From the NCBI RefSeq assembly GCF_006543045.1, contig NZ_RBZW01000021.1, forward strand, positions 310,001 to 374,000: DNA of 64,000 nucleotides, in the 5' to 3' direction. Shown here piece after piece: positions 1 through 64,000 of the stretch. The position numbers and the translations under genes were made by a program. Under the pieces are notes generated by a model that saw only the letters and a list, made by a program, of their open reading frames with translations, ran no database searches and was not told where the DNA came from. Every line of letters begins with the position of its first letter. Within the stretch, counting starts at the first letter, position 1. The DNA is from Salinadaptatus halalkaliphilus. Its GTDB lineage: Archaea; Halobacteriota; Halobacteria; Halobacteriales; Natrialbaceae.

Positions 1-651
1 CCGCAGCGAGACGGATGCAGCGGCGTCGCGGACGTACTCGAGGCCGCCGGCGTCGTTTTTCGCCACGTCGGGCTCCTCGAGTGTCCACAGCGCGACCAGC
101 CCGAGAACGACACCGAGCGCGAACAGCACGAACGGGATGTTCCAGGCGATACCGGCGAGGACGCCCCCGACGACCGGGAAGATCGAGGTCCCGACCGAGA
201 GGATCGTGCTGTTGATCCCCATGATCGAGTTTCGCTGCATGCCGTCCCAGTAGTCGCCGATGAGCGCGACCGCAAGCGTCGTCAAGCCGCTACCACCGAC
301 GCCCTGGAGGAATCGCAGGAGCAACAGGCTAGAAAACGAGTCGACCAGGGCGATCGCCGTCCCGGCGGCCCCGTAGACGAACAGACACGGGAGCAAGACG
401 GGCCGGCGACCGAACCGGTCGGCCAGTACGCCGACGATTGGTGCCAGCACGATCCCTGGCAGCGCAAACACAGTGATGACGAGACCCACCTCTGCGCTCG
501 TCACGTCGAACGTCTCGCGAATGACCGGTAGAATCGGTGCGATGAGCGACACCCCCATCACGGCGACGACCATCGTCGCCAGGATAACCTGCAGCGTCGA
601 CGATCGCCAGGGAATCGAACCGTCTCGGTCGTCGGTGCTCGGTTCTTGCAT
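1..651 (-). CDS. MFS transporter, partial (C-terminus beyond window start)
   Basis: Major facilitator superfamily carrier, 217 residues visible from the ATG at 651, with the reading frame still open at base 1. The N-terminus MQEPSTDDRDG precedes about six predicted membrane segments. The loop after helix 2 shows the MFS signature LADRFGRRP (motif A), and a second motif-like GDYWDGMQR loop follows helix 4. This is a drug/metabolite exporter-type 12-TM family; the substrate cannot be told. It is divergent from the next MFS gene (957), with about 305 bp between them. Confidence 0.85.
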   Translation of the reverse strand, partial: MQEPSTDDRDGSIPWRSSTLQVILATMVVAVMGVSLIAPILPVIRETFDVTSAEVGLVITVFALPGIVLAPIVGVLADRFGRRPVLLPCLFVYGAAGTAIALVDSFSSLLLLRFLQGVGGSGLTTLAVALIGDYWDGMQRNSIMGINSTILSVGTSIFPVVGGVLAGIAWNIPFVLFALGVVLGLVALWTLEEPDVAKNDAGGLEYVRDAAASVSLR

Positions 652-956
652 GGTTACGCTCGAGTCGTGATCCTGTCGTGTAACCGCCGCTGGAGAATCG
701 ACCCGTACCGCCCCGTTTCGTATTGCTCGACGCGACCGATACGTGTCGCCGTGATTCTCGATTGACGGCGTCAGTGCAATGGGACTGTGTTACGACAACA
801 ATACACACGTTGTGTGATAAACGGTCCGGAACCGGCATCCGGCGCGGCGACGCCGCTCGAGACGAGTTCGCGTTACCGAGGCGACGGTGAGTACCGAACG
901 CTCGAGCAGGGTTCCGGGTTCCATACACCTATCAGGATCGTGTTTGAGGGTCGGAT
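652..956. other. Divergent intergenic region between two MFS genes
   Basis: This 305-bp stretch has no convincing gene. It must hold the promoters of both flanking, divergently read MFS transporters. An ACACACGTTGTGT-type dyad lies near 801-813, inside a slightly AT-richer patch (about 790-822), and could be an operator. Its function is inference only. Confidence 0.4.
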
Positions 957-2123
957 ATGGGATCGCGGTTCTGGCGGATCGTCACCGCAGTGACGGTGTG
1001 GCACATCGCTGCCAGCGTCTGTTACTATGCGGTGTATGCCGGAACGCCGCTGTTTCGCGACGCGTTCTCACTGTCGGGATTCGAGATCGGACTCGTCATC
1101 ACGTCGCTGACGCTCGGCTACGCGCTGTTTTTGTTGCCGTTCGGGATCGCGACGGATCGGTTCGGCGAGCGCCGCACGTTGACCGGAGGGTTGGTCGGAC
1201 TATCACTCGGCGTATTCGCCGTGGCGATCGCCCCGACGTACTGGCTCCTGTTGGTGGCCGTCTTCTTGCTGGGATCGATGTACGGCAGTGCAACGCCGGG
1301 GACGAACAAAGCGATCTTCGATCAGGTCGAACCGGACCGACACCACCGTGCGATCGGCATCAAGCAGATCGGGCCGACGATGGGCAGCGCCATCGGCGCG
1401 GTTCTCGTCACCGGGCTCGCCGGTCTCGTGTTCTGGCAGTTCGGCTTTCTCCTCGCGACGGCGATCGGACTCGTCGTCGCTGGCGGCTTCGTCTACGCCT
1501 ATCGTGATGTCGACGAGGCCGAGGCCGCCTCTCCGGACTTTCGCAGATTGTTGTCGAACCGGGCTTACGTCGTCCTGTTGCTCGCCGGCGTCTGTCTCGG
1601 CGCCGCCTTCTACACGACGACCGGCTACACCGTCCTCTTCGTCGACGAATCGGTCGGCGCGACCGTCGCGACGGGCGGACTCGTGCTCGCGGCGCTCCAG
1701 CTCTCGAGCAGCGTCGGCAAGGTCGTCGTCGGCACGCTGGCGGATCTCCTTCCCGGGCCAGCGAGGGTGCGGACGGGCGGGCTGTTGGTCGTACAGGCGT
1801 TCGGCGGCGGTGTGCTGTTCGTCGTCCTCCCGTTCGCCGAGACGCCGCTGACGGCGGGCGCGGCGTTCGTCGCGCTCGGTGCGCTGATTATCGGATCGAC
1901 CGGACTCTACTACTCCTGCATTTCGACGCTCGTTCCCGACGACGAGCTCGGCGCGGCATCCGCCGCCGGGCAACTGGCCGTGACCGTCAGCGGACTGTTT
2001 GCACCGCCGACGTTCGGATTGCTCGTGGACACGAGCGGCTACGGTGCCGCGTGGGGATTCCTCGGCGCGCTGTCGTTTCTGGCCGCGGGATTCGCGTTAC
2101 TCGTGGTGGTCGACATCGTGTAA
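957..2123 (+). CDS. MFS transporter
   Basis: A 388-residue, strongly hydrophobic protein with about 12 membrane helices. It shows MFS motif A (GIATDRFGERR, about residues 62-72) and a second-half equivalent (GTLADLLPG). The central loop is short (DVDEAEAASPDFRR, about 184-197). It resembles haloarchaeal MFS carriers of unknown substrate. The ATG at 957 gives the usual start just before helix 1, and no Shine-Dalgarno is obvious, consistent with a leaderless transcript. It stands alone on the plus strand. Confidence 0.88.
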   Translation: MGSRFWRIVTAVTVWHIAASVCYYAVYAGTPLFRDAFSLSGFEIGLVITSLTLGYALFLLPFGIATDRFGERRTLTGGLVGLSLGVFAVAIAPTYWLLLVAVFLLGSMYGSATPGTNKAIFDQVEPDRHHRAIGIKQIGPTMGSAIGAVLVTGLAGLVFWQFGFLLATAIGLVVAGGFVYAYRDVDEAEAASPDFRRLLSNRAYVVLLLAGVCLGAAFYTTTGYTVLFVDESVGATVATGGLVLAALQLSSSVGKVVVGTLADLLPGPARVRTGGLLVVQAFGGGVLFVVLPFAETPLTAGAAFVALGALIIGSTGLYYSCISTLVPDDELGAASAAGQLAVTVSGLFAPPTFGLLVDTSGYGAAWGFLGALSFLAAGFALLVVVDIV

Positions 2124-2232
2124 ACGACCTCGGGCGCGGTGGCCCGAGGCTTTTTAGACTGGAGTTCGCCCGAACCGAGACGCAAGCAGACGCGTGTCCG
2201 AGCTATTTCAGCCCGCTCGGTGACGATGTCCC

Positions 2233-3006
2233 ATGACCAACGTTGCGATCACCGGCGCCTCCGGTGACGTCGGTCGAGCAGTGATCGACGCCTTCGCCGA
2301 CCGAGACGAGACGCTCGAGCTGTTCTCCCACAGCGAGACCGACGACCTGGAGACGAGGCCGATCGAAATCGCCGACCGTGAGACGGTCGTCGACGCCCTC
2401 GAGGGCCAGGATATCCTGATCCACCTCGCGGCGAATCCCGATCCCCGCGCCGAGTGGGACGCGGTGTCAGGCCCGAATATCGACGGGCTGTACAACGTCT
2501 ACGCGGCCGCGATCGAGAATGACCTCGAGCGGGTTATCTTCGCGAGTTCGAATCACGCGGTGAACATGGCAAACGTCGTCTCGGCGATCCGCCCGGAGTC
2601 GACGGTCGGCCAACCCGACGTGGTTCGGCCGGACGATCCGCCGAACCCCGACACCTACTACGGCGTCACGAAGGTCTTCGGCGAGGCGATGGGGGCCTAC
2701 TACGCGAACCGCCACGGCATCGATGTCGTCAACCTGCGGATCGGCTGGCTGCTCACTGACGCCGAACTTCGGGAGGTGTGTGCCGACCGCGACGCCGCCG
2801 GCGAGCGCTACGCTCGTGCGATGTGGCTCAGCCCCGACGATTGCGGCCGGTTGTTCGAAGCCGCCGTCACGGCGGCGCTCGCGTCGAATCCGACGGTCGC
2901 CCACGGCATCTCGGAAAACAGCGAGCGCTTCCTCTCGCTCTCGGAGACGATGCTCGAACTCGGCTATCGGCCCAAAGACGACGCTACCGCGGTGCTCGAG
3001 GAGTGA
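2233..3006 (+). CDS. NAD-dependent epimerase/dehydratase family protein (Azf/uronate dehydrogenase-like)
   Basis: Extended short-chain dehydrogenase of 257 residues. The Rossmann motif TGASGDVG (residues 7-14) binds NAD, and the catalytic pair is Y143-x3-K147 (YGVTK). SSNHAV (about 108-113) and AMWLS (about 197-201) followed by DCG match the haloarchaeal NAD-dependent glucose-6-phosphate dehydrogenase Azf and bacterial uronate dehydrogenase group. It probably oxidises a sugar, sugar acid or sugar phosphate at C1. The exact substrate is unproven: closest-family logic favours hexose/uronate oxidation, but several paralogues exist in haloarchaea. No operon partner is visible. Confidence 0.8.
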   Translation: MTNVAITGASGDVGRAVIDAFADRDETLELFSHSETDDLETRPIEIADRETVVDALEGQDILIHLAANPDPRAEWDAVSGPNIDGLYNVYAAAIENDLERVIFASSNHAVNMANVVSAIRPESTVGQPDVVRPDDPPNPDTYYGVTKVFGEAMGAYYANRHGIDVVNLRIGWLLTDAELREVCADRDAAGERYARAMWLSPDDCGRLFEAAVTAALASNPTVAHGISENSERFLSLSETMLELGYRPKDDATAVLEE

Positions 3007-3129
3007 TGGAGACCGACCGAGAAACCGGATGGAACGGCACGATCCGACCGTATCGACGCCGTCGAACCCCGCGGTCGACGCCCTCAGCGTATCGAAAGAC
3101 CGAAGATCGATTCGTTCCAAGTGAAACGT

Positions 3130-3396
3130 ATGTCCACCAAGGTGTCGGAATCGACGGGCTACGTTCCGAACCTGCAGATGTCCGCGTTCGGCTACGTCAT
3201 GGCGGCGGTGCTCGTCATTATCATGTTGCCACTGTTGCCAGTTATCGCGGTCGCCTGGGTTATCTGGCGCGTGTTTTTTACGGAGGAGCAACTCGAGTCG
3301 AGTTACCAGAACTGGCGCGACGATCCGAACCGGTTGCGCCCCGTGTTGCCGGTCGAGGCCGAAGAAGCAGACGAGGAAGCCGAAGCCGCGGCCTGA
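3130..3396 (+). CDS. Small uncharacterised membrane protein
   Basis: An 88-residue protein from ATG 3130; an in-frame GTG at 3121 would add three residues. A central hydrophobic block (about residues 16-48) forms one long or two short membrane segments. It is followed by an acidic Glu/Ala-rich tail (EEADEEAEAAA). I do not recognise a named family, but the compact arrangement is typical of haloarchaeal single-gene small membrane proteins. It is followed by palindromic repeat copy A. Confidence 0.7.
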   Translation: MSTKVSESTGYVPNLQMSAFGYVMAAVLVIIMLPLLPVIAVAWVIWRVFFTEEQLESSYQNWRDDPNRLRPVLPVEAEEADEEAEAAA

Positions 3397-3420
3397 TACA
3401 GCGTACAAATTGTCGGCTGA

Positions 3421-3506
3421 CTGATGCGGACCGTTGTAATTCTTTACCGGTGATCACCCGGACGGGGTCGGTGATCACCGGTAAAACGCTACAACAATCC
3501 GTATGA
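3421..3506. repeat. Dispersed palindromic element, copy A
   Basis: Imperfect inverted repeat with arms of about 37 bp. The left arm runs from TGATGCGGACCGTTGTA to TTTACCGGTGATCACC; the right arm returns through GGTGATCACCGGTAAAACG to ACAACAATCCGTATGA. The inner 15 bp of the arms (about 3444-3458 and 3470-3484) are perfect around a short CGGACGGGGTC loop. It lies between the small membrane protein gene and the 3' end of the convergent gene at 3536. Related copies are at 51935, 53461 and 55693, with partial copies at 6764 and 34381. Confidence 0.8.
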
Positions 3507-3535
3507 ATCGGCCGTTGGGACAGTACCGAGACTGA

Positions 3536-4543
3536 TCAATCGTCGACGCTCGCTTCCTGGCGACCGGTCGGCGACTCGCCCTCGAGGCCGTCCCGATCGT
3601 GGGGAGCGTCGAACGCGAGGTCGGGTCCGCGGGCGACGATTCGGTGTGGGTTGACGTCCGGATGAGTCGTGTAGTAGTGTTCTGTGATGTGGTCCATGTT
3701 CACCGTGTCGGCGACGCCCGGCGTCTGGTAGAGGTCCCGAAGGTACGGCCAGAGATTCGCGTACTCGCGGACGTACTGCACGTTACACATGAAGTGAGTG
3801 TGATAGACGTTGTCGAAGCGAACCAGCGTCGTGAACATCGCGATGTCGGCTTCCGTGAATCGGTCGCCCGCGAGATACCGCTGGTCTGCGAGAACGTCGT
3901 CCCAGTGATCCAGCGCCGCAAAGAGGTCGTCGACGGCCGCGTCGTAGGGCTCCTGTTCCGTCGCGAATCCGGCCCGATAGACGCCGTTGTTGATCGGTTC
4001 GTAGATCGTATCGAGGATGTCATCGATCTCCTCGCGACGGTCCTCGGGGGCCAGGTCGATGTCGTTTTCCGCGAGGTCGTCGAACGCCGTGGCGAGCATT
4101 CGCATGATCTCTCTCGACTCGTTGTTGACGATGGTCTCTTCCTCGCGATCCCACAGCACCGGGACCGAGACGCGGCCAGTCACGTCCGGATCAGCCGCGA
4201 CGTACACCTCTCGCAGGTAGTCGGCCTCGAGGATCGGATCGGCCGTACAGCCTTCCTTCTCCGGCGTGAACTGCCAGCCGTCCTCGTCGCGGTAGGGATC
4301 GACCACCGAGACGGAGATGGCGTCCTCGAGCCCGAGCAGCGCTCGCGTCACCAGCGTTCGGTGGGCCCACGGACACGCATAGGAGACGTAGAGGTGGTAG
4401 CGACCGGCCTCGGGCTGGAATCGGGCGTCGGGATCGTCCCGAATCCAGTCCCGAAACGTCGTCTCCTGGCGCTCGAACGAGCCGTCGTCGTCGGTGTACT
4501 CCCCGGCGTCAGTTCGCCACTCGCCGTCGACGAGCATGTTCAT
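3536..4543 (-). CDS. Glutathionyl-hydroquinone reductase-like (GST, ECM4/Xi class)
   Basis: A 335-residue glutathione-S-transferase fold protein. The N-terminal thioredoxin-like half carries YACPWAHR with the catalytic Cys57, a hallmark of ECM4/YqjG enzymes that remove a thiol from glutathionyl-hydroquinones. The C-terminal helical half contains the tyrosine-rich HTHFMCNVQY and TEHYYTTHP segments typical of the class. Haloarchaea use gamma-glutamylcysteine rather than glutathione, so the cosubstrate is probably that thiol (inference). The ATG at 4543 is chosen because upstream residues lack family similarity and would overlap the promoter of the divergent methyltransferase. Confidence 0.85.
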   Translation of the reverse strand: MNMLVDGEWRTDAGEYTDDDGSFERQETTFRDWIRDDPDARFQPEAGRYHLYVSYACPWAHRTLVTRALLGLEDAISVSVVDPYRDEDGWQFTPEKEGCTADPILEADYLREVYVAADPDVTGRVSVPVLWDREEETIVNNESREIMRMLATAFDDLAENDIDLAPEDRREEIDDILDTIYEPINNGVYRAGFATEQEPYDAAVDDLFAALDHWDDVLADQRYLAGDRFTEADIAMFTTLVRFDNVYHTHFMCNVQYVREYANLWPYLRDLYQTPGVADTVNMDHITEHYYTTHPDVNPHRIVARGPDLAFDAPHDRDGLEGESPTGRQEASVDD

Positions 4544-4697
4544 ACCAGTCGTAAGACTCGAGGACACAAAGATCCCAGCTAACGGTCGAGTCACCACGGG
4601 GTGGACACGACCCTCGCGGCCGCCAGCCGAGAGCCCAGTCCCGTCGGTGATCGAGGGACGTGGATTTAAGCGACCGGGGCGAGCACTCGCCCAGTAG

Positions 4698-5792
4698 ATG
4701 CCAGACGAGGATCGCCACCGCCAGAGTCGGCTGTTCACCGACGACGACGGTGGGTTCGACGCCGAGCGCGCTCGAGAGCAGTCGCTGCCGGTCGAGGACG
4801 GCGAGGTGGTAGACACGGACGAACTCGCCGACCACCAACACTACGTCGAAGGACGGGGGATCTACGACGAGCGAAACCGGGTCAACGATCTGACGGGCAA
4901 GGAGTGGAAGTTCGCGACGAAGTCCGTGATCGCTCAGGGGTATCCCCCCGCGGTGCAACACGAGCTCCGGAGCGAACACGGCGGGCAGAAACCGCCGCGG
5001 CTCTGTGCCGAGTTGATCGGCCGGTTCAGTACGGCCGGCGACACCGTCCTCGACCCCTTCGCGGGCGTCGGGGGCACCTTGCTCGGCGCGAGTTTCTGTG
5101 AACACGAGGGGACGGGACTGCGTGAGGCGATCGGCTTCGAACAAAACGACCGCTGGATCGACATCTACGAGGAAGTCCTCGAGCGGGAGAATGCGGACCG
5201 ACGAGAACGCGGCGAGCCACCATTGGCCGCCCAGGAGCTGCGCCACGGCGACTGTGCCGAGCTGATCGACGATCTTGAGGCCGACAGCGTCGATCTCCTG
5301 CTGACGGACGTCCCCTACTGGCACATGGACGAACTCGAGCAGACGCGAAACGAGCGGGCGACTCGCGAGAGTAAGCTCGGCTCGTTCGACACCGTTGACG
5401 ACACTGATCTCGCCGGCGGCGATGCCGACGACGCTGCCGACGGCGACGTGACCGATTCGGTCGCGAGCGAACCAACCGACGAAGCGCCGACCCAGACGAA
5501 AGCCGAGTGGCTCGCGGAGATGGCCGACAAGTTCGACCGATTCACCGACGCCGTTTCCCCCGACGGCCACGTCGTCGTCTTCATCGGCGACATGTATCGC
5601 GATCAGTCCTACGAGTTCCTCTCGGCCGATCTGGCTCGCGCTCTCGAGTCCGAGACCTCGCTTACCCTCGCCGCGAATCTGATCTGGTACGATCCGTCGA
5701 AGGACCTCCACGTCTACGGCTACCCGTTTTCGTTCGTCCCGTCGATGGTTCATCAGAACGTCCTCGTCTTCCGCGTTGCCGACGCCGAGTGA
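4698..5792 (+). CDS. Orphan DNA methyltransferase (N6-adenine/N4-cytosine type)
   Basis: A 364-residue SAM-dependent methylase. Motif I LDPFAGVGGTLLG (about 116-128) binds AdoMet; the catalytic motif IV is TDVPYW (203-208), a DPPY-type loop. The motif order I then IV suggests an alpha/gamma arrangement rather than the usual beta order. Between about 225 and 275 sits a disordered Asp/Ala-rich insert. The N-terminal 80 residues (FTDDDGGFDAER and RNRVNDLTGKEW) may help recognise DNA. No restriction endonuclease or specificity subunit is adjacent, so it looks like a solitary methylase. RNA methylation cannot be excluded from sequence alone. Confidence 0.78.
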   Translation: MPDEDRHRQSRLFTDDDGGFDAERAREQSLPVEDGEVVDTDELADHQHYVEGRGIYDERNRVNDLTGKEWKFATKSVIAQGYPPAVQHELRSEHGGQKPPRLCAELIGRFSTAGDTVLDPFAGVGGTLLGASFCEHEGTGLREAIGFEQNDRWIDIYEEVLERENADRRERGEPPLAAQELRHGDCAELIDDLEADSVDLLLTDVPYWHMDELEQTRNERATRESKLGSFDTVDDTDLAGGDADDAADGDVTDSVASEPTDEAPTQTKAEWLAEMADKFDRFTDAVSPDGHVVVFIGDMYRDQSYEFLSADLARALESETSLTLAANLIWYDPSKDLHVYGYPFSFVPSMVHQNVLVFRVADAE

Positions 5793-6201
5793 GCGTCGTC
5801 GGCGCTGCCGTCTCGTCTGACACACGTCATCAGTGCGTCTGACGCTCTGACTGGCGTCGTTCGGACGTCTGACGCGGTTTTATGCCACCTCCTCGTGATG
5901 AATCGAGTGGCGCGGACGAACGGCGATCAACCCCCATCCACCCCCGTCCGCGCGCGGCATCCCGCCGCTCCCGTTTCCACCGATGCGGTGATCGAGTACA
6001 CGATACCAGTTGACGGACTGCTCAAGTCCGTCGATACCGCTACGTTCTGTCTTGGGTCACCAGGTTCGTACGAAACGACCTTGTTGAAATCCTCGATTGG
6101 TGATGATTTTCAGCATTCGTACTGAATACAGAGCGCAAATGTGGCGCGAACCGAGGGTGAACAACACCGAAGATCGGAAGTCAATACAGCCGACCCAATC
6201 G
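5793..6201. other. Gene-poor region with CGTCTGAC direct repeats and a lower-GC patch
   Basis: About 410 bp without a gene I can defend. CGTCTGAC occurs three times (5814-5821, 5836-5843, 5866-5873), with a near copy GCTCTGAC at 5844-5851, followed by a TATA-like TTTTATG at 5878. From about 6040 the composition becomes AT-richer, with TTGTTGAAATCCTC and GATTTTCAGCATTCGTAC stretches that resemble decayed insertion-sequence DNA. A 76-codon open frame at 5895 has no recognisable features and is not called. Confidence 0.4.
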
Positions 6202-6675
6202 TCAATTTGCAGGGAGTCGTCTTGACAGCCAAGAAATAGTGGTTCCGATAATGTATCCCCCCGTTCCAAGGCTAAGTGAATAGACGAAGCCAGATGTAAC
6301 GCCTTGCTCGATTCCCCCAGTTAATTCTGCATATGCAGAGAGATTTCCATAATCCAATAGCCGGGGATACGTATATCGAGACGCCATTTCCCAGTTGCCA
6401 GTGAGATAGCCGATGAGCGGTGGAAAGACGAAATACCAGAAAGCGAACAGCCACAGCGCACCGATAGTCGGGAGAAGCCCCGCCTTCAGTACTCCCCCTG
6501 CAACGGCGATGGCGAGTGCCACTCCGATCCAGCCAAGGGAGATACCGATGTCCAGTCGTCCGAGAACAAACCCGGCTGAGAAGAATAGTGTGAGGCCGAT
6601 CACGGCCAGTAGGAGACAACCTCTCTTCCGGCGTCTCCCAACAACATGCGGCCAGAACTGGCCAAGATCACTCAT
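6202..6675 (-). CDS. Uncharacterised polytopic membrane protein
   Basis: A 157-residue protein starting MSDLGQFWPHVVGRRRKRG, whose basic cytoplasmic head is followed by about four membrane segments (roughly residues 22-42, 46-64, 66-88, 118-148). It is rich in Trp, Tyr and Phe and low in acidic residues, and its codon use is less GC-biased than the neighbours. It could be a recently acquired gene. I do not recognise the family. It sits alone in a lower-GC island between the methyltransferase and mutL. Confidence 0.6.
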   Translation of the reverse strand: MSDLGQFWPHVVGRRRKRGCLLLAVIGLTLFFSAGFVLGRLDIGISLGWIGVALAIAVAGGVLKAGLLPTIGALWLFAFWYFVFPPLIGYLTGNWEMASRYTYPRLLDYGNLSAYAELTGGIEQGVTSGFVYSLSLGTGGYIIGTTISWLSRRLPAN

Positions 6676-6763
6676 TATAAGATAATTGAAGGTTGCTATC
6701 AATAATCGTTCTGGAGATGAGGACCCTCGCCAAGCGGCCGAGCGGCGGTCGCGCCCGGACATC

Positions 6764-6782
6764 GGTACAGCAATCCGTATGA
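6764..6782. repeat. Dispersed palindromic element, half copy E
   Basis: GGTACAGCAATCCGTATGA matches only the outer right arm of the palindromic family (compare TTACAGCAATCCGTATGA at copy B). No matching left arm was found in the preceding 80 bases. It is probably a truncated remnant near the edge of the low-GC island upstream of mutL. Confidence 0.6.
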
Positions 6783-6890
6783 GGCTCGAGCACAATCTCA
6801 GACCAATATGCGCGGGGACGACACGCTGACCGTGGGGACGACCGAGCGTTCGAACCGGAGGCGCGACCGTTCAGTCGCGGACGGGGACAC

Positions 6891-9095
6891 ATGAGCGACG
6901 AGCCACCGGTCGACGGGACCGACATCCACCAACTCGACGACGACACCGTCGCGCGTATCGCCGCCGGCGAGGTCGTCGAGCGACCCGCAAGCGCCGTCAA
7001 GGAACTCGTCGAGAACAGCCTCGACGCCGCGGCCTCGAGCATCGACGTCACCGTCGAGGCGGGCGGGACGGACCTGATTCGCGTCGCCGACGACGGAGAC
7101 GGGATGACCGACGCCGACCTCCGGGCCGCCGTCCGCCAGCACACGACCAGCAAGATCGGCGGCCTCGAGGACCTCGAATCGGGGGTTCGAACGCTCGGCT
7201 TCCGGGGCGAGGCCTTACATACCATCGGTGCCGTCTCGCGGCTCCGAATCCGGTCCAGACCGCGAGACGGCGACGATTCGGGGACGGAACTGGTCTACGA
7301 CGGCGGCGACGTCGTCTCGGTCGATCCCGCGGGCTGTCCCGAGGGGACCATCGTCGAAGTCGAGGACCTCTTTTACAATACGCCCGCTCGCCGAAAATTC
7401 CTCAAGACGACGGCGACGGAGTTTGCCCACGTCAACCGCGTTGTGACCCGCTACGCGTTGGCAAATCCCGACGTGGCCGTCTCGCTGACCCACGACGGGC
7501 GCGAGGTGTTTTCCACGACGGGCCAGGGCGACCTCCAGGCGGCCGTCATGGCGGTCTACGGCCGCGAAGTCGCGTCCTCGATGATCGCCGTCGACGCCGA
7601 CGGCGGCGACCTCCCACCTGGCCCGCTCGAGGCCGTCTCCGGGCTCGTCTCCCATCCCGAGACCAACCGCTCGACGCGGGAGTACCTCGCGACGTACGTC
7701 AACGGTCGGGCGGTCACTTCCGACGCGATCCGCGAGGGAATTATGGGCGCCTACGGCACCCAACTCGGCGGCGATCGCTACCCCTTCGTCGTCTGCTTCC
7801 TCGAGGTGCCCGGCGACGCCGTCGACGTGAACGTCCACCCGCGCAAGCGCGAGGTTCGCTTCGACGACGATGATGCCGTCCGCCGACAGGTCGATGCAGC
7901 CGTCGAATCAGCGCTGCTCGAGCACGGCCTGCTTCGATCCCGGGCCCCGCGGGGCCGGTCGGCACCCGACGAGACGCGCGTGGCGAGCGAGCGCTCCGAC
8001 ACGACGGCGCGGACGCAGTCGTCGATCGGAGACTCGTCCGACGGTTCGACCGCGGAATCCGCAGCCGCTCGCTCGTCCTCGAGCGGCGAATCGCCTGCGG
8101 TTGAGTCGTCCGCGACCGAATCGACCGACCGCGACGACGCGTCGGTCGACCGTTCGGCGGGGTCGACGGACACGCCTGCCGACTCGAGGGCGGAATCGGA
8201 GCGGGATCCCTCGGGAGGACCGCCGGCACGATCCGAGGCCGACGCGACGACATCGGTGGACCCCTCGACGACCGCCGAATCGGGCTCGTCGGTACCGACA
8301 GAGACGGTCTCGACGCCTGCATCTGACTCGAGTGACGACGGCCTCGAGACGAGCCCGTCGGTGGCCCAGAGCCGTTCTGAAGGGAGGAAACCGAACCCCA
8401 CGCACCGCGATCCAGACCGGAAATTCGCGGCCCCGACCGATCAGCGCACGCTCGCGGGCGGGTCCGCCACGGACGAGGAGCGCGAGTACGACTCGCTGCC
8501 GCGGTTGCGGGTACTCGGCCAACTCGAGGACACGTACGTGGTCTGTGAGACGCCCGACGGCCTCGCGTTGATCGACCAGCACGCCGCCGACGAGCGAGTC
8601 AACTACGAACGGTTGCAGGCGGCGTTCGCCGACGATCCGCCGGCGCAGGCGCTTGCCTCGCCGGTCGAGCTCGAGGTCACCGCCGCCGAGGCCGAGACGT
8701 TCGAACGGTTCCAGGAGGCACTCGCTCGACTCGGCTTCTACGCCGACCGGATCGACGACCGCACTGTCGCCGTGACGACCGTCCCCGCGGTGCTCGAAGA
8801 AACGCTCGAGCCCGATCGGCTGCGGGACGTCCTCGCGTCGATCGTCGGCGGCGACCGCGAAGCCGGCGGGGAGACCGTCGACGCCTTGGCCGACGAGTTT
8901 CTGGGGGATCTGGCCTGCTATCCCTCGATCACGGGTAACACGTCGCTGACGGAGGGGTCGGTCCTCACCCTGCTTGAGGCGCTCGACGACTGCGAGAATC
9001 CGTACGCCTGCCCCCACGGGCGGCCCGTGATCGTCCGAATCGACGCCGCGGAACTCGAGGCGCGCTTCGAGCGGGATTACCCCGGCCATAGCTGA
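6891..9095 (+). CDS. mutL: DNA mismatch repair protein MutL
   Basis: A 734-residue GHKL ATPase and nicking endonuclease of mismatch repair. The N-terminal ATPase has VKELVENSLDAA (E41 and N42, metal/ATP), DDGDGM (about 71-76) and GFRGEAL (about 103-109). The transducer domain ends near 340. Residues about 345-530 form a Ser/Asp/Thr-rich disordered linker. The C-terminal dimerisation/endonuclease domain contains DQHAADERVNYE starting at D562, fitting the DQHA-x2-E-x4-E metal site of nicking MutL proteins, plus CPHGRP near residue 712. MutS, the usual haloarchaeal neighbour, is not adjacent here. Confidence 0.96.
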   Translation: MSDEPPVDGTDIHQLDDDTVARIAAGEVVERPASAVKELVENSLDAAASSIDVTVEAGGTDLIRVADDGDGMTDADLRAAVRQHTTSKIGGLEDLESGVRTLGFRGEALHTIGAVSRLRIRSRPRDGDDSGTELVYDGGDVVSVDPAGCPEGTIVEVEDLFYNTPARRKFLKTTATEFAHVNRVVTRYALANPDVAVSLTHDGREVFSTTGQGDLQAAVMAVYGREVASSMIAVDADGGDLPPGPLEAVSGLVSHPETNRSTREYLATYVNGRAVTSDAIREGIMGAYGTQLGGDRYPFVVCFLEVPGDAVDVNVHPRKREVRFDDDDAVRRQVDAAVESALLEHGLLRSRAPRGRSAPDETRVASERSDTTARTQSSIGDSSDGSTAESAAARSSSSGESPAVESSATESTDRDDASVDRSAGSTDTPADSRAESERDPSGGPPARSEADATTSVDPSTTAESGSSVPTETVSTPASDSSDDGLETSPSVAQSRSEGRKPNPTHRDPDRKFAAPTDQRTLAGGSATDEEREYDSLPRLRVLGQLEDTYVVCETPDGLALIDQHAADERVNYERLQAAFADDPPAQALASPVELEVTAAEAETFERFQEALARLGFYADRIDDRTVAVTTVPAVLEETLEPDRLRDVLASIVGGDREAGGETVDALADEFLGDLACYPSITGNTSLTEGSVLTLLEALDDCENPYACPHGRPVIVRIDAAELEARFERDYPGHS

Positions 9096-9119
9096 TGGTG
9101 CTCGCTGTCGTGTAGACCG

Positions 9120-10430
9120 TTATTCGCTCGAGGTCGGCGTCGTCGTGACGGATTCGTGGGCGTGTTTCTGGCGGTAGAGCCAGAGCGTACAGCCCAAAGC
9201 GACGGCCGCGGCGAGGGTGGCAACGCCGAAGGCGAGCTGATAACCGAATTCGGTGTAGACCCGGGCACCGCCGACGACCTCGCCGGTCCAGTAGGCGTCG
9301 AGTGCCCATCCCATCACCGTCGGGAGCGTCGCCGCACCGAAGAATCCGGCGGCGTTGACCGTCCCCGTCGAGATGCCACTCGCGCTGTCAGGGTGGCGTT
9401 CCTTGGCGATCGCGTAGCCAAGCAGGGACGCGCCGACGAGGATGCCCGCACCGAAGAAGGCCGCGCCGACGACTGGCAGCGGTGGATCGCCGACGACGGC
9501 GATACTGCCAAAGCAGACGACGAAGCCGACGGCCCCAGCAACCATCAGCTCGACCCGGCGACCGAGTCGGTCCGAGAGCCGGCCGACCGCGGGCGGACCG
9601 ACGACCAGCCCGAGCCCGCCAAGCAGCGTAAACGCCGAGGCGAATGTGACCGACACGTCGTAGGTTTGAACGACGTAGGGAACGCCCCAGAGCCCGAACA
9701 TGGTGAGGTTCACGCCGGTGGTACAGAACAGCATGATGCTGACGACCCAGATCCACCGGTCGCCCAGGACGGCACCGAGGTTCGCCCGAAGTTCGCTCGT
9801 CGTCAGCGTCGGCTGATCGGGGACGTTGTCGATCCGCTCGAGGCCGGCCGCTTCTGGCGCATCACGAACGAGAACGAAGATGAGCACGGCGACGACCAGG
9901 CCGACGATTCCCAGCCAGCCGATCGCGCTTCGCCACCCGATCGCGTCGACGACGACGGCCAGCGGCGTGGTCGCGAGAATGCCGCCAAAGCCCGACACCG
10001 CGAACGTCAGCCCGTTCATCGTCGCGAACTCGTCGGCGCGGTACCAGTTCGCACAGAATCGAAGGATACAGACGAAGAGAACGCTCCCGCCGAGCCCGAC
10101 GAGCCCGCGGGCAAGCAGTGCGCTGGAGTAGCTATCGGCGAGGGCGAACCAGACGACACCGACGTTCATCACGGCCCCACCGATGGCTGCGGTTCGTCGA
10201 GGACCGATCCGATCCGCCAGAATGCCGGTCGGAATCTGCATGACGGCGTACACCCAGAAGAAGATGGCGTGGAGCGTTCCGAGCTGCCCACCCGTCGTGT
10301 CGAAGGCAGCCATGAGATCCTCGGCGAGGACGGCCGTCGAGAGCCGGTTGACGTTGACGAGCAAGAAGCCGAGCCCGAGCGTCGCCCAGAGGAGCCACCG
10401 CCGGTAGGTCGGATCGGACCAGTATCGCAT
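9120..10430 (-). CDS. MFS transporter
   Basis: A 436-residue 12-TM carrier. Motif A appears as GILADRIGPRRT in the loop after helix 2 and again as GRLSDRLGRRVE in the second half. A central hydrophilic loop (about residues 190-215) separates the six-helix halves. The N-terminal MRYWSDPTYRRWLLWATLG starts right at helix 1, and the C-terminal tail is Thr/Ser-rich. It resembles organic-anion/hexuronate-type MFS members, but no substrate is assigned. It is convergent with mutL, with 24 bp between the stops. Confidence 0.87.
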   Translation of the reverse strand: MRYWSDPTYRRWLLWATLGLGFLLVNVNRLSTAVLAEDLMAAFDTTGGQLGTLHAIFFWVYAVMQIPTGILADRIGPRRTAAIGGAVMNVGVVWFALADSYSSALLARGLVGLGGSVLFVCILRFCANWYRADEFATMNGLTFAVSGFGGILATTPLAVVVDAIGWRSAIGWLGIVGLVVAVLIFVLVRDAPEAAGLERIDNVPDQPTLTTSELRANLGAVLGDRWIWVVSIMLFCTTGVNLTMFGLWGVPYVVQTYDVSVTFASAFTLLGGLGLVVGPPAVGRLSDRLGRRVELMVAGAVGFVVCFGSIAVVGDPPLPVVGAAFFGAGILVGASLLGYAIAKERHPDSASGISTGTVNAAGFFGAATLPTVMGWALDAYWTGEVVGGARVYTEFGYQLAFGVATLAAAVALGCTLWLYRQKHAHESVTTTPTSSE

Positions 10431-10590
10431 CCGATACGACTGGATCGTCCAGTAGGTAAATATTTCACCAACCGGAAACGACCACCGGCTCGAATCGCCA
10501 GTCGGAACGGACGCCGGTTACAACGACAGCGACGAGAGCACGTCGAGTCGAGGGAGACAACTATGAGAGTCTCGAGTCCGTTCTCTGACT

Positions 10591-11715
10591 ATGACCGACT
10601 GGCGCGATCTCGACGGTGCGAACGCAGGCGGGCAGTTTCTGCGAACGGCACTCACACTCTCGATTCTCGAGGGCCGGCCCGTTCGACTCGAGAACGTCCG
10701 GGGCGATCGATCGACGCCGGGGCTTGGCCACCAACATCTGGCGATCTTCGAGACGTTGGCAGCGCTCTCCGACGCCGACGTCACGGGTGCCGAAATCGGC
10801 GCGGAGACGGTAACGTTCGACCCCGGTGACCCGACGCTCGAGGGCGGCGAGTACGCCGTCGATATCGAGACGGCAGGAAGCATTTCGCTACTGTTCGACG
10901 CCGTTGTCCCGCTGGCGACCGTCCTCGAGTCCCCGCTGTCGCTGTCGGTGACCGGCGGCACCGACGTCGCGTGGTCGCCACCGATCGAGTACGTCCAGCA
11001 GGTGAAATTGCCCCTGCTCAGACGGTTCGGACTCGTCGCCGCCTGCGAGATCGATCGGCGGGGCTTCTATCCCGACGGCGGCGGGACAGCGACGTTGCAC
11101 CTCGCGCCCTCCCGACTCGAGCCGATCGAACTCGTGGATCCGGGCTCGCTCGAGGACGTCCGTCTCTACTCGACGGAATCGGAGTCGCTGTCCGATCGAA
11201 ACGTGGCTCATCGGCAGCTCGAGGGGGCGCTCGAGCGACTGGACGACAGCCTCGATTCGAGACTCGTAGAACGCCGGGAGACGACTGCGGCGAGTGACTG
11301 TCCGGGATCGGCGATCGTCGTTCGGCTCGAGTTCGAGAACGGCATCGCCGGCTGCAGCGCCCTCGGCGAACGCGGGACGCCGGCCGAGCGCGTCGGCGAG
11401 GACGCCGCGGACGCCGCGAACCGCGTGCTCGAGGGTGGCTGGCCGGTCGACCGCCACCTCGGCGATCAGTTGTTGGTTTACCTGTCGATCGCCGGCGGTC
11501 GCGTTCGCGTCCCCGCCCTCACCGACCACGTCCGGAGTAGTTGCACGCTGCTCGAAGCGTTCGGCGTCGACGTTTCCCGTGCGAGTCCGTCGGCAACCGA
11601 TATCGACGCCGATGAATCCATCGGGGATCGGCCAAACGACACCGACGGCGCGGTGCTGTCGGTCCCACAACGAGCGACCGTCAACATCGAGCCCACGGCC
11701 GATCCGAATTACTGA
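10591..11715 (+). CDS. rtcA: RNA 3'-terminal phosphate cyclase
   Basis: A 374-residue enzyme that converts RNA 3'-phosphate to 2',3'-cyclic phosphate using ATP. The start DWRDLDGANAGGQFLRTALTL fits the RtcA N-terminus (G-GGQ-LRTAL). GFYPDGGG (about 155-162) and the catalytic histidine in RHLGDQLLVY (H289) match the family. The length fits archaeal RtcA. It has no obvious RNA ligase partner here and is followed, 92 bp later, by a sugar kinase on the same strand. An Asp-rich insertion near residues 345-358 is a haloadaptation-like feature. Confidence 0.93.
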   Translation: MTDWRDLDGANAGGQFLRTALTLSILEGRPVRLENVRGDRSTPGLGHQHLAIFETLAALSDADVTGAEIGAETVTFDPGDPTLEGGEYAVDIETAGSISLLFDAVVPLATVLESPLSLSVTGGTDVAWSPPIEYVQQVKLPLLRRFGLVAACEIDRRGFYPDGGGTATLHLAPSRLEPIELVDPGSLEDVRLYSTESESLSDRNVAHRQLEGALERLDDSLDSRLVERRETTAASDCPGSAIVVRLEFENGIAGCSALGERGTPAERVGEDAADAANRVLEGGWPVDRHLGDQLLVYLSIAGGRVRVPALTDHVRSSCTLLEAFGVDVSRASPSATDIDADESIGDRPNDTDGAVLSVPQRATVNIEPTADPNY

Positions 11716-11807
11716 AAGGGTCGGTAACGGTACAATTTTAGGCCGCCCGTTCGTCTACAAACCCATGTCCGATTCGAAGACGACCGTCGGGAACGGGGGA
11801 GACAGAC

Positions 11808-12761
11808 GTGCGTGATCTCGTGACCTTCGGAGAGACGATGCTCCGGTTGTCGCCACCCGACAGCGAGCGCCTCGAGCGAACGGACGAACTCGAGGTGTTC
11901 GTCGGCGGCGCGGCGAGCAACGCCGCGATCGCGGCGAATCGGCTCGGTGCCGACGCAGCGTGGCTTTCGAAGGTGCCCGACACGCCGCTCGGACGACGCG
12001 TGGTCAACGGCCTGCACGAACACGCCCTCGAGACGAACGTCGTCTGGAGCCGCGAGGGCCGACAGGGAACGTATTACCTCGAACGAGCCGGGAAACCCCG
12101 TGGATCGGCCGTTATCTACGACCGGGCCGACAGCGCCTTTACCACGACGACGGCCCAGGAGCTCGACGTGAACGCGGTCCAGAACGCCCGCGTATTTTTT
12201 ATGACCGGCATCACGCCGGCACTCTCGCCGACGCTTCGAGAGACGACGACGAACCTGCTCAAAGCCGCCAAACAGGGTGGGACGACGACAGCGTTCGATT
12301 GCAACTATCGGGGCAAGCTCTGGTCGCCGGAGACGGCCCGTGAGACGCTCACCGCGCTGTTTCCCGGTATCGACGTGCTCGTCGTCGCTGCCCGGGACGC
12401 CCGCTCGGTGCTCGAGTTCGAGGGCGACCCGCGCCAACTTGCCCACAAACTCGGCTCCCAGTACGACTTCGAGACGGTCGTCGTCACCCGCGGCTCGGAG
12501 GGCGCCGTGGGTTGGCACGACAGCGTCGTCCACGAACAACCTGCCTACGAGACCGACACCGTCTCCGAGATCGGCACCGGCGACGCCTTCACCGGCGCGT
12601 TCATCGCACGCCGGGTCGCCGGGGACGACGTCCCGACAGCGCTCGAGTACGCCGCGGCGACGGCGGCGCTCAAACGCACGATTCCGGGAGATATCGCGCT
12701 CGTCACCGAGGACGAAGTCGAACGCGTCCGGACGGCCGAGAGCGACGGACTCTCGCGGTAG
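11808..12761 (+). CDS. kdgK: PfkB-family sugar kinase, probably 2-keto-3-deoxygluconate kinase
   Basis: A 317-residue ribokinase-fold kinase. DLVTFGETMLRLSPP and GRQGTYYLERAGKPRGS closely match haloarchaeal KDG kinases of the semi-phosphorylative Entner-Doudoroff pathway. FVGGAASNAAIAANRLG (about 30-46) is the substrate-binding PfkB signature 1. GTGDAFTGAF (about 258-267) is signature 2, with the catalytic Asp. The start is GTG at 11808; the nearby ATG at 11765 is out of frame. KDG specificity is inferred from sequence resemblance. Confidence 0.85.
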   Translation: MRDLVTFGETMLRLSPPDSERLERTDELEVFVGGAASNAAIAANRLGADAAWLSKVPDTPLGRRVVNGLHEHALETNVVWSREGRQGTYYLERAGKPRGSAVIYDRADSAFTTTTAQELDVNAVQNARVFFMTGITPALSPTLRETTTNLLKAAKQGGTTTAFDCNYRGKLWSPETARETLTALFPGIDVLVVAARDARSVLEFEGDPRQLAHKLGSQYDFETVVVTRGSEGAVGWHDSVVHEQPAYETDTVSEIGTGDAFTGAFIARRVAGDDVPTALEYAAATAALKRTIPGDIALVTEDEVERVRTAESDGLSR

Positions 12762-12775
12762 CGACGTGGGACAAT

Positions 12776-12879
12776 TGCGAATTGACCTCCTCCTCCGCGT
12801 GAACGCGGAGGAATCCCGCCACGGGATTTCAGGCTGCGTGTAGCGGCCTGTTGGTTTCAAGACGCATCCGTTCCAGGCG
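12776..12879 (-). ncRNA. Probable omega-RNA 3' region and right end of an IS605/IS1341-type element (relic)
   Basis: Immediately downstream of the tnpB relic, read on the minus strand. Two perfect hairpins stand side by side: AATCCCG-(3 nt)-CGGGATT at 12812-12828, and TCCTCCGCG-(4 nt)-CGCGGAGGA at 12791-12812. The second ends in a GGAGGTCAA boundary like that of the element at 27.98 kb. In IS605-group elements the tnpB 3' end and right end encode the guide RNA scaffold, and haloarchaeal sense-overlapping transcripts of IS1341-type genes are known. Whether this relic still makes RNA is not known. Confidence 0.6.
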
Positions 12880-13338
12880 TCACCTGCTGATTTTCAGCAT
12901 CGTCCCCAGAAATTGGTCTGCAATGTTTATCGCCCCGTTCACGTCAGCTTGATACTCTCCGACCCAACAGTCGTCGTTCGAGCATCTGAACGTCGCCTGT
13001 CGTGGCCGGGAGCCATGTTCACCGCAGGCGTGGCACGCCTTCGACGTGTTCCGGGGATTCACCGTCTCGGCGGGAATCCCCTTCTCGGTGGCTTTGTAGC
13101 GAATCTGTGCGTGGAGCTTCTCGGATCGGATCGAGAGGCACGGCAAGTAGCCGATCTGCCGATCGGTGAGCTCTCGCTCACGCAGTTCAGCCCGAGCGAA
13201 CGCGTCCTCAGACGCGCGATCTACGAGTCCGCACTGGAAACGTTCGACTTCTTCTCGATCCCGGTCTCCGACGTTCGGCCCTGGATCGACGCACGCCTCG
13301 GCCTGCGTTGAGACGGAGTGCTGTGACAGCAGTGGCAC
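12880..13338 (-). pseudogene. Truncated IS1341-type TnpB (C-terminal fragment)
   Basis: Residues about 80-152 of this frame read as a TnpB C-terminus: YKATEKGIPAETVNPRNTSK, a CxxC-x(n)-CxxxxC zinc finger (CHACG ... FRCSNDDCW), and YQADVNGAINIA, which contains the RuvC-III aspartate. The first 75 residues do not align with TnpB. No RuvC-I (D) or RuvC-II (FEDL-type) motif is visible, so the nuclease is missing two thirds of its length. The fragment lies between the sugar kinase and a MATE gene, and no left end was found. Confidence 0.75.
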
Positions 13339-13367
13339 GTGAACTACTCCACCCTACCGCGCTCGAG

Positions 13368-14801
13368 CTAATCGGCATCGGCATCGGCCGACGGCCGGTA
13401 GCGCCGGCTGACGGCCTTCCAGCGGCCCCGCCGGAACAGCCAGTAGTTGATTCCCCCGGGAACGTACGTCTCGAGCAAGAGTGCGAGGTAGAGCCCGGCG
13501 ATACCGAGCGGCGTGACGAGTCCGAGCGCGGCCGCAGGGAGCGCGAAGACGTAACGACCGACCAACGAAGCGACGAACGGCAGTCGAGTATCTCCAGCGC
13601 CGAGCAACGCGCCCGCAGCGGTGCCGTCGATGCCGTACCCGATCGAACTGACGGCGCCGACGGCGACGAAGACGCCGGCCTGTGCGACGTGACCGGGATC
13701 GGTGACGAACAGACTCGCGATCGGTTCCGCGAAGACGACGACCAGTATCGCGACGCCAGTGTAGATGACCGTCGAGAGGCGGACGATCTCCTCGCCGTAC
13801 GCGCCTGCTTCGTCCTCGTCGTTCGCGCCGAGATGTTGGCCGACGAGCGAACTCGAGGCCAGTGACAGCCCCCAGTTGATGCTGTTGATCAGGCCACGGA
13901 TGCGCCGGCCGACCTCGAGGGCGGTGACGATCACCGGGCCGAACGTGGCGGCGATCCACAACAGCGGGAAGACGACGATCCCCTGGGCGAGACGGCGACC
14001 GATCTCGGGCGAGGAGATTTCGACGATTTGCCAGAGTAGGGTCGGCTGGAGCCGCAGACTCGAGCGCGTGATTGGGACGGGACTTGGCTCCATACCCAGT
14101 TGGCCGTAGGACTGGCCGAACATCCCCCACGCGAGAACGAGCGTGACGACGCCGGTCGAGACGGTCGTCCCGATCGCTGCGCCGGCGACGCCCATCCCGA
14201 ATCCGAAGATGAGGACGCCGCTGATGAGGATGTTCAGGACGGCACCGCCGGCGCGGGCGACCATCTCGGTGAACGTGTCGCCGACGCCCGTGTAGGTTCG
14301 ACTCGCGACGAGATTCAGGAGTTCGAAGAGGACGGCCGGTGCGACAAAGAGCAGGTAGGTCGTCCCGTGGGCGATCGGCTCGGGTTCGCTGCCGAGCAGG
14401 CCGATCAGCGACTCGGCGACGAGCAAAAAGACGGCCATCATCGGCAACGCGAACAGGAACACGAGCAGGATGCTCTGGGTGACGACCAACGAGGCGCGTT
14501 CGGTCTCCTCGCCGCCGTAGTTCTGGGAGACGAGCGAGACGGTTCCCCCGGCAAGGCCCAGTCCCAGCATCGTCACGATCTCCCAGTAGGCGAGCGCGTA
14601 GGCCAACCCGGCGGTGCCGGTCGTCCCGACCGCGAGACCGACCATCGCCAGATCCGCCGTCTGTTTGGACATGATCGCGAAGCCGGTCACGATCCGCGGC
14701 CAGGCGAGGTCGGCCGTCGGCCCGAACCGCTCGGCGTCGATGATCCCGAGTCGCTCGAGGATGCTCGCGAGAACGACGGTTACGGTCCGACGATCCGTCA
14801 T
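13368..14801 (-). CDS. MATE family efflux transporter
   Basis: A 477-residue protein with about 12 membrane helices in two MatE repeats (about 20-230 and 255-455). Motifs LAYALAYWEIVTMLGLGLAGG and ASRTYTGVGDT in the first half, and GRRIRGLINSINWG and ALLGAGDTRLPF in the second, match MATE/DinF Na+- or H+-coupled drug or metabolite exporters. The ATG at 14801 is preferred over the longer frame to 14867 because MTDRRTVTVVLASIL begins the conserved region. The C-terminus RYRPSADADAD is hydrophilic. The substrate is unknown. Confidence 0.87.
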   Translation of the reverse strand: MTDRRTVTVVLASILERLGIIDAERFGPTADLAWPRIVTGFAIMSKQTADLAMVGLAVGTTGTAGLAYALAYWEIVTMLGLGLAGGTVSLVSQNYGGEETERASLVVTQSILLVFLFALPMMAVFLLVAESLIGLLGSEPEPIAHGTTYLLFVAPAVLFELLNLVASRTYTGVGDTFTEMVARAGGAVLNILISGVLIFGFGMGVAGAAIGTTVSTGVVTLVLAWGMFGQSYGQLGMEPSPVPITRSSLRLQPTLLWQIVEISSPEIGRRLAQGIVVFPLLWIAATFGPVIVTALEVGRRIRGLINSINWGLSLASSSLVGQHLGANDEDEAGAYGEEIVRLSTVIYTGVAILVVVFAEPIASLFVTDPGHVAQAGVFVAVGAVSSIGYGIDGTAAGALLGAGDTRLPFVASLVGRYVFALPAAALGLVTPLGIAGLYLALLLETYVPGGINYWLFRRGRWKAVSRRYRPSADADAD

Positions 14802-14946
14802 TGCACCCGCACTTTCGGTAGGGCGACCTTCGATCTGTCGTTCGAGGCAGTCTCCGTCCCACTCCAACCACGAACGCGATCGTCGACCGATCAGGCGCTC
14901 GAGACGCCCGGGACCACTTCGAGCGACGGCTGCACGGATCGCGCAG

Positions 14947-16032
14947 CTACAGCCGTGAGAGTACGGCTTTCAGATGCTCGGGCGAGAGCAGCGAGGTCGG
15001 CCGGTCCATGTGAACGCCGATTTCACCCGACAACGTCCGCAATCCCGCGCGTTGGACCGGTTCCGGCAGCGAGTACGCCCGCCGGAGCCAGTGGCCGAGT
15101 TCTTGTTCGCGGCCCAAGTCGTCCCGCCAGGCGCGTTCGTAGCCTGCAAGCGTCGTCGGTCGGTCGGGATCGATCTCCCTGGCGGCGTGGTCGGCACAGG
15201 TCATACCGTAGAGGATGCCCCCGCCCGTGAAGGGCTTGGTCTGGGCGGCCGCGTCACCGAGCAGGAACCCTCGCCTCGAGGTCACGCGACTCGGCGGCCC
15301 GATCGGAATCGCGCCCGAACAGCGGTCGGCAACGTCGATCTCGTAGCCGTCGATCAGTTCTTCGAAGTGCTTTGTGACCTGCACGCCCGGTGGGGCCGCC
15401 AGTCCGTACTCGACGCCGGCCCCACCGCGAGGGATTCGCCAAGCGAAAAAGGTCGGCGCGGTGAGGTGGACGTCGACGAAGTCGGCGTGGTCGTCCTCCT
15501 CGGAGAAGGCGAGCACCCCGTGGAGCAATTCCTCGGGATCGGCCAGTCCGAGTTCGTCTCGAACCCTCGAGCGCGGGCCATCACAGCCGACGACCATCTT
15601 GGCCGCGAGCGTCTGGCGCTCGTCCGGACCGTTCGCGACGACCTCGACGCGGTCGTGGTGCTCGCGGACCTCGGTGACGGTGTGGTGCTCCCGAACGTCC
15701 GCGCCCGCCTCGCGGGCGAGGGCCGCGAGGTGGCGATCGAGTCCGACGCGGTCGACGACATTCGAGGCGACCTCGCGCTTGTAGAAGGGATAGGCGGGGC
15801 TCCGGGGCCCACCGGCGTGAAACCGAGCGCCGTAGATCTCGTTTTGCAAGAGTTCCTCGCGCGCTCCGGGGCCGGTAAACGACCAGATATCGGTACTGAC
15901 GTGACCCGAGCACGCAAGCGGCGTTCCGATCGTCCCTTTCTCGAGGGCCAGAACGTCGTAGCCTTTCTCGCCAGCCCGTCGGGCGAACCGGGCTCCCGCA
16001 GGGCCGACGCCTACCACGACGAAGTCGTACAT
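14947..16032 (-). CDS. Geranylgeranyl reductase-family FAD-dependent oxidoreductase
   Basis: A 361-residue flavoprotein. The N-terminal FAD-binding GxGxxG variant VVGVGPAGARFARRAGEKG (residues 6-24) is followed by EKGTIGTPLACSGHVS, a conserved GGR-family loop with a Cys. The second FAD motif FLLGDAAAQTKPFTGGGILYGM lies near residues 255-276. Family members reduce geranylgeranyl chains of archaeal lipids, menaquinone side chains or related isoprenoids. The specific substrate is not evident; haloarchaea carry several paralogues. The start is ATG 16032 (MYDFVVVG). Confidence 0.85.
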   Translation of the reverse strand: MYDFVVVGVGPAGARFARRAGEKGYDVLALEKGTIGTPLACSGHVSTDIWSFTGPGAREELLQNEIYGARFHAGGPRSPAYPFYKREVASNVVDRVGLDRHLAALAREAGADVREHHTVTEVREHHDRVEVVANGPDERQTLAAKMVVGCDGPRSRVRDELGLADPEELLHGVLAFSEEDDHADFVDVHLTAPTFFAWRIPRGGAGVEYGLAAPPGVQVTKHFEELIDGYEIDVADRCSGAIPIGPPSRVTSRRGFLLGDAAAQTKPFTGGGILYGMTCADHAAREIDPDRPTTLAGYERAWRDDLGREQELGHWLRRAYSLPEPVQRAGLRTLSGEIGVHMDRPTSLLSPEHLKAVLSRL

Positions 16033-16213
16033 ATTCCTCACGTTCACGTCGGGCGATAAATAACCTCTCACCCGTCTCGAGAGCCGCCGCTATCGAACCT
16101 GCTGGGAGGGCGTCGGTCGCCCGTGATCGAGCTGTCGACGAGAGTGCGAGTCCACCCGGACTCGGGCGATATGGCTGGAATCGGTAAGCGAACCCCAGCA
16201 GACGAAAGCGTCG

Positions 16214-16609
16214 TTAGAAGGCGTTGGCCTCGAGGCTCATTTCGGCGTGCAGATCGGATTTCAACGCGTCGTGGACCTTACAGAGTGCGTTCGCGCGCTC
16301 GATAATTTGTTCGCCCGTGTCGTCGTCGACATCGGCTTCGACGCGAATGTGGAACGAGATCGACTCGAGTTTGTCGTCGTCGTTGAGGTCGCCGGTCGTC
16401 TCGATTTCGACGCGGCCGAGGTCGTCGACGCCGCGTTGCTCGCCGCCGACCCGAAGCGCGGGAACGTAGCAGGTGCCGTAGGCGGCCAGCAACGCCTCGA
16501 GCGTGTCGGGTGCGTCCTCGCCGGTGGCGTCGATCGTCGTTTCGAACTCGCGGATCTCGTTGGTCGCGCTGAACCCCTCCTCGGAGACGGTGGTGACGTC
16601 CTTCGACAT
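16214..16609 (-). CDS. OsmC family protein
   Basis: A 131-residue OsmC/Ohr-fold protein. Two cysteines lie in AAYGTCYVPALR and RANALCKVHDALK, as in thiol-dependent organic-hydroperoxide reductases of this family. The C-terminal FHIRVEADVDDDTGEQIIERAN is the usual OsmC beta-alpha segment. It probably detoxifies organic peroxides in the cytosol, but several OsmC members have unknown roles. It starts at ATG 16609, is monocistronic, and is 130 bp downstream of the next minus-strand gene. Confidence 0.85.
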   Translation of the reverse strand: MSKDVTTVSEEGFSATNEIREFETTIDATGEDAPDTLEALLAAYGTCYVPALRVGGEQRGVDDLGRVEIETTGDLNDDDKLESISFHIRVEADVDDDTGEQIIERANALCKVHDALKSDLHAEMSLEANAF

Positions 16610-16739
16610 AGCACTCGAGACCACGACCGCCTGGCGTGTAAACGTTGTTCTCACCGGCGGTACCGTTCGGCAGTCGAAAAATACGTGCGTGGCGATACGA
16701 GACGGCCGTGGCGAGACGAGCCTCGGCGGCCGCGACGGC

Positions 16740-17444
16740 TTACTCGAGATTGAAGGGTTCGTCGGCCTCGAGGGCGTGGACCTCGGCGTCGCTGACGGCA
16801 TCGGCGAAGTCGGCGGGATCCTGTTCGATCGGCGGGAAGGTATCGTAGTGCTGTGGGAAGGCGTGGTCGGCCCCGGTCCAGTCGACGGCGACGCCGGCCT
16901 GCTGGGGCCCCATCGTGAAGTGATCGCCGATGGGGACGATCGCGGCGTCGGGCTCGAGATAGTCGCCGATAACGTCGTTCATCTCGGACATCAGGGCCGT
17001 GTCGCCGGCGTTGTACAGTGTCGTCGAAGCGTCCCCCGTGGGATCGCCGTCGGCGATGACGAAGCTGGCGGGCATCCCGCCGCTCAGTTCGTTTTCGGTC
17101 ATGATGCCGTTGGTGTGGTCGGCCCGGACCATGGTGACGGTGGCGTCGCCACAGTCGACGGTACCGCCGAGGTTCATCCCCATCCCCCCGACGGCGTCCT
17201 CGTAGCCGAACTCCTCCTGGCAGTAGGAGGTCAGTTCCGGCGTCGCGACCAGCGTCGCGTCCGAGAACGCGCCGGCATGAGCGATGTGGTCGGCGTGGCC
17301 GTGTGTCAACAAGACGTAGTCGGGCGTATCGACGTCGGATGGCTCGAGGCCGGTCTTCGGGTTGTCGAAGAACGGGTCGATCAACAGTTCGGTGCCCCCA
17401 ACGGTGACGTGCCACGTCGAGTGGCCGTGCCAGGTGAGTTCCAT
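16740..17444 (-). CDS. Metal-dependent hydrolase, UPF0173/MBL fold
   Basis: A 234-residue metallo-beta-lactamase-fold protein. The metal motif HGHADH (H48, H50, D52, H53) follows the short N-terminal [10 protein letters not shown], and further ligands are GDTAL and GDHFTMGP. Length and motif layout match the UPF0173 (YtkL/UlaG-like) family. The substrate is unknown; relatives hydrolyse lactones or phosphoesters. The C-terminus ends with [16 protein letters not shown]. It is preceded by a 359-bp AT-rich intergenic region that probably carries its promoter. Confidence 0.87.
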
Positions 17445-17803
17445 ACCACTCGAATCGTTGGTGTGAGATGTCTTAAAAGTGGCTGGAGCCCGCTTCGGTG
17501 TTGGACGGCGGAAACGTAGTTGGAGATTATTTCTAGTAACAAAAGAAGTGAAATATAATATGTACAATCACCGGCATTTATACTGACGGTATCAGAACGA
17601 CCGGATGCCGCAGGCGCTGACACACCACGCATGCGGTCGGTCGCGTTTGCGATCGCAGACGTAGTTACCGTTCGGGCCCGCCCGATCGGTAGCGGCGTTC
17701 GCAGATCGACCGCCACGGCCAGGCAGGGGTGGCCCCCTCGAGCAGTCGGCGAGACACACCGACGATGCCGTGGCGTTTTTTACCCGGCCCACCTACGACA
17801 GGT
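17445..17803. other. Intergenic region with AT-rich divergent promoters
   Basis: About 360 bp between the divergent UPF0173 gene and the small gene at 17804. A markedly AT-rich block at about 17521-17585 (including AAATATAATATGTAC) looks like an archaeal promoter core. The right portion is GC-rich and contains TTTTTTACCC (17775-17784), a TATA-like element about 20 bp before ATG 17804. No coding frame or RNA gene is supported. Confidence 0.4.
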
Positions 17804-18067
17804 ATGCTCGCACTGACACTCGAGGAGTTCATGGTGGAGTTGAACGAGGGATCGATCAAGAACGTCGGGCCGACGAACAAGTCCGCGACGGTGAAACTGT
17901 TCGATGTCGAGTCGGCCGAAGCCCGCGAGTTCGGCGACAAACGTCTCAAACTCGTCTTCGAGGACGACGAGGGGAACGAAATCCAGGTTTCGCTGTTTCC
18001 CGAAGACGTGTACAAACTCCTCGAGGACGTCGAAGCACTCGAGGACGATTCGCCCGTTTTCGAGTAG
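17804..18067 (+). CDS. Conserved small haloarchaeal protein of unknown function
   Basis: An 87-residue acidic soluble protein: MLALTLEEFMVELNEGS, a beta-rich middle (KSATVKLFDVESAEA ... RLKLVFEDDEGNEIQVSLFPE) and an acidic C-terminus. No catalytic motif or membrane segment is present. It precedes the RecJ-like gene on the same strand by 81 bp and could be co-expressed. ATG 17804 is favoured because upstream in-frame codons have no protein-like composition. I cannot assign a function; the strand pattern could fit a small nucleic-acid or protein-binding fold (weak inference). Confidence 0.65.
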   Translation: MLALTLEEFMVELNEGSIKNVGPTNKSATVKLFDVESAEAREFGDKRLKLVFEDDEGNEIQVSLFPEDVYKLLEDVEALEDDSPVFE

Positions 18068-18148
18068 GGAACGACCCCTGCTCGTCCCGGACCATCTGTG
18101 AGCGCATTTCGACAACCGTTTTAGGACGAACCTGCTTGATGCGAATAG

Positions 18149-20287
18149 ATGGGTAACTGTATCATCTGCGGCACGCCTGTCGACGGTGAGGTCTGTGCGA
18201 GTCACGAAGAAGATGTCGTCTTCGAATTTCGTGGCACCGCGGCCTCGCATCTCACCCCCAACCGCTACTACCGGGGGACCGTCGACGGCTACGCCGACTT
18301 CGGCGTCTTCGTCGACGTCGGAGACCACGTCACAGGCCTGTTGCACAGAAGCGAACTCGACCAACGACTCGAGAGTCTCGATTGGGAACCCGGGGACGAG
18401 GTCTTCGTCCAGGTTCTCGACGTCCGCGACAACGGTAACGTCGACCTCGGCTGGTCGATCAGACAGCGCGAACGCGAATTCCGCGGCCAACTGATCGAAA
18501 CCGCCGACGACGAGTTCCGGACGGAGGATCTCGCGGACGACGGCTCGACCGACGACGCCGACACCTCGAGCGACCACTCGGCCGGCGACGATACCGGCGG
18601 CTCCGAGACGACGCCCGACGAGACGGAGTCGACAGACAGTCCGGCGACCGCGACCGAAACGGTTGCAGGCGCCAGCGGCTCGGTCGCGACCGAGTCCGCC
18701 GCGGCATCCGCCCCAGCGGCGGACGACACGGCCGACGCGACGCCCGAGGACGAACCGACGCTCAACCGAACGACGATCGATAGCATCGATTCGCAGGTCG
18801 GCTCGGTCGTCCGCCTCGAGGGCGAGATCATCGGCGCTCGCCAGACCAGCGGTCCGACGGTCTTCGAACTGCGCGACGAGAGCGCCACCGTCGAGTGCGC
18901 CGCGTTCGAAGAAGCCGGCGTCCGAGCCTACCCCGATGTCGATGTCGACGATGTCGTCGCACTCGAAGGCGAGGTCGAACGCCATCACGGCGATCTGCAG
19001 GTCGAAACCGAGACCCTCGAAATTCTCGAGGGCGAAGCTCGTGAAACCGTCGTCGAGCGACTCGAGACGGCGATCGAACAGGAGGCTCGGCCGGCCAAGA
19101 CCAAGCCACTCGCCGACCACGACGGCGTCACGGCTGTTGCAGACGAACTCGAAGCCGCTGCGACCACGATTCGCCGCGCCGTCATGGAGGCCCGACCGAT
19201 CGTCGTCCGTCACTGCGCCAGCGCCGACGGCTACGTCGCCGGCGCTGCCATCGAGCGCGCCGTGCTTCCGCTGATTCGGGAGAAACACACCCGGGAAGAC
19301 GCCGAATACCACTACTTCGAGCGGCGGCCACTCGAGGGTCGCGTCTACGACATGGACGCCGCGACCGACGACGTCACCTCGATGCTCGAGGCTCGGGACC
19401 GCCACGGCGAGCAACTGCCGCTGGTCGTCCTGGTCGATGCGGGCTCGACGGTCGAATCCGTCGACGGTTACGAACTGCTCTCGCTGTACGACGCCGACGC
19501 GGTCGTCGTCGACGCCAGCCGCGCCGACGACGAGATCACCGACGCCGTCTCGGTCGCGGTCACGCCGTCGCTCGCAGACGCCGACGTAAGCGACATCACC
19601 GCGACGGCACTCGCCGCCAACGTCGCTTCGCAGGTCAACGGCGACATCCGTGGCGAGTTAGAGCACCTGCCTGCAGTGAGCTACTGGGAGGATACGCCGT
19701 CGGAGTACGTCGACCTCGCGACCGAGGCCGGCTTCGACGAGACCGCCGTCTCAGAACGCCGGGAAGCCGTCGCCCTCGAGGCCTACTACCAATCCTACAA
19801 GGACAAGCGCGAACTCGTCGCCGACCTGTTGTTCGGCGACAGCGACGACGACGGCCGGCCGCGAGACGGCGACCTCGCCGCCCACGTCTCCGAGCAGTTC
19901 CGGGCGAAACTCGAGACCGAACTCGAGACCGCCCGAGAGAACCTGACGACCGAGAACGTCGACGGCGTCACCGTCGCCGTCCTCGATACGGACGCGTTCA
20001 CGCACCGCTACAACTTCCCGACGACGCGGCTCCTGCTCGATGCCTTGCACCGCCGCCAGCGCGACGACGGACCGTTCGTCACGCTCGGACTCGGTGAGAG
20101 CGATTGTTACGTTCGAGCGACCGAGCCGGTTGACATCCGCCAGCTAGGCGATTCGATCGCCGAGGCGGTTCCCGACGGCGGCGTCCACGTCGTCGGCGGT
20201 CGGGACGGCCACGTCGAGTTCCTCCCCGGCGTCCGCGACGGCGTTCGCGACGCCGCACTCGAAGCGCTCGAGGAGCAGCTCGGATAA
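18149..20287 (+). CDS. RecJ-like DHH-family protein with zinc finger, S1 and OB domains
   Basis: A 712-residue archaeal RecJ-like (COG1107-type) protein. The N-terminus has CIICGTPVDGEVC (a zinc-binding pair). An S1 RNA-binding domain covers about 36-105 (YYRGTVDGYADFGVFVDVGDHVTGLLHRSEL). A disordered acidic linker runs from 125 to 205, an OB fold from about 210 to 285, and a DHH phosphoesterase region from about 345 to 500. The metal motifs appear altered: motif I reads HCASADG (about 351-357), and the DHH position reads VDASRADDE (about 452-460), although VDAGST is kept. It may be a non-catalytic replisome or RNA-binding homologue rather than an active 5' exonuclease (inference). Confidence 0.82.
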   Translation: MGNCIICGTPVDGEVCASHEEDVVFEFRGTAASHLTPNRYYRGTVDGYADFGVFVDVGDHVTGLLHRSELDQRLESLDWEPGDEVFVQVLDVRDNGNVDLGWSIRQREREFRGQLIETADDEFRTEDLADDGSTDDADTSSDHSAGDDTGGSETTPDETESTDSPATATETVAGASGSVATESAAASAPAADDTADATPEDEPTLNRTTIDSIDSQVGSVVRLEGEIIGARQTSGPTVFELRDESATVECAAFEEAGVRAYPDVDVDDVVALEGEVERHHGDLQVETETLEILEGEARETVVERLETAIEQEARPAKTKPLADHDGVTAVADELEAAATTIRRAVMEARPIVVRHCASADGYVAGAAIERAVLPLIREKHTREDAEYHYFERRPLEGRVYDMDAATDDVTSMLEARDRHGEQLPLVVLVDAGSTVESVDGYELLSLYDADAVVVDASRADDEITDAVSVAVTPSLADADVSDITATALAANVASQVNGDIRGELEHLPAVSYWEDTPSEYVDLATEAGFDETAVSERREAVALEAYYQSYKDKRELVADLLFGDSDDDGRPRDGDLAAHVSEQFRAKLETELETARENLTTENVDGVTVAVLDTDAFTHRYNFPTTRLLLDALHRRQRDDGPFVTLGLGESDCYVRATEPVDIRQLGDSIAEAVPDGGVHVVGGRDGHVEFLPGVRDGVRDAALEALEEQLG

Positions 20288-20392
20288 GGTCCATTCTCCA
20301 CTACCGTCCACACAGACCACCAGCGGCTGCGCTGGCGTCGGGACGAACGGGACAGACCCCGTCGAGACGGCAGCTGGCCGCGAAAACACCGT

Positions 20393-20746
20393 TCAGTCGT
20401 CGTCTTCGTCGGATCGGTCGGATCGAACGGCTGATTCGTCGGGCCAGGTGACGCTGCCGAGAAACGGGACGCCGATCCGTTCGGCGGAGCGAGCGATCAT
20501 GTGTGCGCCCGTTGGCACCGTCAGGAACAGGAAAACGATGCCCAGCAGCGAGGTAAGTCCCTCCTTGCCCGGACCGAATGCGACGAAGCCGGCGAGAAAG
20601 ATCGCGGCGGTCCCGAGGGTCGTTGGCTTGCTCGTCGCGTGCATCCGATTGTAGACGTTCGGCAGGCGTAACAGGCCGACCGTGCCGACGATCAAGAAGA
20701 ACACGCCGACGGCGATCAGTGCGATGACGACGGCGGTTCGGATCAC
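20393..20746 (-). CDS. mnhG: Multisubunit cation/proton antiporter subunit G
   Basis: A 117-residue MnhG/PhaG subunit of the Mrp antiporter, with three predicted membrane helices (about 5-25, 40-60, 65-85). The family motif GTVGLLRLPNVYNRMHATSKPTTLGT is seen in pieces around residues 22-46, and the C-terminus is acidic (SDEDDD). Its start overlaps the stop of the F subunit by 4 nt (ATGA), so it is the last gene of the seven-gene mnh operon. It is required for assembly and stability of the Mrp complex in the cytoplasmic membrane (family knowledge). Confidence 0.92.
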   Translation of the reverse strand: MIRTAVVIALIAVGVFFLIVGTVGLLRLPNVYNRMHATSKPTTLGTAAIFLAGFVAFGPGKEGLTSLLGIVFLFLTVPTGAHMIARSAERIGVPFLGSVTWPDESAVRSDRSDEDDD

Positions 20747-21030
20747 TCGATCACCTCCCCGTCGATGACGAACTTCGCGACGGCAACCGTCGCGATGAAT
20801 CCGATGATCGCGAGTACGAGGCTCACGGTGATAAACAGCCCGCGGCCGGTCTGGATGGCAAAGAGCACGGCGATGGCGACGACGTTCGTCGCGATGGCAT
20901 CCAACGCGACGACCCGGTCGGGGTCCGTCGGCCCGCGAATCACCCGATAGCTACAACAGACACAGAGTGCGCTTACGATCACCAGCGCGACGCGCAGCGT
21001 CGTCTCGAGGAGGACCGGTACCTCACTCAT
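20743..21030 (-). CDS. mnhF: Multisubunit cation/proton antiporter subunit F
   Basis: A 95-residue MnhF/PhaF subunit with three membrane helices. RVIRGPTDPDRVVALDAI (about 28-45) is the diagnostic loop between helices 1 and 2. The start is ATG 21030; the longer frame to 21174 is a shadow of the E-subunit tail. It overlaps the mnhE stop by 8 nt and the mnhG start by 4 nt, implying translational coupling in one mRNA. It is a membrane part of the Mrp Na+/H+ antiporter. Confidence 0.92.
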   Translation of the reverse strand: MSEVPVLLETTLRVALVIVSALCVCCSYRVIRGPTDPDRVVALDAIATNVVAIAVLFAIQTGRGLFITVSLVLAIIGFIATVAVAKFVIDGEVIE

Positions 21031-21724
21031 CGTCGATATCACCCGATTCGCTCGGCGCGTCATCCGGAGACTGGTCGTCGGTCGGTGGGCTGTCGTTCGA
21101 TGCTCGCTGACCGTCGGTCCGTTCCTCGAGCGACCGCTGGGCCTGTTCGTCCGGGCGACGCGGGTGATGGCCACCGGAGACGACGATGTCGGGCACCGGG
21201 TCCGACGGCGACTGCGGTTCGTCGAACATCTCGAGGGCGTAGTTTTCCCAGGTGCGGATGGGAGCGACGATCGCGTCGGGATCGCGACCGTCGATTGCGT
21301 GGACGTAGAGGGCGTTCGCGTCCGCGACGTAGTCGAGGGTGACCGTTCCCGGCGTGACCGTGATGCTGTTAGCGATGAGGGTGACCGCCACGTCGGTTTC
21401 GACGCGCAGCGGGATCAATATCACCTCGGGTTCGATCGGCAGTTCGGGCGAGAGCACCCGGTAGGCGACGTCGATGTTCGCGCGGACGAGTTCCCGGACG
21501 AACGCGCGGAGGTAACGGCCGGCGGCCGGCAGCGCGCGAGCGCCGCGACCGAGATCGAGGGACTCGAGATAGAGCCGGCGGAAGACGAACGCGGTCGGCA
21601 GGCCAACGGCGAGCCCGAAGAAAAACTGGCCGATCACGACCGTCGGCGCGAGTTCGACGCCGCGGACGAAGAGCCAGAGGACGGCGAATCCGGCACCGGC
21701 GACGGGCCAGGCGGGGATCCTCAC
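21023..21724 (-). CDS. mnhE: Multisubunit cation/proton antiporter subunit E
   Basis: A 233-residue MnhE/PhaE subunit. Two N-terminal membrane segments (about 5-50) are followed by the conserved soluble domain: IPLRVETDVAVTLIANSITVTPGT is the family signature at about 103-126, then DADALYVHAID-like text near 138. A haloarchaeal extension (about 170-233) is disordered and rich in Asp, Ser and Pro. It is coupled by a 4-nt overlap to mnhD upstream and by 8 nt to mnhF downstream. Confidence 0.92.
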   Translation of the reverse strand: MRIPAWPVAGAGFAVLWLFVRGVELAPTVVIGQFFFGLAVGLPTAFVFRRLYLESLDLGRGARALPAAGRYLRAFVRELVRANIDVAYRVLSPELPIEPEVILIPLRVETDVAVTLIANSITVTPGTVTLDYVADANALYVHAIDGRDPDAIVAPIRTWENYALEMFDEPQSPSDPVPDIVVSGGHHPRRPDEQAQRSLEERTDGQRASNDSPPTDDQSPDDAPSESGDIDDE

Positions 21725-23394
21725 ATCTGCTCACCTCCCGCGGCGTCCGGATCGGCCGGGTCGACGGCCTCGACGTACCCCTCGACATCCAGCGCGGCCG
21801 CTGCCGCGGCGTCGGCAAATTCGTAGACCGGCTCGAATCCGATGCCGACCGCGAGGATGGTCCCCGTGAGCGCGAGGAGAACGCCGATCTTGACGGGATC
21901 GACGGTCGCCCTCGAAACGGCGGCCGTTCGGGTTCCCCAGAAACTCCGATTCCACGTCCGCGTGGTGTAGGCTATCGTCAGTACGGAGCCGCCGACCAAG
22001 AGTACGAGGACGGGCATCGTCCCCGCTCGAGCTGCGGCGTCGAAGACGAGGAGCTTGCCGAAAAAGCCCGATAGCGGCGGAATGCCCACGAGCGCGAGCG
22101 AGCCCACGAAGAAGGCGATCGCGAGCGGTGGCGAACGGCCGGCTAGCCCCCCGAGGTCGGCCAACTGGCTCGTGCCGGTCGCCGACCTGACCGCGCCGAC
22201 CGAGAGAAAGAGCAGGCCCTTGGCCAACGTGTGGTTGAGCGCGTACACCAGCGCGGCGACGATCGCGAGCTGTCGCAGTTCGGGAGCGGTCGTGGTCGCC
22301 GCGATGGCGACCGGCACGGCAATGAAGCCGACCTGGCCGATGCTCGAGTACGCGAGGATCCCCTCGAGCGAGGAGCGGCCGACGGCACCGATCCCGCCGA
22401 CGAGGATGCTCGCGGCGGCCATGACGAACAACGCGGCGCCGACGAACGCCAGCGGCGACGTGCCGGCGACGACGGTTCCGACGCCGGGAACCGCGAGGTC
22501 GACGCCGACCTGCGCGCCCGCAAAGATCGTAAAAGAGAGCCGGAGGATCGCGTAGATGCCGACTTTCTTGGACGCGCCGGCCAGCACGGCGGTGACCTGG
22601 GGCGGCGCGGATCGGTAGGCGGTCGGGATCCAAAACTGGAAGGGAACGAGGCCGGCTTTGATCGCGAACACCGACAGCAACAGCGCCAGTAGGCCGACGA
22701 CCGGTCCGGGGTCGATCCCGTAGGCCGCCGGCTCGGCGAGGCGGCGGGCCAGATCAGCCATGTTGAGCGTCCCCGTGGTCGCGTAGAGGCCGCCGACGCC
22801 GAGCAGGAAGACCGCACTCGCCAGCAGGTTGAGCGCGACGTACCAGAACGCGGCGCGAGTGTGTTGGGCGCCACCGTAGTAGGCGACGAAGATGTAACTG
22901 GCCATCAACATCACCTCGAACCAGACGAAGAGGTTGAACAGGTCGCCAGTGAGGAACGCGCCGGTGACCCCGAGCAACAGGAAGTGAAACAGCGGAAAGT
23001 AGTAGCTGCGCCGGTCGAGTTCGGGCAGCGTTCGAGCCGAGAAGACGAGCGACGTGATCCCGATCGCAGCGACCATCGTCAGCATGAACGCCGAGAGCCC
23101 GTCGGCCACGAGCGTGATGCCGAACGGTGCCGGTAGATCCGCGACCTGGTAGGTCGCGATGCCCGGCGCGTCGGGCGCGAGCACGACGTACCAGGCGATC
23201 GCCGTGACCGCGAGAACGTATCCCGCGCCGCCGACCAGGCTCACCCCGACTCGAGCGCGCGGTCGGCGACCGAGCACCAGCGTGAGTACGGCCGTCACGA
23301 GGACGATCAGCATCGGCGCGATCACGAGGTCCGAGGGGGTGCCGACCGGCATCGTCGTCAATGGTTCCGGCACGGCCGAACTCGCCGTCGTCAC
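21721..23394 (-). CDS. mnhD: Multisubunit cation/proton antiporter subunit D
   Basis: A 557-residue NuoM/NuoN-like proton-pumping subunit with about 14 membrane helices. The conserved lysines and glutamates of the Mrp/complex-I core appear in NLFVWFEVMLMASYIFV (Glu) and GLVPFQFWIPTAY, GASKKVGIYAILR and NHTLAKGLLF (Lys). The start overlaps the mnhC stop by 4 nt. With MnhA it forms the ion path of the Mrp antiporter, which exports Na+ against H+ and supports pH and salt homeostasis in a haloarchaeon. Confidence 0.94.
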   Translation of the reverse strand: MTTASSAVPEPLTTMPVGTPSDLVIAPMLIVLVTAVLTLVLGRRPRARVGVSLVGGAGYVLAVTAIAWYVVLAPDAPGIATYQVADLPAPFGITLVADGLSAFMLTMVAAIGITSLVFSARTLPELDRRSYYFPLFHFLLLGVTGAFLTGDLFNLFVWFEVMLMASYIFVAYYGGAQHTRAAFWYVALNLLASAVFLLGVGGLYATTGTLNMADLARRLAEPAAYGIDPGPVVGLLALLLSVFAIKAGLVPFQFWIPTAYRSAPPQVTAVLAGASKKVGIYAILRLSFTIFAGAQVGVDLAVPGVGTVVAGTSPLAFVGAALFVMAAASILVGGIGAVGRSSLEGILAYSSIGQVGFIAVPVAIAATTTAPELRQLAIVAALVYALNHTLAKGLLFLSVGAVRSATGTSQLADLGGLAGRSPPLAIAFFVGSLALVGIPPLSGFFGKLLVFDAAARAGTMPVLVLLVGGSVLTIAYTTRTWNRSFWGTRTAAVSRATVDPVKIGVLLALTGTILAVGIGFEPVYEFADAAAAAALDVEGYVEAVDPADPDAAGGEQM

Positions 23395-23744
23395 TCGCGA
23401 TCACCCAGTTCCGAGACGTCGAGCGTGTCGTGTTCCTCGTAGACCCGGTAGGAGAGCACGAGTGCGAACGCGGTCATACCGAAGCTGATGACGATCGCCG
23501 TGAGGACGAGCGCCTGGACCAACGGATCGGCGGTCGCGGGGACATCCACGCCGTGACCGGCCAGGATGGGAACCGTCTCGAAGTCACCCTCCGTGAGGCC
23601 GCCCATCGCCAGCAGATAGACGTTCGCCGCCTGTCCGACGATCGCCAGCCCCCAGACGACCCGGATCAGATCCCGGCGGAGCAACAGGAAGGTGCCAAGC
23701 GCGAACAGCGCGCCAACGACGAGCGCGAGGACGAACGCCGTCAT
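23391..23744 (-). CDS. mnhC: Multisubunit cation/proton antiporter subunit C
   Basis: A 117-residue NuoK-like subunit with three membrane helices. LLRRDLIRVVWGLAIVGQAANVYLLAMG (seen in parts around 22-49) and DPLVQALVLTAIVISFGMTAFAL (about 72-94) are diagnostic MnhC/NuoK segments, including the conserved DPL-QALVLTAIVI pattern. The true start is ATG 23744; longer frames are shadows of the B subunit. ATGA overlaps join it to B upstream and D downstream. Confidence 0.94.
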   Translation of the reverse strand: MTAFVLALVVGALFALGTFLLLRRDLIRVVWGLAIVGQAANVYLLAMGGLTEGDFETVPILAGHGVDVPATADPLVQALVLTAIVISFGMTAFALVLSYRVYEEHDTLDVSELGDRE

Positions 23745-24208
23745 TCGGCACCCACCACCGAGAGGATCGTCAGCAACCCGCCGACTACGACGCAGTAGAC
23801 ACCGAGGTCGAACGCGAGCGCGCTCGCGAGTTCGACGTGATCGTAGATCGGGACGCCCTCGAGTTCGACGTAGGACTGGGTAAGGAAGGGCAGATCGAAC
23901 AGCAGCGGCACTAGCCCGCTGGTGACGGCGATGACGAGCCCGATCGTAAACAGCCGCCGGTAGGCCGTCACGATGCGGTCCCGCGAGGGCTCCTTGCCGG
24001 GTTCGACGTCGCGACCGAGGACGCCCCGCTCGAGGAAGTCCAGCCCGAACGCGAGATAGAGGACCGCGAACGCCGTCGTCGTGAGGACGCCGGCGATGAA
24101 GCCGCCGCCGGGAAGGTTGTGGCCCTCGACGAACAGCGACGCCGAGACGACGAATATGATGGGGACGACCGCTCGAGCGGTCGTGCGCATGATGACGGTC
24201 GTGGTCAC
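23741..24208 (-). CDS. mnhB: Multisubunit cation/proton antiporter subunit B
   Basis: A 155-residue MnhB subunit. RTTARAVVPIIFVVSASLFVEGHNLPGGGFIAGVL (about 8-42, quoted in outline) contains the diagnostic GHN-PGGGF loop of MnhB/MrpB. Four membrane segments follow, ending in VYCVVVGGLLTILSVVG. It is 61 bp downstream of the mnhA stop, the only real gap in the operon, and overlaps mnhC by 4 nt. Confidence 0.94.
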   Translation of the reverse strand: MTTTVIMRTTARAVVPIIFVVSASLFVEGHNLPGGGFIAGVLTTTAFAVLYLAFGLDFLERGVLGRDVEPGKEPSRDRIVTAYRRLFTIGLVIAVTSGLVPLLFDLPFLTQSYVELEGVPIYDHVELASALAFDLGVYCVVVGGLLTILSVVGAE

Positions 24209-24269
24209 GCGCGATCACCGTCGGTATGTGTCACGGACAGCCACTTTCCGAGTTCGATACGTCGGACCG

Positions 24270-26636
24270 TCATTCGGAATCACCGCCGGTGCGCATGATG
24301 ATGAGGGTCAGGATCGAAATCGCCGCGAGCGCGACGACGACGAGTTCGCCGAGCGTGTCGAATCCCCGGAAGTCGACGAGGATCACGTTGACGATATTGG
24401 TGCCCCCGCCTTTGGGCACGGCCTGTTCCGCGTAGTAGCGCGCGAGCGCGGTGGTCTCCGCTGGACGGGCGTCGGTGGTGACGAGCACGGTGACGAACGC
24501 CGTCGCACCGACGGCGATCGAGAGGACGCTATCGCGGACGACGTTCCCGAGTTCGACCTCGTCGTACTCCGGAATTTCCTCGATAACGAGCAAGAACAGT
24601 ACCAGCAGCAGCGTCTCGACGACCAACTGGGTCAGCGCCAGATCGGGCGCGCTGGCGAGGATGTAGAAGATGGCGATCATGAATCCGAGAATTGAGAGCG
24701 TCAGGATGCCGGCGACGTGTGACTCGGAACGGACGACCGCAATTCCGGCGGCAACCGCGACGAGCAGCACGAGGGCCGCTTCGGGCGGGGCGTCGAGACC
24801 GACGACGTCGGCAGGAACGATAGTTGCCGTCGCGGCGAACCCCAGGAGTGCAAGCGCGCACGTGGTGGCGAGCGTCCACGTCGCGTACGTCCGGAGCAGA
24901 CCGTTGTGGACTCGACTGGCGAGCCAGGCGCCGCCGTCGGTGAGGCCATCGACGACGGCGTCGTACCACCAATTCGAACTGACCGGCGGCAGCGTCCGCG
25001 GAAAAGCGCGTATCCGCTCGTGAATCCACCCGTAGAACGGGTACGCAAGGAATCCGACGCCGATCGTGACGGCGCTCATCCCGACCGCCGGCGAGTACGC
25101 CGTCGGGAGGCCGACGTGCATCTCGTGAGGAGACACGGCGGTCGCGTCGACGCCCGACTGGACGATCGCACGGACCGCGAGTTCGGGATCGACGCTGAAA
25201 ACCGCCGTTAGTGCGGCCAGCAGTGCCGGCGGTGCAAGCAGCGTGACCGGCGGTCGATGAATGGAGACCTCGCCAAGGGGTGCAGGACGGCTGCCGAAAA
25301 ATAGCGAGAGGAATCGTAGCGAGTACAGGACCGTAAAAATGCTTCCGAAGACGGCGACCGCCGGATAGAGCCACTCGAGGGGGCCGATATCGTGGACGTG
25401 GCCGGCCTCGACGGCCGCCTCGAAGAGCAGCTCCTTCGAGTAGAAGCCGCTGAAGGGCGGGAGCCCCGCCATGCTGAGCGCGACGACGACGGTGACGAGC
25501 GTCGTTATCGGGAGGTCGTGGCGGAGTCCGCCGAGGTCCCCGAGTCGGCGCGTGCCGGCTTCGTGAGCGACGATGCCTGCGATCAGGAACAGGGCGGCCT
25601 TGAATAGGGCGTGGTTGAGCAGATGAAAGACGCCGGTTTCGGCACCCAGAACGGAGGTAAAGCCGAAGCCGGCCGTAATGAGCCCGAGGTGACTCGCGGT
25701 CGAGTACGCCAGCAGTTCCTTGATATCGGTCGATGCGACCGCGAGGACGGCACAGATCGTCATCGTCGCCAGTCCGAGCGTCGCGAACAGGAGGAGCCAC
25801 TCGAGGCCGGCGAGCAGGGGTCGAACTCGGCCGACGAAGTAGACGCCGACTTTCACCATCGTTGCGGAGTGGAGGAAGGCCGAAACCGGGGTGGGAGCGG
25901 CCATCGCGTTAGGGAGCCAGAAGTGGACCGGAACCTGCGCGGACTTCGTCGCTGCGCCGATTGCGACGAGTCCGAGCACCGGGACGAACAGGCCCGCCTC
26001 GCGCAACGCCCTCTGCATCTCGTCGGAGCTCTCGAGCATCGCGGCGAGGTCGAAGGCGGCGGCGGGGCCGAGGGCATCGCCGGCCACGATCGAGAGCAAC
26101 AGGAAGCCGACGAGCAAAAAGAGCCCGCCGCCGACGGTGACGAACATGGCCATGCGGGCGGCGTACAGCGAGGCGTCGTCGTCGGTGTGATAGCCGATGA
26201 GGACGAACGAACAGAGGCTGGTGAGTTCCCAGAACAGAAAGATCGCCACCAGGTCGGCAGCCAGCGCGACCCCGATGACCGATCCCATGAACGCCAACAA
26301 CGCGGCGTAGTATCTGACGAGACCCGGTTCGCCGTGCATGTATGCCGGTGAGTACAGAAAGACGCAGACCCCGATCCCACTTGCGAGCAGCGCGAACAAC
26401 AGTGCCCAGCCATCGACGGTGAATCTAAGCGTCACCTCGAGCGAGGGGATCCAGGCGAGTTCGACGGTCCCGGCGGCCCCGTACTGGGACGCGAGCAGGC
26501 CGAAACAGCAGGCCGCCACCGCTCCACCGGCGTACCCCGTCCGTTCGCCGAGTACGTGAAACAGCAGTGGCGTCACAGCTGCGGCTGCAAACGGTAACGC
26601 AACTGCAGCAAGAACGACCGTCAGTTCCGGGGACAT
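24270..26636 (-). CDS. mnhA: Multisubunit cation/proton antiporter subunit A
   Basis: A 788-residue NuoL-like large subunit with about 20 membrane helices. LFWELTSLCSFVLIGY (conserved Glu), HFWLPNAMAAPTPVSAFLHSATMVK and HALFKAALFL are the NuoL/MrpA ion-channel motifs. The C-terminal third adds ASAPDLALTQLVVETLLLVLF (about 668-688), the MrpA/DUF4040 signature, and a final DFRGFDTLGELVVVALAA block that belongs to the MrpB-like module fused to A. It is the first gene of the operon. Overall length is as in fused bacterial MrpA. Confidence 0.95.
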   Translation of the reverse strand: MSPELTVVLAAVALPFAAAAVTPLLFHVLGERTGYAGGAVAACCFGLLASQYGAAGTVELAWIPSLEVTLRFTVDGWALLFALLASGIGVCVFLYSPAYMHGEPGLVRYYAALLAFMGSVIGVALAADLVAIFLFWELTSLCSFVLIGYHTDDDASLYAARMAMFVTVGGGLFLLVGFLLLSIVAGDALGPAAAFDLAAMLESSDEMQRALREAGLFVPVLGLVAIGAATKSAQVPVHFWLPNAMAAPTPVSAFLHSATMVKVGVYFVGRVRPLLAGLEWLLLFATLGLATMTICAVLAVASTDIKELLAYSTASHLGLITAGFGFTSVLGAETGVFHLLNHALFKAALFLIAGIVAHEAGTRRLGDLGGLRHDLPITTLVTVVVALSMAGLPPFSGFYSKELLFEAAVEAGHVHDIGPLEWLYPAVAVFGSIFTVLYSLRFLSLFFGSRPAPLGEVSIHRPPVTLLAPPALLAALTAVFSVDPELAVRAIVQSGVDATAVSPHEMHVGLPTAYSPAVGMSAVTIGVGFLAYPFYGWIHERIRAFPRTLPPVSSNWWYDAVVDGLTDGGAWLASRVHNGLLRTYATWTLATTCALALLGFAATATIVPADVVGLDAPPEAALVLLVAVAAGIAVVRSESHVAGILTLSILGFMIAIFYILASAPDLALTQLVVETLLLVLFLLVIEEIPEYDEVELGNVVRDSVLSIAVGATAFVTVLVTTDARPAETTALARYYAEQAVPKGGGTNIVNVILVDFRGFDTLGELVVVALAAISILTLIIMRTGGDSE

Positions 26637-26785
26637 CCAGACTGTGAGTCACGCTACAGGTAGCGGTGGCTTAACCGTTTGGCCAGAGTTTTCGGCGCCG
26701 ACCACTTCCGCCGGGGGGTTGCTGACGCCCCAACGATGGTATCCGTGTGGAAACATCTTTCCTCGTCCCCGGTGTATCAACCAGT

Positions 26786-27304
26786 ATGAGCGACGATCCC
26801 GTGACGCGTCTCCGCGACAACGTGACGGAAGTCACGGCGATGGTGCTGACCGGGCTCTGGCTGCTCGGACTCTTTACTGGCCAGTGGTGGTGGCTCCCGC
26901 TGTTGCTCGTCAGCTACGTCGTCATCATCCCGATGGTCGCCCTACTGTTTGGCGACGAGGCCGACCACGAGGAGTGGTGGGACTGGAGCGACACCGCATC
27001 CTGGGACGACGAAGCCGAGTCCAGCGGGTCAGCCGACGACCGACCGACTCGAGCCGACGCGAGCGAGTCCAGTCCGGGCGATGCGCTGGAGACGCTTCGG
27101 GATCGGTATGCGGCCGGCGAGTTGACCGACGCGCAGTTCGAGCGGAAACTCGAGCGCTTACTCGAGACGGAGACGATCGAGGACGCCGATCGGTGGCGCC
27201 ACGACGCGCGCGAGGAACGCGATCGCCGCCACGAGCGACCCACGCAGAGCACAGACACCACCGATGGGCCGAGAGAGCGAGAACTCGAGCGGGATCCGAA
27301 CTGA
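26786..27304 (+). CDS. SHOCT domain-containing membrane protein
   Basis: A 172-residue protein. Two membrane segments (about 16-34 and 38-56, rich in Trp) are followed by a disordered acidic stretch (EEWWDWSDTASWDDEAES). A C-terminal SHOCT helix pair, ALETLRDRYAAGELTDAQFERKLERLLETE, covers about 97-126; it is a short domain that often mediates oligomerisation. The very C-terminus is highly charged. It starts at ATG 26786 and is divergent from mnhA with about 150 bp between. The exact role is unknown. Confidence 0.82.
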   Translation: MSDDPVTRLRDNVTEVTAMVLTGLWLLGLFTGQWWWLPLLLVSYVVIIPMVALLFGDEADHEEWWDWSDTASWDDEAESSGSADDRPTRADASESSPGDALETLRDRYAAGELTDAQFERKLERLLETETIEDADRWRHDAREERDRRHERPTQSTDTTDGPRERELERDPN

Positions 27305-27366
27305 GACGGGATTGGGAAATCGGGTCCCAGTGTCCCCCATTCCGATCGCGGTTATACGCTAAGCAG

Positions 27367-27986
27367 GCGCAATACCACGTCGTTCACGGCGTGGATACGC
27401 GCCGTCATCCCACCACCAATCATCGGAATCCAACTTCTCTGAGATTTGAACGCTAACGTTCAAGTGGACAGGCCACTTACATTACAAGTAGGAATTAGGT
27501 TGGAACGGAGCGATTCCCACCGGTCCTGCGGAGGCGGCCTGTCCGCCCCAAGCAATGAGATCGTTCGAGAATCTTTGATTCTCGTGATGACGAAAATCGT
27601 CGATTTTCGAACCACAGTATCCGGAACCAGTCGGGTGAACGGTCGGTTCCTATAATGAACCGATGCAGTGCCTGACTGCTTGGAAGCAGTCGGAAAGTAA
27701 CTCCGAGTCCGTCGAAATCTGCCGGACTCCCCCGTGGCAAAAACAACACCGGGAGTCCGAATATGACCAAGGATAGGAGTACCGGGGGCTTGGCACTCCC
27801 AGCAGTCCCACCCGCCAAAAGACCATGAGCATCCCGACGGATTCTCACCGACTGGATGCTCGGTGAGACTGCAAACCTGAAATCTCCAACGCTGAGCAAA
27901 CCGGAGGTTTGCGACGTACGCGAATCTTCGATTCGCTTGACTCAGGATTCCTCCGCGTTTACGCGGAAGAGGATGTCAAATTCGTC
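27367..27986 (+). mobile_element. Gene-less hairpin-chain element with IS605/IS1341-like ends
   Basis: About 620 bp with no defensible coding frame but at least a dozen perfect inverted repeats in succession. Positions: 27375-27394 (left-end-like hairpin, extendable to 27367-27402), 27446-27463, 27462-27478, 27533-27547, 27566-27584, 27591-27609, 27623-27650, 27674-27691, 27723-27759, 27844-27867, 27896-27912, 27920-27936 and 27953-27966. The last one, followed by GAAGAGGATGTCAA, resembles the right end of the TnpB relic at 12.8 kb in mirror orientation. It is interpreted as a non-autonomous IS605-group derivative and/or a structured RNA locus; transcription is unproven. Confidence 0.5.
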
Positions 27987-28246
27987 CTCGTTTGTTTCGT
28001 CTCCCATGGGTGTCGGACGGACGACAACCGTATGTACTTGTTGTGATGATTTGAGTAACTACTGTGTTTTCGCTGGTAGTTCTCCGTCCGAGACGACACC
28101 GCGTCAGTATCAGGATGACCGGAATCAGTCGTTGCACCCGTTTCGAAGGAATTGGTGGCGTCGTGGCTCCGTGATGGACACCGACGTGACGCTCCGAAGT
28201 GGTGACTCCGACACGCTTATTCACGCCGCGCGACGAAATCCCTGTA

Positions 28247-29908
28247 GTGAGCACCGAGACGCCCGAACCCACCGAGACCGAGGCCTTCGAGCGAGTCTGT
28301 GAGACGCTCGTCGAGCGCATTCTCGCCGGCGAGATCGAGCGCGACGAGGTCGAGAAAGCCAAACTCGAGGCCTGTTCGGAGCACTCGGCGCCGAAGGTAC
28401 CCAAGAACTCCGAGCTGTTGGACTACGCGCCACAGGAGCACCGCGAAGCACTCGAGGAAGTCCTCCAGCGCAAACCCGTCCGGACGGCCTCGGGCGTCTC
28501 GCCCGTCGCGATCATGACCTCGCCCGAACGGTGTCCCCACGGGAAGTGTCTGTACTGTCCCGGCGGCCCCGACTCGGAGTTCTCGAGTTCCCAGAGCTAC
28601 ACCGGGAACGAGCCCGCTGCCGCCCGCGGCGTCCAGAACGACTACGATCCCTACGGCCAGGTCCGGCTCCGTCTCGAGCAACTGCGCGAGATCGGCCATC
28701 CGGTCGACAAGGTCGAACTCATCCTGATGGGTGGGACGATGACCGCCCGCAGCCACGACTACCAGGAGTGGTTTGTCAAGCGCGCCCTGGAAGCGATGAA
28801 CGACTTCGACGTGGACAAACAGCCCGAGCCGGCCGAGGGCGTGAGCTTCGCGCAGGATCCCGACGAGTACGAGTGGCGATACGTAGAGGACGTTATCGCC
28901 GAAAACGAGACGGCCGACATCCGTAACATCGGGACGACCTTCGAGACCAAACCCGACTGGTGTGACCCCGAGCAGATCGACCGAATGCTCGATCTGGGCG
29001 GGACGAAAGTCGAGGTCGGCGTCCAGACCACCTACGAGCGGATCAACCGGGAGATGCACCGGGGCCACGGGGTCCAGGCCTCGATCGACGCCAACCAGCG
29101 CCTGCGCGATTCGGCGTTCAAGGTCGGCTTCCACATGATGCCCGGCCAACCCGGGATGAGCAAAGAGATGTGTCTCGAGGACTTCCGGCGCATCTTCGAG
29201 CAGGAGCAGTGGAAGCCAGACTACCTAAAGATCTATCCGACGCTGATCGTCCGCGGGACGGCGACCTACGACTGGTGGCACGAAGGCGAGTACGAGCCAC
29301 TCGGCAACGAGGAGGCCGCCGAACTGATCGCCGAGATTAAGGACATGATCCCCCGGTACACGCGCCTGCAGCGGGTCCAGCGAGACATTCCGGCCGATTA
29401 CATCGACGCCGGCGTTTGGAAATCGAACCTCCGACAACTGGCCAGAAAGCGGATGGCCGACCACGACTGGTCCTGCGAGTGTATCCGCTGTCGCGAGGTC
29501 GGGATGAACGACGCCGAGCCCGACGAGATCGACCTCGAGGTCACGAGCTACGACGCCTGCGGCGGCACGGAACACTTTCTTTCGTTCGAGGATTTCGATC
29601 AAGACCTCTTGATCGGCTTCTGTCGACTCCGGCTCCCGTCGGATCCGGTCCGACCGGAACTCGAGAACGCGGCCCTGATTCGGGAACTGCACGTCTACGG
29701 CTCCGAAGTCACGGTCGGCACCGACGGGGAGACCGACCAGCACCAGCACAAAGGCTACGGCCGCCGGTTGATGGAACGCGCCGAGGAACTTGCCAGCGAT
29801 GCGGGCTACGACAAACTCAGCGTCATCTCGGGGATCGGCGCTCGAGAGTACTACCGGAACAAGTTGGGCTACCACCAGGATGGCCCCTACGTCAGCAAGC
29901 GGTTGTAG
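28247..29908 (+). CDS. elp3: tRNA uridine(34) 5-carboxymethylaminomethyl modification radical SAM/GNAT enzyme Elp3
   Basis: A 553-residue archaeal Elp3 that modifies the wobble uridine of tRNA. The radical-SAM cluster motif CPHGKCLYC (C96, C101, C104) is the Elp3-specific Cx4Cx2C. A second conserved region CECIRCREVG lies near 408-417, and the C-terminal GNAT acetyltransferase domain (about 425-553) has KGYGRRLMERAEELA for acetyl-CoA binding and YYRNKLGY near the end. GTG 28247 is chosen: family members begin about VSTETPEPTETEAFERV, and upstream codons overlap the likely TATA area (CTTATTCACG). Confidence 0.95.
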   Translation: MSTETPEPTETEAFERVCETLVERILAGEIERDEVEKAKLEACSEHSAPKVPKNSELLDYAPQEHREALEEVLQRKPVRTASGVSPVAIMTSPERCPHGKCLYCPGGPDSEFSSSQSYTGNEPAAARGVQNDYDPYGQVRLRLEQLREIGHPVDKVELILMGGTMTARSHDYQEWFVKRALEAMNDFDVDKQPEPAEGVSFAQDPDEYEWRYVEDVIAENETADIRNIGTTFETKPDWCDPEQIDRMLDLGGTKVEVGVQTTYERINREMHRGHGVQASIDANQRLRDSAFKVGFHMMPGQPGMSKEMCLEDFRRIFEQEQWKPDYLKIYPTLIVRGTATYDWWHEGEYEPLGNEEAAELIAEIKDMIPRYTRLQRVQRDIPADYIDAGVWKSNLRQLARKRMADHDWSCECIRCREVGMNDAEPDEIDLEVTSYDACGGTEHFLSFEDFDQDLLIGFCRLRLPSDPVRPELENAALIRELHVYGSEVTVGTDGETDQHQHKGYGRRLMERAEELASDAGYDKLSVISGIGAREYYRNKLGYHQDGPYVSKRL

Positions 29909-29918
29909 CGTCGATCGG

Positions 29919-30701
29919 TCAGCCCTTCTCCGCACTCGAGTCGAGTGCGTCGTCGAAGGCCGCTTTCGTCCGTTGGCTTGCCGCCCGCACGTAGGCCGTA
30001 TCGACGCCGACCATGAGGCCGTCGAAGCCGCGCTCGAGCCAGCGCTCGATATCCTCGTCGCCGAGCGCGAGCGTCGTGACCGCCGTCTCCGCCGCGTGAC
30101 CGGCCTCGAGGATGCGATCGACCGCCTCGAGAAAGCGGTCGTTCGTCACGTCCGCGGTGATGCCAAGCGCCGTCGAGAGATCGGCGGGGCCGACGAAGAG
30201 GCCGTCCACTCCCTCGACGGCGGCGATCTCCTCGACGTTCTCGAGCCCCGCCTCGGTCTCGATCTGGGCGATCGTCACGATCTCGTCGTTGGCCTCCTCG
30301 ACGTACTCGGGGAATCGGTAGCCGTACTCGCTGGCTCGTCCGTTCGCGACGCCGCGGATGCCGTCGGGCGGATACTTGGTCGCCTCGACGAACGCACGGG
30401 CCTCGTCGGCCGTGTCGATCATCGGCGCCATCACGCCGTCGACGCCGATGTCGAGGACGCGCTTGATCTCGGCCGCGTCGTTTTCCGAGACGCGAGCGAG
30501 CGTCCCGGTGTCGGTGCCGGCCGCGTCGACCGCTCGCGCCATCTCGATCGCCGTCTCGAAATCCATCGGCGTATGCTCTACGTCGATGACGGCGACGTCG
30601 AATTCGGTGAGGCCGGTGATCTCGGCGACGGCGGGATCGGACAGCGTGTGCCAGTTCCCGACGATCGGCTCGCGCGCTCGCAATTTAGCTGGGAAGGACA
30701 T
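29919..30701 (-). CDS. HpcH/HpaI aldolase/citrate lyase family protein
   Basis: A 260-residue TIM-barrel class II aldolase of the HpcH/GarL group. VAVIDVEHTPMDFETAIEMARA (about 37-58) carries the acidic and histidine residues; IAQIETEAGLENVEEIAAVEGVDGLFVGPADLS (about 143-175, outlined) carries the metal-binding Glu and the substrate loop. It cleaves or forms 2-keto-3-hydroxy acids with pyruvate, using a divalent metal. The exact substrate cannot be told. It is convergent with elp3 (10 bp between stops). The promoter side shares a CTTTTTCG-type box with the hsp20 promoter. Confidence 0.87.
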   Translation of the reverse strand: MSFPAKLRAREPIVGNWHTLSDPAVAEITGLTEFDVAVIDVEHTPMDFETAIEMARAVDAAGTDTGTLARVSENDAAEIKRVLDIGVDGVMAPMIDTADEARAFVEATKYPPDGIRGVANGRASEYGYRFPEYVEEANDEIVTIAQIETEAGLENVEEIAAVEGVDGLFVGPADLSTALGITADVTNDRFLEAVDRILEAGHAAETAVTTLALGDEDIERWLERGFDGLMVGVDTAYVRAASQRTKAAFDDALDSSAEKG

Positions 30702-30857
30702 GTCCCGATGTTGCCCATAGCCGGCGAAAAAGCTCCGGGTAGCGGTCGGTCGTGTGGCGACCACCGGTCGGACGGTACGGCGTGGCACCGAGACGACCGC
30801 GAGCATAACTCGATTGTATCGACTAGTTATAATAGACTGGGAATCGGTCACGTTCGT

Positions 30858-31517
30858 ATGGCGTTCAGCGACCAGCTACTTGAGGAGGGAAGCCACATCT
30901 GGGCGGCCCAGAAAGACCACCCGTTCGTCCGCGAACTCGCCGCTGGCACGCTCGAGCGGGCGGCGTTCGAACACTGGGTGAAACAGGATTATCGCTACCT
31001 GCTCGATTACGCGCGCGTGTTCTCCATCGCGGGGACGAAGGCTCGCGACGAGGCGACGATGACCCACCTGCTCGGGGTCGCCCACGAGGTCTTAGATCAC
31101 GAGATGGACCTCCACCGGGCGTTCGCCGCCGACTACGGAATCAGCCGCGAGGAGCTCGAGGCCGTCGAGAAGGCCCCGACCTGCGTCGCCTACACGAACT
31201 TCCTCGTGCGGACAGCTCACGAGGGCTCGATCGCCGAAATCGCCGGCGCGCTCTACCCGTGCATGCAGGGGTATCTCGACGTCGCCGAGCACATGGCCGA
31301 CCTCGCCGAGGACGACCACGAGTACACGCCCTTCATCGAGCTGTACACCGGCGATGAGTTCCGCGAGGCGACGGCCTGGTGTCGCGAGTTCGTCGACGAC
31401 TGCGGCGAGCGGTTCCCCGGCGAGCACGAGGCCATGACCGAGGCGTTCCTGACAAGCGCAAAACTCGAGTACCGGTTCTGGGAGATGGCCTACACGCTCG
31501 AGGGGTGGGAGCTGTGA
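30858..31517 (+). CDS. tenA: TenA family protein (Cys type)
   Basis: A 219-residue all-helical TenA/thiaminase-II-fold enzyme of thiamine salvage (amino-HMP formation). The catalytic cysteine is in LYPCMQGY (C135), and the late-helix glutamate is in SAKLEYRFWEMAY (about 205-210). FVRELAAGTLERAAFEHWVKQDYRYL (about 22-47) is the N-terminal TenA motif. The next gene is a second TenA paralogue whose GTG start overlaps this stop (GTGA), so the two are translated as a unit and may act together. Confidence 0.9.
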   Translation: MAFSDQLLEEGSHIWAAQKDHPFVRELAAGTLERAAFEHWVKQDYRYLLDYARVFSIAGTKARDEATMTHLLGVAHEVLDHEMDLHRAFAADYGISREELEAVEKAPTCVAYTNFLVRTAHEGSIAEIAGALYPCMQGYLDVAEHMADLAEDDHEYTPFIELYTGDEFREATAWCREFVDDCGERFPGEHEAMTEAFLTSAKLEYRFWEMAYTLEGWEL

Positions 31518-32284
31518 CCGCCAGTACTCCCGCCGAGGGTGATTCGGGCGCTCGGCCGACGTACGAGGCCTACGCCGCCGATAGCGACGAGCCCGAGCCG
31601 CGGTTTACCGACTGGCTCCGCGAGCGATCCGAACCCGCCTGGACCGACGCCGTCGACCACCCCTTTACCCGGGAGTTAGCCGACGGCACGCTCGCCGAAG
31701 ACGCCTACGCCGACTATCTCGTCCAGGACTACGCGTTCGTCGGCCAGCTCGTCGGCGCGTTCGGCCACGCGGTCGGGCAGGCTCCCGACATGGCGGCGAA
31801 ACGTCGACTCGTCGAGTTCCTCGAGACGGTCACCGACGACGAGGACGACTACTTCGAACGGTCGTTCGACGCGCTCTCGGTCCCGGAGTCGCGCCGACAG
31901 GATCCAGACCTCGCGGAGCCGACGGCGGCGTTTATCGATCTGCTCGGCCGAGCCACAGGCGAGGGCGGGTACGCCGAGACGCTCGCCGTACTGGTGCCCG
32001 CCGAGTGGATCTACGAGGCCTGGGCCACCGCAGCCGTCGAGACACACGCCGATTCCGCCGCTGACGGCCCGCCAAGCGCCGGCACCGAGTTGCCGTTCTA
32101 CTACGCCGAGTGGATCGACCTCCACGCCGTCGAGCCGTTCTGTGAATTCGTCGCCTGGCTTCGGAGCCAACTCGATGCGATCGGCCCCGAACTCTCCCCG
32201 CGGCGCCAGCGACGCGTCGCGGCGCTGTTCGGGCGGACCGTCACCCTCGAGGTCGCCTTTTTCGATGCGGCCTACGAACGGTAA
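31514..32284 (+). CDS. TenA family protein (Glu type paralogue)
   Basis: A 256-residue TenA-fold protein. FTRELADGTLAEDAYADYLVQDYAFVGQL parallels the N-terminal motif of the upstream TenA. At the catalytic position the sequence is LVPAEWIYEAW, with Glu (about residue 164) instead of Cys, the TenA_E arrangement. It probably binds or processes a thiamine-related compound in another way, or forms a heteromer with the Cys-type partner (inference). The start is GTG 31514, overlapping the upstream stop by 4 nt. Confidence 0.83.
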   Translation: MTASTPAEGDSGARPTYEAYAADSDEPEPRFTDWLRERSEPAWTDAVDHPFTRELADGTLAEDAYADYLVQDYAFVGQLVGAFGHAVGQAPDMAAKRRLVEFLETVTDDEDDYFERSFDALSVPESRRQDPDLAEPTAAFIDLLGRATGEGGYAETLAVLVPAEWIYEAWATAAVETHADSAADGPPSAGTELPFYYAEWIDLHAVEPFCEFVAWLRSQLDAIGPELSPRRQRRVAALFGRTVTLEVAFFDAAYER

Positions 32285-32320
32285 GCAGACGAGACTCTCG
32301 ATCGTCCGCGATACGGCCGG

Positions 32321-32980
32321 TCAATCGATCGAAATCTCGAGTTCGAGCACACCGAGATACGACGGCGCGTTACCGCCGCTGGTTCGGAACTCGGTCGGCG
32401 TCGAGTCGACGTACTGGTAGAACTCCGCCTGCGTGGTCGGCATCGTAACCCGGCCGTCTTCGCCCTGCAGGTATGCTGGGGCCTTCGTCTGGTGCATCCG
32501 CTCGACCTGTTCGGTCCACTCTTCGCCGCTGTGGAGGAAGATGCCGAACGAAAAGCGGCCGGCGGCGACGGCGTCGCGTTTCGTCTCGAACTCGTCGGCT
32601 TCCTCGACCGTGTACTCCTCGTCGCTGATCCAGGCGATCGCCGCAAGTCCGCTCGTCCGCAGCAGGTAGGCGTCCCAGGAGAGCGTATCGTCGAAGATCT
32701 CCCAGGCATTTCGCGGGCCGACCGTGTTGACCTCGACGCTGAAGGCGGGGCGACCACGCGCGCCGGTCGCCTCGTGGACGAACGTCGCGTCGTAGCCCGG
32801 CACCCGAATGCCCCGATCATGATACACCAGTCCGTCGGCCTCGAGGTCGAGGTCGTTGTGCTCGGTTACCCCCTCGAGAAAGTCAAGTACCGAAATGGCA
32901 CCGGTCTCCTCGAGTCCCTCGAAAAACGTGGGGAGGTGATGCACCGCCGACCACGGCTGGAATCCCTCGGGCGTACTCAT
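32321..32980 (-). CDS. Uncharacterised soluble protein
   Basis: A 219-residue acidic protein (MSTPEGFQPWSAVHHLPTFFEGLEE); an in-frame ATG three codons upstream (32989) is also possible. It has no membrane segment or clear catalytic signature. The middle contains RDAVAAGRFSFGIFLHSGEEWTEQVERMH, and the C-terminus DSTPTEFRTSGGNAPSYLGVLELEISID is beta-like. I do not recognise the family. It is convergent with the tenA pair and preceded by about 210 bp that also serves trm5 on the other strand. Confidence 0.65.
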   Translation of the reverse strand: MSTPEGFQPWSAVHHLPTFFEGLEETGAISVLDFLEGVTEHNDLDLEADGLVYHDRGIRVPGYDATFVHEATGARGRPAFSVEVNTVGPRNAWEIFDDTLSWDAYLLRTSGLAAIAWISDEEYTVEEADEFETKRDAVAAGRFSFGIFLHSGEEWTEQVERMHQTKAPAYLQGEDGRVTMPTTQAEFYQYVDSTPTEFRTSGGNAPSYLGVLELEISID

Positions 32981-33194
32981 CGCTGTCACCGCCCCCCGTC
33001 GCGGGCTGCACTCGTGGTCGCACTCGAGGGCGGCATCTCGAGCGTGGCGTAGACATCGCTCATACCCGACTCCAGGTGCCGGATTCGGATTAGTGTTTCC
33101 GACTGCCGCTCTCGCCCTGTCACAGGGGCGCCGTGGCCCCCACTCCCGGACGGCAAAACGCCAGGGTTACGGCAGGCGGGTCCCGACTACGGCT

Positions 33195-34175
33195 ATGGAA
33201 GTGCCGTGCGTTCGCGTCGCGCCGGCTGCAGGCGAAGCGACGCGTCGCGACCTGGCGGACGCGAACCTGATCGACGACGGCTACGAGATCGCCGTCGTCG
33301 ACGACGACCTCTACATCCCCGTCACCGATCCCGACGCCGTCCCCGACGACCTCGAGGTCGTCACTCGAGACGCGACCGAGCGCGAGACCCAGACGACGCC
33401 GGCCGATCTCCTCGGATTCGACCCGTCCTACGAGCGCCTCGGCGAGGCGGCGCTGATCGACGAAGACGATTCCGACCGCGCCCGCGAAATCGCCGACGCG
33501 ATCGTCGACTCGGATCTCCCCCTCGAGACCGTCCTGAACAAGGCCTCGAAGGTCAAAGGCGAGACCCGGGTTCGCGACTGGGAACTGCTCGCGGGCGAGA
33601 GCACCGCGGTCGTCCACCGCGAGTACGGCTGTGAATTTGGGCTGGATCTCGCGGCGGTCTACTTCTCGCCGCGGCTCGCGACCGAACGCTACCGGGTTAC
33701 CGAACAGGTCCAGGAGGACGAACGGGCGTTCGACATGTTCGCCGGCGTCGGTCCCTTCGTCGTTCCCGTTGCCAAGCGTGGCGCCGAGGTGGTCGGTGTC
33801 GACATCAACGAAACCGCGATCGAGTACCTCCGAGAAAACGCCCGGCGCAACGATGTCGACGACCGCGTCACCGCCATCTGTGACGACGTTCGCGAGGTCG
33901 CCCCCGACTACGAAGACTGGGCCGACCGACTCGTGATGAACCTCCCCCACAGCGCCGACGAGTTCCTCACCGCCGCAGTCACGATCGCTGGCGACGACTG
34001 CGTGCTCCACTACTACGACATCCAACACGAAGACGATCCCTTCGGCCCCGGTGAACGAGCCATCCGAGCGGCCGCCGAACCCGACTACGGCGTCACCGTC
34101 GAAACCAAGCGCGTCGTCCGCTCGTACGCCCCCCACGAACTCAACGTCTGTCTCGACGTCCGACTCGAGCGATAA
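33195..34175 (+). CDS. trm5: tRNA (guanine(37)-N1)-methyltransferase Trm5
   Basis: A 326-residue archaeal Trm5 that makes m1G37, guarding the reading frame during translation. VLNKASKVKGETRVRDWELLAGE and VYFSPRLATER are conserved D2-domain elements. The class-I SAM fold begins at FDMFAGVGPFVVPVAKRGAEVVGVDIN (about 178-204), and the catalytic NLPHSADEFL (about 252-261) matches the NLP motif. The C-terminus VRSYAPHELNVCLDVRLE is diagnostic. ATG 33195 is favoured because MEVPCVRV starts the conserved D1 region. tRNA-Thr follows about 85 bp downstream. Confidence 0.94.
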   Translation: MEVPCVRVAPAAGEATRRDLADANLIDDGYEIAVVDDDLYIPVTDPDAVPDDLEVVTRDATERETQTTPADLLGFDPSYERLGEAALIDEDDSDRAREIADAIVDSDLPLETVLNKASKVKGETRVRDWELLAGESTAVVHREYGCEFGLDLAAVYFSPRLATERYRVTEQVQEDERAFDMFAGVGPFVVPVAKRGAEVVGVDINETAIEYLRENARRNDVDDRVTAICDDVREVAPDYEDWADRLVMNLPHSADEFLTAAVTIAGDDCVLHYYDIQHEDDPFGPGERAIRAAAEPDYGVTVETKRVVRSYAPHELNVCLDVRLER

Positions 34176-34260
34176 CCGGATGGCGAGCGAATCGCTCCCA
34201 CGACGATATCGATTCGCAATCCTTATGGCTGGTATCGGCCTTACAACAGAATGCACTCGC

Positions 34261-34334
34261 GCCGGTGTAGCTCAGACTGGCAGAGCGAATCCTTCGTAAG
34301 GATTAGGTCGAGGGTTCAAATCCCTCCACCGGCT
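34261..34334 (+). tRNA. tRNA-Thr (anticodon CGU)
   Basis: Full cloverleaf: the acceptor stem GCCGGTG pairs with CACCGGC, with discriminator T at 34334. The D arm is TAGCTCAGACTGGCAGAGC, and the anticodon stem AATCC/GGATT encloses the loop TTCGTAA with anticodon CGT, reading ACG. The T arm is GAGGG-TTCAAAT-CCCTC. There is no intron and no encoded CCA; a run of T follows. The discriminator T is typical of archaeal tRNA-Thr. Confidence 0.95.
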
Positions 34335-34338
34335 TTTT
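34334..34338 (+). terminator. Oligo-T terminator after tRNA-Thr
   Basis: TTTTT directly follows the last acceptor base, a common archaeal intrinsic stop for RNA polymerase after tRNA genes. No hairpin is required. Confidence 0.5.
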
Positions 34339-34652
34339 GCTGCGAACAACACGTGAGCAGCAACAGCCGTCGAGTGATTTGATACGGTCTGGTGTCACGA
34401 TTCACCGGTGAAACCACAGCTGGAACCGCGGTTCCTCCCCCTATCGATCGGCCTCGAACAGATCGATCGGCCAACTCGAGGAGTTCAATAAACGTCTTCT
34501 ATACGGACCATTATTGCCTCTTGGCGAGCGTATTTTACCTTCGTTACCCGAATTCACAACCGTTTGAAAGTATCCGCACAGCGATGTTGTAGATTGGGCG
34601 CCATGACTGTTCAGTCACAGCGACTCACGACCGGCGAGTCGGAGCGGGATTG
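34339..34652. other. Intergenic region with palindrome half copy F and a 16-codon upstream frame
   Basis: About 310 bp between tRNA-Thr and the DUF418 gene. GATACGGTCTGGTGTCACGA followed by TTCACCGGTG (34381-34410) looks like a degenerate left arm of the palindrome family. An AT-rich block at about 34495-34600 carries promoter-like elements. A 16-codon frame, ATG 34603 to TGA 34651-34653, overlaps the next start by one base (TGATG) and could be a leader peptide. Confidence 0.4.
34381..34416. repeat. Dispersed palindromic element, degenerate half copy F
   Basis: GATACGG near the left and CACCGGTGA near the right align with the left arm of copies A-D (GATACGGATTGCTGTA ... TTACCGGTGATCACC), with several mismatches. 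No complementary right arm is recognisable downstream. It is a weak copy, listed for completeness. Confidence 0.4.
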
Positions 34653-35870
34653 ATGAGTTCCGAAACCAGCCCGACGATACCATCGGACCGTATCGTCGCG
34701 CTCGATGCACTTCGCGGAGTCGCGTTGCTCGGCATCTTGCTGGTCAACATCTGGGTCTTTTCGATGCCCGAAGCGACGCTATCGAACCCGACGGTCTACG
34801 GCGACCTCTCGGGCTACAACTACTGGGCCTGGCTCGGCACACACGTCTTCGCCCAACAGAAGTTCATCACGCTGTTTACCATCCTGTTTGGCGCCGGCGT
34901 CGTCCTATTCACCCGAAGTGCCGAACGGAAAGCACAGTCTCCCATCGGGTTATTCCACCGTCGATCACGGTGGCTCATCCTCTTCGGACTCGCCCACGCC
35001 TATCTGCTGTGGTACGGCGACATCCTCTTTGCCTACGGCGTCTGCGCTCTCGGCGTCGTCTTCCTGCGAGACCTCGAGCCACAACCGCTGGCACTGTTCG
35101 GCGTCACGCTGGTGGCCGTTCCCTCGATACTCGAGGTTCTGGCTGGCCTCACAGCCGATCCTACGGCGCTTGCGAGCGCGTGGCGCCCCTCCGCAGTCGC
35201 GCTCGAGGCGGAACTCGAGGCCTATCGCAGCGGCTGGATCGCCCAGCTGAACCATCGGGCACCGGCGGCCTTCCAGCGACAGACATCGGGCTTTGTCAGC
35301 TACACCGCCTGGCGGGTCAGCGGCTCGATGCTACTTGGCATGGCGCTGTTCAAGTGGGGCGTGCTGACGAACGACCGCTCGAGTCGGTTCTATCGCCAAC
35401 TGGTCGTCGGCGGTGCCACGAGCGGCCTCACCGTCATCCTCGCCGGCGTCTGGTTCATCCAGGCGACGAACTGGGATCCCGCGGCGGGGCTGTTCTGGCG
35501 GCAGTTCAACTACTGGGGGAGCTTTGCACTCGCCGGCGCCTACATCGGCGTCGTCATGTTGTATTGCCAGTGGCGATCCGACGGCGTCGTCACCCGAGCG
35601 ACAGCCGCCGTCGGGCGGACTGCGTTCAGCAACTACATCCTCCAGACGCTGCTGGCAACGTCGATTTTTTACGGGCACGGTCTCGGGCTCTTCGGGCAGG
35701 TCACGCGCCTCGAGGCCCTCGGCATCGTCGTGGCGATCTGGGCAGTACAGGTCCCGCTGTCAGTGCTGTGGCTGCGGTACTTCCAGTATGGACCATTGGA
35801 GTGGGGCTGGCGCGTGCTGACGTACCGGTCCAGCCAGCAACTTCGGCGAAGCAACCATACCAAAAATTGA
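34653..35870 (+). CDS. DUF418 domain-containing membrane protein
   Basis: A 405-residue polytopic membrane protein with about 10 helices. The N-terminal RIVALDALRGVALLGILLVNI (about 12-32) is the DUF418/YeiB signature, and the C-terminal QVPLSVLWLRYFQYGPLEWGWRVLTY is the classic DUF418 end (FxYGPLEWxWR). The function of the family is unknown. TTG at 34650 is possible, but ATG 34653 gives MSSETSPTIP and is preferred. The gene ends about 125 bp before the CRISPR array, which is transcribed towards it. Confidence 0.88.
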   Translation: MSSETSPTIPSDRIVALDALRGVALLGILLVNIWVFSMPEATLSNPTVYGDLSGYNYWAWLGTHVFAQQKFITLFTILFGAGVVLFTRSAERKAQSPIGLFHRRSRWLILFGLAHAYLLWYGDILFAYGVCALGVVFLRDLEPQPLALFGVTLVAVPSILEVLAGLTADPTALASAWRPSAVALEAELEAYRSGWIAQLNHRAPAAFQRQTSGFVSYTAWRVSGSMLLGMALFKWGVLTNDRSSRFYRQLVVGGATSGLTVILAGVWFIQATNWDPAAGLFWRQFNYWGSFALAGAYIGVVMLYCQWRSDGVVTRATAAVGRTAFSNYILQTLLATSIFYGHGLGLFGQVTRLEALGIVVAIWAVQVPLSVLWLRYFQYGPLEWGWRVLTYRSSQQLRRSNHTKN

Positions 35871-35953
35871 GTTTGACCGGCTTCAGTTCGTACTCGACCG
35901 AAAGAACAGTAGGGTAGGACCAAGAATTGTCACTCCAAACCCGCCAAGGATCG

Positions 35954-35970
35954 ACCTAGCTTTTCTAGGT
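35954..35970 (-). terminator. Hairpin at the distal end of the CRISPR array
   Basis: ACCTAG-CTTTT-CTAGGT forms a perfect 6-bp stem with a 5-base loop, 26 bp beyond the leader-distal repeat. It could terminate or mark the end of the pre-crRNA transcript read on the minus strand. It is equally close to the end of the convergent DUF418 gene and may serve both. Confidence 0.4.
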
Positions 35971-35995
35971 GCCCGATGATCTCGAACAACTGCCA

Positions 35996-38900
35996 GTTTC
36001 AACCCCACAAGGGTTCGTCTGAAACGTTGGCGTTCGGGAATTGGGCACGGCATGGTAACGGTGCTTCAACCCCACAAGGGTTCGTCTGAAACATCGCCAA
36101 TATCCATCGCGAAGACAGCTGTGTCTCCGCTTCAACCCCACAAGGGTTCGTCTGAAACTCGGCGCACCGCCGCGTTGTGGGTGAGTCATCGTTCGCTTCA
36201 ACCCCACAAGGGTTCGTCTGAAACCGCCAGCGGTCGGGTGAAGCCTACGAACAGGAGATTGCTTCAACCCCACAAGGGTTCGTCTGAAACGCCGTCCTCG
36301 GCAGCCGTATCCTCGAGTCCCCAACTGCTTCAACCCCACAAGGGTTCGTCTGAAACCCTCGACCGGCTCCAGTTCGCCCACGAGAACAACCCGCTTCAAC
36401 CCCACAAGGGTTCGTCTGAAACAGGCAGTCGTCCCGCGGGACGAGTGGCGCGACGTCGCTTCAACCCCACAAGGGTTCGTCTGAAACCTCATCAGCGCCG
36501 TCGAAGACAGCGAGACGACCGTCGCTTCAACCCCACAAGGGTTCGTCTGAAACAAGACGCGACGGTTGACGCCATCCTCGAAGGGGTTGCTTCAACCCCA
36601 CAAGGGTTCGTCTGAAACCCGTGATACTAAGGTCGTCCTTGGTACAAAGTCCAAGCTTCAACCCCACAAGGGTTCGTCTGAAACCAACGCAGTCAACGGA
36701 GCCGTGACTGCGGCACTGAGCTTCAACCCCACAAGGGTTCGTCTGAAACCTCGAGCGTAGTCCCAAGCGCGAACTCACCGGGGGCTTCAACCCCACAAGG
36801 GTTCGTCTGAAACAGTGCATACGAGACAACCGCTAGAACCACACTAGCGGCTTCAACCCCACAAGGGTTCGTCTGAAACAACACCCTTATCGAGTTGGTC
36901 ATCCAACCACCGCATGCTTCAACCCCACAAGGGTTCGTCTGAAACTGCTCGGTATCGTCGCCACTCGAGAGGCTTGGAAGGCTTCAACCCCACAAGGGTT
37001 CGTCTGAAACGGGGTGGTTCGCTATGGTAGATAGTGATACTGAGCGCTTCAACCCCACAAGGGTTCGTCTGAAACACTCAACACCGGGGATTCGGTTGAC
37101 TTGGTCAATGACGCTTCAACCCCACAAGGGTTCGTCTGAAACGCACATGATTAGCATTAAATACAACGACGACGGACGCTTCAACCCCACAAGGGTTCGT
37201 CTGAAACCTGCGTCCGTCGCGTCTACAGAAAAGGTTAGCTGGCTTCAACCCCACAAGGGTTCGTCTGAAACACGTCGTTCGTATCTGAGTTCTGAAACTC
37301 CAAGTCGCTTCAACCCCACAAGGGTTCGTCTGAAACGATTCGCAATGAGACGGTTTCAAACGACCAATCAGGCTTCAACCCCACAAGGGTTCGTCTGAAA
37401 CTGATTGTCCATCCACCGATACACAGTACCCTGATTGGCTTCAACCCCACAAGGGTTCGTCTGAAACTTGCCAAGACTTCGAGCGTGCTGTCGTACCACA
37501 TGCTTCAACCCCACAAGGGTTCGTCTGAAACGAGATCAATCGCGACTTCGTCGTAATCGCCAGCAGCGCTTCAACCCCACAAGGGTTCGTCTGAAACTTT
37601 ACAGTCCATCACAAGGCATATTATACCTCGAGCCGCTTCAACCCCACAAGGGTTCGTCTGAAACTTCGCCCCACCAGCCCACATCGGGTTCCCATCACCC
37701 GCTTCAACCCCACAAGGGTTCGTCTGAAACTGGACATCCAGACGGGACGCTTGACAACATCGGATCGGCTTCAACCCCACAAGGGTTCGTCTGAAACTCT
37801 GCTGGATGACGGCCTCGAACAGTTGGGTTAGGCTTCAACCCCACAAGGGTTCGTCTGAAACACATATCATGGATTGTTTCGTTGAGGTCAGCGTTGGTGC
37901 TTCAACCCCACAAGGGTTCGTCTGAAACGAGGATGTGATCGTCCGCGTCCTCGAGTACCTCTGGGCTTCAACCCCACAAGGGTTCGTCTGAAACTGGACT
38001 TGAGTGGGTCGGAGGTAACAGAGGAGGACGTGCTTCAACCCCACAAGGGTTCGTCTGAAACTCGCTACCGACGCCCCACCAGTCCTAACTCGTGGCGCTT
38101 CAACCCCACAAGGGTTCGTCTGAAACCTGTTGCAGCACTCCAAGAGTTAGGCCACCTCGAGCTTCAACCCCACAAGGGTTCGTCTGAAACTCTTCCGCGT
38201 CCGCTGCAATCACCGTATCGTCAAACGCTTCAACCCCACAAGGGTTCGTCTGAAACGGTCATCACTTCCCCCGTTGTCCGAAGACTGCTCGAGGCTTCAA
38301 CCCCACAAGGGTTCGTCTGAAACTACAACCCGGCATTTTGCACTCGGTCATGCTAGTTCGCTTCAACCCCACAAGGGTTCGTCTGAAACGCTCCCAGCGT
38401 GCTCGAGGCAGTCGGGATGTACGAAGCTTCAACCCCACAAGGGTTCGTCTGAAACCCGGCGATTCGCCCGCGTTTCGTACCGTTGTTCCAGCTTCAACCC
38501 CACAAGGGTTCGTCTGAAACACAATCCAGAACCGTGCGAGTGGGAAGATACTCGCGCTTCAACCCCACAAGGGTTCGTCTGAAACAAACAGTCGATCACC
38601 CGACAGGCGTCGGAGCTGATCGCTTCAACCCCACAAGGGTTCGTCTGAAACGCGAGGTCGTCGACTCCGAGGCCGTCTCAGTTGCGGCTTCAACCCCACA
38701 AGGGTTCGTCTGAAACTATCAACGCGGCCACGGACTACCTCGAGCGTTTCAATGCTTCAACCCCACAAGGGTTCGTCTGAAACTCGTCGTCTGTCTCCGG
38801 TTCTGGCAACTCGAAGCATGCTTCAACCCCACAAGGGTTCGTCTGAAACCCGTCGTCAAGGCTTTCGATAAGTTCGCTTGCGCTGCTTCAACCCCACAAG

Positions 38901-39638
38901 GGTTCGTCTGAAACGATCTACCCCATAGGCAAATCCATGTCCGAGCATTCGCTTCAACCCCACAAGGGTTCGTCTGAAACGTCGGCCTTGTCCGGCCGCT
39001 CGACCGCTGTCGGATCGCTTCAACCCCACAAGGGTTCGTCTGAAACAAGGAGCTCACTGGTGGCGAGGACGAGGTCAGCGCCGCTTCAACCCCACAAGGG
39101 TTCGTCTGAAACGTCAAACGAAACGAGCTTGAAGACGCGGATAGAGACGCTTCAACCCCACAAGGGTTCGTCTGAAACGCGGTCGTCCCCCTCTCGAGCA
39201 GGGTCAACACCAAGGCTTCAACCCCACAAGGGTTCGTCTGAAACCCGATCTGTCCCTCGGCGCCGTAGTCACGGAGGTTGCTTCAACCCCACAAGGGTTC
39301 GTCTGAAACGCTTCGACCAGTACGAGCCGATCAGCGAACAGATCGCTTCAACCCCACAAGGGTTCGTCTGAAACATCGTTCACAATGCGGATACGGGCGA
39401 GATATTCGGCGCTTCAACCCCACAAGGGTTCGTCTGAAACATCGAACCCACAAGGGAGACTCGAATTTGGCCAACCGCTTCAACCCCACAAGGGTTCGTC
39501 TGAAACGAGTTCCTCGACCTGCGGGTCGATTCCCGGCTCGATGCTTCAACCCCACAAGGGTTCGTCTGAAACACTCTTTTTACTCACAAGTCCCGTCATC
39601 GGGATTCTGCTTCAACCCCACAAGGGTTCGTCTGAAAC
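35996..39638 (-). CRISPR. CRISPR array, 56 repeats of 30 bp and 55 spacers (type I-B)
   Basis: On the plus strand each repeat starts GCTTCAACCCCACAAGGG and ends TTCGTCTGAAAC (30 bp); on the transcribed minus strand this is the haloarchaeal repeat GTTTCAGACGAACCC...TTGAAGC. I counted 56 repeats from 35996 to 39638, with spacers of about 34-39 bp (mean about 35.7). All repeats appear identical except the leftmost (35996-36025), where the second base is T instead of C; a changed terminal repeat marks the leader-distal end. Leader and cas2 adjoin the right end, so the array is read right to left. Spacer matches to viruses or plasmids cannot be tested here. Confidence 0.98.
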
Positions 39639-39745
39639 CGTGCCCAATTTCCAGGCCACAGGAGCTATATCGTACGACTACACTATAGTGCTTCCGTCGA
39701 CCGTCAATAACTAATCAACCGCTAGGGGTCGACGATTATAGAGGG
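39639..39745 (-). promoter_or_regulatory. CRISPR leader between array and cas2
   Basis: About 107 bp, AT-richer than the surroundings, between the first (leader-proximal) repeat and the cas2 stop. It contains a TATA-like ACTATAGTG palindrome (about 39682-39690) and an inverted repeat CGTCGACC (39695-39702) / GGTCGACG (39727-39734). The first could start the pre-crRNA; the second could bend or anchor DNA for Cas1-Cas2 integration (inference). Confidence 0.7.
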
Positions 39746-40006
39746 TTACAGAAACCGCTGGTCATCGGTTGGATCATCACCATATACTGTCCGGTTGACC
39801 AGAGAATCCGAGGAAATCTCATAGAGTATGGCAGATTCACCAGGTTGTAACAACTCATCAATTTCGTTCCGTAACCGTTCGAGATCACCCTTCGAAATCT
39901 CGCCCTCGAGGACGGAGTTTTGAACGTGTGTGAGATATCGCCGGCCGATTTTCAGCGCTTTGTGTGTCCGCTCGGCTTCGAGGTCGTATACCATTACGAC
40001 GTACAT
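39746..40006 (-). CDS. cas2: CRISPR-associated endoribonuclease/integrase subunit Cas2
   Basis: An 86-residue ferredoxin-fold Cas2. MYVVMVYDLEAERTHKALKIGRRYL has the strand-1 aspartate (D8) typical of Cas2. SVLEGEISKGDLERLRNEI and SAILYEISSD complete the fold. It is the structural partner of Cas1 in spacer acquisition. It is the last cas gene, one base after the cas1 stop region, and next to the leader. Confidence 0.95.
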   Translation of the reverse strand: MYVVMVYDLEAERTHKALKIGRRYLTHVQNSVLEGEISKGDLERLRNEIDELLQPGESAILYEISSDSLVNRTVYGDDPTDDQRFL

Positions 40007-40007
40007 A

Positions 40008-41000
40008 TCACCACCATCGTTTGAACGAGTCGTATTGTTCGCCGGTCAAGAGGTGTTTTTTGAGCTTATACGCCTCGAGTCGCATGAGATACTGATAGCT
40101 CACCTTTCGGTTCAGCTGTGGATGGTCGACTGTCCGCTCGAGTGTTTCCTCGAACGCTTTGGAATACGTTTTTCGCCCCGTCTCGTTCAGGAGACACGAC
40201 TCGAGTTCGGTTTCGAAGTCGTCGCTCGTGATTTGGGATCGGTTGACGAGTCGAAAGAGAACGCGATCCGCGATGATGGGCTTGAAGAGGTCTGCGAGAT
40301 CGAGTGACAGCGAATAGCGGCGTTCGCCGGGTTCGTGGAGGTAGCTGATCGTCGGATCGAGCGCGGTTGCGCGGATGGCTGACGTGCAGGTGGCGTAGAC
40401 GAGCGAGTTGCCGAACGAAATCAGGCTATTGATCTCGTTCGGTGGCGGGTTGTACTCGCGTCGAGAGAGTTGGAACTCCGGCGGAAGAATGTCGTTGAAC
40501 GATCGGTAGTAGGCCTTTCGGGCAGTCGCTTCGATTCCCATCAGTTCGTCGACTGGCAGGGTGGGTTCAATACGGTCGGTTGCAGCTTCGAGATCGTCGA
40601 TTTCCTGCTCGAGGGCGCAGTCACGACCGTCGTAGTAGACGAGGTTCGTTCGCATGTTGTGGATGCTCCCCGAGACGATGGCAGCCGCGAGTTGGCGTCG
40701 GTGCTCGCTGTCGTCGTACGCCCGAACTTGCGCGACGACGGTTTGGCCCGACGTTTGTCCGCGTTCTGGCATGACCGATCCGGCGTAGTAGTCTTCCCAG
40801 CCGAAGACGTGGAGTGCAACGCCCTGGTCGTTCAGAAACGACATCAGACGCGTGTTGAAATCGAGTTGGCCGTGTAGAAACAGTGCCTCGGCGTTCTCGA
40901 TCGGGACGTACTTTTTGTCGCCGTCTTCGGTGACAATTCTCACCGTGTCGTCTTTGCGCTCGATACGGCCGTCGGAAAACACGTGGTAGTTTCTATCCAT
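40008..41000 (-). CDS. cas1: CRISPR-associated endonuclease/integrase Cas1 (type I-B)
   Basis: A 330-residue Cas1 integrase. The N-terminal beta domain MDRNYHVFSDGRIERKDDTVRI is followed by the helical catalytic domain with the metal site: Glu in MGIEATARKAYY (about 152-163), His in ISYLHEPGERRYSLSLDLADLFKP (about 221-244), and the Asp/Glu in the same segment. It integrates new spacers at the leader-repeat junction together with Cas2 (and Cas4 for PAM processing). It starts at ATG 41000, 4 bp after cas4. Confidence 0.97.
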   Translation of the reverse strand: MDRNYHVFSDGRIERKDDTVRIVTEDGDKKYVPIENAEALFLHGQLDFNTRLMSFLNDQGVALHVFGWEDYYAGSVMPERGQTSGQTVVAQVRAYDDSEHRRQLAAAIVSGSIHNMRTNLVYYDGRDCALEQEIDDLEAATDRIEPTLPVDELMGIEATARKAYYRSFNDILPPEFQLSRREYNPPPNEINSLISFGNSLVYATCTSAIRATALDPTISYLHEPGERRYSLSLDLADLFKPIIADRVLFRLVNRSQITSDDFETELESCLLNETGRKTYSKAFEETLERTVDHPQLNRKVSYQYLMRLEAYKLKKHLLTGEQYDSFKRWW

Positions 41001-41003
41001 TGA

Positions 41004-41552
41004 TCAACACCAGCAGAAGTCGTGATACGCACAGGAGCCACAGAAGGGCTTTTCCTCGGCCGGTGGTGGTGCTTCCTGTGAGACGATGTCGTGAATTCCT
41101 CGGATCGCGTCTTCGACTCGATCAACGCGGTCGTCAGTGAGTTCGATTGGCTCGCGCTTTCGCTCCCGCGGATGGGCGAGGACGCCGTCTTTCTCGATGC
41201 CGGCAACCCGATCGAGATACCAGAGGTAGTACGAGAGTTGCATTTCTGCCGGTTCGGTGAGCGACGACGAGGGTTTGACTTCGATGACGCGACCGTCCTC
41301 GAGGAGATCGAGTGCGATCATGCCGAGATGGAGATTCTGGCGCTTGTCGTCGTAGGCCGTCTCGTCGACTTGCGTGCCACGGACGACGGTGGGATTTTCG
41401 CGATCGATCTCGAGATCCCGTGATTCGAACCAGAGTTCGCGCTTGCAGACGTGATAGTACTGCATCATCACGCCGGTGACTCGAAACGGATCGTCGACTG
41501 GGTTTCCGCGAGCGGTCTCGAGCAGTCGGGTAACGGGATCTAGATCACTCAT
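41004..41552 (-). CDS. cas4: CRISPR-associated exonuclease Cas4
   Basis: A 182-residue PD-(D/E)xK nuclease with a 4Fe-4S cluster. The first cluster cysteine is in YYHVCKRELWF (C36), and the others are in the C-terminal FCGSCAYHDFCWC (C171, C174, C180, C182). The nuclease core shows ALDLLEDGRVIEVKPSSS (D and E-x-K) and QLSYYLWYL. It trims prespacers and selects the PAM. It overlaps the cas3 stop by 4 nt (ATGA), showing operon coupling. Confidence 0.95.
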   Translation of the reverse strand: MSDLDPVTRLLETARGNPVDDPFRVTGVMMQYYHVCKRELWFESRDLEIDRENPTVVRGTQVDETAYDDKRQNLHLGMIALDLLEDGRVIEVKPSSSLTEPAEMQLSYYLWYLDRVAGIEKDGVLAHPRERKREPIELTDDRVDRVEDAIRGIHDIVSQEAPPPAEEKPFCGSCAYHDFCWC

Positions 41553-44224
41553 AGGAATCGACGCTCGACAGTGTTGTCAGGGACGACGAATCCGGTTGTC
41601 GGATCGAAGAAATTTTCGAACTGTGACTTGGACGGGTCGAGACAGCGGATCTCGGTTTCGGAATGGACGGGTGGGAGGTCAGACAGCTCTCGAGCCTCTC
41701 TCGAATCGGACTGGTAGATCGGAACCGAGATTTGTTTCGTCCGTAGCTTGTCCATGAGCGAGTCGACGGTCTCGAAGTCATACCGTTTGCTCGCTGCTTT
41801 GGCCTCTTCTATCAGTTCTCGGTCCTCATCTGTCCGGGAGATGACGACATCGATGGCACGTCGTTGCTCGATCAGCGAGAGCGCCTCGAGTTTGTCGCCT
41901 CGAGCATCGTCGACGTACGTGGGGTACGCATCTTTCCCGACGTTTTTCTCCTGATGTAGTCGCTCGTAGTATCGCTTGACGGCGGTCCGAGCGACGGCGG
42001 TTTCGGGGAGTGTAGAGCCGGCCACTCGTACTTCGGCAAGTGTTTCGGCTGCGACAGGGAGCAACGACGGACCGCGATTGTAGACTGCTTCTGCAGGCGT
42101 CTTTTGTTGCTCTTCGGGAACGTCAAGCCACCAGACGGTGACGATCCCGGATTCGCGTTCGAACGATCGATTGCACCGACCGGCGGCCTGAACGATGCTG
42201 TCGATCGGTGCGAGATCTCGATACACGCGATCGAAGCTAATATCGACGCCTGCCTCCACGAGTTGCGTCGAAACGGTGACGAGGGGGTGTCCGTGTTCGG
42301 TAAGGATCTTCGCCGTTTCGATGAGTGTGAGCCGATCGACAGGACGAAGTCGTGTCGAGAGATGCAGTACCGAGTTCTCTCCGCTGTCCATAATCCGGTT
42401 TGCAAGCACTCTCGGATCGACATTGTCGACGCTACTACACCGTTCGAGTTCACCAGCGTACGTCTCGCCGATGTCGACAAGTTCCGAATGCCCTCCTGTG
42501 ACGTGCTCTGTGAGGGTCTGTGCGCTGTCTATCGTATTGCAGATTGCGAGTGCAGACTCGCCATCGGCTATCGCCTCGAGCAACTCCGCCGCTGCGCCCT
42601 CGTACGATTTTGGGCCGGTCTGTTCGTCGATGTACCGTTCGGTCGACGAATCGAGTTCGTACGTTACTCGTTCAGTCGTTTTGAAGTATACGTCCGGGTC
42701 ATCGACGAGTTCGGTCGCGTCCTCGACGAACGGAGTCGTTTCGTCGAAGAGCTGTGGTTGCGTTGCCGTCATGGCAATGACCGTCGCATCGTAGCGTTCG
42801 GTCAACACCGCCACCAGTCGGGGAACGAGTTTCCACCAGTCCAGTGGAAGGCTCTGCGGTTCATCGAGGATCACAACGCTGTCTCGAAGGGCCGGAAGCT
42901 TCATCGATTGCGTGTTCGCCGGACCGGCGAGGCTCTCGAACAACTGGACGAACGTCGTCACCGTGAGGCCAGCCCGCCAGCTTTCTGCTAACATCCCGGC
43001 AACATCGTCATTTTGATCGGCGTCATCAGCTTCCTGATCCGAATCCTCACCGGAGTGTTCTTCGTCCCGTATCGTCGTTTCCGAGAGGTGGTGGTGTGCC
43101 GTGAGCAACCGACCAGCGGTATCGGCGTCGTAGATCTCCTCGATCTCGTCGACGACTTGATCGATGATGCTCGTAAACGGGAGTGCGTAGACGATTCTGT
43201 CGCCACCAGTTCGATCACGGATCTCCATCGCTGCTGAGAGCCCGGACAGGGTCTTTCCCATTCCGGTTGGCAGCGTTAGCGTCGCGACGCCGCCACCGTT
43301 TTCCGCGAACGAGGCGGCGTTCTCGAGAACTCGCCGCCGCGCTCGAGAGCGATAGTGATTCAACTGCTCCGATCGCGTTCCGTTCGGGTCGGCGGTGACG
43401 CCGGCTTCGATCTCTGCGACGTGTTCGTCAAGTTGGGAAAGCGAGGGCGAGTCTGCGGCGTAGGTCGCTTCGGAAACGTCGTCACCGCTTCCCGCCTGTG
43501 CCGCGCTCGTCTTGTCTGCGAGGACGAGCGACCCCCAACACTCGAGGACGAGTGCGTAACACGACTCCGAAAGCGACTCGTAATCGAACGATCCCGTCTC
43601 AGTTGTTGTGACGGTTGATTCGATGTCGTCGAGTAAGTTACCGGCATACCGTTCACAGAACTCGCTCCAAGAGCCGTGTCCGTCGGTCGCGGCTTCGAAC
43701 ACCTCGGATGCAAGATCCGGTGCGTGATCGAGTATGTCCTTGATCTGCAGCCGAATCGCAGTCTGGGACTGCTCTGTCTGTGTTTGTTCGGAAACGTTTT
43801 CGCGTCGGTGAGAACGGTCGAAGACGTACGACGCAACGTCTGGGATGCTCCCATGGTGTTTCGCGACGGCGACAAAGCCCGCGAGGCACGTCTCTGCGTC
43901 GTACCCTTTCGCCTCGAGCGCGTAGAACGCGGCGAACGAACCGAGTGGGGCGTGGTACCGGTACATCTTGCGGTCCGGCTCGACCGACTCGAGCAGGTAG
44001 TCCTGGAAGAACGTCGTCGCTTTCCCGAAATCGTGAACGTATGCAAGCGTTTCGACGACGTCCTGTAACGGTTCGCCCTCGGGCGTCCGTGCATCGTCTG
44101 GGACGACGTGGCCAGTTCGCTTTGCAACGTCCTCGAGGTGGTCGAAAAGCAAGACGCCGCCATTGGATCCACTCGAGGGATCGTCGTGACCGTCTTCCGG
44201 TGGATGTGAATAGCGCGTTGGCAT
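41549..44224 (-). CDS. cas3: CRISPR-associated nuclease/helicase Cas3
   Basis: An 891-residue single-chain Cas3. The N-terminal HD nuclease has H29 (LLFDHLEDV), H64-D65 with K68 (YVHDFGKAT), RYHAPLGS and KHHGS. The superfamily-2 helicase has Walker A TLPTGMGKTLSG (about 315-326), motif II ILDEPQSLP (DEPQ rather than DEAH), and motifs V-VI STQLVEAGVDISFDRVYRDLAPIDSIVQAAGRCNRS. It degrades target DNA after Cascade binding. It is one base from cas5 upstream and overlaps cas4. Confidence 0.96.
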   Translation of the reverse strand: MPTRYSHPPEDGHDDPSSGSNGGVLLFDHLEDVAKRTGHVVPDDARTPEGEPLQDVVETLAYVHDFGKATTFFQDYLLESVEPDRKMYRYHAPLGSFAAFYALEAKGYDAETCLAGFVAVAKHHGSIPDVASYVFDRSHRRENVSEQTQTEQSQTAIRLQIKDILDHAPDLASEVFEAATDGHGSWSEFCERYAGNLLDDIESTVTTTETGSFDYESLSESCYALVLECWGSLVLADKTSAAQAGSGDDVSEATYAADSPSLSQLDEHVAEIEAGVTADPNGTRSEQLNHYRSRARRRVLENAASFAENGGGVATLTLPTGMGKTLSGLSAAMEIRDRTGGDRIVYALPFTSIIDQVVDEIEEIYDADTAGRLLTAHHHLSETTIRDEEHSGEDSDQEADDADQNDDVAGMLAESWRAGLTVTTFVQLFESLAGPANTQSMKLPALRDSVVILDEPQSLPLDWWKLVPRLVAVLTERYDATVIAMTATQPQLFDETTPFVEDATELVDDPDVYFKTTERVTYELDSSTERYIDEQTGPKSYEGAAAELLEAIADGESALAICNTIDSAQTLTEHVTGGHSELVDIGETYAGELERCSSVDNVDPRVLANRIMDSGENSVLHLSTRLRPVDRLTLIETAKILTEHGHPLVTVSTQLVEAGVDISFDRVYRDLAPIDSIVQAAGRCNRSFERESGIVTVWWLDVPEEQQKTPAEAVYNRGPSLLPVAAETLAEVRVAGSTLPETAVARTAVKRYYERLHQEKNVGKDAYPTYVDDARGDKLEALSLIEQRRAIDVVISRTDEDRELIEEAKAASKRYDFETVDSLMDKLRTKQISVPIYQSDSREARELSDLPPVHSETEIRCLDPSKSQFENFFDPTTGFVVPDNTVERRFL

Positions 44225-44225
44225 C

Positions 44226-45032
44226 TCAGACGAAGACGACGGTTCTATCGTCGACCGTCACCGGATCGACGTTTCGGACGGTAAGTGGTTCAGCGTCCGG
44301 GTTGTACGTGTACGCGGTAAAGTCCGTAGTCGTCCGACCGCCCGAGTCGGTCGCCATGAACGCGGGCGATTCCTCGACCTCACAGCGGGTTCCCGACTCG
44401 AGGACGACATTTTCGACCGCATTGGGCACGGCAGAGTCGACACCGATCTGCTGTTCACAATCGACTGACTCAGGCTCGATATCGAATTCACCGTGGTACT
44501 CGATCTCGGCGAGATACTCCGACAGCCCTAAGCTCGGAACGTAGTGTGAACGCCCGTCCTCGAGCGTCGATCGAAGCTCGCGGTATCGGTCGTCGTCGGC
44601 CAGCGCTACGTCGATACGGTACGCGGGGTCGACGAGTACTTCGTAGTTGTGTTGCTGCCGGAGCGTCGTTGGGTCTGGAAGCTTCACACTGATTTTCCCG
44701 CGGCCGTTCAGCGATTGGAGGTTTCCATCGGCCGTCGAGAGCGTGTTCATCGGCATGTTGATCGTCCGGACCTCGTTTACCGGTTCGATCGCGATCGCTG
44801 ACTGTCCAGGACCGAACAGCTCGTAGTAGCCGTCCCGTTCGATACCGAGTATCGCGGCGATCAGTCCTGCGACCGTTGTCCGGGGGATAATTCGATAAGT
44901 TTGTTTGACGATATTCCCCTCGATACGCCGGAAGTGCCCCCACGGTCCCCGAACAGTGAACGAGAGACACCGCTCCGGGGCATTGGGAGCGTCGACGCCC
45001 GGCGTCCACGCCTCGAGTGATTCCCGTCCCAT
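44226..45032 (-). CDS. cas5: CRISPR-associated protein Cas5 (type I-B)
   Basis: A 268-residue Cas5 that caps the 5' handle of the crRNA in Cascade. CLSFTVRGPWGHFRRIEGN (about 22-40) is the RAMP N-terminal strand and Cas5 signature. RTTVAGLIAAILGIERDGYYELFG with NEVRTINMPMN follows, as in haloarchaeal Cas5/Csh1-group proteins. The upstream open frame to 45335 is a shadow of cas7; ATG 45032 lies 4 bp after the cas7 stop. Confidence 0.93.
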   Translation of the reverse strand: MGRESLEAWTPGVDAPNAPERCLSFTVRGPWGHFRRIEGNIVKQTYRIIPRTTVAGLIAAILGIERDGYYELFGPGQSAIAIEPVNEVRTINMPMNTLSTADGNLQSLNGRGKISVKLPDPTTLRQQHNYEVLVDPAYRIDVALADDDRYRELRSTLEDGRSHYVPSLGLSEYLAEIEYHGEFDIEPESVDCEQQIGVDSAVPNAVENVVLESGTRCEVEESPAFMATDSGGRTTTDFTAYTYNPDAEPLTVRNVDPVTVDDRTVVFV

Positions 45033-45036
45033 CGTC

Positions 45037-46110
45037 TCAGGTGTCGTCCGGCATCGTGGCGGTGTGTTCCTCGTAGACATCGACGACCTCGACCGCGTCT
45101 GCTCCGAGTGCGTCCTCGAGTGCATCGTACAACACGTCGGGACCGCCATGCTCGTCCTCGTAGCTGAACGTGAGTACGTCACTCGCAACGACCCGAACCC
45201 GTTCGATCTGGTCGCTCGCGCCCTCGAGACGTCCGACGAAGGCGTCGGCCTCGACGGCGAGATCGCGGACGTTTCGGAGTTTTTCGTCGGGTTTCGAACG
45301 TTCCTCGTCGAGTTCGAGGTCCTTATCGAGACCACCGAGGTGGAAGCTCTCGTCGGCGTACTCGACGCGACAGTAGAGGCGCGGTTCCTGACCGACCTTA
45401 CTCCGGCTGATCGTCTGGTTCTTGATCGCGCGCCAGCAAAGCGTGTCGAGTCGGTCGATGTCGTCGCTCGTGAGATTAGTGTCTTCCGCGCCGTGTTCGT
45501 CGACGAGACCGTGGAACCGAATGAGGCCGTACTGAATACGGTGGTCGTCTAGATCGAATCCGCCCTGCTGTTTGTCCTCCTGAGTCGCGATCACGCTCGT
45601 CAGACTGTCGTATTCCTCGTTCTCGTTGACAGCGTGCATCGTCTTACCTGGCGAGAACTGGACGGGACCGGTGAAATGGTCCGGGAGGTGTTCCGCATAG
45701 ATCTCGTCAGTATCGACGGACATCGTCGCACCGAAGTACCGAACGTCAACGCTTTTGTCGAGGAATTCGCCGAAAACGTCCTCGCGGAACTGATCTGCTT
45801 CCTCGCCGTCGTCGAGTTCGTAATCGTCGGGTTCGACATCTTTCAACCGATCCTCGAGCAATTGCCCTCGTGTGAACTGATTTCCTTCTTCCTGCACGTT
45901 CCGAATGTAGACGCCGTGGCCGTCATCCTCGAGTTGATCGCGGAGGTATCGTTTCAGTCGGACATCGGTGACGATCGCCTGCTGGGTCTGGGGATCGATC
46001 CGCGGTCGGTTCGCACCGCTGAGCGGATTCCCGTTCGGATTCGCGTCGACGGCGTCGTACAGGAAGACGATTTCTGAGCGATTCTCGACAATGTCGATAG
46101 TGTCTGCCAT
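45037..46110 (-). CDS. cas7: CRISPR-associated protein Cas7 (type I-B, Csh2)
   Basis: A 357-residue backbone subunit of Cascade. SEIVFLYDAVDANPNGNPLSGANRPRID (about 12-39, outlined) is the Cas7/Csh2 signature, with D-NPNG. DVRYFGATMSVD and HFTGPVQFSPG mark the thumb/palm region, and the acidic tail ends MPDDT. Several copies coat the crRNA spacer. The start is ATG 46110, two bases from the cas8b stop. Confidence 0.94.
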   Translation of the reverse strand: MADTIDIVENRSEIVFLYDAVDANPNGNPLSGANRPRIDPQTQQAIVTDVRLKRYLRDQLEDDGHGVYIRNVQEEGNQFTRGQLLEDRLKDVEPDDYELDDGEEADQFREDVFGEFLDKSVDVRYFGATMSVDTDEIYAEHLPDHFTGPVQFSPGKTMHAVNENEEYDSLTSVIATQEDKQQGGFDLDDHRIQYGLIRFHGLVDEHGAEDTNLTSDDIDRLDTLCWRAIKNQTISRSKVGQEPRLYCRVEYADESFHLGGLDKDLELDEERSKPDEKLRNVRDLAVEADAFVGRLEGASDQIERVRVVASDVLTFSYEDEHGGPDVLYDALEDALGADAVEVVDVYEEHTATMPDDT

Positions 46111-46111
46111 A

Positions 46112-48268
46112 TTAGTGTTCCTCCTCGAGTGTGGTTGTTTCGTCGTCCTGTGCATCGGTGTCCCACGGGTGGTCGTTCATGCCGTAGGTCACCCCGAGCG
46201 CGTAGTAGAACCGTAAATCGTCGGTGTCGATCTCCCAGTCGTCGGGATCGGGATCGAGAATCGTCTCGCGAAGTCGGTCGACGATATGGTCGGCTTTCGT
46301 TCCTGGATAGCCGCCCTGTTGTTTCTTCTCCTGTCGGGTGTAGGTTAGCGTCTTCGCGATCGTCTCCTGAGTGACTTTCTTGATTCGCGAGTTCGTGATC
46401 GATTTCACCGGATACTGATCGACCAGCGTCGTCGACCGATCCTCGTGGTACTCCTGGTAACTCCCGATGTCGCCCACGAGTGAGCCGAGCAAGAACGCCC
46501 CGCGGCGCTGTGTGGCAACGGCCTCCTTGTCGTCTGCCGTGGACGACAGGGCGGGTGTGCTTTCGATGAACGATTCGAGCTTGTCGTCTGCGGGGTGTCC
46601 CCCGTCGGTGATCGGTATTGCGTCGAAGTCTGGCATCGTGTGTTCCTCGTAGGTCGGTTCTCGCGTGATCGGTGCTTTCGCAGTATCGGTCGTCCTCAAC
46701 AACTCGAGTTTGCTATCGGCCAGCGAGCACAGCTGTGCGAACTGGCTGGCGACAAGGAACGACGGGAATCCCTCGTGCTCGCTGTCGTCGGTCTGGTCGT
46801 CGATGATTCGCTGGACGTACTCCTCGAGCAGTACTTCGATAGCGATGGCGTCGCCGCTCAGGACGCTAACGAGTGCTCCGATCCGCGGATCGTCGGCGTC
46901 CGCATCGGCGTCGTCTCGTTCGGCAAACGTCTGGTAAAAATACCAGCCCGTCGATACGGAGTTGAGACGGGAGTCATCCGACGTGAGCAGCCCCCAGCTA
47001 TCGTTCGTCGGCAGGGGCGGCGTCCAATCGGTAATACTGTTAAACGCACTGGTGTCGTCGACGAGACGGTTGTGCGTGAACGCGAGTTCCCGTGGATACT
47101 GCAGTCGTCCGTTCAGCGTCTCGCCGAAGACATCGTACCGAGACATCTGATGTGGCATCACCGCCGAAACGTAGAACCGGAGGTCCCTCTCGTCGACGTT
47201 TTTCTCTCGATGGTCTATGTACGCTCGTTCGATCGGCGTCTCGTCCCCATCGTTGGTCGCCGCTTGATAGAGGAGATTGTATAGCCTGTACGCCTTCTCG
47301 GGTGTCGGTCGTCCGAAAAAGTACGGCAGGTAGTAGACCTTCGTGCCGAAGGTTCGGTACGTACAGGCCTCGACGAACGTATCAGCGTTCATCACCGTGA
47401 TGGCTGCATCCTCTGAAATAGGGTGCGAACGCCACGCCTCCTCGATATCGAGTCCGGGGAATTTCTCGAGTTGTTTGCCCAGAAAGTAGTTCTGGGGGTC
47501 TTCGGAGGTACCGACCGTTCGTTCCGGCTGTCCGGTCACAATGCCAGTCGCATCACCCGAGGAATCGTCGGCGTCGTTCTTGGTGACGAGTTTCGAGAGC
47601 TTTCGCTGGCGCATCGCCTCGAGAAAGGCGTCGATCTCGCCGGGCCATCGATAGTCCCCGTTTGGTTCAGTTTTGACCTGTACCGTGAGCAAGGCAGTGG
47701 TCGATTCACCGCCGAGACTCGTGGTCACGGCGTCTTCGATAGCCTCGAGGGTCGTTTCGTCCTCGCTCAGTGCCGCTAGATCCTCGATGATCCAGCCGTC
47801 CGGGTGTTCTTCCGCAACGTCGATCACGACATCGTCGGTGGCCCATTTCGTCAGACGCTCTTTTGCGTACCGAGCGAGCTTGTCGGGATCGCTGTTCCGA
47901 CCGGCCTGGTGCGTGATACTATGATCGATTCCTCGAGCGGCCGGGTACTTGCAGTGGCTGACGTTTTGGACCAGCGATTCGGTGTATCGCGTTAGCTGAA
48001 CGGGACCGATCGTATCGTCAGCGAGGGTCGGATCTTCGCCGGAGATATCGATTCGAACGACGACGAGACTGTCGTCGGTGTCGACGAGATCGCCGGCCGC
48101 ATCCGGCGTCAAATAGGAAGCGTACTCCCCACCACCCGTCGTCGCGAGCGTGTAGAGTTTGCCGTAAAGATACTGGATGTCCCGAAGCGACGCGATCGGC
48201 GAATTCGGGAGTTCGTCAGCTAGTTCGTCGTCGGGATAGGCCGCTTCGAAAGCCTCAGGCGAAAGCAT
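46112..48268 (-). CDS. cas8b: CRISPR-associated protein Cas8b (type I-B large subunit)
   Basis: A 718-residue large subunit that recognises the PAM and recruits Cas3. MLSPEAFEAAYPDDELADELPNSPIASLRDIQYLYGKLYTLA (outlined) begins the haloarchaeal Cas8b form. Further conserved text includes YYLPYFFGRPTPEKAYRLYNLL, SAVMPHQMSRYDVFGETLNGRL and GAFLLGSLVGDI. No intact HD site is seen. ATG 48268 is chosen; it overlaps the end of cas6 by 14 nt. Haloferax-type I-B systems use a Cas8b of about this length. Confidence 0.9.
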   Translation of the reverse strand: MLSPEAFEAAYPDDELADELPNSPIASLRDIQYLYGKLYTLATTGGGEYASYLTPDAAGDLVDTDDSLVVVRIDISGEDPTLADDTIGPVQLTRYTESLVQNVSHCKYPAARGIDHSITHQAGRNSDPDKLARYAKERLTKWATDDVVIDVAEEHPDGWIIEDLAALSEDETTLEAIEDAVTTSLGGESTTALLTVQVKTEPNGDYRWPGEIDAFLEAMRQRKLSKLVTKNDADDSSGDATGIVTGQPERTVGTSEDPQNYFLGKQLEKFPGLDIEEAWRSHPISEDAAITVMNADTFVEACTYRTFGTKVYYLPYFFGRPTPEKAYRLYNLLYQAATNDGDETPIERAYIDHREKNVDERDLRFYVSAVMPHQMSRYDVFGETLNGRLQYPRELAFTHNRLVDDTSAFNSITDWTPPLPTNDSWGLLTSDDSRLNSVSTGWYFYQTFAERDDADADADDPRIGALVSVLSGDAIAIEVLLEEYVQRIIDDQTDDSEHEGFPSFLVASQFAQLCSLADSKLELLRTTDTAKAPITREPTYEEHTMPDFDAIPITDGGHPADDKLESFIESTPALSSTADDKEAVATQRRGAFLLGSLVGDIGSYQEYHEDRSTTLVDQYPVKSITNSRIKKVTQETIAKTLTYTRQEKKQQGGYPGTKADHIVDRLRETILDPDPDDWEIDTDDLRFYYALGVTYGMNDHPWDTDAQDDETTTLEEEH

Positions 48269-49070
48269 CTTCGCCCTCCAGTTCGGTTTCACCGGGTCGC
48301 GTTCGATCGGAAATATTGACAAAGCCAAGCCCCAGCGAATTTCGCTCCCCAAGCCCGACATCCAACGCCAGGTTGAGATGCCGACGGTGATGATCGTCCC
48401 GAACGGTGTAACTGAACTTCCACTTGCTCAGCACGTAGGTCATCTCCTGGCCTTCGGTCACCGTCACCGGCACCGCGAACGTTTTGAGCAGTTCGTAGCC
48501 ATCAAAGAGATCACCATCCACGTCGCTCGGTCCCGGCAAGTGATCGTGTGCGAACAACTCGTGTTTCTGATCGAGGTTCGACTCGAGTTGCGTCACCAGC
48601 GGCTCGGTCGTATGTTCGGGCCGCCAAAACACCGCCGTATCCCCGCCGGGATGGTCGATGCCGTACTCCGCGCACTTCCAGGGCGGAATCCGAACGAGCA
48701 GTCCGGTCCCCGTCTCGAGCGTCCCACGCGTTCCCGGTTCGCCGACATCTGGCTCGAGCGAGGTGACATCCTCGACGTGAAACGGCATCTCGCCGACGTT
48801 CAATTCGCGGTCCTCGAGTAGATCCGCCGCCACGTTCGCGAGTAGCTGTTCGTCGTGTGAGGCGACGAGCAGTTTTCGTTCGTCGCCCTCGGCCATGTCG
48901 TGCGGTGGAAACGGATTCGACATCGAGAATCCGGGGGGCTCGCCGGTGTTGTGGCGTTCGTCGTACGCCGTCCCCTCGAGCGCCTGCCAGATTCGACCCC
49001 GAAGTTTGTGGTGGTACGCGTTATCGTAGCTCGTATCCGCTCGAGCGCTGAGATGAGCCATGATGCGCAC
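48255..49070 (-). CDS. cas6: CRISPR-associated endoribonuclease Cas6 (type I-B)
   Basis: A 271-residue RAMP endoribonuclease that cuts repeat RNA to make crRNAs. The N-terminus MRIMAHLSARADTSYDNAYHHKLRGRIW fits the first ferredoxin fold with the catalytic histidine region (YHHKLRGR). The glycine-rich loop GLGERNSLGLGFVNI near the C-terminus is the Cas6 signature. The start could be GTG 49070 (chosen), ATG 49061 or GTG 49082. It is the first gene of the cas operon. Confidence 0.9.
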   Translation of the reverse strand: MRIMAHLSARADTSYDNAYHHKLRGRIWQALEGTAYDERHNTGEPPGFSMSNPFPPHDMAEGDERKLLVASHDEQLLANVAADLLEDRELNVGEMPFHVEDVTSLEPDVGEPGTRGTLETGTGLLVRIPPWKCAEYGIDHPGGDTAVFWRPEHTTEPLVTQLESNLDQKHELFAHDHLPGPSDVDGDLFDGYELLKTFAVPVTVTEGQEMTYVLSKWKFSYTVRDDHHRRHLNLALDVGLGERNSLGLGFVNISDRTRPGETELEGEDAFA

Positions 49071-49082
49071 CGGTCTATCCAC

Positions 49083-49241
49083 CCCTATTTGCTACGCTCA
49101 TAACGCATGGAATTGGTTTTATTACCTTCATAAAATTGTTGGCCAGCAAAAATAATTCTGAGAGATCGCAAGCGGAGTTACATAGAACAAGATCCGACGG
49201 AGCGTCGTTAACGCGATCAGTTGTGTGTTAGCTCCTCTCAG
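49083..49241 (-). promoter_or_regulatory. Promoter region of the cas operon
   Basis: About 160 bp between cas6 and the convergent-side carS stop. The portion nearest cas6 is AT-rich, and on the minus strand it reads CAATTTTATGAAGG (TATA-like TTTTATG at about 49129-49136), 50-60 bp before the cas6 start, plus an AT-rich AATTATTTTTGC about 25 bp further upstream. Placement is inference from composition only. Confidence 0.45.
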
Positions 49242-49787
49242 CTACCACGGCTCGTTCTTCAACCCCAACCCGTACGCGACGACGTTCGTCGTCACGTGCA
49301 AAATCGGCGTGAGGACGACGACGACGAGGACGACCTCCCAGGTGAAGACGGCGAAGAACCAGCTCGGGGCCAGTAGCGCCGTCAGCGGCAGCGAGACGAC
49401 GACGAAATCGAGCTGGTCGACGCCGGGGAACATCGCGCCGCGCTGGCGGCCGGTCCGGCGCTTGAGAAAGGATGCGAGGATGTCACCGAGCATCGCCCCG
49501 GCGGCGAGACCGACGGCTGCAAGCGGCGTAAACGTCGGCAAATCGAAGCCGGTCAGCCCACGCACGTCGACCGCAAACAGCGTCAATACGGTTGCGACGA
49601 GCAGTCCGGCGGCGATTCCGGCGGCCGTCCCGCGCCAGGTCTTCCCGTCGCCCAAAATCCGGCTGCCGCCCCACGTCCGCCCGCCGTCGATCGGCCGACC
49701 GCCGCCGGCCAGCACCGCAGCGTTGTTGGGAACGTAGGCGGGCAACATCGCCCAGAACGCGACGACGACCGTCTCGAGTAGTGCCAT
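49242..49787 (-). CDS. carS: CDP-2,3-bis-(O-geranylgeranyl)-sn-glycerol synthase
   Basis: A 181-residue integral membrane enzyme (about five helices) that makes CDP-archaeol from CTP and unsaturated archaetidic acid in archaeal lipid synthesis. [38 protein letters not shown] and the [25 protein letters not shown] region (outlined; K/R-D motif) are CarS signatures. ATG 49787 gives [14 protein letters not shown]. It is unrelated in function to the neighbouring cas genes and probably marks the edge of the CRISPR island. Confidence 0.93.
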
Positions 49788-49923
49788 AATCGCCGCGAGG
49801 AACTGATACGTCTTAATCTCCGGTGGTTCGAGCCGCCTCGAGCACCGCGAGCGTCGAATCGCGTCCGCTTGCTGTGGACGAAACGCTTTTGCGGGTAGTT
49901 CGCGTGCGATATCTATCGTTACC

Positions 49924-50223
49924 ATGAGACAAGATATCTTCGACGAACGCGAGTATCACGGCCGAATGGAGCGAACCCAGTCCCGGGTGCGCGAGGAGGG
50001 GTTCGACGCGGTCGTCGTCGCCGATCCCGCAAACATGAACTACCTGTCAGGGTACGACGACTGGTCGTTCTACGTCGATCAGGCCGTCGTCATCACGCCG
50101 GACCGGGACGAACCCGTCTGGATCGGTCGCGAGATGGACGCGAACGGGGCGCGAGCGACCACCTGGATCGCCGAGTCGAGCATCCGTTCGTATAGTGACG
50201 ATCACGTCCACTCTCATCACTGA
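49924..50223 (+). pseudogene. Truncated Xaa-Pro peptidase/ectoine-hydrolase-like gene (N-terminal fragment)
   Basis: Only 99 codons of what should be about 390-400. The creatinase-N type text [47 protein letters not shown] closely resembles the start of DoeA/Xaa-Pro peptidases (outlined). The frame ends SYSDDHVHSHH just where the catalytic pita-bread domain should begin, and only 68 bp separate it from the next gene. A deletion has probably removed the metal-binding domain. The remaining N domain would not be an active peptidase. Confidence 0.75.
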
Positions 50224-50291
50224 TTCCCGAACGCAGTCCAGGTCGTGACAACCCACCAAACCCACTTGGTCGTCGACATCGTTTCGTCGGT

Positions 50292-51149
50292 ATGATCCCG
50301 CCAATCGCGAACCGGTTCGTCGCGGGGGAGTCACCGGCGACGGCGCTCGATCACGTCAGGACGATCAACGACCGAGACGTGGGCGCCATCGTCAACCTGC
50401 TCGGCGAGCACTACGACGAGCGCTCGACGGTCCGTGCGGATGCCACGGAGTATCGCACGCTCGTCGAGGACATGGCCCGGTCGAATCTCGAGGGCTGCAT
50501 CTCGGTCAAACCCTCACAACTGGGGCTCGACCTCGGCGAGGACATCTTCCGCGAGGAACTCGAGGCGATCGTCGCTACGGCGGCTGAGAACGACGCTTTC
50601 GTCTGGATCGATATGGAAGATCACACGACGACCGACGCGACGCTCGACGCCTACGAAGAACTGGCTCGCGAGTATCCCCGTTCCCCGCCGGAGTCAGGGA
50701 GCGGCGTCGGCGTCTGTGTGCAAGCGAACCTGAAGCGGACCCGCGAGGATCTCGAGCGACTGGCCGACATCCCCGGGAAGGTCCGGTTCGTCAAAGGAGC
50801 CTACGACGAACCAGCCGATATCGCCTACACCCGTGGCGAACGCGTCGATCAGGCCCTCGAGGCGTTGCTTACCTATGCGTTCGAGCACTTCGAGGGCGGC
50901 ATCGCGGTCGGCAGTCACGACCCGGCTATCCTCGAGCACGCTCAGACGTTGTACGACGAGCACGGGACCGAGTTCGAGATTCAGATGTTGATGGGCGTTC
51001 GCGAGGACGCCCAGTACGAGTTTGCCGAATCCTACGACGTCTACCAGTACGTCCCCTACGGCGGGCGCTGGAAGTTCTACTTTTACCGGCGAGTGATGGA
51101 ACGACGGGAGAACCTTCGATTCGCGCTTCGGGCCGTCCTCGGCCGCTAA
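50292..51149 (+). CDS. Proline dehydrogenase
   Basis: A 285-residue FAD-dependent PRODH barrel. ISVKPSQLGLDLG (about 71-83), FVWIDMEDHTTTDATLDAYEEL (about 97-118), VRFVKGAYDEPADIAY (about 164-179) and YVPYGGRWKFYFYRRVMERRENL (about 256-278) are the canonical PRODH motifs, including the YxxRR substrate site. It oxidises proline to pyrroline-5-carboxylate. The upstream truncated Xaa-Pro peptidase would once have supplied proline or related cyclic amino acids, suggesting a former catabolic unit (inference). Confidence 0.93.
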   Translation: MIPPIANRFVAGESPATALDHVRTINDRDVGAIVNLLGEHYDERSTVRADATEYRTLVEDMARSNLEGCISVKPSQLGLDLGEDIFREELEAIVATAAENDAFVWIDMEDHTTTDATLDAYEELAREYPRSPPESGSGVGVCVQANLKRTREDLERLADIPGKVRFVKGAYDEPADIAYTRGERVDQALEALLTYAFEHFEGGIAVGSHDPAILEHAQTLYDEHGTEFEIQMLMGVREDAQYEFAESYDVYQYVPYGGRWKFYFYRRVMERRENLRFALRAVLGR

Positions 51150-51188
51150 AGGGAAGGGCTCATAACGCCATGGTGTGAGACCCAGTAC

Positions 51189-51938
51189 ATGGCCTCGTGG
51201 AAGCGGGACTTCGCGAGTGGACTGATCGTCCTCGGTCCCATTCTCATTACGCTCTACGTTCTCTACTGGCTCTACGGAATCGTCGCCGGGGTGACCCCCG
51301 GGATCATCCTCGACTCGGACGCGCTCCGGCCGCTGATTCCAAGCGACGGCGAGCAGGCCACACAGACCCGTGAGCAACTCACGCAGTTCCTGCGGGTCGT
51401 CGTCACGGTGACCGTGTTTATCATCCTCACGCTCTCGGTCGGCTATCTCATGCGGACGACCATCGGCGACCTCGCCGAACGCGTCGTCGACAACGTCGCC
51501 AACCGCGTCCCCGTTATTCGCGTCGTCTACAACGCCTCCAAGATGGCGGCCGAGACCGCCTTCGGCGAGCAGGAGTCGCTCCAGGAACCGGTCAGACTCG
51601 AGGTCTGGGACGGTCTCCGGATGACCGCGTTCAAGACCGGAAAGACGACCGACGACGGGAGACACGTGCTCTTCTTGCCGACCTCGCCGAATATCACGAC
51701 GGGCTTCGTCATCGAAGTCGAGCCACAGCGATATGAGGAGATCGACGAAGACGTCGAAGACGCACTCACCCGCGTGCTCAGTGCCGGATTCGGTGATGCC
51801 GACCGACGCGGGATGGACGCGGGCGTCCAGATCGATGTCGTCGACGAGATGACGGCCGGGCAGTCCTCGAGCGACCGTCCCTCGAGCCGAGACCGAGCGA
51901 TCGACGACGGGGAGTCGACCGACGCCGACGACGACTGA
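51189..51938 (+). CDS. DUF502 family membrane protein
   Basis: A 249-residue DUF502 protein with two membrane helices (about 10-36 and 68-92). RVPVIRVVYNASKMAAETAFG (about 104-124) and VLFLPTSPNITTGFVIEVE (about 155-173) are the DUF502 hallmarks. The C-terminus is acidic and disordered. The family function is unknown. The TGA stop (51936-51938) forms part of the left terminus (CTGATACGG) of palindromic repeat copy B. Confidence 0.87.
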   Translation: MASWKRDFASGLIVLGPILITLYVLYWLYGIVAGVTPGIILDSDALRPLIPSDGEQATQTREQLTQFLRVVVTVTVFIILTLSVGYLMRTTIGDLAERVVDNVANRVPVIRVVYNASKMAAETAFGEQESLQEPVRLEVWDGLRMTAFKTGKTTDDGRHVLFLPTSPNITTGFVIEVEPQRYEEIDEDVEDALTRVLSAGFGDADRRGMDAGVQIDVVDEMTAGQSSSDRPSSRDRAIDDGESTDADDD

Positions 51939-52022
51939 TACGGTTTACTGTAAGTCATTGCCGGCGCAACCGCGACCCGGGCGGCGGTTGCGCCGGTAAA
52001 CCGTTACAGCAATCCGTATGAT
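51935..52022. repeat. Dispersed palindromic element, copy B
   Basis: Inverted repeat of about 39-bp arms. The left arm begins CTGATACGGTTTACTGTA, and the right arm ends TTACAGCAATCCGTATGATG. The inner arms GCCGGCGCAACCGC (51960-51973) and GCGGTTGCGCCGG (51984-51996) are perfect complements, differing in sequence from copy A's inner arms but keeping pairing. The DUF502 stop codon lies inside the left terminus. Confidence 0.8.
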
Positions 52023-52147
52023 GCGGACCGCTGTGTCGATGTATCGGCGCGGGCGCGACCGGGGCTATCGGAGTGGATCGTGGCGAACCGATTGCCGGTA
52101 GTCCGGGAACTGATACCCCGGCGTGCGATTGGGCGCGTACTATACCG

Positions 52148-53428
52148 ATGTCTCGCGATGAGATACGGCCGTCTGGGGCCCACCGGTGGACCGTCTGTGT
52201 ACTTTCGGCAGCCTGTCTCACCGGATTGACCGGCGTCGTCTACTCCTTTGGGGTCCTCTACGGACCGATACAGGCGGCGTTCGATATCTCCGCGGATCGG
52301 GTCTCGCTCGTCTTCTCCGTGAACACGTTTCTCACTTACGTCTGCGGGATCGTCGTCGGCTACGTGGTCGATCGGTACGCGACTCCGTGGTTGCTCGTCG
52401 CGGCCGTCGGCTGCTGGGCCGGCGGGTTGGCCCTGACGGCGACCGCGAACTCGTATCTCGGCGTCCTGTTTTTCTTCGGATGCGTCGTCGCCCTGGGGAT
52501 GGGCATCCCCTACATCACGCTGTATGCCGCCGTCTCCCAGTGGTTCGACCGGCGTCGCGGCCTCGCGTTGAGCATCCTCTCGGTCGGGTTCGGTCTCGGC
52601 GGATTGGTCGGCCCGCCCGTCACCGAATATCTGCTCGGACGACTAGACTGGCAATCGACGCTGTTGGTGCTCGCGATACCGACGACAGCCGTCATCGCTC
52701 TCACCGCAATCGTCCTCGCACTCGCAGAGCGAAGTGTAGCCGACGCGATTCGAACTAGCGCCTCGAGCGGTGAATCCGATAGCGAGTCACCAGTCGCCGA
52801 CCAGACGCGGACGAACGACGAGAGTGATGACGGGATGGTCGCGGCGTTGCTCGAGGCGGCGACCTCGCGGCGGTATCTACTCGTGACGTTCGGGTTCGTT
52901 TTCGGGCTGTACGCGTTCTACGCGCTGATGGTTCATTTCGTCCCCTACGCCGAGAGCGCCGGCGTCTCGCGTGAGACGGCCGCACTCGGGCTCGGGTTGA
53001 TCGGCGGCGCGAGCATTCCCGCGCGGCTTCTCGCCGGCTATTTATCCGATCTGTACAACCGATTGCCGGTGATCCTGGTCGGGTTTGCGTTGATGGTCGT
53101 CGCGATGGTCGGCCTGGTCGCCGGCTCGCCACGGTGGTTCGTCGTGCTCGCGGCCGTCTTCGGGGTCGGCAACGGCGTCGTCGCGGCGTTGTACTCGCCG
53201 ATCGTCGTCGAGATATTCGCTCTTAAGGATATCGGCACGATGCTCGGATTGACGAGCATCTCCTTCGGTATCGCAGGCGTGGCCGGACCGTACGTGACCG
53301 GCCTGCTCGTCGATACGACCGGCAGCTACGTGCTCGGTCTGGTAGTTGGCATCGTCTCGCTGGTGATCGGCGCTTGCTGTATCGTGCTCGCGACCGCACC
53401 GCGGTTCGAAACGAGCGAGTCGACGTAA
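52148..53428 (+). CDS. MFS transporter (monocarboxylate/oxalate-formate-like)
   Basis: A 426-residue 12-TM carrier of the OFA/MCT-type MFS group. GVVYSFGVLYGPIQAAFDIS (about 25-44) is the characteristic first-helix segment, VVGYVVDRYATPW follows helix 2, and YAAVSQWFDRRRGLALSILSVGFGLGG is the family's loop and helix 5. The second half has RLLAGYLSDLYNRLPVI. A hydrophilic acidic loop of about 35 residues divides the halves. The substrate could be a small organic acid (inference). The start is ATG 52148. Confidence 0.86.
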   Translation: MSRDEIRPSGAHRWTVCVLSAACLTGLTGVVYSFGVLYGPIQAAFDISADRVSLVFSVNTFLTYVCGIVVGYVVDRYATPWLLVAAVGCWAGGLALTATANSYLGVLFFFGCVVALGMGIPYITLYAAVSQWFDRRRGLALSILSVGFGLGGLVGPPVTEYLLGRLDWQSTLLVLAIPTTAVIALTAIVLALAERSVADAIRTSASSGESDSESPVADQTRTNDESDDGMVAALLEAATSRRYLLVTFGFVFGLYAFYALMVHFVPYAESAGVSRETAALGLGLIGGASIPARLLAGYLSDLYNRLPVILVGFALMVVAMVGLVAGSPRWFVVLAAVFGVGNGVVAALYSPIVVEIFALKDIGTMLGLTSISFGIAGVAGPYVTGLLVDTTGSYVLGLVVGIVSLVIGACCIVLATAPRFETSEST

Positions 53429-53460
53429 CGACGTGGCGCTCGGTCGGGTCTCGTGGCTGC

Positions 53461-53546
53461 TCGTACGGATCGTTGGAACGGCTTACCGGTGATTGCTCGA
53501 ACGGGGTCAGCGATCACCGGTAACGAAAGACGACGGCCCGTATCAG
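53461..53546. repeat. Dispersed palindromic element, copy C
   Basis: The left arm is TCGTACGGATCGTTGGAACG, then GCTTACCGGTGATTGCTC; the right arm is CAGCGATCACCGGTAACG running to GGCCCGTATCAG. Read from the right the terminus is CTGATACGGGCC, and its TGA is the stop codon of ilvE (53543-53545). So this copy is inserted with its right end at a gene 3' end, as copies B and D are with their left ends. Confidence 0.75.
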
Positions 53547-54472
53547 ACGTAGGTGAACCACTCGTCGTAGGCGTCGGTCTCGCGTTCGACGACCTCGAAG
53601 AATCGCTGCTGGATCTCCTCGGTCACCGGACCGCGCGAGCCGTCCCCGATGACGACGTTGTCGACCTGCCGGATTGGGGTCACCTCGGCCGCGGAGCCGG
53701 TGAAAAACAGTTCGTCGGCGGTGTTGAGTTCGCCCCGCGAGAGCGAGACGTTGTCGTGGACGGTGTAGCCCAGATCCTCCGCGAGCGTGATCACGGTATC
53801 GCGGGTGATACCGTCGAGGATCGACTCCGAGAGCCCGGGCGTGTAGAGTTCGCCGTCGCGCACGAGGAAGACGTTCTCGCCGGGCCCTTCCGCGACGTTG
53901 CCCTCCTTGTTCAGGACGATGGCCTCGGCGTAGCCGTTGCGACGGGCTTCCTCGCCGGCGAGCATGCTGTTGACGTACAGCCCCGTCGTCTTCGCGTTCG
54001 TCGGAATCTGGCTCGAGGCGTGCTTGCGCCACGAGGAGATCATCACCTCGATCCCCTCCTCTAAGGCTTCCTCGCCGAGGTACGCGCCCCACGGCCAGGC
54101 GGCGATCGCCGTTCGCGTCGGGCAGTCCTCGGGACTAACGCCCAGGGAGTTGTAGCCGTAGAAGGAGACGGGGCGGATGTAACACGACTCGAGACCCTGA
54201 CGTTCGATGAGTTCGATCGTCGCGTCGGTGAGTTCTTCGATCGTGTAGCCGATGTCCATCTCGTAAGGTTTTGCAGATTGGAAGAGTCGTTCCAGGTGTT
54301 CCTCCCAGCGAAAGAGCGCGGGGCCGTTCTCGGTGTCGTAACAGCGGGCGCCTTCGAAGACGCCGCTGCCGTAGTGGAGACCGTGTGTGAGCACGTGGAC
54401 CTGCGCGTCGTCCCAGTCGACGAATTCACCGTCCATCCAGATCGTATCGACGTCCATCTCGTCGAATCCCAT
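53543..54472 (-). CDS. ilvE: Branched-chain amino acid aminotransferase
   Basis: A 309-residue fold-type IV PLP aminotransferase for valine, leucine and isoleucine. HVLTHGLHYGSGVFEGARCY (about 24-43) is the BCAT N-terminal motif. The PLP lysine lies in NAKTTGLYVNSMLAGEEARR (K about 161), followed by EAIVLNKEGNVAEGPGENVFLVRDG (outlined). FFTGSAAEVTPIRQVDN near 255-271 completes the phosphate-binding site. The start is ATG 54472; MDVDTIWMDGE 15 bp downstream is an alternative. Confidence 0.94.
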   Translation of the reverse strand: MGFDEMDVDTIWMDGEFVDWDDAQVHVLTHGLHYGSGVFEGARCYDTENGPALFRWEEHLERLFQSAKPYEMDIGYTIEELTDATIELIERQGLESCYIRPVSFYGYNSLGVSPEDCPTRTAIAAWPWGAYLGEEALEEGIEVMISSWRKHASSQIPTNAKTTGLYVNSMLAGEEARRNGYAEAIVLNKEGNVAEGPGENVFLVRDGELYTPGLSESILDGITRDTVITLAEDLGYTVHDNVSLSRGELNTADELFFTGSAAEVTPIRQVDNVVIGDGSRGPVTEEIQQRFFEVVERETDAYDEWFTYV

Positions 54473-54619
54473 ACTCGGGTGTGATGAAGACCACCGTACT
54501 AAGTGTTCGTGATTTTCGGGCTCCGTCGAGACCACATTCGCTGGCAGACAACCGATGTCTCAAAACGAGATCGGTGTCGACGATGCCCCGGAGTCAGTTC
54601 CGCTACCAGTCACGGTCGG

Positions 54620-55147
54620 CTACGCCGAGTCGACGGGACCCTCAAGGAGGCTATCGACGAGCCGAGTAAACCGATCGAGGAGGCGGTCGGGGACCGTCGG
54701 CTCGACATCGGCGAGCAGTTCGCCCGTGCGCTGGGGGTTCGCGAGCGCGAGCGAGACGCGATTGCGCTCGTCGTATCGTTTGTCGACGACGCCGTGGTCG
54801 ACGAGTCGATCGAGGTGGTACTCGAGGGTGCTCCGGGCAATCTCGAGATCTGTGGCGACATCGTCCGGTCGAGCTGGCTCGCGTTCGATGAGATAGACGA
54901 CGATCTCACGGGTCGTTTCGCGTCGGAACAACGCGAGGGCCGCCCGTTCCCACTCGTCGTAGGCTGGCGGATAGTAGTGGGTGCGGCCGTAGAACTCATC
55001 CCGAAGGAGTTCGCCGTCGTCGATCAGCCGGCGAACGTGGTACTGGACCTGGCCGGGCGCAAACGCTGACTCCCTGACGAGTTCGTTGAAGTGGATGCCG
55101 GCGTGGGCGTAGACGTGCGTTCTGATCTGCCGTCGAGTCGTGCTCAT
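54620..55147 (-). CDS. Winged helix-turn-helix transcriptional regulator (two wHTH domains)
   Basis: A 175-residue DNA-binding protein with two tandem winged helices. The first (about 5-65) reads HAGIHFNELVRESAFAPGQVQYHVRRLIDDGEL; the second (about 75-140) reads ARPDDVATDLEIARSTLEYHLDRLVDHGVVDKRY (both outlined). It belongs to the haloarchaeal MarR/ArsR-like two-domain type. It is divergent from the small membrane protein gene at 55349, which it probably regulates (inference from arrangement). It starts at ATG 55147. Confidence 0.86.
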   Translation of the reverse strand: MSTTRRQIRTHVYAHAGIHFNELVRESAFAPGQVQYHVRRLIDDGELLRDEFYGRTHYYPPAYDEWERAALALFRRETTREIVVYLIEREPARPDDVATDLEIARSTLEYHLDRLVDHGVVDKRYDERNRVSLALANPQRTGELLADVEPTVPDRLLDRFTRLVDSLLEGPVDSA

Positions 55148-55348
55148 AACTGGGTGGTGTCGCCGGGACAGCCGATACTAGCGCGATAGTGGTGATAACG
55201 GGTTCGGATCGTTCCCACGGTATAAGAACCATCCATATGGCCCCCTCGAACGCCCCCGGTACGTTATTTTCAGTGAGAAAGGGTGCCGGTAAATCAATTG
55301 ACGACCGACACACATACGTAACTCTCACTCCCAGGTAGTGTAGCGGCG

Positions 55349-55696
55349 ATGCATCATACGAACCCGCTCGAGATGGAGTGGATCAACCCACAGCTCGCGC
55401 CAGTGTTGATGCTCGTAATCGTGCTGGCAGTACTCGGCACGACGATGCTGTTTCTCTGTGGCGTCGTCGCCTACAGGCGACGTCGATCGTTCCGATACCT
55501 CCTCATCACCGTCGTCCTCGGACTCCTGGTTGGCCGGTCTATCGTCGGGCTAGGAACGATCTTCGGACTGGTCCCGATGACGGTCCACCACCTGGTCGAA
55601 CACGGCGTCGACTTCGGGATCGCCGTCCTCATCCTCTATACCGTCTATCGAAGCGGACCGAGTCGGAACGGCCCGACCGCGAATTCCGACGACTGA
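55349..55696 (+). CDS. Small membrane protein divergent from a wHTH regulator
   Basis: A 115-residue protein with about three membrane helices (18-40, 50-70, 78-98) and a basic loop YRRRRSFRY. An intramembrane-side pair of histidines, MTVHHLVEHGVDF, might bind metal or sense redox (speculative). Proteins of this kind sit next to the two-domain regulator in several haloarchaea (general impression). The TGA stop (55694-55696) is part of the left terminus of palindromic copy D. Function unknown. Confidence 0.72.
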   Translation: MHHTNPLEMEWINPQLAPVLMLVIVLAVLGTTMLFLCGVVAYRRRRSFRYLLITVVLGLLVGRSIVGLGTIFGLVPMTVHHLVEHGVDFGIAVLILYTVYRSGPSRNGPTANSDD

Positions 55697-55775
55697 TACG
55701 GATTGCTGTATCGGTATCCACTGCCCGGCCTGTGGTTCGCCGGGCACTCGTTACCGTTACACAACCCCAGACCGT
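55693..55775. repeat. Dispersed palindromic element, copy D
   Basis: CTGATACGGATTGCTGTATC starts the left arm, TATCCACTGCCCGG ends it, and CCGGGCACTCGTTACC begins the right arm, which decays towards GTTACACAACCCC. The inner arms CTGCCCGG/CCGGGCA pair well; outer bases are worn. The left TGA is the stop codon of the preceding gene, as at copy B. Confidence 0.65.
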
Positions 55776-55836
55776 CTGGACGGTCGAGCACTCCCGCCGT
55801 GGAGCGGTCACCGGACTCCTGGCGAGCCGATCGTCG

Positions 55837-57510
55837 TCACGAGAAGCCCTCCTCGTCGTCGCGACGCTGCCGTTGGCGCAGGTTCTGCCGAGTAAACTGC
55901 GGTTTGACACGCGTGGTCGCCGGCTCTCGAAAGGTTCGATAGAGTTGGACCGTCATCGCGAGGGCAAACACCGCGGCGACGACGGCTGCTTCGGGCGCCT
56001 CGAGCGCGTAGAGGACGCCGGTCGAGAACAGCGACATCGTGAGCAACATCCCGTAGACCAGCCGGCGAGCGAGGTTGTCGAAGACATTCTCGGGATCCTC
56101 GACGCCGATGCGAACGTAGAGGTCGTCACGCTCGAGCCGGTCGAGCGCGCGCTCGGTCTTGGGTGCGAGTCGGGTCAGCGACTGAGCCGACTGCCGGAGT
56201 TGATCGCCGGTTTCGCTGGCGTACTGGCGGATGGATTCCTCGCGGTAGCCCGCTTCGGTGAGGTAGTCCGTCGCCGTATCGATGAAGTCGAACTCGGAGT
56301 CGAGGGTGACGCAAACGCCCTCGACGACGGTCGCGACCCGCAACACGAGCGCGAGGTTCTTCGGGAGCCGGAATGGAAAGACGTAGATCGAGTCTTCGAT
56401 CTGGCTGACGATCTGGTTGACCCGATACTGGTCGACATCCTGACCGCGGGCATCCTGGATGGCGATCTCCATCACCTCGGCCATCATCGCCCGATCGGCG
56501 TCCGGTGAGAGCGTCCCGATCTCGATCAAGGCGTCGAGGATCGCGTCGATGTCTCGGTTCGCGACTGCGATGTAGAAGTCGACGATTTTCTCCTGGACGA
56601 ACGCGTCGACCCGGCCGGACATGCCGAAATCATAGAAGACGATCCGGCCCTCGTCGGTCACGGCGAGATTCCCTGGGTGGGGATCGGCATGAAAGACGCC
56701 GTCGTCGATGATCATCTGCAGGTACGCCCGCTCGAGATGCTCTGCAACCCGCGTTCGGTCGATGTCCTTGCACTCGAGTTCCTCGACGTCGTTGATCTTC
56801 GTCCCCTCGACGTACTCCATCGTGAGCACCCGTGGGCCGGAGTGGCCCTCGAGGACATCGGGGATGACGAATCGATCGTCTTCGGCGAAGTTCGACCGAA
56901 TCTCCTGGAGCATGGTCGCCTCGCGCTCGTAGTCCATCTCCTCGCGGATGGTCTTTGCAAACTCATCGGCCAGATTCTCCAGCGAGAACGCCCGCGATTC
57001 GTCGACGAACGTCAGGAGGATCGGCAGCGACCAGCGGATGACCCGCAGGTCGGCCGCCACCAGCGATTCGATGTTCGGCCGGCGAACCTTCACCGCGACG
57101 GCTTCACCGTCGATCTCCGCGCGGTAGACCTGCCCCAGACTCGCGCCGCTGATGGCGTCGGTCTCGAACTCGTCGAAGGTCTCATCGACGGGCCCGAGTT
57201 CGTCCTCGAGAACGGCCTTGGCCTCGGCCCAGTCGGCCGGAGGGACATCGTCTTGCAGCGCCGAGAGCACGTCGATGTACGCCGGCGGCAAGATATCGGG
57301 TCGCGTCGAGAGCAGTTGACCGAGTTTGATGAACGTCGGCCCCAGCGTCAACAGCGACTCGAGCAACACCTCGGCGCGCTGGCGGTGCGTTTCTGGATCG
57401 ACGCGTCTGGTCCGTCCGAACAGGAGAAATCGCCGGCGGTCTCGAGCGTACGCGACCAGGAGGGGCAGAAAGTGCCAGGCAACGAGGATGAATCGTTTGT
57501 ACGCGCGCAA
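55837..57510 (-). CDS. AarF/UbiB (ABC1) family atypical kinase
   Basis: A 557-residue ABC1-type atypical protein kinase fold. LGPTFIKLGQLLSTRPDILP (about 56-75) carries the KxGQ motif special to UbiB proteins. ISGASLGQVYRAE is the Ala-rich nucleotide loop, VAVKVRRPNI the catalytic Lys, and FHADPHPGNLAVTDEGRIVFYDFGMSG (outlined; about 272-298) the catalytic loop and metal Asp. Two C-terminal membrane helices (about 490-530) anchor it. It is probably an isoprenoid-quinone or lipid-associated ATPase. It lies downstream of hsp20, in the same direction. Confidence 0.92.
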   Translation of the reverse strand: MRAYKRFILVAWHFLPLLVAYARDRRRFLLFGRTRRVDPETHRQRAEVLLESLLTLGPTFIKLGQLLSTRPDILPPAYIDVLSALQDDVPPADWAEAKAVLEDELGPVDETFDEFETDAISGASLGQVYRAEIDGEAVAVKVRRPNIESLVAADLRVIRWSLPILLTFVDESRAFSLENLADEFAKTIREEMDYEREATMLQEIRSNFAEDDRFVIPDVLEGHSGPRVLTMEYVEGTKINDVEELECKDIDRTRVAEHLERAYLQMIIDDGVFHADPHPGNLAVTDEGRIVFYDFGMSGRVDAFVQEKIVDFYIAVANRDIDAILDALIEIGTLSPDADRAMMAEVMEIAIQDARGQDVDQYRVNQIVSQIEDSIYVFPFRLPKNLALVLRVATVVEGVCVTLDSEFDFIDTATDYLTEAGYREESIRQYASETGDQLRQSAQSLTRLAPKTERALDRLERDDLYVRIGVEDPENVFDNLARRLVYGMLLTMSLFSTGVLYALEAPEAAVVAAVFALAMTVQLYRTFREPATTRVKPQFTRQNLRQRQRRDDEEGFS

Positions 57511-57525
57511 GGAGGCCAGCCTGAG

Positions 57526-57957
57526 TCACCTCGGTTGGTCGTCGTCCCCAGCATCGTCGGCCGCCGTTGTCCCGGTTTCGTCGGCCGTTTCGCTCGCTCG
57601 CTCTCGCTCGACGACATCGATCGTCGTCTCCGTCGTCCCCGAGCGCTTGGGAAGCTCGATCTCGAGGACGCCCCGATCGACGGCGGCTTCGGTCTCGGCC
57701 GCGACTGCGTCCTCGGGGAGGGGCAACGAGACGTCGACGAACATCGGTCGATTCTCCTCGAGATAGCGGTAAGCGTCGGGTCGGTCTTTCTGCCGGGTCG
57801 CCTCGATCGAGAGGGTCCCGTCTGCGACCGACAACTCGAGCGAGTCGGCGGTGACGCCGGGCGCGTCGAGTACGAGCAGGTAGGCGTCCTCGCTCTCGAG
57901 CAGATCGAAGAAGACGTCGTCGGAAAGCTCTCCTAACGCGTCCCGAAGCCCAGACAT
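57526..57957 (-). CDS. Hsp20/alpha-crystallin family small heat-shock protein
   Basis: A 143-residue small heat-shock protein. The alpha-crystallin domain (about 20-108) has YLLVLDAPGVTADSLELSVADGTLSIEA (outlined) and the end motif GVLEIELPK (the classic A-x-x-x-N-G-V-L element is RGVLEIELPK here). The C-terminal tail is acidic and disordered, with no clear IxI motif. It is a holdase chaperone. The stop lies 15 bp upstream of the aarF start, so the two form an operon. Confidence 0.9.
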   Translation of the reverse strand: MSGLRDALGELSDDVFFDLLESEDAYLLVLDAPGVTADSLELSVADGTLSIEATRQKDRPDAYRYLEENRPMFVDVSLPLPEDAVAAETEAAVDRGVLEIELPKRSGTTETTIDVVERERASETADETGTTAADDAGDDDQPR

Positions 57958-58054
57958 GGATACACGTTCGAACGCCGATACGAAAAAGCCCGCGGTAGCG
58001 GTCGGTTCGTGAAGTCGGCGCGAGTGGTTCCAGGTACCGAAATCGCGGCGACCG

Positions 58055-58408
58055 TCAGAGATCACGCAATCCCAGACTGTACTCGAGTGCAGTATCGACG
58101 TCGTCCAGTCGTTCGTCCGGAATCGAGCCGATAACGTTCGAGACTCGGTGGTCGATCGAAACTGTTCGGAGTTGGCTACAAAGCGCGACAGAATCCTCAC
58201 GGAGTGCACACTCTTCAGCCGAGAGCAACACTTCGAACGGATACAGTTCGTCTCCGAACGACGTCGTCAGCGGGACCACGATGGTCGTTGGTGCGTTCTC
58301 GTTGCCGACATCGTTCTGGACGACGAGGCACGGACGGGTGCCACGCTGTTCCGAGCCTCGCGTTGGATCCAGTCCGACGATGCAGATATCACCGCGCCGT
58401 ACGTGCAT
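58055..58408 (-). CDS. MazF/PemK-type toxin endoribonuclease
   Basis: A 117-residue PemK/MazF toxin. RRGDICIVGLDPTRGSEQRGTRPCLVVQND (outlined) carries the conserved Arg of the active site. TIVVPLTT and the SQLRTVSIDHR loop (about 79-89) complete the RNA-cleaving site (QLRTVDK-like). It cuts mRNA when free of antitoxin. Its ATG overlaps the TAA stop of the upstream AbrB-type antitoxin by one base (TAATG), typical of a toxin-antitoxin operon. Confidence 0.9.
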   Translation of the reverse strand: MHVRRGDICIVGLDPTRGSEQRGTRPCLVVQNDVGNENAPTTIVVPLTTSFGDELYPFEVLLSAEECALREDSVALCSQLRTVSIDHRVSNVIGSIPDERLDDVDTALEYSLGLRDL

Positions 58409-58689
58409 TACTCGTCACCATCTTCCCAGTCTGGGACGTCGCCAAGGCCCCGATTTGCCTCCCGAGAAACGCCAGTCAGTTCTTCGGTAAGCGCCTGCTG
58501 CTGGTCACTTCGTCGACGGTATCCCTCGGCGAGTTCCTCCCGTGACGTCGGTTTCTCGATGACGATCTTCGTTCCTTCCGCTCGAATCGTCACCTCGTCA
58601 CCACCACGGATGTCGAACGTTTCACGGAGGCGTTTTGGGAGCGTTACTTGACCCCGGTCACCGACAGTTCGCCGTTCGGCGTCCACCAT
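58408..58689 (-). CDS. AbrB/MazE-type antitoxin
   Basis: A 93-residue protein. The N-terminal SpoVT/AbrB swapped-hairpin DNA-binding domain is VGDRGQVTLPKRLRETFDIRGGDEVTI (outlined; about 9-35). The C-terminal helical tail (REELAEGYRRRSDQQQALTEELT) binds and blocks the toxin. It is first in the operon with the MazF-type toxin. Autoregulation by the AbrB domain is expected from the family. Confidence 0.88.
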   Translation of the reverse strand: MVDAERRTVGDRGQVTLPKRLRETFDIRGGDEVTIRAEGTKIVIEKPTSREELAEGYRRRSDQQQALTEELTGVSREANRGLGDVPDWEDGDE

Positions 58690-58781
58690 ACATATTCACA
58701 TCATATTCGTACCCATAACCGTATCGGTGCACCTGGCGTGGCTCCCCCACGTTTTTGCCCTCCCGCGCCCCGAGTCCACGT

Positions 58782-60098
58782 ATGAAAGGTGCCGACAGCG
58801 AACGGACGGCCGCCGGCTTCCGAGAGCGGACGCCGGTTCCCGAAGCTCGCCGAATTCTTCGAGACGCAGTCGACACAGCCGGCAACGGTGAACGCGACGA
58901 GAAGACACCGCCCGTCGGAACCGAGCGCATCGACATCGAGCGGGCCGACGGTCGGGTACTCGCCGCGGCGCTCGAGGCCGCTCGAGACGTGCCCCACTAC
59001 GAACGGGCGGCGATGGACGGCTACGCGGTCGTCGCGAAGGATACGTTCGGTGCCAGCGAGCGCTCGCCGGCCGTCCTTGACATCGCCGACGGCGTCGGCG
59101 CGGACGCGACTGTCAGACCAGGAACGGCCGCGCGCGTCCACACCGGGAGCGCGCTTCCCGATGGTGCAGACGCCGTCGTGCTGATCGAACGCGTCACCGA
59201 ACGCGAATCAGTCGGCAACCTCGAGGTCGAGACGGCACTCGCGGAAGGGGAAAACGTCGCCCCCGTCGGCGAAGATATCGAGGCCGGCCAGCACCTCTAC
59301 GACGCGGGCCACCAGCTTCGGCCGTCGGATCTCGGGCTGGTTCGATCGGCGGGGTACGCACAGGTCGACGTGGCCGAAGAGCCGAGTGTCGGCGTCATTC
59401 CGACCGGCGAGGAACTCGTCGCCGGCGATCCCGACCCGGGTGAGGTCGTCGAGACAAACGGGCTGACCGTCTCGCGACTGGTCGAACGGTGGGGCGGACG
59501 GGCCACCTACCGTGACGTCGTCACCGACGACCCCGACTCGCTGCGGGTGGCGATCCAGCGCGATCTAACGAACGACGTCGTCGTCACCACCGGCGGCTCG
59601 AGCGTCGGCGAACGGGACCTCCTCCCGGAGGTGATCGACGACCTCGGCGAGGTGCTCGTCCACGGCGTCGGGCTCAAACCCGGCCACCCCGTCTGTCTCG
59701 GGATCGTCGAAGAGACCCCCGTCCTCGCGCTGCCGGGCTATCCCGTCGCCTGCATCGTCAACGCCGTCCAGTTCCTCCGACCGACCCTGCGCTGGCTCGA
59801 GGGTACGACTCCCGACCCCCACCCGACTACCCGGGCCGTGCTCGACCGGAAAATCCCGAGCGAACCCGCCACCAGAACCTTCGCCCGGGTTCGCCTCGAG
59901 CGGCGGGACGAGGCGGACCTCGAGGCGACCGATCAGCCGGACGAACCCGCATACCGTGCGATTCCGACGCGGGCAAGCGGCTCGGGCGTGCTTTCCTCGG
60001 TCGCGCTCGCGGACGGCTGGGTCGTCGTCGACGACGCTCGAGAGGGGATCCCTGCCGGTGAGACCGTCGCCGTCGAGGATTGGGAGCCAAATCGGTGA
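58782..60098 (+). CDS. moeA: Molybdopterin molybdotransferase MoeA
   Basis: A 438-residue enzyme inserting molybdenum into adenylated molybdopterin. PHYERAAMDGYAVVAKDTFGA (about 75-95) is the MoeA domain I signature, VHTGSALPDGADAVVLIE the beta barrel part, and VVTTGGSSVGERDLLPEVI (about 263-281) the MoaB-like nucleotide domain (TTGGxSxG). LALPGYPVACIVNAVQFLRP is the conserved GNPVS-like loop. ATG 58782 is chosen; an in-frame start 27 bp upstream is unlikely. The gene lies between two toxin-antitoxin pairs. Confidence 0.93.
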   Translation: MKGADSERTAAGFRERTPVPEARRILRDAVDTAGNGERDEKTPPVGTERIDIERADGRVLAAALEAARDVPHYERAAMDGYAVVAKDTFGASERSPAVLDIADGVGADATVRPGTAARVHTGSALPDGADAVVLIERVTERESVGNLEVETALAEGENVAPVGEDIEAGQHLYDAGHQLRPSDLGLVRSAGYAQVDVAEEPSVGVIPTGEELVAGDPDPGEVVETNGLTVSRLVERWGGRATYRDVVTDDPDSLRVAIQRDLTNDVVVTTGGSSVGERDLLPEVIDDLGEVLVHGVGLKPGHPVCLGIVEETPVLALPGYPVACIVNAVQFLRPTLRWLEGTTPDPHPTTRAVLDRKIPSEPATRTFARVRLERRDEADLEATDQPDEPAYRAIPTRASGSGVLSSVALADGWVVVDDAREGIPAGETVAVEDWEPNR

Positions 60099-60167
60099 GC
60101 GGTATCAGAAACCGCTTCAGGTCACGAGAGTCGAGAGAGGTGTCGCTCCCCGCTCTCGCGGCAGAAG

Positions 60168-60198
60168 AGATTTATATATTCCCACTGTAGTGGGATCC
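60168..60198 (+). promoter_or_regulatory. Promoter and palindromic operator of the vapBC operon
   Basis: A TATA-like AGATTTATATATT (60168-60179) is followed at once by the dyad TCCCAC-TGTA-GTGGGA (60180-60195) and then ATG 60199. The dyad overlaps the expected transcription start, so VapB binding there would block transcription (conditional autorepression is the family norm). Confidence 0.65.
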
Positions 60199-60474
60199 AT
60201 GAATATCGACGGGGAAAACCGCCAGATCGATGATAAAGGGCGGATTACCATTCCGAAACAATTACGCGAGCGGTTGAATCTCGAGCCAGGTGAACAGGTT
60301 CGAATTGGCGTGGAAGATGGAACGATCGTCGTCCGGCCGCGCGTGTCTCGGTCGACGTTCATCGAGTCGATGGAGGGCTGTATCACGGACGAGTCGAAAG
60401 CGACCGATGCGCCATCCGTTTCTCCAGACGACCTGAAATCCGACTGGACGTCCGACCTCCCGAACGAGTCGTAG
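60199..60474 (+). CDS. vapB: VapB-type AbrB antitoxin
   Basis: A 91-residue antitoxin. The AbrB domain IDDKGRITIPKQLRERLNLEPGEQVRI (outlined; about 10-36) is followed by GIVV-like strands and a tail (KATDAPSVSPDDLKSDWTSDLPNES) that should wrap the toxin. The TAG stop is one base from the toxin ATG (TAGTATG). Preceded by a palindromic operator. Confidence 0.88.
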   Translation: MNIDGENRQIDDKGRITIPKQLRERLNLEPGEQVRIGVEDGTIVVRPRVSRSTFIESMEGCITDESKATDAPSVSPDDLKSDWTSDLPNES

Positions 60475-60475
60475 T

Positions 60476-60901
60476 ATGCGATGTCTCGATGCAAATATCT
60501 GGGTCTACTACTTCGATCAGACACTCGAGGAACACGCTGCCGTCACACCTGCTGTAAGGCACGTCCTCGGCTCCGAACCGATATTCGTGCCGACGGTTTT
60601 ACAGATGGAGGTCGTCCACTACCTCGAGGGACAACTTTCTGAGTCTCGAGCGTCGACGAACCGATTTCTCTCGCTCGAGGATGTCGTTACCGCGGAGTTG
60701 ACAGCAGCGGACGTCGAACGGGCGACCGAACATCTCCAGACGCATCCCCACGTTGGCATCGGTGGTCGGGATGCAACGGTGCTCGCGGCGATGGAACGGT
60801 TCGACGTTGCCGAGTTGTGGACCCACGACGGTGGATTGCAACGAATTGGAGACGAACTCGACTGGCTGCGAGTGTTCGATCCAGTCGAAGAAGACGTGTA
60901 A
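60476..60901 (+). CDS. vapC: VapC-type PIN-domain toxin
   Basis: A 141-residue PIN ribonuclease. The four acidic metal ligands are visible: D5 (MRCLDANIWVYYFD), E45 (TVLQMEVVHYLEG), D99 (GIGGRDATVLAAM) and D118 (LWTHDGGLQ). This matches VapC toxins, which cleave tRNA or rRNA. It starts at ATG 60476, directly after vapB. Both toxin pairs in this region flank moeA. Confidence 0.9.
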   Translation: MRCLDANIWVYYFDQTLEEHAAVTPAVRHVLGSEPIFVPTVLQMEVVHYLEGQLSESRASTNRFLSLEDVVTAELTAADVERATEHLQTHPHVGIGGRDATVLAAMERFDVAELWTHDGGLQRIGDELDWLRVFDPVEEDV

Positions 60902-60975
60902 ATACCGTATCGTTGCCCCCGAGTGAATCGACTCGAACCGCACCCTTATTCCGCCCGCGTTCGAATGTGGTTGCG

Positions 60976-61338
60976 ATGGACGGCGAAATTGCACCCAAGG
61001 AGGTCAAGGAGTTACTCGAGTCAGACGCGGACGTTCGGATCGTCGACATTCGCGACGAGGCCAATTTCGAGCACAGTCACATCCCCGACAGCGAGAACGT
61101 GCCGTTTCACGAACTCACCCAGCGGATCGACGAATTCGAGGACGCAGACCGCATCGTCACGGTCTGTCCCCACGGCAAAGCCAGCGTCCAGGCCGCGAAA
61201 CTCATCGGTTCTTACGAGGGAAGCGCCGACGCGACGGTCGAAAGTATGGCCGGCGGCCTCGAGGAGTACGGCCTGCAGTTCGGCCTCGTTCGCGACGACG
61301 ACGACGTACAATCTCAACGTAGCGAGTCACCGTTTTGA
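60976..61338 (+). CDS. Rhodanese-like domain protein
   Basis: A 120-residue single-domain rhodanese (sulfurtransferase). IAPKEVKELLESDADVRIVDIRDEANFEHSHIPDSENVPF (outlined) is the N-terminal signature. The active-site cysteine is C64 in VTVCPHGKASVQAA, and EGSADATVESMAGGLEEY is the C-terminal rhodanese motif. It transfers sulfur to thiols or cyanide; the in vivo partner is unknown. The tail is acidic. Confidence 0.92.
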   Translation: MDGEIAPKEVKELLESDADVRIVDIRDEANFEHSHIPDSENVPFHELTQRIDEFEDADRIVTVCPHGKASVQAAKLIGSYEGSADATVESMAGGLEEYGLQFGLVRDDDDVQSQRSESPF

Positions 61339-61473
61339 GACCGGACAGGCGATAGCGTCGAGCCAGCGGCTCGATCGCTGAACCGGGTCCTCTCGAGAAC
61401 GAGAAACGAGGTCGTAACGGGTCGGTGCACGGCCGAGTCGTGGGTTCGGAAGTCGTCTCAGATCATCGCGGGC

Positions 61474-61767
61474 TCATGCGACGTTGAAGCCGCGGTCCCG
61501 AAGGAAATCCTCGATGCGGCCGGTATGGTTGCCCTGGAGTTCGATCTGGCCGTCCTCGACGGTGCCGCCACAGGCGAACTTTGACTTGAGATCCGACGAG
61601 AGACTGTCCAGATCGACGTCCTTCGGATCGAATCCTTCGACGATCGTTACCTCTTTACCGTATCTGCGCTCGTCAATGCGGATGGTGAGTTGCTGTTGTC
61701 CCTTGGCCACGTCTTCACAGACGCAGAGTTCCTCGGGCAGCCCGCACGTCGAGCAGACTTCCGACAT
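61474..61767 (-). CDS. SUI1/eIF1-type translation initiation factor
   Basis: A 97-residue archaeal aIF1. The N-terminal zinc-like cysteines [13 protein letters not shown] (C5, C8, C15, C17) precede the SUI1 domain: [47 protein letters not shown] and [10 protein letters not shown] (outlined; about 27-97). It controls start-codon choice on the small ribosomal subunit. It is monocistronic on the minus strand. Confidence 0.94.
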
Positions 61768-61811
61768 TACGTTCGTCCGTACGAAAGGCCCATATTAAAC
61801 ACTATCGGGAC

Positions 61812-64000
61812 CTACACGCCGTCGCCCGGTTCTTTTTGATGCTCGCGGTCGGAAAACCGACTTCGACCGACGAACGGGAGCCGCTCGCGTGCCAATTCGT
61901 CGACCGTTTCGATCGCCTCGTCGGCCTCGGCCCGCTCGAGACCCCCACCGTAGACCGCTCGTTCGTAGTGCTCGAGGACGTCTCGCACGCGCGGATCGGT
62001 GGCGAGCGCGGAGTCGCCGTGGGTCTCCGCTTTGGCCGTGGCACTCGTTTCCCCCCCAGCTCCGGCACTCGCCGCCGCTCGTCCCTCGGTTGCGAGCGCC
62101 TCGAGGTAGCCCCGAGCGGACTCACCGGGACATCGCGGTCGATACTCGTCGGCCAGCAGCCACTCGAGTCGGCGGTAGGCACGCACCACGTCTCGATCCG
62201 GCTCGCCGCGGCGGCCGTGCCAGTAGCACCCGACGCTCCGTCGAACCTGGGCCGCCATTCCGGCTCGGTGGATACCAGCGACGACACCGAACAGGAGGAC
62301 GGCTGCGAGGGCGATCGTCTCTCGGCCGACGGTGACGGGAATCGTCAGCCCGTCGGCGTCGTCTCCCGTCGTCGCGTCGTCGGGAGCAGGTGAACCGACA
62401 TCGTCGCCGCCGTCGTCGGTCTCGTTCGGTTCGGATTCGTTGGTTTCGTCGTCGTCCGGTTGCTCGGGTTCGTCAGTCGCATCGTCGGTCGTTTCCTCGC
62501 CGTCATCGGATGGATCCTCGGCAGCGGCATCCGCACTCGCCGGGGTATCCACGTCTTCGAGCCCGTCCTCGCGTGCTTGCTCGAGTTCCTCGCCGTGAAC
62601 CTCGTTGCGGTCGCTCGGTGGCGTGGGTTCGAACGCGACCCAGCCGTGGTCGGGGAAGTAGACTTCGACCCAGGCGTGGGCGTCGAGGCCGCGGACGACG
62701 TAGGTGTCGTCACCGACCGGTTCGCCCGTCGAGTACCCCGAGACGTAGCGGGCGGGCACGTCCTCGGCGCGTAGCATCTGGGTCATCGCGGTCGCGTAGT
62801 AGACGCAGTAGCCTTCCTCCATCTCGAGGAGGAACGCCTCGGCGACGTTATCGGTGGGGCGTTCGACCTCGAGGGAGTACTCCTTGGACGTTCGCAGATA
62901 CTGCTCGATGGCGATGGCGGTCTCGAGGGGCGTCTCGGCGTCGTCGGTGATCTCGGCCGTTCGCTCGTCGAACTCGCTGGACGTGTCCTCCGGCCGCTGG
63001 AGGTAGTGGTCGGTGATCTCCTCGGGGTAGTCCGTCCCCGCCTGTTGAAGCGGCTCGCGCTGGGGCAGGACGACCGCGCTTTCGACGGTATAGCGTTCGC
63101 CCTCGCGCAGCGTCGTCGTCGGATGAACCTGGCCGTGACTCGAGACGGTGGCGTCCTGGGCGATCGGGCCGTCGAGGTCGACCGGTTCGGGTGCGACGGG
63201 AACGACACCGAGGTCTGATTCGGCCTGGACGGTCTGTTCGACGCGATTGAACTCGCCCGGCGGCGTCTCGAGTTGGCCCTCGAACGGCTCTTCTTGGCCG
63301 GATCGAAGCCACTCGTCGCCGGTAAACCGATCGTAGACACCGGTTCGCCAGTAGGACGGCCGCTCGGATTCGACGGTGAATCGCACCGCCGGTGAGAGAT
63401 CGACGTCGCCGGCGATTCCCGAGCGCTCGGGCGAGGAATCGATCGCCCCCTCGAGCGTGCCGGGATCGCTCGCGCCGGCCGTCGTCGGGTTGGCTGGCCC
63501 GCTCGGAACGAACGTGGCCGACAGCGAGAGCACGATGACGACCGCAAAGAGGACGGCCAGCAAGTCGAGTTGGGCGATGGAGCCGCCCCGGGACGTGAGT
63601 TCACCGAAGCCGACGGTCGCGAGCGCGCCGAGCGTTCCCACCAGCGTCACCGTCGTCCCGGCGTCGCCGGTCAACACGAGAAACAGAAGCGCCACTCCGC
63701 CGGGGACGACGCTCAGGGCGTACCGCCCGCGCAGGGCCAGATACCACGAGAGAAAGACCGGGGCCGGCGCGAACGCCAGCGTCCAGACGCCGGCTTCGAT
63801 CATCTGCAACAGCGGCAATCCGGTCGCAAGCGTCAGCGCGTCCGATAGCAACTCGTCTGCACTTCCAAGCACCGCCCGGCTGCCGATCCCGGCCGCCTCG
63901 AAGTAGTACGCGAACCCGCCGACGCCAGCCAGGATGGCGAGCGTGCCGGCGGTTCGCGGTCGAATCGCCCGCGCGAGGACCGTCGCGACGAGCAACGCGG
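61812..64000 (-). CDS. Transglutaminase-like domain membrane protein (TgpA/DUF3488 type), 5' end beyond window
   Basis: Visible portion about 729 residues; the frame is still open at the right edge (an internal ATG at 63995 is probably not the true start). Several N-terminal membrane helices are followed by a periplasm-side region and a transglutaminase core with catalytic Cys in EEGYCVYYATAMTQMLRA, His in GLDAHAWVEVYFPDHGWVAFEPTPP and the following Asp. A long Asp/Glu/Thr-rich disordered stretch, one more membrane helix, and a cytosolic C-terminal DUF4129-type tail (ARGYLEALATEGR) follow. The family has a DUF3488-TGase-DUF4129 layout; its role is unclear. Confidence 0.88.
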   Translation of the reverse strand, partial: ALLVATVLARAIRPRTAGTLAILAGVGGFAYYFEAAGIGSRAVLGSADELLSDALTLATGLPLLQMIEAGVWTLAFAPAPVFLSWYLALRGRYALSVVPGGVALLFLVLTGDAGTTVTLVGTLGALATVGFGELTSRGGSIAQLDLLAVLFAVVIVLSLSATFVPSGPANPTTAGASDPGTLEGAIDSSPERSGIAGDVDLSPAVRFTVESERPSYWRTGVYDRFTGDEWLRSGQEEPFEGQLETPPGEFNRVEQTVQAESDLGVVPVAPEPVDLDGPIAQDATVSSHGQVHPTTTLREGERYTVESAVVLPQREPLQQAGTDYPEEITDHYLQRPEDTSSEFDERTAEITDDAETPLETAIAIEQYLRTSKEYSLEVERPTDNVAEAFLLEMEEGYCVYYATAMTQMLRAEDVPARYVSGYSTGEPVGDDTYVVRGLDAHAWVEVYFPDHGWVAFEPTPPSDRNEVHGEELEQAREDGLEDVDTPASADAAAEDPSDDGEETTDDATDEPEQPDDDETNESEPNETDDGGDDVGSPAPDDATTGDDADGLTIPVTVGRETIALAAVLLFGVVAGIHRAGMAAQVRRSVGCYWHGRRGEPDRDVVRAYRRLEWLLADEYRPRCPGESARGYLEALATEGRAAASAGAGGETSATAKAETHGDSALATDPRVRDVLEHYERAVYGGGLERAEADEAIETVDELARERLPFVGRSRFSDREHQKEPGDGV

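Follow-up and report, generated by a model that had tools for sequence, protein, structure and literature searches.

The stretch of DNA examined here (64 kb, hereafter the window) probably contains, at positions 27356-27979, a non-autonomous IS200/IS605-type element of the PATE type whose sole cargo is a long two-domain RNA and which is moved and retained in trans; we put the probability of this reading at roughly 0.7. Because the element has no protein gene but specifies a guide RNA for TnpB, it probably borrows the TnpB of its relatives to keep its genomic place.

Table 1. Features of the element and its immediate flanks, in window coordinates.
Feature	Positions	Strand	Evidence
Predicted TnpA target and TnpB target-adjacent motif, TTAT directly left of the element	27352-27355	+	TTAT count in homologues; empty site
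Complete TnpB-less IS200/IS605-type (PATE-type) element, A...TCAA	27356-27979	+	Full-length alignment of 35 homologues; empty/occupied pair of a Haloquadratum homologue
Hairpin of the left end, nearly the same sequence as in tnpB element L111	27375-27394	+	End comparison; covarying pairs
5' RNA domain, ~200 nt without its insert	27437-27689	+	Model R1; so far only in TnpB-less elements
Insert 1, 54-nt double hairpin	27560-27613	+	Absent from most homologues
3' RNA domain, putative TnpB omega-RNA scaffold ending at TCAA	27690-27979	+	R2 matches 3' of tnpB; sot0042 match; covariation
Insert 2, 49-nt double hairpin between CCAACG and CTCAGG	27892-27940	+	Absent from most homologues
Right-end hairpin, then AGGATGTCAA	27949-27970	+	Covariation; same end in tnpB elements
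Predicted position of the guide, ATTCGTCCTCGTTTGTTTCG, determined by where the element inserted	27980-27999	+	No consensus after TCAA; guide role from TnpB biology

Hairpin chain and element boundaries

An earlier note on this DNA had described a dense chain of about 12 perfect hairpins in 27367-27986, and the chain is real: a greedy count of non-overlapping perfect hairpins with a stem of at least 5 and a loop of 3-8 yielded 11, compared with 3.3 ± 1.8 in 500 dinucleotide shuffles. With stems of at least 6 the count was 10 (0.95 ± 0.94 expected), and with stems of at least 7 it was 8 (0.24 expected, shuffle maximum 3), again relative to 500 dinucleotide shuffles. No other 620-nt stretch of the window is as rich in hairpins, and fold stability relative to shuffles reached z = -7.0 as RNA and z = -5.7 as ssDNA. 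From the sequence comparison, the unusual hairpin richness of this copy stems from two inserts of ~50 bp (Table 1), without which the 624-nt element would measure 521 nt. The note's further statement that each stem is individually maintained fails for four of the eight longest stems (27566-27609, 27896-27936), which lie in these inserts; since most homologues lack both double hairpins, not every stem is kept by selection. Insert 2 recurs in homologues L009-L012 and L017, and units like insert 1 lie beside a tnpB (C4:49140-49195, L099), beside a tnpA (C28:210003-210058) and elsewhere within the RNA of L037. The inserts resemble the SMR-A small mobile repeats that hit PATEs in Haloquadratum (PMC3119063) in being short, palindromic and located inside PATE and IS605-type elements, but they are ~50 bp rather than ~110 bp long, and their position is inside the RNA instead of being confined to near-terminal palindromes.

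The hairpins at the two extremes of the chain (27375-27394 and 27953-27966), earlier called IS605-like, do form the left and right ends of an IS200/IS605-group element, whose exact extent replaces the span of 27367-27986 proposed before. A search pattern that did not demand TTAT recovered this motif 6-8 nt before the left-end motif in 52 of 55 distinct homologues (control, 0.9%). In the aligned copies, TTAT is followed by a hairpin at the 5' end, of which there are two types, and at the right a hairpin is followed by GAGGATGTCAA and then by unrelated DNA; the TCAA 3' end is kept as GATGTCAA, or as GATATCAA in L014 and L083. The DNA after TCAA has no consensus among 45 elements. The element's own TGTCAA end is able to pair with TTGGCA at 27790-27795. 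The left-end segment by itself also turned up at many other places when the source genome and its relatives were searched. The two left-end types (GCAGGCGCAATACCACG.. and CAAGGAGAATACCTGCGGC..) are joined to the same RNA core in the alignment (L002 and L001), and ends may therefore be exchanged as modules.

The boundaries are also given by Haloquadratum J07HQW1 (G357), in which a duplicated stretch is present both with and without a copy of the element (L094). The joined flanks of the occupied version are 99% identical to the empty one over 340 nt, and the occupied version has 548 extra nt between TTAT and its right flank; the junction is ambiguous by 2 nt, since AT begins both sides. This homologue is thus precisely inserted after TTAT, with TCAA as its other boundary and no target duplication; G357 is a metagenome assembly and the pair may be two population variants, but the precise unit is shown either way. 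For the window copy no empty site was found: relatives have the flanking gene, but their intergenic DNA does not align through the junction.

These ends are two different hairpins of the TTAT/TCAA type and not the terminal inverted repeats of a DDE-type transposon, which would mark a MITE. They agree instead with the PATEs of Haloquadratum, which lack terminal inverted repeats, have IS605-like near-terminal palindromes, cause no target duplication and are too short for a transposase (Dyall-Smith 2011, PMC3119063). The window element likewise has such palindromes, matching the ends of tnpB elements, without terminal inverted repeats, is non-coding and too short to encode a transposase, and belongs to a family whose precise insertion without target duplication is seen in L094; Haloquadratum genomes themselves contain copies of this family. 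PATEs have been described as non-coding and in part as degenerate remnants (PMC3119063), whereas the element carries a two-domain RNA conserved across the class, made up of an omega-RNA scaffold and a private 5' domain. Neither PATEs as omega-RNA carriers nor the 5' domain is reported in the literature searched, which lay mostly outside subscription journals and does not prove the novelty of either.

A two-domain structured RNA

The homologues have no open frame in common, as the earlier note's failure to find a convincing coding frame had anticipated; their longest open runs fall on differing strands and frames between copies. The absence of a common frame, together with indels that are mostly of 1 nt, rules out a protein-coding or decayed gene. 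From 35 non-redundant copies we derived a consensus structure of 140 pairs. Compensatory double changes, a check that had been set beforehand, were found at 47 of these pairs, and double-change cells numbered 160 compared with 54 ± 6 in shuffles; none of 500 shuffles reached the observed value on any measure. The consensus leaves 91.4% of cells paired, compared with 32-43% when partners are slid by 1-3 columns, a percentage that is partly built in because the structure was predicted from the same 35 sequences, and the double changes therefore weigh more. The best-supported stem (27717-27736/27747-27767) shows double changes at 15 of its 17 pairs. Among the unpaired motifs, GGCAAAAACAAC and GGATAGGAGTACCGG..TTGGCA are strongly conserved, although some copies have small changes in GGCAAAAACAAC. 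A candidate pairing of GCCCC (27545-27549) with GGGGC (27785-27789) was rejected: it competes with a local hairpin that varies and, being invariant, draws no support from covariation.

When the 35 copies are folded individually, the antisense strand is the more stable in every one, and on pairs common to both strands 211 G-U compared with 152 A-C indicate a weak sense bias. Assignment of the putative RNA to the sense strand rests mainly on its homology to omega-RNA.

The 3' domain is read as a TnpB omega-RNA scaffold of ~240 nt because its covariance model (R2, built on 27690-27979 minus the insert) finds RNAs just 3' of tnpB. In the source genome the matches directly 3' of tnpB include L111 (110 bits, E=1e-33), L112 (105 bits), L102 (84 bits) and L104 (66 bits), along with further weaker ones. 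Double changes occur at 20 of the 63 pairs of this domain. A cmscan comparison with Rfam placed sot0042 (RF02656) at 27695-27924 with 25 bits (E=4.6e-4), short of its gathering score of 88; apart from this sub-threshold match the scan returned no known RNA family, and IscB omega-RNA (HEARO, RF02033) gave no match at E up to 5. The Halobacterium sotRNA of RF02656 is itself an omega-RNA (PMC12558985), and the core AGGAGTA..CGG..TTGGCAC is common to the haloarchaeal sotRNAs and the element. In tnpB elements of the source genome, the omega-RNA also occupies the corresponding position with respect to the right end and likewise ends at TCAA. The element differs from all of these in that its RNA overlaps or adjoins no tnpB, the R1/R2 unit lying alone between the element ends, and in that an unrelated 5' RNA domain precedes the scaffold. 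The proposal that this is a TnpB-less, omega-RNA-only derivative was thus essentially right, given ends like those of L111, omega-RNAs after tnpB that match R2, and compensatory changes.

A separate model (R1) covers the 5' domain (27437-27688 minus the insert), which has higher sequence conservation and fewer covarying pairs than the 3' domain; one pair of its long-range helix (27467-27473/27537-27543) has undergone six A-U to G-C changes. The covariance search of haloarchaeal genomes that the earlier note had recommended found R1 in 112 of the 391 Halobacteria genomes searched, representing 43 of 87 genera. So far R1 has matched only TnpB-less elements and none of the tnpB loci tested, including all 27 of the source genome. 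Of 29 loci tested, 27 have an R2 match after R1 (shifted in L155), and the remaining two, L160 and L166, have none. We infer that the 5' domain may replace the missing tnpB mRNA, as a stabilizer, a recruiter of TnpB, or a regulator or brake of its activity.

Relatives and partner elements

DNA searches covered the source genome (G000, 4.52 Mb) and genomes of its family, and 101 of 125 genomes have some match to the element, comprising full-length and modular relatives. The nearest (L009, in G085) is 84% identical over the full length, and relatives are spread across Halobacteria, with family members in named strains of Natribaculum, Halorubrum and Natronomonas. Three of the five TnpB-less copies in the source genome lie at contig ends (C31, C26, C14), a sign of repeats breaking the assembly, so that copy numbers are underestimated. 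A viral origin was considered and set aside: 2.9 million viral contigs held no exact motif match. Elsewhere in the window, near a tRNA (34261-34334), the minus strand has a long CRISPR array (35996-39638) whose ~56 repeats belong to Rfam type CRISPR-DR24.

The source genome has 27 matches to TnpB, the ancestor of CRISPR-Cas12, and three to TnpA, one of them with a stop. The alignment with a TnpB-encoding IS1341-type element that had been suggested was made with L111 (contig C66; 1535 nt), which shares with the window element a virtually identical left end as well as the right end, the TTAT target and a homologous omega-RNA; it differs in encoding TnpB (444 aa) and in lacking the 5' RNA domain. 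Its TnpB contains PF01385 and PF07282, with RuvC acidic motifs and zinc-ribbon cysteines that look intact by eye. A further element, on C45, has an intact-looking tnpA beside tnpB and a right end like that of the window element. A tnpB remnant is present in the window at 12782-13119 on the minus strand (C28:322782-323119), with a 157-aa open frame, PF07282 and a weak omega-RNA match directly 3'.

Among 80 genomes, the median TnpB count was 18 in those with R1 and 7 in those without (p = 3e-7); R1 is also missing from both of the genomes that have no TnpB. This association fits a dependence on TnpB in trans, although general mobile-element load could also cause it. The partner omega-RNA of L111 scores 110 bits with R2, compared with mostly 200-300 among TnpB-less copies; because it has clearly diverged, recognition of the element's RNA by that TnpB is not certain.

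Proposed maintenance in trans and alternative explanations

In the IS200/IS605 cycle, an empty site is left once TnpA has excised the element as single-stranded DNA; TnpB with its omega-RNA, guided by the flank after the right end, then cuts this site beside the target-adjacent motif, whereupon the element is copied back (PMC10278001, PMC11870625). The window locus has the DNA and RNA features that this cycle needs, namely the TTAT target, the TCAA end, the scaffold and a flank to serve as guide. Because these are present and both proteins are encoded elsewhere, we propose retention and spread in trans. A TnpA encoded elsewhere would excise and insert the element as single-stranded DNA; host DNA flanking the scaffold, which ends at TCAA where the right end is cleaved, would serve as the guide; a TnpB encoded elsewhere would load this RNA and cut TTAT plus guide wherever a copy of the locus is without the element, through loss or from the outset; and repair from an occupied chromosome copy would restore or spread it. 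Transcription of the RNA, its binding by TnpB and its guiding of cleavage are inferred from the features listed above. Haloarchaea are generally polyploid, and such a drive would therefore be favored.

The same ends and scaffold might instead be what is left of a tnpB element that lost its core by deletion, with the omega-RNA a passive remnant. PATEs have in part been called degenerate IS605 elements, and HqIRS71 resembles a terminal segment that includes the 3' end of tnpB (PMC3119063); the ends and 3' domain of the window element are likewise common to tnpB elements. Independent remnants, however, would not have a homologous 5' domain of ~200 nt that is missing from tnpB elements, and the covarying stems and strongly conserved unpaired motifs across the class point to long maintenance without a resident tnpB, making simple decay quite improbable. 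We consider it unlikely, if a little less so, that the RNA acts as a decoy sequestering TnpB (or TnpA), as a parasite or a host-tamed regulator, rather than as a cleavage guide. An extra 5' RNA domain could be inhibitory, as a region of the tnpB mRNA inhibits cleavage by TnpB in vitro (PMC10278001), but a decoy has no need of the TCAA 3' end where the guide begins, which is kept; TnpA transposition also needs TCAA.

Conservation might also act on the single-stranded DNA, for recognition by TnpA, and not on an RNA. The ssDNA fold is far more stable than those of shuffles, antisense folds are at least as stable as sense folds, and the G-U excess is modest, all of which would suit this explanation. 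Y1 transposases, however, are known to need only terminal hairpins, and the internal 3' part is homologous to an omega-RNA that exists as RNA in Halobacterium (RF02656; PMC12558985), so that of the explanations weighed here this one seems to us very unlikely.

A wider form of the trans-maintenance reading is tentative, and we rate it slightly below even odds: such elements may be class-wide RNA-only homing elements, with no protein gene and a selected two-domain guide RNA, for which host TnpB in trans cuts empty sites on sister chromosomes. They would then amount to a minimal natural gene drive well matched to polyploid haloarchaea, and their 5' domain to a new RNA module acting on TnpB.

PATEs outnumber transposons in Haloquadratum (PMC3119063) and have so far largely been treated as debris. 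If many of them carry a guide RNA, they would themselves rank as selfish elements, with TnpB as a shared nuclease used in trans. Two questions thereby become directly testable: what reason haloarchaea have to retain dozens of diverse tnpB genes, and by what means PATEs survive where the resident transposases are defective. The 5' domain, in turn, may show how guide RNA can be stabilized or regulated outside the tnpB mRNA, which would be useful for TnpB tools.
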